This document shows, in pieces, positions 1-23,983 of a stretch of DNA of 23,983 nucleotides. Below the pieces are notes generated by a model that saw only the letters and a list, made by a program, of their open reading frames with translations, did not search any database and was not told the DNA's origin. The stretch comes from a virus. How positions within the stretch are numbered: position 1 is the first letter of the stretch; the number at the start of each line of letters is the position of its first letter. The DNA lies in the IMG/VR virus record IMGVR_UViG_3300032299_000147, positions 1 through 23,983 of that record. One strand, given 5' to 3'. The position numbers and the translations under genes were made by a program.

Positions 1-463
1 ACCAACCGCTAAATATATTATCAACACTTACTGCTTGGAATGAAGATGTATAACCCCCAGCACCATCGTAAGCACCATTGTTTGCACAATTTGAAGTTGG
101 TATTCCTGCAAAACCATAACCTGACCACTCCCACCAATTTCCGTTTCTAGGTTTTTTTAAATTAATCGCTTGAGATACTACTGTACCAGAAGCATTTTCA
201 TAATTTCCTGTTGCTGTAGTATTATATACTGGGTCTACATCTAATGCGTTTGAAGCACCTGCCGCAATACCAGCAGATAGATAACCAGCATAAGGTGTCG
301 CTGTATTAATTACTGTTGCACTTGTTGTTGCTCTATCTAAAGCATCAATAGGAGTTCCATCAGCTTTAACCATACCTAAACTACGAGCATTGCCACCAGC
401 ATTAGGTACAACTAAGTTGCCAGAACCATCTATAATCTTGGATAGGTTTCTTGCTTTTGTCAT
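1..463 (-). CDS. Putative second tail fiber / adhesin protein (partial, cut by left edge)
   Basis: An open frame of 154 codons starts at ATG 463-461 and runs off the left edge without a stop. The ATG is preceded by an AAGGA-type ribosome binding site about 9 bases upstream, inside the short gap after the gp17-type fiber gene. The N-terminus (MTKARNLSKIIDGSGNLVVP) is of a type I associate with tail fiber or tail-associated proteins of marine phages. The rest is rich in Gly, Ala, Thr and Asn, and has an aromatic stretch, NWWEWSGYGF, near residue 120. Its position directly after the fiber gene suggests a receptor-binding or fiber-accessory role. It could also be another structural protein. Family recognition is weak, because no catalytic or fold-defining motif is visible in this portion. 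Confidence 0.6.
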   Translation of the reverse strand, partial: MTKARNLSKIIDGSGNLVVPNAGGNARSLGMVKADGTPIDALDRATTSATVINTATPYAGYLSAGIAAGASNALDVDPVYNTTATGNYENASGTVVSQAINLKKPRNGNWWEWSGYGFAGIPTSNCANNGAYDGAGGYTSSFQAVSVDNIFSGW

Positions 464-493
464 TTATTTATTTTTCCTTTTTTGTTTTAGTTA

Positions 494-3067
494 TTAAGCA
501 AATTTAACAATCTCAACTACGTCATTAGACAACAGAGCATCATTTAATGTTATTGTTGTTCCGTCAGTTGCGGTAAAATCTACTCCCTTTATTAATTTAA
601 CTCCGTTCACATAAACCTGAACAAAGTTCACTACATAAGCTGTGTTAAATACAGTTTGACCACTTGTTGGTGTTATTACTGTTTCTGTAAATGGTAATGA
701 AAGAGTTACACTCTCATTTCCACCAGCATTATTTAACGTCTTAGTAATTCCGTTTCCTACACTTACTTTTAAATTGAATACGTTTGAAGTTGTGTCGTTT
801 GCAGAAATCTTAAATACACCACCACCAACTGTTGCTAAAGCCGCACTTGCCGCCGCATCAATAGCACTTTGGTTAGCCGCATCTTTATAAGTTAAAGTGG
901 TATTTCTATAACTTAATGCGTTAGCTTCTGAAGTTGCTGAAGCATTTTGAGATGCTAAAGCCGCAGAAGCACTTGCACTTGCATTAGTTGCTTGTGTTGT
1001 TGATATTACTGCTTGAGCAGTTGATATTCCAGCTTGTGTAGTTGCAGTATTTTTATCTGCTAAAGCTGAAGCAACATAACTTTGTAATAATTGTTCTTCT
1101 GTTAAAGAAATCTTTTGGATAACTTCAATGTAAATAACATCACCAGTATTCGCCGCTTCTACTAATGTACAAGTATTACCAGCAGATAATGTATAATCAG
1201 TAGTTGGTGTAATTCTAATTCCATTTACAAATACAAATACGTTTCCTGTTGCGTTAAAAGCTAAAGTTTTTGATGGACTGCTAGTATCAGCACCATTAAA
1301 TACAGTCTGACCCTGTGTTGCTATATAAGTATAATTAGTTAATAACCCTTCAACATAAGTACCTACGTTTACCCAACCAGTATTATTTTGAGAAACATAA
1401 ACTTTTAATCTTGTAGTAGCTGTATCAAACCAAATAGCACCATTTGCAGGATTATTTGGTGGTGTAACTGAATAAGTATAAGCCGCATTAAAACTATTTA
1501 AAGATTGTAAACTTGAAGCGGCACTTGAAGCACTAGCAGTTGCAGAGTTCTGAGAAGCAGTTGCAGAGTTAGCACTTGCTGTTGCAGAGTTTGCACTATT
1601 AGTTGCTGAAGTTTCTGCTGAATTTTTAAACCCTTCAGTAGTATTTTTAAATCCTTCTGTAGTATTTTTATAACCTAATGTAGTTGATACATAACCTTGA
1701 AGTGTTTGTTCTTCTACTGTTTGTAATTTTCTAAATACTTGTATGTAAACAACATCTCCATTTATTAAAGGAGAAACAAAAGTAACTCTAGCGACATTAT
1801 TATTTTTACTTAAAGTATAATCCTCTGTTGGAATAATTCTAAGACCATTAACAAATACGTTTACTAAACTGTTTTCCGCATAATCAAATACTGCGGCATT
1901 TGCATTGTTAGAAGCACCTTCTACATAAGAAGGAGTGCCAGTAATATCGTATCTATAATCATTAACTAAATTTTGAATATAATCTGAAGCTATTTGCCAA
2001 CCATTAGCAGTATAAACTCTTAAATTTGAATTAGCACTGTCGTACCATAAATCTCCAATATCTAATGAAGTTGTAGGTGCTGTTGCAGATATTCTGTATC
2101 TTTCGTTAAAACTATTAATTCCAACTAAATTTCCTGAAACTGTATTAACTGCATTAATATTATTACCAACAGTATTAATTATATTTATATTGTTTGATAC
2201 TGTGTCAATTTCTGAAACTGCTTCTTGCAGGTCGTCAGCAACAGTTATAACTTTTTGAATTTCGTTAGCTAGAGCTTGAACATCTACTGAATTATTAGCT
2301 ACAGTAGTTATTGCGTCTCTAATATTATAAACACCTGTAATTTGTGTAGTTAATCCAGCAAGTGTTCCAATGTTATTAGTTGGGGTAATTTGCGAAGCTA
2401 CAGCAGTAATGTTTGCATTTGCACCTGCGGCAGTATTTATATTTACTGAATTAGCAACTACTGCATTTATATTTGTAGCATTTGAAACTGCTGAATTAAT
2501 ATTTGCAGAATTAGATGCTACTGAATTTATATTTGCACTATTAGAGTTTACAGCATTAACATTTGCAATATTGGAAGCTACTGTTGCAACAGAAGCTATA
2601 TTTGTATTTACAGTATTAATTGCTGGTAAATTTGTAGTTATAAATGCTTTATTAACTGCATCATTGTCGTTTACTGGTGATGCTACGTTTTTAATTGTTT
2701 TGCTTTTTGCGTCCCACTTATCATCAACATCTACTGCTAAATTATTTACTTGGTCATCTGTAATTTCTTGGGCTACATAAAAACTCTGATTAGCTGACCT
2801 ATCTAAGTCTGCTTCAGTAAGAACTGAACCATCAGCAAAATCTACAAGTCTAACATCAATAGGAGTTTCTCTTTGTATTCTGATTGTAGCACCATTAGCT
2901 GGGGCAGTAGTAAATGTAAGAGTTGATGTGCTTATAGTAAATGCGGCAGTTAAAGTTCCATTTATGTATGCTTTAACGTGAGAGCTATCTATAAAAGGAA
3001 ACCCTATTGCATAAGACGTAGTGCTTCCGTTACCTGTGTAGGTAACTTGTGCGAAATATGTTGGCAT
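494..3067 (-). CDS. 17: Tail fiber protein (T7 gp17-like N-terminal domain)
   Basis: This 857-residue protein most likely forms the trimeric fibers that recognise the host surface. Residues 1-145 match the T7 gp17 attachment domain, which docks on the tail: note RLVDFADGS (73-81) and the segment around DAVNKAF (136-142). Residues about 150-315 are Asn/Ala/Ile-rich ten-residue repeats (pattern NxxNINxVxS) that suggest an extended coiled or beta stalk. Two similar modules follow at about 319-470 and 525-676, each with a GDLWYD or GAIWFD motif and a FVNGxRI-TPT-DYTL motif. They are separated by Ala/Ser-rich linkers, and a third, shorter copy of the second motif ends the protein (796-857). T7 gp17 is shorter (553 residues), so the middle and C-terminus are specific to this phage group. 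The ATG lies 3 bases after the gp16 stop and has only a weak ribosome binding site, so coupling is likely. Confidence 0.9.
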   Translation of the reverse strand: MPTYFAQVTYTGNGSTTSYAIGFPFIDSSHVKAYINGTLTAAFTISTSTLTFTTAPANGATIRIQRETPIDVRLVDFADGSVLTEADLDRSANQSFYVAQEITDDQVNNLAVDVDDKWDAKSKTIKNVASPVNDNDAVNKAFITTNLPAINTVNTNIASVATVASNIANVNAVNSNSANINSVASNSANINSAVSNATNINAVVANSVNINTAAGANANITAVASQITPTNNIGTLAGLTTQITGVYNIRDAITTVANNSVDVQALANEIQKVITVADDLQEAVSEIDTVSNNINIINTVGNNINAVNTVSGNLVGINSFNERYRISATAPTTSLDIGDLWYDSANSNLRVYTANGWQIASDYIQNLVNDYRYDITGTPSYVEGASNNANAAVFDYAENSLVNVFVNGLRIIPTEDYTLSKNNNVARVTFVSPLINGDVVYIQVFRKLQTVEEQTLQGYVSTTLGYKNTTEGFKNTTEGFKNSAETSATNSANSATASANSATASQNSATASASSAASSLQSLNSFNAAYTYSVTPPNNPANGAIWFDTATTRLKVYVSQNNTGWVNVGTYVEGLLTNYTYIATQGQTVFNGADTSSPSKTLAFNATGNVFVFVNGIRITPTTDYTLSAGNTCTLVEAANTGDVIYIEVIQKISLTEEQLLQSYVASALADKNTATTQAGISTAQAVISTTQATNASASASAALASQNASATSEANALSYRNTTLTYKDAANQSAIDAAASAALATVGGGVFKISANDTTSNVFNLKVSVGNGITKTLNNAGGNESVTLSLPFTETVITPTSGQTVFNTAYVVNFVQVYVNGVKLIKGVDFTATDGTTITLNDALLSNDVVEIVKFA
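2390..2602 (-). repeat. 30-bp-period coding repeat in the tail fiber gene
   Basis: Codons 156-226 of the fiber gene encode about seven imperfect ten-residue units such as SNSANINSVA and SNATNINAVV. On the DNA level this is a degenerate 30-bp tandem array. A second short stretch with the same period lies at about 2126-2212 (codons 286-314, NTVSNNIN-type units). The register is kept, which supports a structural repeat in the protein rather than a non-coding repeat. Confidence 0.75.
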
Positions 3068-3070
3068 TAG

Positions 3071-6000
3071 TTATTCTTGGTAAAAGTTAATTAATGGTTG
3101 AAGTCTGTCTAAATCTCTACTTCCACCTATTACTTGTTTATTTCTTTTTTGTTTTTGAACATCACTAAAAAGATTTCTGTCAGGATTATTTATATTCTTG
3201 TAGTTACTTTTTTCTTGTTCAAATAATGCTTCAGCTTTAGTTTTGTAAATTTCATAAATATAATTTATTCGCTTATATTTAGTTCCATCATCAGAGATAC
3301 CTTGAGCTAATTTAATTGGGTCTGATAAATTTTGATAATCTTCTGATTGTATTACGTCTGCTAATTTTTCTTTTAAAGTTAAACCTTCAATTTTTGTAGT
3401 ATTTAATAATTGATTAATTTTGTCATAAGCTGTGTTTTTACCAAACTTATATTCAGTATAATCAACTCCATCTTGAAACTTCTTTAAAGTTGTTGGAGCT
3501 TTTCCTAATCTTAAAATTTCCATTGCAACAGGGTCATTGGTTTTATCACCTATTGAAAGTGGATTTAAAAAGTTATTAAAAAATCTTTGAATTGAATCTT
3601 CATCATTAGCTTTATGAGCTTCACCCATAAAATTATATTTAGGTGATGGTGGTGTTCCTACTCCTAATCTTTTACCTATAATTTCATCAATAATACCTTG
3701 TGCGTCTCTTAGGTATGGGTCATTATTAATTTTAGAAATAATATTAGGTACAAAACTTCCAACTTTATTTGTAAAATATTTACTTGCAGTAGTGCCATCT
3801 TGGTCAAATACTGCATCTACAATTTCTTGTATGGCTTGAAAATAAGTTTTATTTAAAATGTTTGTTTGTAAAGAATTAATACCTGCTCTAGCATTTATTA
3901 ATTGTCTGTCAGCAAAAGAAATAGGATTACTGTCCATTTGTCCTGCTAAGAATAAATTCATATCAGCACCAACTCTTTCAATTTGTTCTTGAGTTAGTCT
4001 GTCTCTAATACTCATAAAATCTGCAACAATTCCAAAGAAAGCACCATAAGGGTCTAATCTTCCAAATTGAATTTGAGTATCTCCAAAATTAAATGAGTAA
4101 GGTTTAAAGTTAGTTTCTGATTTTTTAAGTCTTAATAACTCAGCATCAGTATATTTATCTAATGCTTTACCATCACCTTTTTGGTTTGTTGAACCACTAA
4201 TCATTCCAAGTTGGTATAGTGCTGAAGCAGAAGTTAATAATATTCCACCCATAGCAGTCTGACCTCTAACTTTAGCAATCATTCTTGGGTCGCCTGACCT
4301 TCCTAATAAATGGTCAAGATTATAAGTAACTCCACCAACAGTTCTGTCAGCAATAGCTTTAGCTAATTGGAATGGTGTTCTTACGAATGGAAAGAATTGT
4401 TTTAATGCTGGGTAAGTATTAATTGCGTCTTGAAACTTTTTAGCAAAACCAGTTAGTTCATTAGTAAAAGTATTTTCTTGTGCATACTTTAATGCTTCAA
4501 GATTTGTTCCTCTTAAACCTTGTTCGTCAAAACCTTGTCTAATATATTCTTTAACAAAACTATCTAAATCTTTTCCTTTATATCCTTTAGCTTCACCAGC
4601 TTGTAATGCTAATGAACTTAATTTAGCTCTGTAATTAATTTGTTTAAAAAACTCGTCAGTAGCATTTAAAAATCTTGTTGGTAATCTAACTATATTACCT
4701 ATTGTTCCTGTACCAGTAGCTCTAGAAGTTGCTGTATCTGCTTTTGTAGTTGCATCTAAGACAAGCTCACCATTTTTTAAAGCAGTGCCAGTGTATTTCG
4801 TAGCATCTCTTAAATAACTAAATAATCCTGCGAATGTTGATTTGGCTTCATTAATCTGTCCTTCATAAACAGCTTTCTTTGCAAGATTATCTCCATCTAA
4901 CCAAGCAGATAATTTAGAACCCATTATATCTTCAACAGGTCTAGCAATAGCTGTTATTGCGTTTGAAAAAGCATTAACTAATTGTGTTTTTGGATTAGAT
5001 AATAAAGCATTAATCCATACTTCGTTTGCAACGTCCCAAACCTTATTGCTTAAAGCAAAATTTAAAATTCTTCTAGTAACATCAGGTTTATCTAAAGAAG
5101 CTAATTTATCTAAAAGTTTTGCTTTAGCTTCTGGGTCTTTAGAACTAAAATTTTCAAACTCACCAACAGCTTTTCTTAAATTTTCTTGAAGAATATTAGA
5201 TTGAATAAATTCTTCTTTAGTTTGTCCAAATGTTTTTAAGCCACCACCAAACTCACTAGCAACAATCTTACGATTATTTTGCATAGCACCAATCAAATTA
5301 ATTAATTGGTCAATTTCTGCTTGTGGTCGTAATCCCATTTTAGACTGACGAACCATAGGAGCTAACATATTAACTAGAGAATTTAATGTTATCTCATGTT
5401 GATATATTAGAGGTGCAATTTCTTTTTCTTGAAATGTTTTTGTTAAATCAGCAAAATCTTGATAAACTTTGTTTAAGTCTCCACCATACTCAAGTATTGC
5501 TTTTCTTTTAATAACTTCGTCAGAAAATTTCTTATCTACTTGATTATAGCTTTTTTTAACAGCTTCTATAATTGAAGTAGTAGTATTAACTAATTCTTGT
5601 GTTGTTAATTTTTTATCAAAGGTATCAAGGTTAATCCAGCTTCTAGGAATACTAAATGCTTCCTCAGCAGACATCTCCCCTGCTTTCCACTTATCAAAGT
5701 TTACTAATAAATCTTCTTGAGCAATTTTATTTAATAATATTACTTTTTCTTCTTTTGAAATTTGTTTAGGAGCTGGACTAAGTCCATCTACATTTTCTAG
5801 AGCTTCATTAACAATCTTCATTTTCTCACCGATTGTCTGAGCTTCGTCTAATTTATTTTTTACTCCAATAATTGCTTCTTGTGATTTACCAATAATTACT
5901 TCATCAGCTTTTAAATCAACTTCATTATATGTGTTGCTAATTTTACTTTTTGAAACTTTGGCTACTTTAAAAAGAACTTCTGCCATTAGTCCAAGACCAA

Positions 6001-6763
6001 TACCTTCTATGGAGTTTTTTAATCTACCTTCATACCAAGTGTCGTCTTTATTTGTTTGTAGATATGATAAAAATGTATTTCCAAAATCTGGTGCAAATTC
6101 TGTTACAACATCAGCAAATCTTCCTGAGTTTTCATCAAATGCAATAAAGTCTGCAATAGCTCCTTGTGTTGTTGTTTGAGCTATTTTTTGAGCTGTAGTT
6201 ATTGGTGCTACTGCTCCAAATTGCGATAATATTTTACCACCTGTTGCATAACCTAATAAAAATTGAGTTCCTGCTTCAACAAAGCTACCAACCATACTAG
6301 TAGTGTAATCATCGTTGTCAGGTCTTGATGGGTCGTAAAAAAACCCTCTTATTGAATTAAAATCTCTTTTTCCTGTTTCACCAAATATTGGGTCTTTTAA
6401 ACCCTTTGCTCTAGCTTCATCGTAAGAAACAAGCTCTATTAAGCCATTATTAGCTTTTTCTCCTAAAGCTACACCATAAATATTAGTGGCTTCTCCTAAA
6501 GTGTCACCTAAATCCTCAATTAGTCTTCCTGACGAATTTATGAACTTTCTTGCACCTTCGTATGGAGCAACTACAGCAGTATCATATAACCAATTATTCT
6601 CTTTGCCTTCAGGTACAACATCATTTTGTTGTATTGGTTGAGCAGATTGTACTGGTTGTCTTTGATTAAACTGGTCTAATAATTCTTTTTCTTCTTGTGA
6701 CCCAATAAAATCATCTTCTACCTCAATGTATTTACCATTAGGAAGTTCATATTTTTGTGCCAT
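3071..6763 (-). CDS. 16: Internal virion protein, gp16-like (ejection channel component)
   Basis: At 1230 residues, directly between the gp15-like and fiber genes, this matches T7 gp16 (1318 residues) in size and place. gp16 is ejected with gp15 and gp14 to form the trans-envelope DNA conduit. The N-terminus starts with a short ELPNGKYIEVEDDF motif and a Gln/Pro-rich linker (about 33-50). A hydrophobic Gly/Ala-rich stretch lies at about 156-185 and could enter a membrane. The remainder looks largely helical. I do not see the N-terminal SLT lytic transglycosylase domain of T7 gp16, which would carry a catalytic Glu in an ES-type motif. The assignment rests mainly on synteny, length and composition. 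ATG 6763 follows the gp15 stop by 3 bases with no clear ribosome binding site, suggesting coupling. Confidence 0.82.
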   Translation of the reverse strand: MAQKYELPNGKYIEVEDDFIGSQEEKELLDQFNQRQPVQSAQPIQQNDVVPEGKENNWLYDTAVVAPYEGARKFINSSGRLIEDLGDTLGEATNIYGVALGEKANNGLIELVSYDEARAKGLKDPIFGETGKRDFNSIRGFFYDPSRPDNDDYTTSMVGSFVEAGTQFLLGYATGGKILSQFGAVAPITTAQKIAQTTTQGAIADFIAFDENSGRFADVVTEFAPDFGNTFLSYLQTNKDDTWYEGRLKNSIEGIGLGLMAEVLFKVAKVSKSKISNTYNEVDLKADEVIIGKSQEAIIGVKNKLDEAQTIGEKMKIVNEALENVDGLSPAPKQISKEEKVILLNKIAQEDLLVNFDKWKAGEMSAEEAFSIPRSWINLDTFDKKLTTQELVNTTTSIIEAVKKSYNQVDKKFSDEVIKRKAILEYGGDLNKVYQDFADLTKTFQEKEIAPLIYQHEITLNSLVNMLAPMVRQSKMGLRPQAEIDQLINLIGAMQNNRKIVASEFGGGLKTFGQTKEEFIQSNILQENLRKAVGEFENFSSKDPEAKAKLLDKLASLDKPDVTRRILNFALSNKVWDVANEVWINALLSNPKTQLVNAFSNAITAIARPVEDIMGSKLSAWLDGDNLAKKAVYEGQINEAKSTFAGLFSYLRDATKYTGTALKNGELVLDATTKADTATSRATGTGTIGNIVRLPTRFLNATDEFFKQINYRAKLSSLALQAGEAKGYKGKDLDSFVKEYIRQGFDEQGLRGTNLEALKYAQENTFTNELTGFAKKFQDAINTYPALKQFFPFVRTPFQLAKAIADRTVGGVTYNLDHLLGRSGDPRMIAKVRGQTAMGGILLTSASALYQLGMISGSTNQKGDGKALDKYTDAELLRLKKSETNFKPYSFNFGDTQIQFGRLDPYGAFFGIVADFMSIRDRLTQEQIERVGADMNLFLAGQMDSNPISFADRQLINARAGINSLQTNILNKTYFQAIQEIVDAVFDQDGTTASKYFTNKVGSFVPNIISKINNDPYLRDAQGIIDEIIGKRLGVGTPPSPKYNFMGEAHKANDEDSIQRFFNNFLNPLSIGDKTNDPVAMEILRLGKAPTTLKKFQDGVDYTEYKFGKNTAYDKINQLLNTTKIEGLTLKEKLADVIQSEDYQNLSDPIKLAQGISDDGTKYKRINYIYEIYKTKAEALFEQEKSNYKNINNPDRNLFSDVQKQKRNKQVIGGSRDLDRLQPLINFYQE

Positions 6764-6766
6764 ATA

Positions 6767-8653
6767 TTATTTTTTATCTTTATTAAAATTTGGGTCAAAA
6801 GCATCTCTAATTAAACCTGTTAAAGGATTTTTCATAACTTCTAATGCTTTACGTTCATCTTTAGCTTCTTGGGCTTTTTTAGCTTCAGCAGGACTTTTAA
6901 ATTTTCTTTTTTCTTTTTGTTTTAAATCATAAAGTTTCTGAATTTCATCATCTTTAAGATTTTTATTTTCTTCTTTTATTTTTTGTTTAGCTAATTCTTC
7001 TTGCTGTTTTTTTTGTTCAATAGCATTATCAATGTTTTGAATTATGTTGCCTTGTCCACCTCTTGTAGTTTCATCAATTTTACCAAATAAAGTATCATTT
7101 TCTCTTACACTTCTATAATTTTTAACTAATTCCATATATTTTTTTTCTATGGCATCATCTAAATCAGATTGTGTTTTGTAATTAGCTCTATTGTCTTTAT
7201 ACCAAGTTCTTAATTTTCTAGTTACATAAGTAGTAAAATCAGAAGCATCTAAAGCTGAACCGCCACCTTTTTCAGAAGAAATAATTTTAGATATTCTAGC
7301 TAAATCACCTCTAACAAAACTATTTTGTAAAACTTCATCATACTTGCCTGATTGTGCATCAGCGATGTATTCACTAATATATTTATTTTTAGTATCGTTT
7401 CTTAAATTTCCTAATTGATATTGTTCTCTTGTATATTCGTATGCTTCAGCATATTTACCTTCAGCATTTAATCTGTCTATTTTTCTTAATACTTCTATAT
7501 TGTCAGTATTACCTCTATCAAATTGTAAATCTTTTATAAAATCAGTAGCACCTTGTTTTTCTGAACCTGTTCGTTTTGGGTCATTAAGCCAAGCGGTAAC
7601 ATCAAAATCAGGATTTTCTTTAACTTTTTCAGCTAGAAAACTGTAGGTATTTAATTGTTCTTGTTCTCTACGACCTTTAGTTAATTGATTATATTTACTT
7701 GTTCTTTCAGCAGATTTTTCAACTAAAGCATCAAATAATTTATCTTTTTCTAATTTAACTCTACCAATATTTTCAATACTGTTTGTTCCTGCTAATAATT
7801 TTGCTGGTAGCTCATTAACAATTTTTTTAGCCAATTCATAATCACTAGTAGTAGTAGCCCAATTTTTTATTCCATCTAAAACAACATCAATAGTTTCTCT
7901 ACCATCTCCATTAACATCTATTAGTTCGGCTATTAATGCGTTAATGCTGTCTGCCATTAAATTATATTTGTTATAACCTGAACCGCTTTCAGCAAAAGCA
8001 CTATCTTCATAATTTTTAAACTGGTCTATAACTGCACCAATTCTAGCTTTTACTCTGTCATTAAACTTTTCTTTAAATACTGTTAATTGAGCTGTTCTAT
8101 GATTATTTTCAAATTGATTTCTAAAACCAGAAGTTTCTTTAAAAAACCCTTTTTCTAAATCAAGTGGATTAAAAGCTCCTAATTCTCTTTCCTTAATAAA
8201 TTTACCTAATTGGTCTTTATAAAAATTATCAAAAGAATTTGGTCTTATATCCTCTACTATTTTTTGGTCTTGATATGCTTTATTTAATTTTGAACTAAAT
8301 TCAGAAGCAAAAGAATTTAAAGTAAGTTCTTTATATTTTTCTAAATAATATGGATTAGCTGTTGCATCAATTTGTCCAGCTTTAATAGCTTCTTTAAATG
8401 CTAATTTATTTTGTGCGTAATCTTGTTGTGCTTGTGCAGAATTAATTTTTTTATCTTCTGCTTCACTTGCAAGAACAGCTTTTGTTCCACCACTATTAAT
8501 AAAATTATCTAATGCAGAAGTAAATTCTTTAAGACCTGCAATCTCTGGTTCTTTTTGTGGTGTGTAAAATAAATTAAAATCTCGAGAAGCAACTTCAGGT
8601 AATTCAGGAGTTAAATTTAAACCTGTTGGAGTTCTTGATGATTTTTTAGCCAA
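6767..8653 (-). CDS. 15: Internal virion protein, gp15-like
   Basis: This 628-residue protein sits between the gp14- and gp16-like genes, the place of T7 gp15 (747 residues), an ejected internal core protein. The N-terminal third contains a segment ending in NPYYLEKYKEL (about 100-110), a type shared by gp15 relatives. The C-terminus (about 540-628) is very rich in Lys, Glu and Gln and probably forms a long helix or coiled coil, as in T7. A DVNGDGRETID stretch at 246-256 resembles an EF-hand calcium loop. The start is TTG (8653-8651), which overlaps the last 8 bases of the gp14 gene, with a GAGGG ribosome binding site about 8 bases upstream. The assignment rests on order and composition more than on motifs. 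Confidence 0.82.
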   Translation of the reverse strand: MAKKSSRTPTGLNLTPELPEVASRDFNLFYTPQKEPEIAGLKEFTSALDNFINSGGTKAVLASEAEDKKINSAQAQQDYAQNKLAFKEAIKAGQIDATANPYYLEKYKELTLNSFASEFSSKLNKAYQDQKIVEDIRPNSFDNFYKDQLGKFIKERELGAFNPLDLEKGFFKETSGFRNQFENNHRTAQLTVFKEKFNDRVKARIGAVIDQFKNYEDSAFAESGSGYNKYNLMADSINALIAELIDVNGDGRETIDVVLDGIKNWATTTSDYELAKKIVNELPAKLLAGTNSIENIGRVKLEKDKLFDALVEKSAERTSKYNQLTKGRREQEQLNTYSFLAEKVKENPDFDVTAWLNDPKRTGSEKQGATDFIKDLQFDRGNTDNIEVLRKIDRLNAEGKYAEAYEYTREQYQLGNLRNDTKNKYISEYIADAQSGKYDEVLQNSFVRGDLARISKIISSEKGGGSALDASDFTTYVTRKLRTWYKDNRANYKTQSDLDDAIEKKYMELVKNYRSVRENDTLFGKIDETTRGGQGNIIQNIDNAIEQKKQQEELAKQKIKEENKNLKDDEIQKLYDLKQKEKRKFKSPAEAKKAQEAKDERKALEVMKNPLTGLIRDAFDPNFNKDKK

Positions 8654-9236
8654 TGTTAAAACCCTCTACTTCGCTTCTATTTCTATTTTTTTCTCTATTT
8701 GTTTGAAGACCTCTATTAGCTTTTTCAGCTTCTAATCCGTAATAAGTGTTTGCTACGTTAAGAACTTGAGTAGCAAAGTTTAATTCTGGGTTTGGTGCTG
8801 TAACGTAAGTGCTTTGACTTTCTTGACCAAACTGAATTGCTTCTAAATTTCTTCTAAATTGACTTTCATTAAGTTTTAAATTTTGAGTTAATGAATTTTT
8901 ATAATTACCATCTACTCTATAAAAATCTCTCATTAGTGCATCAGTAGAACCACTCATCATTAGTCCACCAGCATCACCAGCTTGTGTTACATATTGAGCT
9001 TGTGCAGACCTAGTTTTCTTACTAGCTTCAAAACCTTTTGCAGATGTTTGTGATGTAATTTGTCTTATTTTTAAACCTTCTGCGGCATATCTTTGAATAG
9101 CATTTTGTCTTGCTAATTCATTTTGCCTATTTTGAGCTTGTTGCTGTGCTTTTTGTTGAGCATTAGTTGCTTGGTATTGAATACCTGCTGATGCAACTGA
9201 TGCAATCATCAAAGCTGTTGTAGGTTCTACGCACAT
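8646..9236 (-). CDS. 14: Internal virion protein, gp14-like
   Basis: The product is 196 residues, the same length I recall for T7 gp14, and begins MC followed by a hydrophobic Ala/Ser/Ile segment (residues 7-20) as T7 gp14 does. A Gln/Asn/Ala-rich helical region follows (about 20-60, AQQKAQQQAQ type). In T7, gp14 is ejected first and is thought to form the outer-membrane pore for DNA entry, so the hydrophobic N-terminus fits. Start ATG 9236 overlaps the end of the gp13-like gene by 10 bases. It precedes the gp15-like gene, giving the order 13-14-15-16 of T7. Confidence 0.85.
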   Translation of the reverse strand: MCVEPTTALMIASVASAGIQYQATNAQQKAQQQAQNRQNELARQNAIQRYAAEGLKIRQITSQTSAKGFEASKKTRSAQAQYVTQAGDAGGLMMSGSTDALMRDFYRVDGNYKNSLTQNLKLNESQFRRNLEAIQFGQESQSTYVTAPNPELNFATQVLNVANTYYGLEAEKANRGLQTNREKNRNRSEVEGFNIG

Positions 9237-9724
9237 ATTTTTATAATTTCATAAAAAGGTTGATTTAATACTCCGTAATTAGTTTTTCGTAAGAACTTGA
9301 AACCACACCATCTTAACCATTTGATATGGAGTTCATTTCTACAATCTACAAAATTGAAAAGTATTTTATGTTTGTTTGTTAAAAAATTTACTAAATTTCT
9401 ACATTGTCTTAAGAATGGTATCTCAACTTCTTTCAAACCATTACTTGCTAAAAGCCAAATACTAGACAATGAATTTGTAATTTGGTTTATCCCAAAAATT
9501 GCTATCGGAATATTTTTAGAATTAAATATTGTAAAACAAACTGTTGAATGTTTGTAACTATAATAAAGACCTTCGTAAGGTGTAAGACCTATAGAACTCA
9601 AAATTTCTCTTTTATCTTCAAATCTTAATCTTGGAGCTAAATTCTTTATATCTTCAAGAACAGTTAAACGTATATGATTAAATCCTTGTTGTTGGGCTAA
9701 CATAATAACCATTCCAAGAAGCAT
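9227..9724 (-). CDS. 13: gp13-like protein with GNAT-type fold (internal virion assembly)
   Basis: This protein of up to 165 residues lies between tail tubular protein B and the gp14-like protein, the place of T7 gp13. It has an N-terminal IRLTVLEDI strand-helix start and a C-terminal DCRNELHIKWLRWCGFKF segment. The latter resembles the N-x-x-HI-x-F/W-L-x-x-x-G end of GNAT N-acyltransferase-like phage proteins and of T7 gp13. T7 gp13 is needed for proper internal-core assembly; no enzymatic activity can be claimed. Three in-frame ATGs occur at 9724, 9712 and 9703. The third (protein starting MLAQQQGF) has the better ribosome binding site (GGA about 9 bases upstream) and leaves a shorter overlap with gene 12, so the true start may be 9703. 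Confidence 0.75.
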   Translation of the reverse strand: MLLGMVIMLAQQQGFNHIRLTVLEDIKNLAPRLRFEDKREILSSIGLTPYEGLYYSYKHSTVCFTIFNSKNIPIAIFGINQITNSLSSIWLLASNGLKEVEIPFLRQCRNLVNFLTNKHKILFNFVDCRNELHIKWLRWCGFKFLRKTNYGVLNQPFYEIIKICA

Positions 9725-12071
9725 TAATAAAATTAGAAGGTAAATGACTGTCGTTACTTATTGTAACAGTAAATTTGTCATTCTCTGATTGAACAGCAAA
9801 TTCATAATCACCATCTTCTAAATTAACTGTACCTAATAAACCTGTACCAGTTATTGTTCCTGTAAATGTAGTTGAAGAACTACTTCTACCAACAGGTTGA
9901 ACTAATGTCGTAAAATAACCTGTGTCATTATAAGACACTGCCCAGCTTCTAATTTGTAGTCTTCCTTCTTTAACTGAAATTTTAGAACCTGCTGTATCAG
10001 CATCTTGCATAAACTGTTGAGAAAAAGTAAATGTAAAATTATAACTTTCTCCTATAAATAAATTTGTAGAAGAAACATTTCCACTAACAACAATCGCAGT
10101 ACCATCAACTGTTTGACTAACTATAGCAATTTCTCTACCAGAAATATTTGCACCACCACTTCTAGTTACAACTGACATCGTATTTTTAATTGCGTATGGA
10201 AGTGTGATAGTAGTTTGGTCTGTTCCTGCGTTATAACTTCTTGAAACTCCTGTAGAGTTTTCTTGTAATTTTCTATCTAGATGAGTTAAATAAGTTGCTC
10301 CTGTATCTGTTACATTTGGAGATATATCTAAAGTCTCAATAAATACGTCTGTTCCTCTTTGAATTACTAAATATAAAGAATTTTCAATAAAATCTGCGTT
10401 TAATATATTTGTGTTAGCAGAAGTACCTATAGTCCATTTATGCCAAGCACTTTGTAATCTTTTATTTCCTGAAACATAATATTGATAAACATAAAGAGCA
10501 TTTGCTTCATCAGAACTTATTGCAACAACAATGTTTTCATTAGTTGCAGTAGTTATTTTAAATACATTCTTAGGAATAAATTTTGGTACATTTGCAGTAA
10601 TATCCTCTGCTTGTTTTATGTCAGTATCAGAGGAAATATAATATTCTCTAAAACCTGTATAGTTTCCTTTAGGAAAACCAAAGATAACATTAGAACCAGC
10701 ATTAATAGGTTTAATATTTCTATCGCTTTCAAATTCTGTAGTAACATTTATAGCAACATTAGCGGCAGTTAATACTGTTCCACCTGTTAAAATAAACTGT
10801 GTTTGGTCTGATAATATTAAAAGTTCTTCATCAAATGATACTGCTGACCTTAAGATAGAAACTTTAGAATGTGTTGATGCTACATCTATTGGGTCTGTAT
10901 CTAAAACTTGTGTAACTGTTTCTGGGAAAAATTGAAAAAATTCTCCACTTCTAGACATTACAATATTTTCATCAGCTAAAAATCCTAGTCTATTTCTGTG
11001 AAAAAAGATTTCGTTAATTTTGCTTCCTATAAAACTTGGGTCTGGTGCAGAAGTTAAATCACCTGCTACTCTATTTCCCCAAACTGGCACTTCATAAGTT
11101 GTCCCACTAAGTGTGTATGTACTATCATCACATTGTGTAAATCTAAAATTTCCATCAGCAGTTCTAATTAGAACATGCGGCATCTTTGTTTCGTCAATTT
11201 CAATAACTGTATTTGGAGCAACTGTTTCTTCCCACACTCCATCACCACCAGAGCTTTCAATAAATTTTACAAAATAATTATCAAACTTATTTGTTGCATC
11301 ACCTGTTACTTCAACAACCATATTATTAATTGCTGGTAAAGGTAGAGCATCAAAATTATCTACAGTGTCTTTAATTACTTGAGATGCTTGGTCTCCATAA
11401 CTATCTGAAGCACTAATAGCTAATGTTCCTGATGCTTTAATAACTGAGAAACTTGAATTACCTATATTTGCTAATGTTAATCCAGCAGGACTTCCAATAG
11501 CACTTCTTAAACCATCTCTAACTTGCTCTGTAGTTACAGAACCAGTAGTAGCTAATGTAGTGTTATAAGTAGTTCCGTCTATTGTAATTGAATATTTAAT
11601 TCCGTTAATTCCTTGAGTACAAGTATAGACAGCTTGTTGTAATTTAGCTGGGCTTGTCGTTGCCGACATAGCTGTTGTAATATTTTTATTAAGAACAAAA
11701 GTATAATCAGCAATAGAAGTGCAAGAAAATTGAGTTCTTGGAGATGCTGAAGTTAAATATGCAGAAGCTCCTGTTTGCATAACAACTGACTTTTCTGTTC
11801 CTGTAGTATCAAAAACTCTAATAGAACCATTAGTAATAATAACAATATATCGTTCTGTTAAATCTCTATTAATCGTATGAACATACGCATTAGTAAGAGC
11901 TGATGTTGAAATTTTTTTTATATGTGTAGTGTTAGGTCTTTTTTTTAAACCTTCTACAACACTAGAAAATCCATTTAATTGAGATGTAAATTGTGACGAT
12001 AATCTTAATACTTCAGGTTGCTGTGATACACCTTGCACCAAGTTAGGAATAGTTTTGCTAACTAGTGCCAT
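9678..12071 (-). CDS. 12: Tail tubular protein B (tail nozzle, gp12-like)
   Basis: At 797 residues this is almost exactly the length of T7 gp12 (794). The N-terminus carries the family pattern VSQQPEVLRLSSQ, then QLNGFSS and EGLKKRPNT (residues about 15-48), followed by HTINRDLTERY (65-75). These closely parallel the SQQP, NGWSS, EGLQKRP and INRD motifs of T7 gp12. Six copies form the lower tail nozzle below the gp11 ring, onto which the fibers attach. The ATG lies 1 base after the gene 11 stop, so the two tail genes are translationally coupled. The 3' end overlaps the gp13-like gene by 26 to 47 bases, depending on the start used there. Confidence 0.93.
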   Translation of the reverse strand: MALVSKTIPNLVQGVSQQPEVLRLSSQFTSQLNGFSSVVEGLKKRPNTTHIKKISTSALTNAYVHTINRDLTERYIVIITNGSIRVFDTTGTEKSVVMQTGASAYLTSASPRTQFSCTSIADYTFVLNKNITTAMSATTSPAKLQQAVYTCTQGINGIKYSITIDGTTYNTTLATTGSVTTEQVRDGLRSAIGSPAGLTLANIGNSSFSVIKASGTLAISASDSYGDQASQVIKDTVDNFDALPLPAINNMVVEVTGDATNKFDNYFVKFIESSGGDGVWEETVAPNTVIEIDETKMPHVLIRTADGNFRFTQCDDSTYTLSGTTYEVPVWGNRVAGDLTSAPDPSFIGSKINEIFFHRNRLGFLADENIVMSRSGEFFQFFPETVTQVLDTDPIDVASTHSKVSILRSAVSFDEELLILSDQTQFILTGGTVLTAANVAINVTTEFESDRNIKPINAGSNVIFGFPKGNYTGFREYYISSDTDIKQAEDITANVPKFIPKNVFKITTATNENIVVAISSDEANALYVYQYYVSGNKRLQSAWHKWTIGTSANTNILNADFIENSLYLVIQRGTDVFIETLDISPNVTDTGATYLTHLDRKLQENSTGVSRSYNAGTDQTTITLPYAIKNTMSVVTRSGGANISGREIAIVSQTVDGTAIVVSGNVSSTNLFIGESYNFTFTFSQQFMQDADTAGSKISVKEGRLQIRSWAVSYNDTGYFTTLVQPVGRSSSSTTFTGTITGTGLLGTVNLEDGDYEFAVQSENDKFTVTISNDSHLPSNFINASWNGYYVSPTTRI

Positions 12072-12072
12072 T

Positions 12073-12678
12073 TTAATAAATTACGTTAGTTCTACTTACT
12101 GTGTATGCACCTAAATGATTATCAAATATTGTGTAATCTCCTGTTGATGCTTCAGCTTGTTTTAAAACAATTAAAGCTCTTGCTTCATCTTCTTGAGAAA
12201 ATTTATGAAGTGTAGTTGCTCCTAAAGTTCTATCGTGGAATACTCTAGCACTTCTAATAGTTATATATCTCTTAGCCGCTTCTGGTATGTCTGCAAAATC
12301 TAAAAGGTAAACTATTGTAACTTCATCAAAGTCTCTATCAAAAATATCTGTATTTTCTGCAAGATTATAAATGTAATTATTTCTTTGTACTATATCGTAA
12401 GATAATTTTGAAAATTTATTTGGGTCTAATTCAACTCTTAAAACATTACTAGCTAAAGGAATTTTATTGCTACCATCTTTTGATAATGTTGCTTTGTAAT
12501 GTGTATTAAAATGCCAACCTTGAGATTGTACTTCTCTATTAATTTCGTTTAGAACATTTCTAGCCATTGTTCCATCAACAGGTAAACTTCCAGTTAAAGA
12601 ACTTAATGGAGCTTCACCCACTGTAGAAAGAATTGTATTAACAGCTTCTAGTTCGGTTGTGCGATTTGTAATTGTCAT
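12073..12678 (-). CDS. 11: Tail tubular protein A (tail adaptor, gp11-like)
   Basis: This 201-residue protein (T7 gp11 is 196) has the family start TTELEAVNTILSTVGEAPLSSL (residues 7-28, read in two parts: ELEAVNTIL and GEAPLSSL). It continues with NEINREVQSQGWHFN (45-59), matching NKINRQIQSRGWTFN of T7 gp11. It forms the dodecameric ring joining portal to nozzle. The ATG lies just after the terminator-like hairpin that follows the capsid gene. No convincing Shine-Dalgarno sequence stands in the 17 bases before it, which is unusual for this genome. Confidence 0.93.
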   Translation of the reverse strand: MTITNRTTELEAVNTILSTVGEAPLSSLTGSLPVDGTMARNVLNEINREVQSQGWHFNTHYKATLSKDGSNKIPLASNVLRVELDPNKFSKLSYDIVQRNNYIYNLAENTDIFDRDFDEVTIVYLLDFADIPEAAKRYITIRSARVFHDRTLGATTLHKFSQEDEARALIVLKQAEASTGDYTIFDNHLGAYTVSRTNVIY

Positions 12679-12680
12679 TT

Positions 12681-12717
12681 GAGAATATTTTTAAAGGGGG
12701 AGAAATTAATCTCCCCC
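12681..12717 (-). terminator. Terminator-like hairpin between capsid and tail genes
   Basis: Read on the minus strand, a perfect 8-bp stem GGGGGAGA / TCTCCCCC (12717-12710 and 12703-12696) closes a 6-base loop and is followed by TTTAAAAATATT. It is by far the most GC-rich run in the neighbourhood. The place matches the T-phi terminator after gene 10 in T7, which lets part of the late transcripts stop after the capsid gene. The U-tract is short, so termination is probably partial. Confidence 0.75.
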
Positions 12718-12738
12718 AGTTTTTAACTTAATAATTAA

Positions 12739-13689
12739 TTAAGCAGTCTTAATTGAAACAGCACTTTCAGGTCTTAAAATACCATGACCTAAAGCCATTC
12801 TTGATGTTAAAAGAGTTCCTAATCTTCTAGGGTCGTATGTACTTTCTAGAACTAGGTCTTTTAATTTAACTGTACCAACAGCAGAACTGTGGAATACAAC
12901 TGCGGCAACTGTTGAGAAGTCTCCGATGTATGTATTGTTTTGTCCTGTTGTAGAAGCCGCAGATTGGTCAGTAAATGAAGCAACAGCAGTATTAGATTTA
13001 ATAACTGGTACTCCACCGATTGACACTACAGTTCCTTTTGCTCTATCACCTGCATTAGCAGAGAAGTCTCTAGAAATTAAACTATCTAGATTTGCTAATT
13101 GATAATACTGGTCAGGAGCAACGATAATTGCTCTACCTTGAGATGGAACATCTTTTTCGTCTAATGATTGGATTGCATCAAAGATTGCAGTAACCAATGC
13201 AGAAGCAGAAGTTTTAGCAGTTGCAGAAGTAATTTGTAATCCTGCGTTGCCGCCTGTTATGTTTGCAGATGCTCTAGAAGCTAGAACAACTAAGTTAAGT
13301 AGATTTTTATCTACAGTTTTTGCTAATGCTTGTCCCATTTCTCTTGAGTAAACTGAACGAACATCATAATGATTTTTAAGTTCGTCTATTTCACCTAGAA
13401 ATGCAGATGCTAATAGCATGTCATCAATATTGATAACTTTCTCGTTTTTGCTTACAGCAGAACCAAGAATTTCGTTACCAATAGTGTGGTAACCTGAACT
13501 GATTGTTCCAGTTACAGGGAATTGTGCAGATTTTCCTGAAGTAATACTTCTTACAGAAGTTAATCCAAGCAGTTGATTTTCACGTTCAAAAGCTGAAAGA
13601 ACTTCACCAGAGAAAACTTTTAAGAAAAGTGCATTTGCATCACCTGCTGAGTTTATTTGACCCAGACGTGATGGAGTTGCGTTTGACAT
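12739..13689 (-). CDS. 10: Major capsid protein (gp10-like)
   Basis: The 316-residue product (T7 gp10A is 345) shows the family signature ANALFLKVFSGEVLSAFER (19-37) and SVRSITSGKSAQFPV (45-59). Later come HYDVRSVYS (about 107-115) and, near the C-terminus, SAVGTVKLKDLVLE (269-282) and MALGHGILRPE (298-308). All have direct counterparts in T7 gp10. It forms the HK97-fold icosahedral shell around the scaffold. Start ATG 13689 has AGGAG about 9 bases upstream. A promoter candidate lies about 120 bases before it and a terminator-like hairpin directly after it, the arrangement expected for high expression. The end of the gene shows no slippery site for a 10B-type extension. Confidence 0.95.
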   Translation of the reverse strand: MSNATPSRLGQINSAGDANALFLKVFSGEVLSAFERENQLLGLTSVRSITSGKSAQFPVTGTISSGYHTIGNEILGSAVSKNEKVINIDDMLLASAFLGEIDELKNHYDVRSVYSREMGQALAKTVDKNLLNLVVLASRASANITGGNAGLQITSATAKTSASALVTAIFDAIQSLDEKDVPSQGRAIIVAPDQYYQLANLDSLISRDFSANAGDRAKGTVVSIGGVPVIKSNTAVASFTDQSAASTTGQNNTYIGDFSTVAAVVFHSSAVGTVKLKDLVLESTYDPRRLGTLLTSRMALGHGILRPESAVSIKTA

Positions 13690-13802
13690 TTATATGTCTC
13701 CTTTTTTGTTTGTTTGGTTTGTCTTTTTTGTGTCAGCTAATGTACTTTCCTATTCAGAGAGTTATCTGTCGTAACAGGCAATCCTTTTGAATTTTCATTA
13801 GG
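13690..13802 (-). other. Capsid mRNA leader
   Basis: This leader follows the promoter candidate and ends with the AGGAG ribosome binding site of the capsid gene. It contains a small CUGU-UACG-ACAG hairpin and no open frame of note. It is a likely 5' untranslated region of about 120 bases, longer than any other gap between genes here. Confidence 0.5.
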
Positions 13803-13827
13803 TCACCTCTCTAGTGAGAGATGGTGA
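13803..13827 (-). promoter_or_regulatory. Inverted repeat overlapping the late promoter candidate
   Basis: The minus strand can fold as UCACC-(A bulge)-UCUCU / AGAGA-GGUGA around a CACU loop, ten base pairs in all. No T-run follows, so it is not a typical terminator. Transcripts that start upstream would carry it as a stem-loop, a possible RNA-processing site. Transcripts starting at the promoter candidate in the same place would not include its 5' arm. Confidence 0.55.
13804..13826 (-). promoter_or_regulatory. Putative phage RNA polymerase promoter ahead of the capsid gene
   Basis: The minus strand reads CTCACTAGAGAGG, with CTCACTA at 13818-13812. T7 promoters read CTCACTATAGGGA and T3 promoters CTCACTAAAGGGA at -9 to +4, so seven bases match in a row, then A at -1 and G at +1 (13809). 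Upstream positions -17 to -10 do not match T7, as expected for a diverged polymerase with its own specificity loop. It lies where T7 has phi10. I found no second copy of the core in intergenic DNA of this window. The site coincides with an inverted repeat, which is an alternative explanation. Confidence 0.5.
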
Positions 13828-13905
13828 TTATTTTTTAGGTTTCTTTTTAAACTTATTACTTTTAATAATAACTTTTTTAAATCTAACTATTCTTTTTAAA
13901 GGCAC
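13828..13905 (-). CDS. Possible 25-residue Lys/Arg-rich peptide
   Basis: A GTG-initiated frame of 25 codons starts 3 bases after the stop of the putative holin gene and ends in TAA right before the promoter candidate. Twelve of the 25 residues are Lys or Arg (PLKRIVRFKKVIIKSNKFKK and on). There is no ribosome binding site, so expression would depend on coupling to the gene before it. In DNA this AT-rich, Lys codons (AAA) are common by chance, so this may be non-coding spacer. Confidence 0.25.
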   Translation of the reverse strand: MPLKRIVRFKKVIIKSNKFKKKPKK

Positions 13906-13907
13906 TA

Positions 13908-14285
13908 CTATTTTTTAAACACATCAAGTGTAGGTTTTAATCCGTAGATAGAACCAAATATTCCAACTACTAACCATTTATAAAAATCAGGAAATTTATT
14001 AAAATATTCAAAAAATAAATCTAATTTACTTTGTATCTTTGGGTCTCCTGAAAATATTGACCAAGCTAAAATTAAAATAGGAAGTGTTACTATGACTAAG
14101 ACAAATTCATCTTTCCAACTTTTATCTTGTTCACTTGCAACATCTCTTTGATATTCAATCTCACCTTTAGCCATACGTTCATAATATTTACGTTCAGCTT
14201 CAGATTCTAAAAACTCAGATTGCTTATGATTTTTATAAATTTCTGCACCTGTTTTAAGTACAGTTGGAATTAAACTCCACCACAT
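13908..14285 (-). CDS. Putative holin (GTA-holin / 3TM-like membrane protein)
   Basis: The 125-residue protein has a short hydrophobic N-terminus (1-13) and a charged helical part (20-58). Two clear membrane segments follow at about 61-79 (FVLVIVTLPILILAWSIF) and 102-118 (FYKWLVVGIFGSIYGL). The pattern WKDEFVL, then FPDFYKW, then GSIYGLKPT resembles the holin family first described in gene transfer agents (GTA_holin_3TM). Such a protein would form membrane lesions that let the amidase reach the wall. Its ATG overlaps the stop of the HNH-like gene as TAATG. T7 has its holin (17.5) after the fiber gene, so the position between scaffold and capsid differs. A virion or assembly membrane protein is the alternative. 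Confidence 0.55.
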   Translation of the reverse strand: MWWSLIPTVLKTGAEIYKNHKQSEFLESEAERKYYERMAKGEIEYQRDVASEQDKSWKDEFVLVIVTLPILILAWSIFSGDPKIQSKLDLFFEYFNKFPDFYKWLVVGIFGSIYGLKPTLDVFKK

Positions 14286-14500
14286 TATTTTTTACTCCTA
14301 TTGGCAGACTTAGACATAATTCTTAAATTATTTCTTGAATTATTTCTTGGGTTACCATCTTTATGGTCAATATCTTTACCATTAATTTTAGCACCCAATT
14401 TTTTCTTCATAAGTCTTCTAGCTAAATTACGAGAAGCTCTGTTTTTTATCTGTTCAGGTTTCCCCTGATAATTTTTGTATTCAGACTTATAATCACGCAT
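14285..14500 (-). CDS. Small HNH-endonuclease-like protein
   Basis: The 71-residue basic protein carries IDHKDGNPRNN (44-54) and NNLRI (57-61), the D-H-x-D-G-N-x-x-NN-x-x-x-NLR signature of HNH nucleases in phages. The last metal-binding His expected near the end is Asn (67, ANRSK), so activity is uncertain; many phage homing-type HNH proteins end this way. It is linked to both neighbours by TAATG stop-start overlaps, so it is translated with scaffold and the putative holin. The N-terminal half (RASRNLARRLMKKK) is strongly basic and could bind DNA. It could be a free-standing homing or packaging-associated nuclease, or a DNA-binding relic. Confidence 0.65.
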   Translation of the reverse strand: MRDYKSEYKNYQGKPEQIKNRASRNLARRLMKKKLGAKINGKDIDHKDGNPRNNSRNNLRIMSKSANRSKK

Positions 14501-15315
14501 TAAAGAACGGAACTTCTAGCTATTTTATCAGTTACTTCTTTTCTGTATGCTGGGTCTTTTTCGTATCTTGGGTCATTCATAGCTTGTGTTACTTGAGCTA
14601 TAGACTGAAACGCATCTACAGAAATAACATCACTATCTCCTTGAAATAAATCTTGTTGTTTTGGAGATGATTGTTTCATTCCAGCAGTTGCCATCAATCC
14701 TCTAACAGCAAATTTCATTGCTTGTATTGAACCATTAGAAACTACATCATTAAAACTTTCAACTTCTTCATTAGATAAATTTTTAGAAGCCCAATCTATA
14801 AGTTGGTTATATTGTTCTTGAGAACCTACTTCGTTGTAAATTTGTTTTTGGTAGTTGTCAGAAATTGCTTTTTGACCTTCAATGTAACCATCTACTAAAT
14901 TTTTATCTAAACCTAATTTAGCAAGTTCAGCATAAGAGTTTTCAGATAAAACACCTGTATCAGCATACTCTTGATTATATTTATCTAAAGTAAATCCTTC
15001 AGTTTTAACTTCTTCAGATTTATTTTTAGGAGCTTCTTGTTTTGCTTCTTTAGTATTAGATGAAAATTTCTTTTCTAATTCAGAATATGCTTTAGCTAAT
15101 TCTTCAGCATTTTTAAATTTTTCAGGAAGCCATTCAGGTTTTTGTTCTGTGCTTTCAGTTAATGATTTAGGTTGAGATATAACTGTATTAGTTCCTGAAT
15201 TTGCAGAAATAACTTCTGCTCCTACATTAACTCCTGCTTTAGTTAAATCTTGTGCTGATTGTTCTAAAGTTACATTTTTATTATCTGCTACCACTTCTAC
15301 TCTTTGAGTATTCAT
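14500..15315 (-). CDS. 9: Capsid assembly scaffolding protein (gp9-like)
   Basis: At 271 residues, between the portal and capsid genes, it is acidic and low in aromatics. It carries the scaffold signature KPEWLPEKFKNAEELAKAYSELEKK (59-83, centre PEWLPEKF), typical of T7-like gp9 proteins. It is followed by a Lys/Glu-rich linker and a helical C-terminus that probably binds the capsid protein. Scaffold guides prohead assembly and leaves before DNA is packaged. Start ATG 15315 has AGGA about 7 bases upstream. The stop overlaps the next ATG as TAATG. Confidence 0.88.
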   Translation of the reverse strand: MNTQRVEVVADNKNVTLEQSAQDLTKAGVNVGAEVISANSGTNTVISQPKSLTESTEQKPEWLPEKFKNAEELAKAYSELEKKFSSNTKEAKQEAPKNKSEEVKTEGFTLDKYNQEYADTGVLSENSYAELAKLGLDKNLVDGYIEGQKAISDNYQKQIYNEVGSQEQYNQLIDWASKNLSNEEVESFNDVVSNGSIQAMKFAVRGLMATAGMKQSSPKQQDLFQGDSDVISVDAFQSIAQVTQAMNDPRYEKDPAYRKEVTDKIARSSVL

Positions 15316-15323
15316 ATTATATC

Positions 15324-16916
15324 CTATTGTTGATTAGTTACTTGTTTAACTGCATCAATCATACCTTGCGGATTTTCGGCATTAGCTTTACCAAGCTCAA
15401 TGGCTACTCGAGGGTCTGCAAGAGATTGTTGTGCAAATTGTTGCACTTGCTGTTGTTGTTGTTCTTGTTGTATTTGTTCAGTGGATTTAATTAATCCTGC
15501 TGTATCAACCCCATTTGCTACTGCAAATTTCTTAATCGCATCTTCTAAATTTATATATCTACCTAAAACATCTGCACCTAAAGTTCCTGCAAGGTCAGAC
15601 ATAAATTGAAGTAATCTTAATCTATCTGAGCTTCTTCCTAATGCTTCTAATCCAACTATAATTTTTGGTTTAACAATATCTTTTGGTAAATCTGGTAATA
15701 ATTTTGCTTCTTTAAGCATTGATATTTTTGCTTTTAAATATGGAAGTTGAAATTCTGCTGTAAGTAAACCATAGACACCACCAAGAGCATCTTGAAGTTC
15801 ATTAGCAATTAAAGATATTTCTGTAGCAGTAACTCTTTCTGCTTGTCTTTGAACTGATGAATTTAATAAAAATGCAAATTGTAATCTTTGTTCAATTTTA
15901 TTTATTGTTTCTAATGAAACTCTAAAGTCAGCAAATTTACCAACTTGAAGAACACTTACATCTTGTGCATTACCTTCAATAATTGCACCATTATTTGCTT
16001 TTGCAATAGATGAAGCTCTAGTTGAACCATTTGGAGCAACTAAAAATAAACATTTAGCTGATGCAGTAGAACCTTCTAATATAGCTCTAGTTAAACCTTC
16101 TAATGATTTTAAATCTCCTAAATATGCTTCTACTAAACCTCTACCATAATCTTGACCATCAACTCTGTTAAAACGTAAAGCAATGAATGGAAGCTCATCT
16201 AATTTATATTCTTTTTTAAGAATTTGTTTTTTAGCAACTTCTTGAATTAAACAATATTTATCTACTTCTCTATAAATATAAGTAAATAAATTTAAGTTTT
16301 TATTTTCTTCGTCAGTTTTCTTTGTTATTTGTTTTGCAATTTCTGGTGGGAGAGAAGTTGGACTTATACTTTCTTTAATAATAATTTTTAAAATTTCGCC
16401 TTGAGGATTTCTTTTAACTACATAATTTTCTAATCTATAAACTCTTAATCCTTTATCAGTTAATCTTAATAAACAATTACCACCTACAATTAATTGTTTT
16501 AATGCTTCATAAACACTAACTCTATCTGAGGTAGCTTCAATGTTATCCATTATAGCTTTTTCAATTTGAGCTAAACCTTGTTCAATAGTTTCTTTCTGAG
16601 CTGGGTCTTGTTGTAATTTTTTGTAAACTAAATCATCTATTCCTAAACGGAAAAATGGGGCTTGTGGGGGAAACAAAGCTAACATTAGCTTTGATGATAA
16701 GTTCATAACACCTCTTGAACCTACTGATTGGTATGGTGTTGGGAAGTTTGTACTTTCGTTTGAACCTTTTGGTGGGAATAAATGAGGTATTGTTAATTCA
16801 GCACTATCTCTAGCTCTTTCAATAAATACTTCTCTATTAATTTCTAATTTTGTATATTCACTCTCAATTTTGGATTTTTCCGAATTGACTTTATCTGAAA
16901 CAGAATATCGTTCCAA
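15324..16916 (-). CDS. 8: Portal protein / head-tail connector (gp8-like)
   Basis: The 530-residue product (T7 gp8 is 536) aligns over its length. Matches include AELTIPHLFPPKG (39-51), TPYQSVGSRGVMNLSSKLMLALFPP (60-84), YEALKQLIVGGNCLL, YGRGLVEAYLGDLKSLE, LNSSVQRQAERVTATEI and DALGGVYGLL, each with a T7 counterpart. Twelve copies form the DNA entry channel. The C-terminus has a Gln-rich tract (478-497) encoded by a CAA/CAG-rich run at about 15430-15480. The start is TTG (16916-16914), 6 bases after the preceding stop. No other start fits the conserved N-terminal length and no Shine-Dalgarno is visible, so coupling to the gp7.3-like gene is likely. Confidence 0.95.
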   Translation of the reverse strand: MERYSVSDKVNSEKSKIESEYTKLEINREVFIERARDSAELTIPHLFPPKGSNESTNFPTPYQSVGSRGVMNLSSKLMLALFPPQAPFFRLGIDDLVYKKLQQDPAQKETIEQGLAQIEKAIMDNIEATSDRVSVYEALKQLIVGGNCLLRLTDKGLRVYRLENYVVKRNPQGEILKIIIKESISPTSLPPEIAKQITKKTDEENKNLNLFTYIYREVDKYCLIQEVAKKQILKKEYKLDELPFIALRFNRVDGQDYGRGLVEAYLGDLKSLEGLTRAILEGSTASAKCLFLVAPNGSTRASSIAKANNGAIIEGNAQDVSVLQVGKFADFRVSLETINKIEQRLQFAFLLNSSVQRQAERVTATEISLIANELQDALGGVYGLLTAEFQLPYLKAKISMLKEAKLLPDLPKDIVKPKIIVGLEALGRSSDRLRLLQFMSDLAGTLGADVLGRYINLEDAIKKFAVANGVDTAGLIKSTEQIQQEQQQQQVQQFAQQSLADPRVAIELGKANAENPQGMIDAVKQVTNQQ

Positions 16917-16922
16917 GTTAGA

Positions 16923-17153
16923 TTAACTTGTTGGATAATTTAAACCGCTACCATCACCAGCTAAAGGTATTCTCAATGAACCTCTGCCTAATCTAGTTCT
17001 AGATTTATTAGATGCGGATTGTCCTGCTTCTGAATTTTCTCCTGCTACCTGAGGTGACATTTGTTTTTTACCTGCCACACCTTGAGTAACGATTGGTGGT
17101 GTAGGTGGTAAAGGTTCTGGTGCTGGGGGAGCTTTAGGGCTACTTGGACACAT
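16923..17153 (-). CDS. Small gp7.3-like tail/host-range protein
   Basis: The 76-residue protein has a Pro-rich N-terminus (PKAPPAPEPLPPTPP, 6-20). Its C-terminus, NKSRTRLGRGSLRIPLAGDGSGLN (49-72; core RTRLGRGSLRI), resembles the end of T7 gp7.3 (KKARAGGKKSLSV, then SSGGGINI). gp7.3 is a small structural protein at the tail, also called a tail assembly or host-range protein, encoded just before the portal gene as here. ATG 17153 has AGGAG about 10 bases upstream, in the 3' end of the preceding small gene. The Pro-rich part has no match I recognise. Confidence 0.6.
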   Translation of the reverse strand: MCPSSPKAPPAPEPLPPTPPIVTQGVAGKKQMSPQVAGENSEAGQSASNKSRTRLGRGSLRIPLAGDGSGLNYPTS

Positions 17154-17157
17154 ATTA

Positions 17158-17337
17158 TTAATTCTCCTGTTGAATGTTGTATTGATTGATTAAATGAGTA
17201 ACGACTGACCTTTGTCCTGATTTGTAATAAATTTCTTTTTCAGAATCTTTTAAATCCGCACATTTGTCAGGGAATAGACTATTGAGATACTTTATTAGTT
17301 CTTCCTTAATAATTGGTATTTTTACCTTGTTATCCAT
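17158..17337 (-). CDS. Hypothetical small protein, 59 residues
   Basis: An ATG at 17337 with a strong AGGAG six bases upstream opens a 59-codon frame ending in TAA at 17160-17158. The product starts MDNKVKIPIIKEELIKYL and contains FPDKCADLKDSEKEIYYKSGQRSVVTHLI (22-50; core KSGQRSVVTHLI), the segment most likely to be a conserved core. I recall similar SGQRSVV-type small proteins in marine podoviruses but cannot name a function. The gene fills the gap between the DUF6378-like and gp7.3-like genes, so the strong ribosome binding site and exact fit support it as real. Confidence 0.7.
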   Translation of the reverse strand: MDNKVKIPIIKEELIKYLNSLFPDKCADLKDSEKEIYYKSGQRSVVTHLINQYNIQQEN

Positions 17338-17347
17338 TGACTACTCC

Positions 17348-17362
17348 TAAAGTGGCACTTTA
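17348..17362 (-). promoter_or_regulatory. Small hairpin beside a ribosome binding site
   Basis: The minus strand holds UAAAGU-GCC-ACUUUA, a perfect 6-bp stem whose last A is the first base of the AGGAG that serves the 59-codon gene. It lies in the 33-base gap after the DUF6378-like gene. It could mask or expose the ribosome binding site, but the stem is AT-rich and weak. Confidence 0.25.
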
Positions 17363-17370
17363 TTGTTTTT

Positions 17371-17631
17371 TTACTCATTCAGTTCTCCTGCTATTGCCGA
17401 ATAACCACAGGCATCAATATAATCGTCATCATTATGGTTACCTGCTTTAGTTCTAGCTAATTTTAGTAAAACCATAAGAATAGCTACGTCTTTAGCTGTT
17501 AATGGATAATCTAAGTAAGCACTCCAAAGAGAAGCAATATTCTGGTGATTAACTTTCTTATCACCATGAGTTTTACTTCTATCGGTACTAACTAGCTTTT
17601 CTGCTGTTTGCAGTATTTGTGAAGTCTTCAT
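17371..17631 (-). CDS. DUF6378-like protein
   Basis: From ATG 17631 the product is 86 residues: MKTSQILQTAEKLVSTDR, then THGD (21-24), NIASLWSAYL (31-40), AKDVAILMVLLKLART (46-61), and DDDYIDACGYSAI (68-80). This order, with an Asp/His-containing helix followed by a D-x-x-D-x-x-GY helix, is that of DUF6378, an all-alpha phage family that resembles MazG-type nucleotide pyrophosphohydrolases. A role in nucleotide clean-up is inference only. A GTG at 17679 would give 16 more residues, but they would be read out of frame through the exonuclease end and are not family-like. Even from 17631 the gene overlaps the exonuclease by 44 bases. Confidence 0.7.
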   Translation of the reverse strand: MKTSQILQTAEKLVSTDRSKTHGDKKVNHQNIASLWSAYLDYPLTAKDVAILMVLLKLARTKAGNHNDDDYIDACGYSAIAGELNE

Positions 17632-18403
17632 ATCTATAGTTCCAAAGTTTTGGTTTGTTTGTTTTAAAATTATATTCACCAGCTCTTAATATTCTTGCCA
17701 TTCTAGCTTGATGGTAAGCATCATCAGGGACATATTTGTTTCTTAAAAATTCAGCTACAACAGCTTCCCATAAGTCATCAATATTTTTCTTATCTAATAA
17801 TACTCTAGATGCTTTAACAGCTCCTACACCAACACAACCTTTGTAACCATCGGCTTGGTCTCCAACTAATACTTGAGTGCAGAAATTATAATCAGCTTTG
17901 TTAGCATCTACATATTCAATGCTGTCATCTATTATAAAACAATGCCAACCAGCTATTGTTCTCATGTCTTTATCACCAGATACTATCACACACTTATCTT
18001 TATAATCTCCAGTAGCTAATAGCCCAAGAACATCATCACCTTCTAAATTTTTAAATGATTGAGTTTTAAATTGAGTACCAACCCATTCTTTTAATTCATT
18101 ATAGCAAACAGGTTTTCTAATATTCTTACGATATGATTTATATGTGCTATCTAACTCTTTTCTAAAATTATTTTTATCTGAGAAACAAATTAGAGTATCT
18201 TTAGATTTTGTAAGTTGCATATAGTATGCCATAGACTGTACCCATAATTGTTTACATAAGTTAAAATCACAATGTAATGTCCAGTCATCATTACCCCAAT
18301 TAACAGGTTCTTCTTGTGAAGAAGTAATCTTGTAAGCAAGTAAATCACCATCAACTAACATTATTTTATTTTTGTTAGCATTAAATTCATTTAAGTTTTT
18401 CAT
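17588..18403 (-). CDS. 6: 5'-3' exonuclease (T7 gp6-like, FEN family)
   Basis: The 271-residue enzyme degrades duplex DNA from 5' ends and removes RNA primers; in T7 it also supplies nucleotides from host DNA. FEN/PIN metal-binding motifs are all present: LVDGD (16-20), CFSD (73-76), EGDD (121-124), SGDKD (142-146) and GDQADGYKG (181-189), followed by a helix-three-turn-helix GVGAVKAS (192-199). The C-terminal MARILRAGEYNF (235-246) matches T7 gp6 MARILRFNEYNF. ATG 18403 overlaps the stop of the preceding gene as ATGA. The 3' end overlaps the next gene by 44 bases. Confidence 0.93.
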   Translation of the reverse strand: MKNLNEFNANKNKIMLVDGDLLAYKITSSQEEPVNWGNDDWTLHCDFNLCKQLWVQSMAYYMQLTKSKDTLICFSDKNNFRKELDSTYKSYRKNIRKPVCYNELKEWVGTQFKTQSFKNLEGDDVLGLLATGDYKDKCVIVSGDKDMRTIAGWHCFIIDDSIEYVDANKADYNFCTQVLVGDQADGYKGCVGVGAVKASRVLLDKKNIDDLWEAVVAEFLRNKYVPDDAYHQARMARILRAGEYNFKTNKPKLWNYRYEDFTNTANSRKAS

Positions 18404-18684
18404 TTTTTATTTCCTTTTATTTCAATCATTTCAACAATGCAGGAAGTAGGTAAAACATTCCTGTCTCCATAAGCTGTAATTCTAAAATGTTCATCAACAG
18501 AATAAGAAGCAAATGTTCTTACAAATTGTTTATTTTTAGAAAATACAAATCCTTCAATTACACAATGCTCAGGAAAGAATTTTTCAAAATCATGTCTATC
18601 TGCCCAACCTGTATCGCCAGTAGGGTCAATGAAAACTATCTTATATTTTTTATACAGTTCTATCTCTTTCAGTTTTAAGCTCAT
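18400..18684 (-). CDS. Hypothetical protein, 94 residues
   Basis: The product has the conserved-looking core YKIVFIDPTGDTGWADRHDFEKF (14-36; centre DPTGDTGW) and FVRTFASYS (54-62), then FRITAYGDRNVLP (67-79). I recall similar small proteins with a GD-x-GW motif and a R-TFAS-Y motif in other T7-like phages, but no function. ATG 18684 has AGGA about 8 bases upstream. The gene starts inside the preceding 57-codon gene (35-base overlap) and ends in an ATGA overlap with the exonuclease, so it belongs to the replication operon. Confidence 0.75.
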   Translation of the reverse strand: MSLKLKEIELYKKYKIVFIDPTGDTGWADRHDFEKFFPEHCVIEGFVFSKNKQFVRTFASYSVDEHFRITAYGDRNVLPTSCIVEMIEIKGNKK

Positions 18685-18823
18685 CTTTATATCCTTTGAT
18701 TATTGTTTTAAGATTTTCTATTTCCTCATTCATTCTATCCATCACGTCTTCACATCTGCACTCATGCTTTACTTCTTTACTGACGTGAGAATTTTTTTTG
18801 TAAAAGAAAGATTTGTTTGTCAT
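18650..18823 (-). CDS. Hypothetical small coiled-coil protein, 57 residues
   Basis: ATG 18823-18821 shares its A with the stop of the preceding gene (TAATG) and has GGAG 7 bases upstream. The 57-codon frame ends in TAA at 18652-18650. The product begins MTNKSFFYKKNSHVSKEV and has HECRCED (20-26), with two Cys and one His close together. It then has a charged helix, MDRMNEEIENLKTIIKGYKD (29-48), likely a coiled coil. No family is recognised. The ribosome binding site and the exact stop-start coupling make it a real gene despite its size. Confidence 0.7.
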   Translation of the reverse strand: MTNKSFFYKKNSHVSKEVKHECRCEDVMDRMNEEIENLKTIIKGYKDELKTERDRTV

Positions 18824-19206
18824 TATTTTTCTCCGAATTGTTTTATTTGAATGTAAAAATCTACGAGGTCTTTAGCTGGTACGACATAACCAACAGACGT
18901 ATAGGCATCTCCACCTCTTTTAAGTGGATAACCAATTACAAATTTCTTTAATAATTTTAATGGAATACCAATGAATATCTGTTCTTTTCTCTTACCTACC
19001 TCTAAGAAGAATACCCAGTACCTAGCTTTAGATACTTCAATACCTGAAGGTTTTCCTCTACTTTCCTTTTCAATAAATATATTAGAAGTCTTCTTCCATA
19101 ATCTATCTGCTTTTATCTCAACAGTTCCTTCTACTATTTTTTGAAATTCGTTTTCGTACTTTTGACCAAATGCCAAATCTAAATCAAACTTGTTAGTGTG
19201 TTTCAC
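18823..19206 (-). CDS. PD-(D/E)XK nuclease-like protein
   Basis: The 127-residue protein has FDLDLAFGQKYENEF (7-21), then VEIKADRLWKKTSNIFIE (29-46; the E-x-K pair is E30 and K32) and SRGKPSGIEVSKARYW (49-64). A Glu-containing helix, an E-x-K strand and a following N-I-x-I-E strand fit the PD-(D/E)XK fold as seen in small phage proteins I recall with the same RGKPSGI motif. It may cut or process DNA next to the polymerase; activity and substrate are unknown. Start is GTG 19206, inside the last 14 bases of the polymerase gene, with AGGAAG about 9 bases upstream. It ends in a TAATG overlap. Confidence 0.6.
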   Translation of the reverse strand: MKHTNKFDLDLAFGQKYENEFQKIVEGTVEIKADRLWKKTSNIFIEKESRGKPSGIEVSKARYWVFFLEVGKRKEQIFIGIPLKLLKKFVIGYPLKRGGDAYTSVGYVVPAKDLVDFYIQIKQFGEK

Positions 19207-20959
19207 TCCAATTACTTCCTATTTTCATTTCACCTGCCAATGGACATCTAAAATTAAAATGTTTTCTTGTTAGTTCAAAAGTCAAGGAAGCTATAGTTTT
19301 AAAATGTTCTATCTTTTCTTTCCTAACTACAAATTGCATTTCATCATGTATGTGGAGAACCATTGCGTAGTCCTGACCAAACACAAACCCATTACGAATT
19401 AGATTGTCGTTAATAATTATTGTTCCTTGCTTAACAAGCAAAGCTCCAGCAGATTGGATAAGAGTATTTAAAACACTATACTCTGCACGACATATAAGTT
19501 TTCTTCCATCAATACCTTTGACATAGCCAAGATTTCTAAATTTATTTTGAGCTACATCTATTAAAGTTTTTAAAGATGGCAAAACTTCTACAAATCTTTT
19601 TCTTATTCTTTCAGCTTCCGCATTAGAGACGTTAAGAATTTCGCTAATTCTTTTACTTCCAGCACCATATATGAAAGCATATATAAAAGTTTTAGCTTGA
19701 GAACGTGAGGATAATCCGAGAGCAAGTTGATTGGCGGTATGTATATCATCTTCAAGTAATTTCTTTTGAAATTCCCCATTGTCAAAATTATAAAGGTAAT
19801 GACTAAGGACACGAAGCTCAAGACCAGAAAAATCAATACCACACATAACCATATTGGTAGGAGCAATAAACAACTTACGAAATTCGCTACCATATAAACT
19901 GTCTTTACTTGGTACTTGTGCAAGGTTTGGCGAGTGATGCGTACATCTTCCTGTAACTGCTCCGTTGGTGATAACTTTCCCATAAATTTTATTGTTCCTT
20001 GTTAATTTTAAATATGCTTGTTCACCTTCTGCAAGTTGTGAAATTCTTTTCTGTATTAAAAAATGCTCAGATAATATTTTAGCTTCAGGATAAGGAAGTT
20101 CATTTAATATCTTTTCATTTACTTCTACTTTACCTGTTGCGGTAAAATGTTTTGGTTTCCAACCTAATAAGACTTGAAGTCTATTAGCAATGTGGTCTCT
20201 TGAATTTGGATTGAATACTTCAGTTATATACTTTTTAACTGGTACACCTTTTTTATAACCTAAAGTTTTGTTGTCTCTCTTAGGTCTAACAGTCCTGTCA
20301 AATCGTTCCCAGTTTGGGAAGGTTAAAGCTAGTTTTTGTTCCAGCTCTAACCTTCTTTTCGTAAGGGATTGATATAGCCACTCAGAAGCGGTCACATCAA
20401 AATCTACCCCATAATCCTCTTGTTTCTTAATCCAGTAAGCAAACTTATGCTCTAATTCTATAGCTTCTTTAGAGTAGTTTTGGTTCTTAATAAGTTTAAA
20501 TAACTTGTCTGTAATCTCTACATCTCTCTCACAATAGTCTTGCATTGCTTGAGACCATTCTTGAAAATCTTCTTTATCTTTAAAGTCACCTTTTAATAAA
20601 CCAAATCTATAACCATAACTTTCAATAGAATGTTTACCTATAAGTTTAGGTGGGAAAGAATTTAACTTACAGTCTTGTTCAATTCTATTTGTCCAAATTA
20701 GTCTGCTTAATAATAATGTATCAACTACTTCACCATTAAATTTAAAACCATAGACTTTATCTAAAGCAGGTAAGTCAAAAGAAAGTATGTTGTGACCGAT
20801 TAAAGTTTTAGCATTTTTAATTAATTCTAAACCTTCTTTAATATTTTTAGGATTAAATGAATAGAGTTTATTTGTTTCTGTATCTTTACAAACTAAGCAA
20901 TGAATTTTGTTTAATTTATCTAAGAAACCATTTGTTTCAACGTCTATTACTAATTTCAT
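19193..20959 (-). CDS. 5: DNA polymerase, family A (T7 gp5-like)
   Basis: The 588-residue replicative polymerase has an N-terminal 3'-5' exonuclease: IDVET (D6, E8), FDLPALDK (D62) and YCERDVEITDK (D146). The polymerase domain has motif A GIDFSGLELR (D376), motif B RSQAKTFIYAFIYGAG (R419, K423, Y427) and motif C HIHDEMQ (H538, D539, E540). The C-terminus HFNFRCPL-x5-KIGSNWSETH matches T7. T7 gp5 has 704 residues. A large part of the shortfall is in the thumb, where only about 31 residues lie between PNW (215-217) and FNPNSRDHI (249-257), so the thioredoxin-binding loop is much reduced. ATG 20959 follows the stop of the upstream frame-shifted reading by one base. Confidence 0.96.
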   Translation of the reverse strand: MKLVIDVETNGFLDKLNKIHCLVCKDTETNKLYSFNPKNIKEGLELIKNAKTLIGHNILSFDLPALDKVYGFKFNGEVVDTLLLSRLIWTNRIEQDCKLNSFPPKLIGKHSIESYGYRFGLLKGDFKDKEDFQEWSQAMQDYCERDVEITDKLFKLIKNQNYSKEAIELEHKFAYWIKKQEDYGVDFDVTASEWLYQSLTKRRLELEQKLALTFPNWERFDRTVRPKRDNKTLGYKKGVPVKKYITEVFNPNSRDHIANRLQVLLGWKPKHFTATGKVEVNEKILNELPYPEAKILSEHFLIQKRISQLAEGEQAYLKLTRNNKIYGKVITNGAVTGRCTHHSPNLAQVPSKDSLYGSEFRKLFIAPTNMVMCGIDFSGLELRVLSHYLYNFDNGEFQKKLLEDDIHTANQLALGLSSRSQAKTFIYAFIYGAGSKRISEILNVSNAEAERIRKRFVEVLPSLKTLIDVAQNKFRNLGYVKGIDGRKLICRAEYSVLNTLIQSAGALLVKQGTIIINDNLIRNGFVFGQDYAMVLHIHDEMQFVVRKEKIEHFKTIASLTFELTRKHFNFRCPLAGEMKIGSNWSETH

Positions 20960-20960
20960 A

Positions 20961-21100
20961 TTAATTTATTTTGTAACAACCAGTGAGAACTATTCTCTCA
21001 CCATTGTACGTTAATTTATTTTTTGTAAATTTTTCTATTGCTTGAGTGCAGGTATCACCTTTATCTATTGATAAAGTATAAGTTTGGTTATCTGTTTTTA
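20961..21100 (-). other. -1 frame continuation of the small membrane protein gene
   Basis: Starting with ATA at 21101-21099, the -1 frame stays open for 46 codons and ends in TAA at 20963-20961, one base before the polymerase ATG. It reads IKTDNQTYTLSIDKGDTC, then a charged helix-like AIEKFTKNK and GERIVLTGCYKIN. Composition and the tight stop-start spacing are those of a coding region. It has no start codon of its own, so it could be made only as an extension of the upstream frame. Joined to that frame it would give a 101-residue membrane-anchored protein with two Cys in the outer part. Confidence 0.55.
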
Positions 21101-21265
21101 TAAAAAAAAATATTTAGCTAAACTAAATTGTTTAGTTACGATGTAAACAAAAGCTACCAGAACTAATATAAATATAACTATTGCAAAAATATTTCTTATA
21201 CGTTCAGTTCTTGCAATTTGTCTAGCAACTTGTTCTCTAAATTTTTGTAAAATAAAATTATCCAT
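21098..21265 (-). CDS. Small single-pass membrane protein, 55 residues (frame likely continues by -1 shift)
   Basis: ATG 21265 opens a 55-codon frame ending in TAA at 21100-21098. The product starts MDNFILQKFREQVARQIART, a basic amphipathic part (Arg at 10, 15, 19, 22, 24). A membrane segment NIFAIVIFILVLVAFVYIV (25-43) and a short tail KQFSLAKYFFL follow. Positive charges before the segment predict N-inside, C-outside. The frame stops right after a run of nine T, while the -1 frame is open for another 46 codons. It sits between the 89-codon gene and the polymerase. Its function is unknown; small membrane proteins at this place in T7-like phages may act on the host envelope. Confidence 0.6.
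   Translation of the reverse strand: MDNFILQKFREQVARQIARTERIRNIFAIVIFILVLVAFVYIVTKQFSLAKYFFL
21101..21107 (-). promoter_or_regulatory. Candidate -1 slippery heptamer U UUU UUA
   Basis: In the frame of the small membrane protein the mRNA reads UAU UUU UUU UUA UAA, so U UUU UUA stands in the exact register of a canonical X XXY YYZ heptamer, with a stop codon next to it. A 7-bp hairpin CUUUAUC-AAUA-GAUAAAG lies downstream at 21076-21059, about 24 bases after the heptamer. That is farther than the usual 5-9 bases, so the stimulator is doubtful. A missing T in a homopolymer is the main alternative. Confidence 0.4.
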
Positions 21266-21267
21266 AA

Positions 21268-21537
21268 TTAATGTATTTGAGTTATTGTTATTTTATCTGT
21301 ACTTGGGAGAAACTCTGCTATGCTTGTCATTGCTTTTGAAATTACTTTCTTAGCTTCGGCATCTCCACACATTATAACTGGAAAAACATTTTCATATCTA
21401 ATTGCATTATAGATTGCAGTCATAATAGTTTGACAAGTTTCATACACAACTTGCTTCTGTTCTATAGACAGACTTAAGTAATCTGGTTTCTCAACTAGAT
21501 AACCTAATATAAATTTTCCTAATATTTGTTTATTCAT
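21268..21537 (-). CDS. Hypothetical protein, 89 residues
   Basis: The ATG at 21537 (preceded in frame by a TTG) lies inside the end of the primase-helicase gene as ATGAATAA, with AAGG about 8 bases upstream, so the two are translationally coupled. The product starts MNKQILGKFILGYLVEKPDY and continues with helices around YETCQTIMTAIYNAIRYE (33-50) and PVIMCGDAEAKKVISKAM (53-70). It has no membrane segment and no recognised family. The stop TAA at 21270-21268 lies 2 bases before the start of the small membrane protein gene. Confidence 0.75.
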   Translation of the reverse strand: MNKQILGKFILGYLVEKPDYLSLSIEQKQVVYETCQTIMTAIYNAIRYENVFPVIMCGDAEAKKVISKAMTSIAEFLPSTDKITITQIH

Positions 21538-23110
21538 CAAATGTACCTTCTGTTAATCTTCCTGTTTGTTTGTCGTAAATTAATGTTGTTGCAATTCCAG
21601 TGTCACCACTGAACCTGTTCTTTAAAACTCTAACTTGCATTACATTGCTATCGCTTTCAGATTGTTGATTTCTTTCAAAACCAATTACTGCATCTGATAA
21701 TTGAGCTAATGAGTGAGAACCTCTTAATTGATTTAAAGAAGTAACTTGTCCTTCTTCATGTCCTTTACCTTCAGGTCTTTTTAAGTGTGAGACAACAAAC
21801 ATTGCACACTTTAATTCTTCAACTAAACTTCTTAGTTTAGTCATTGTGTTGTCTATTAATCTTCTCTCATCACCTTCTTCTATGCCTGAAATAACAATAG
21901 ATATGTGGTCTAAGAATATAACTTTGCAGTCTAACCCTTGTACCATATAGCGAATACGACCTATTAAATCTTCACTATCACTAGAACCAAAGTGGTCGTA
22001 GAAACAAATCTTATCTTTTATATTTTCCCAAGCAGTAACAATAAGTTCTTCTGGTATTGTTTTCTTTACTTCAGGATTATGTATTGGAGCATTAAGTGGG
22101 ATTGAAACAATTCCTCTAATACTTCTCTTAACACTTTCTTCTAAAGCAATGTAACCAACTTTAAATCCTCTACTAATAATGTCATAAGCAATTTCTCTAC
22201 ATACTTGAGATTTACCTGTGCCTGAACCAGCAGTTAATAATGTAAGTTCTCCAAATCTTATTCCTGAAAGTTTTTGATTTAAACCATTCCAACAATAAGG
22301 AATACTTTCAGATGCTTCATCTATAAGTAATAATTCTTTTGTATCTTCTCCTAATATAATTCCTTGAGGTGTATATGGTTTAGCTCCCCATATTGCGTCT
22401 ATAACTTTATCACCTTTGTTATCTAATAATAATTCGTTAGCATCTTTACCATGAAGTTTTGCAATCTTAACTTTCTTAACTGGAAGAATTGATGCACAAT
22501 CAATGGAAGCAGAAATACCTGCTTCATCGTTGTCAAACATAAGAACAATGCTGTCAAACTTAGAAAGCCATTCTAATTCTTTTTTAATATATTTTTTAGC
22601 TGATGTAGCTCCTGATGGTACAGAGACAACTGGATATTTATTATTCTGAAGTTGGGAAACAGACATAGCATCTATCTCCCCTTCAGTTATGATAACCATT
22701 CTACCGCCATCTCTCCAGCTTTGTTGTCCAAAGAGAGTGATTGAATTTACATCACCTAGCCAAATAAAAGATTTATCAACGAATCTTAAATGTTGGGCTA
22801 CTTTCTTATAACTTTTATCAAAGTAGTTTGCGATATGAACTGGCTTATCTTTGTAAAAACCAATTTCATAATTAAATACTTTACAGGTATCTGAGTTAAT
22901 TTTTCTTTTTGGTAATGCTTGTATTGTTCCGTCAATCATATCAGTCCTTACTTTTGGAATTTGTGTTGTGTCTTGTGGTGCGTTAAAATATTTTGTTTCT
23001 TTGCAACCGAAGCAATGTGTGTGGTCTGTATAGACACCTAAATTATCCTTAGAACCGCAATCAGGACAAGGAGAGTGTCTTATAAAAGAACTTTCATTAT
23101 TAGAGTTCAC
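21530..23110 (-). CDS. 4: DNA primase-helicase (T7 gp4-like)
   Basis: The 526-residue bifunctional protein makes RNA primers and unwinds DNA at the fork as a hexamer. It has a zinc-binding domain (C15, C18, C33, C36), a TOPRIM primase domain with ITEGEID (141-147) and MFDNDEAG (191-198), KDANE (222-226), and a RecA-like helicase. The helicase shows Walker A GSGTGKS (295-301), Walker B VIFLDH (397-402), SHLKRP (441-446), HEEG and QLRGSHSLAQLSD (461-473), and FERNQQ (478-483). All have T7 gp4 counterparts. T7 gp4 (566 residues) ends in an acidic tail with terminal Phe; here the protein stops at TEGTFDE with no such tail. Start is GTG 23110, overlapping the amidase by 11 bases. An internal ATG at codon 58 has its own ribosome binding site. 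Confidence 0.96.
   Translation of the reverse strand: MNSNNESSFIRHSPCPDCGSKDNLGVYTDHTHCFGCKETKYFNAPQDTTQIPKVRTDMIDGTIQALPKRKINSDTCKVFNYEIGFYKDKPVHIANYFDKSYKKVAQHLRFVDKSFIWLGDVNSITLFGQQSWRDGGRMVIITEGEIDAMSVSQLQNNKYPVVSVPSGATSAKKYIKKELEWLSKFDSIVLMFDNDEAGISASIDCASILPVKKVKIAKLHGKDANELLLDNKGDKVIDAIWGAKPYTPQGIILGEDTKELLLIDEASESIPYCWNGLNQKLSGIRFGELTLLTAGSGTGKSQVCREIAYDIISRGFKVGYIALEESVKRSIRGIVSIPLNAPIHNPEVKKTIPEELIVTAWENIKDKICFYDHFGSSDSEDLIGRIRYMVQGLDCKVIFLDHISIVISGIEEGDERRLIDNTMTKLRSLVEELKCAMFVVSHLKRPEGKGHEEGQVTSLNQLRGSHSLAQLSDAVIGFERNQQSESDSNVMQVRVLKNRFSGDTGIATTLIYDKQTGRLTEGTFDE
22937..22949 (-). promoter_or_regulatory. Internal ribosome binding site and start (gp4B-like) in the primase-helicase gene
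   Basis: Codon 58 of the primase-helicase gene is ATG (22939-22937) and is preceded by TAAGGA with a 5-base spacer, a better signal than the one before the full-length GTG start. Translation from here would remove the zinc-binding domain (ends near residue 36) and keep the TOPRIM and helicase domains. T7 gene 4 makes a 4B helicase from an internal start at codon 64. Confidence 0.6.
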
Positions 23111-23594
23111 CAGCTTTTAGAGCTTCTTGTTCATCTGCACTGTCCATTAGTGCGTCTTGAAATTTATAATTCTCAATATCTTCATGTAACAAATAAGTTC
23201 TTACATTGAAGTTTGGGCAAGTCTTATGTTCATTAAGTTCATAATGACCAACTATTCTTGCTTCAGGATATTTAAGAACAAGTTCAGCTAATAATTTTTT
23301 TAAGCTATCCCATTGTTCTGCTGTAAAGTTATCAGTGTTTTTATTATCCTCAGATAATCCGCCAACTAAACAGACACTTGTTGAACAATGATTATAACCT
23401 TCACAATGAGCTTGTAATTCATCATCACCTCTGCCCTGTTCTATAGTTCCATCTCTTTTAATTACTCTTGCATAACCTATCTGTAACCAACCTCTAGCTC
23501 TGTGCCATTGGTCAATAGTTTTTGCTGTGACATTCATTGAAGGTTTAGATAATGAGCAATGTATAACAATGTATTTAGTTTCTTTTCTAGCCAT
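23100..23594 (-). CDS. 3.5: N-acetylmuramoyl-L-alanine amidase (T7 lysozyme, gp3.5-like)
   Basis: This 164-residue zinc amidase cuts the amide bond between muramic acid and the peptide stem. The Zn ligands H12 (VIHCS), H117 (VGHYE) and C126 (KTCPNF), catalytic-site Y41 and K124, and H63 in AHCEGYNH all match T7 lysozyme H17, H122, C130, Y46, K128 and H68. In T7 the same protein binds and inhibits the phage RNA polymerase and helps switch to late promoters. The N-terminal MARK-ETKY is short but similar, so that role is possible. The C-terminus is about 15 residues longer and acidic. ATG 23594 has AGGAGA upstream and overlaps endonuclease I by 8 bases. There is no signal peptide, so a holin is needed for access to the wall. 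Confidence 0.95.
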   Translation of the reverse strand: MARKETKYIVIHCSLSKPSMNVTAKTIDQWHRARGWLQIGYARVIKRDGTIEQGRGDDELQAHCEGYNHCSTSVCLVGGLSEDNKNTDNFTAEQWDSLKKLLAELVLKYPEARIVGHYELNEHKTCPNFNVRTYLLHEDIENYKFQDALMDSADEQEALKAGEL

Positions 23595-23983
23595 TTTGTT
23601 TCTCCTGAATTTCTTTTAACCATTCATTTGGAAATGGTTTCTTTGTTGTTGCTATGCAGTGATATTTAAAACCAAATAGTTCACACCATTTCCCATAGGT
23701 AGTTTGAGATTTCTTCCCAATCTTTGTTTTAGAATTTGAAAAGATAAATCTTAAATCTAACTCAGGGTGTTGCTCTTTGATTAATCTATGTTTTTTTCTA
23801 TCTGCTGAATTGAAAGCACCTTTAGTTTCTATAAGAACTTTATTAATAGGAAAATCTACTGTGTAAGTTTTCTTCTGTTCAGGCATAGAGTAAGTAATCT
23901 TAACTCCTTCATAAACAAATTTTATTTTGTTATTATTTAAGAAATTGTAAACTACTTCCTCTAAACCAGATTTAAGAAATACT
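23587..23983 (-). CDS. 3: Endonuclease I, Holliday junction resolvase (T7 gp3-like; 5' end beyond the window)
   Basis: The frame is open to the right edge; the first ATG inside the window (23886) is internal. Upstream of it the frame reads FLKSGLEEVVYNFL and KIKFVYEGVKITYSMP, which match T7 endonuclease I FRSGLEDKVSKQL and GIKFEYEEWKVPYVIP. So about 32 residues before that Met belong to the enzyme and roughly a dozen more are missing beyond the edge. The four catalytic residues of T7 (E20, D55, E65, K67) are all present: SGLEE, TYTVDF and IETKG. Further matches are DRKKHRLIKEQHPELDLRFIFS and NEWLKE. It resolves branched DNA before packaging and helps break host DNA. It overlaps the amidase gene by 8 bases. 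Confidence 0.95.
   Translation of the reverse strand, partial: VFLKSGLEEVVYNFLNNNKIKFVYEGVKITYSMPEQKKTYTVDFPINKVLIETKGAFNSADRKKHRLIKEQHPELDLRFIFSNSKTKIGKKSQTTYGKWCELFGFKYHCIATTKKPFPNEWLKEIQEKQNG

Follow-up and report, generated by a model that had tools for sequence, protein, structure and literature searches.

Does the split membrane-protein gene that precedes the DNA polymerase gene in the virus record IMGVR_UViG_3300032299_000147 encode one product or two? This record of 23,983 bases (31% G+C), which was analyzed over its whole length and is referred to here as the window, has as its nearest named relatives by gene content the Autographiviridae Pelagibacter phages HTVC041P, HTVC025P and Eyrgjafa. 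Its minus strand, on which all window features given below are located, carries in this order endonuclease I, an amidase, a primase/helicase, an ORF of 90 aa, the gene in question and DNA polymerase A. We consider, with a probability of roughly 0.87, that the gene makes two membrane proteins by programmed recoding at a conserved run of eight or nine T (T8/T9), since the site is conserved, the -1 frame is coding, a start codon for that frame is not conserved, and no intact version of the gene was found.

The first-pass annotation had described a 55-codon membrane-protein frame stopping right after nine T, followed by a -1 frame that lacks a start of its own, spans 46 more codons without a stop and reaches to one base before the polymerase ATG. 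The sequence confirmed these observations exactly. The zero-frame ORF (21098..21265) encodes an anchor of 55 aa with a basic cytoplasmic N-terminal tail, one membrane helix and a C-terminus reading ...SLAKYFFL; its 3' end is AAA TAT TTT TTT TTA TAA (K Y F F L stop), with the TAA stop at 21098..21100. The nine T occupy positions 21102..21110, and no other run of eight or more T is present on the coding strand in the whole 24 kb. Two heptamers in this stretch, U_UUU_UUU (21110-21104) and U_UUU_UUA (21107-21101), are in phase with the zero frame. The -1 frame (20961..21101; 46 codons and a stop; IKTDNQTYTLSIDKGDTCTQAIEKFTKNKLTYNGERIVLTGCYKIN) starts with ATA at 21101 and ends with TAA at 20963-20961, and the peptide sequences TDNQTYTLSIDK and IVLTGCYK are encoded in it; a stop codon in the same frame lies just upstream of the T-run, and no ATG, GTG or TTG is available as a start. 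The upstream 90-aa ORF (21268..21540) ends two bases before the ATG of the anchor gene. Downstream, the family A DNA polymerase gene (polA, 19193..20959) begins with an ATG at 20959, one base past the -1 stop, and no Shine-Dalgarno-like motif is found ahead of it in the window.

Homologues were sought in IMG/VR with the polymerase, the fused protein, its alignment, an amidase and two DNA patterns as queries, and alleles were gathered by a two-half HMM scan; 22 distinct alleles reach the site, and 21 of them extend through the downstream frame. These alleles were drawn from 24 metagenomes and the window, and the offset between the two frames is identical in all 26 contigs (the window and 25 others). 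Every homologue is a metagenomic contig, with none from isolates: none was found in 50,697 phage records or, at the sensitivity used, in 84,980 bacterial and archaeal genomes, and the gene is missing from the named relatives HTVC041P, HTVC025P and Eyrgjafa. All alleles follow the pattern [T/A][A/C]T TTT TTT T, then TA, TG, CA or CG, and then TAA or TAG, the stop coming right after the codon that closes the T-run. The T8 core is kept in 22/22 alleles, and among those reaching through the downstream frame the run is T9 in 13/21 and T8 in 8/21. A C always follows T8, and either A or G always follows T9, so that the two frames keep a constant relation. Moreover, the open length of the -1 frame is 45-52 codons in 21/21 alleles, and the anchor measures 55-56 aa in every complete homologue.

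Relatives with ten T and one continuous frame, which the first-pass annotation had named as evidence against recoding, were looked for, and none was present among the 22 alleles. The HMM scan returned no ORF matching both halves, and a profile scan with [AS]KYFFF[IV], able to match an uninterrupted form, found none. In addition, a search of 2.9 million viral contigs for uninterrupted T10 or T9C forms gave 8 matches, of which 0 were related.

The properties of the downstream frame are those of a coding sequence. Across the 13 alignable alleles, dN/dS (NG86) was approximately 0.34 for the second half read in the -1 frame versus 0.60 for the first half, pN/pS on the same DNA was 0.41 in the -1 frame versus 1.27 and 1.53 in the other two frames, and stop codons were absent from the -1 frame and many in the other two. 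By these substitution measures, the -1 frame is under protein-level purifying selection. Even among the alleles furthest from the window (41-71% identity to it), residues K51, F53, F54, F55, T58, C73, T95, G96 and C97 are invariant across the junction. A separate start for the second half was rejected: ATG, GTG and TTG are lacking, and the lone upstream near-start codon, ATA, is GTA in one allele (L014) and AAA in another (L010). A shift in the opposite direction was rejected as well, as the +1 frame closes within a few codons in the alleles checked.

AlphaFold2 applied to 17 second halves gave a predicted beta-beta-alpha-beta domain (pLDDT 91.8, pTM 0.71), in which strand 1 contains FFF(I/V), its FFF being encoded by the T-run, and the two invariant Cys sit where the helix begins and where strand 3 ends. 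The full-length protein, modeled from a single sequence (pLDDT 81) and one F short owing to the code used for the T-run, shows an N-terminal helix of 46 residues and, after it, this domain. No credible sequence or profile match was obtained in Pfam, PHROGs, NCBIfam, PADLOC or PDB, and a fold search including solved structures and viral folds returned nothing credible (best match E 0.39). It had been suggested at first sight of the DNA that the second part, with its two Cys, would be periplasmic, and this is supported by the positive-inside topology, the invariance of the Cys and the confident fold; the basic N-terminal tail, the lone membrane segment and the invariant Cys pair lead us to infer a periplasmic and disulfide-bonded domain.

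Straight reading of the gene would give the 55-residue anchor, with a basic tail in the cytoplasm, one helix in the membrane and an end shortly after the chain leaves it. With a net -1 shift the product would grow to approximately 101 residues; the shift could come from an extra U that a T7-type RNA polymerase adds, or from ribosomes slipping by -1 on U_UUU_UU(U/A/G). Beyond the membrane, on its outer face, the long form would bear the small beta-beta-alpha-beta domain, which a disulfide probably closes, and the anchor form may dilute or regulate the long form. Since the T-run encodes the first strand of the domain (FFF), slip site and fold may be regarded as one unit. Conservation of the site, the coding -1 frame, the lack of an intact version and use of the site at two genome positions were directly observed, and we infer the presence of both predicted products.

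We then focused on what slips. A ribosomal -1 shift at U UUU UUA had been proposed initially, with the heptamer in the canonical register and the zero-frame stop adjacent. The register was borne out, as U_UUU_UUU is in zero-frame phase in 21/21 alleles having the frame, and the stop lies within one codon of the site in all. Programmed use of the -1 frame is likewise strongly supported, but the mechanism as named is one of two candidates, and a T7-type RNA polymerase slipping on the run explains the data at least as well: U_UUU_UUA or U_UUU_UUG is found only in the 13 T9 alleles, the other 8/21 carrying T8 followed by CA or CG, and no stimulator is conserved. Alignment of related phages, suggested as a check, thus showed a conserved downstream frame (21/21) but not a conserved U UUU UUA. 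The element common to all alleles is instead a T8 beginning at the third base of codon 52, a codon that encodes Tyr, Asn or Ser and yet always ends in T; elsewhere in the family, Tyr codons number 79 TAT versus 56 TAC (raw counts, which ignore phylogenetic dependence). No conserved stem-loop was detected in the 70 nt downstream, where pseudoknot-free folds of the single alleles disagree and several reach only -2.5 to -5 kcal/mol, and no upstream Shine-Dalgarno-like or AGG-rich motif is conserved among the alleles. The hairpin noticed earlier about 24 bases downstream does form in the window, and its closest relatives have it too (-8 to -11 kcal/mol); elsewhere it is absent or different, and it was rejected as a stimulator.

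The T8 core, the lack of conserved RNA structure and the T7-type polymerase of the carriers make transcriptional slippage at least as likely as ribosomal slippage. We see about an even chance that the single-subunit RNA polymerase of the phage inserts one U, with a U9/U10 fraction of the mRNA encoding the long form. What is conserved is a run length rather than one heptamer, no stimulatory RNA structure accompanies it across the alleles, and a T7-type RNA polymerase gene was found in 10 of the 15 carrier contigs searched (all of these records are partial, and the rest are short or partial). With T7 RNA polymerase, nucleotide insertion on T runs is reported to restore -1 reporters to up to approximately 50% of the in-frame level, and the host polymerase is reported to reach approximately 10% on T7/T8 runs (PMC6260861). 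Moreover, runs of 6-7 A or T are rarer in the genes of the window than synonymous shuffles predict. Nevertheless, A8 runs are tolerated in several window genes, even though T7 RNA polymerase inserts more readily on A runs than on T runs (PMC6260861), and the heptamer also sits in the exact ribosomal phase.

A translational shift, i.e., a tandem tRNA-Phe slip on U_UUU_UUU or a Phe/Leu slip on U_UUU_UUA, aided by the adjacent stop, has in our view a somewhat less than even chance. The X_XXY_YYZ phase kept in 21/21 alleles and the stop within one codon in all of them are in its favor; nevertheless, no downstream structure or Shine-Dalgarno-like element is conserved, and two ordinary genes of the window also contain U_UUU_UUA in frame, with shorter T runs. 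Compared with A_AAA_AAG, both U_UUU_UUA and U_UUU_UUU are far less shift-prone in E. coli (PMC5009743), and this weakness of U-only heptamers, together with the lack of a conserved stimulator, argues against an efficient shift that is purely ribosomal. Overall, we place transcriptional slightly ahead of ribosomal slippage, and both could contribute.

It was also considered that the shift might mainly tune the number of ribosomes reaching polA or the amidase gene by translational coupling, the extra domain being secondary. Coupling is possible because the -1 stop abuts the next start (it lies a few bases before it in most alleles, with the zero-frame stop approximately 140 bases away) and because polA in the window has no Shine-Dalgarno-like motif. 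As the main role of the shift it appears unlikely, however, given that the extra domain is under protein-level selection and has invariant Cys and a confident predicted fold, and that, where relatives lack the gene, the 90-aa ORF is simply coupled to polA. Coupling therefore fits as an added effect and not as the reason for the domain.

A phase-variable contingency tract, in which DNA slippage alters the run length and toggles the long form, would be in agreement with a homopolymer of 8-9 T inside a membrane-protein gene, but is highly improbable, as no allele has the 'on' length, the targeted T10/T9C scan was negative and the offset is always -1. Least probable by far is that one T was lost by a sequencing or assembly error from a gene that is truly one frame, the option that the first-pass annotation had set beside a programmed short anchor and an approximately 101-residue form: homopolymers are the usual spot for such errors, but the same error would have to recur in every data set, as 26 contigs share the offset, shorter T8 runs followed by C among them, and no T10 or T9C homologue was found, so that the missing T was rejected and the programmed option is strongly supported.

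The gene occurs at more than one genome position. Most carriers have it between the 90-aa ORF and polA; L089, L114, L118, L177 and L227 have it, with the same slip site, next to endonuclease I on one side and the amidase on the other. The slot at window positions 20960-21267, with equivalents in L022, L023 and L048, is an accessory insertion point that separates the 90-aa ORF from polA; in some relatives it holds a short Cys-rich ORF resembling a zinc ribbon, and in others nothing.

The two halves of the gene may have different histories. L016 is approximately 95% identical to L018 in the first half and both flanks of the gene, whereas its second half, from the T-run to the stop (L016:2796-2939), shares 96% identity with L252 and just 65% with L018. 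These identities suggest that the downstream half was probably exchanged alone between lineages, the junction falling at the slip site. L016 could be an assembly chimera, since it shares one metagenome with L251 (close to L252), but its exchanged segment differs from L251, and the sequence on either side is again of the L018 type. We tentatively propose, at odds clearly short of even, that T7-like phages near the pelagiphages use their own error-prone polymerase to add one U at T8/T9 and so attach an exchangeable outer domain, the run being at once slip site, first-strand code and domain-exchange junction.

As to function, the gene is accessory, being missing in near relatives, and is less conserved than the neighboring polymerase. 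Its product would be an envelope factor made of a membrane anchor and a probably exchangeable outer domain, accompanied by a domain-less form. An accessory role at the envelope, e.g., in superinfection exclusion or another envelope interaction, is the leading candidate on the basis of topology, position and mosaic evolution, though with low confidence; no sequence link to superinfection-exclusion membrane proteins was found. Lysis control next to the amidase is a less likely possibility.

Two other ORFs of the window also have hydrophobic or membrane segments. A 125-aa protein with membrane segments (13908-14285) matches phrog_2524 (E 3e-24) and is a possible holin candidate. Nested inside polA in the +1 frame, an ORF of 126 aa (19603-19983) encodes several hydrophobic segments, and its frame is open for 132-146 codons in 30/30 polA relatives examined; synonymous-codon shuffles of polA gave mean open lengths of 42-57 codons and reached 132 once in 1800. 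Synonymous differences in polA were 0.28 inside the nested ORF versus 0.34 outside, the lowest values (0.20-0.23) being at codons 393-448. Such figures are compatible with an overprinted membrane-protein gene as a possibility.

The gene adds a protein family and a predicted fold without known match, in T7-like phages that are closest, among named ones, to phages of the very abundant Pelagibacter. Gene callers would report just a 55-aa stub. The probable recoding has been kept although the gene changed its place in the genome and, probably, one of its domains; the locus gives a clean test of the deliberate use of phage RNA polymerase slippage.

Among known systems, the tail assembly chaperones (lambda G/GT type) also have a conserved phage shift that gives two products, but gene, position and site are different, and we know of no conserved T homopolymer at their frameshift sites. 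Annotated phage frameshifts are nearly all in tail chaperones (2397 of 2476; PMC10885494), with a few in capsid genes, whereas the present one is in an unannotated accessory membrane protein. Within the Autographiviridae, gene 10A/10B of T7/T3 likewise uses a -1 shift to give a minor, C-terminally extended product (PMC5009743); however, that product is a structural capsid protein and not a membrane protein, and its shift involves a slip sequence of the G_GU type and a far-downstream stimulator. In Thermus dnaX and in the T9 run of Shigella mxiE, a run of nine A or T shifts the frame by RNA polymerase slippage (PMC6260861), as may occur here, but those genes are read by the bacterial multi-subunit enzyme, whereas the carrier phages encode a single-subunit T7-type polymerase, and the phage product, unlike theirs, is a membrane-anchored domain. 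No earlier description of this frameshifted gene was found in the literature searched. Recoding as such is known; as far as could be checked, a shift that is driven by a homopolymer and adds a domain to an accessory membrane protein of a phage would be new.

The nearest functional parallel, with no known common descent, appears to be alphavirus 6K/TransFrame (TF), a small membrane protein that is either read straight or gains a new C-terminus by a -1 shift at U UUU UUA near a membrane segment (PMC12197650). No sequence relation between the two was found, and they differ in several respects. Alphaviruses are animal RNA viruses with described 3' stimulatory structures, whereas no such structure is conserved in the phage gene; and the zero frame of 6K continues into E1, whereas that of the phage gene stops at once.
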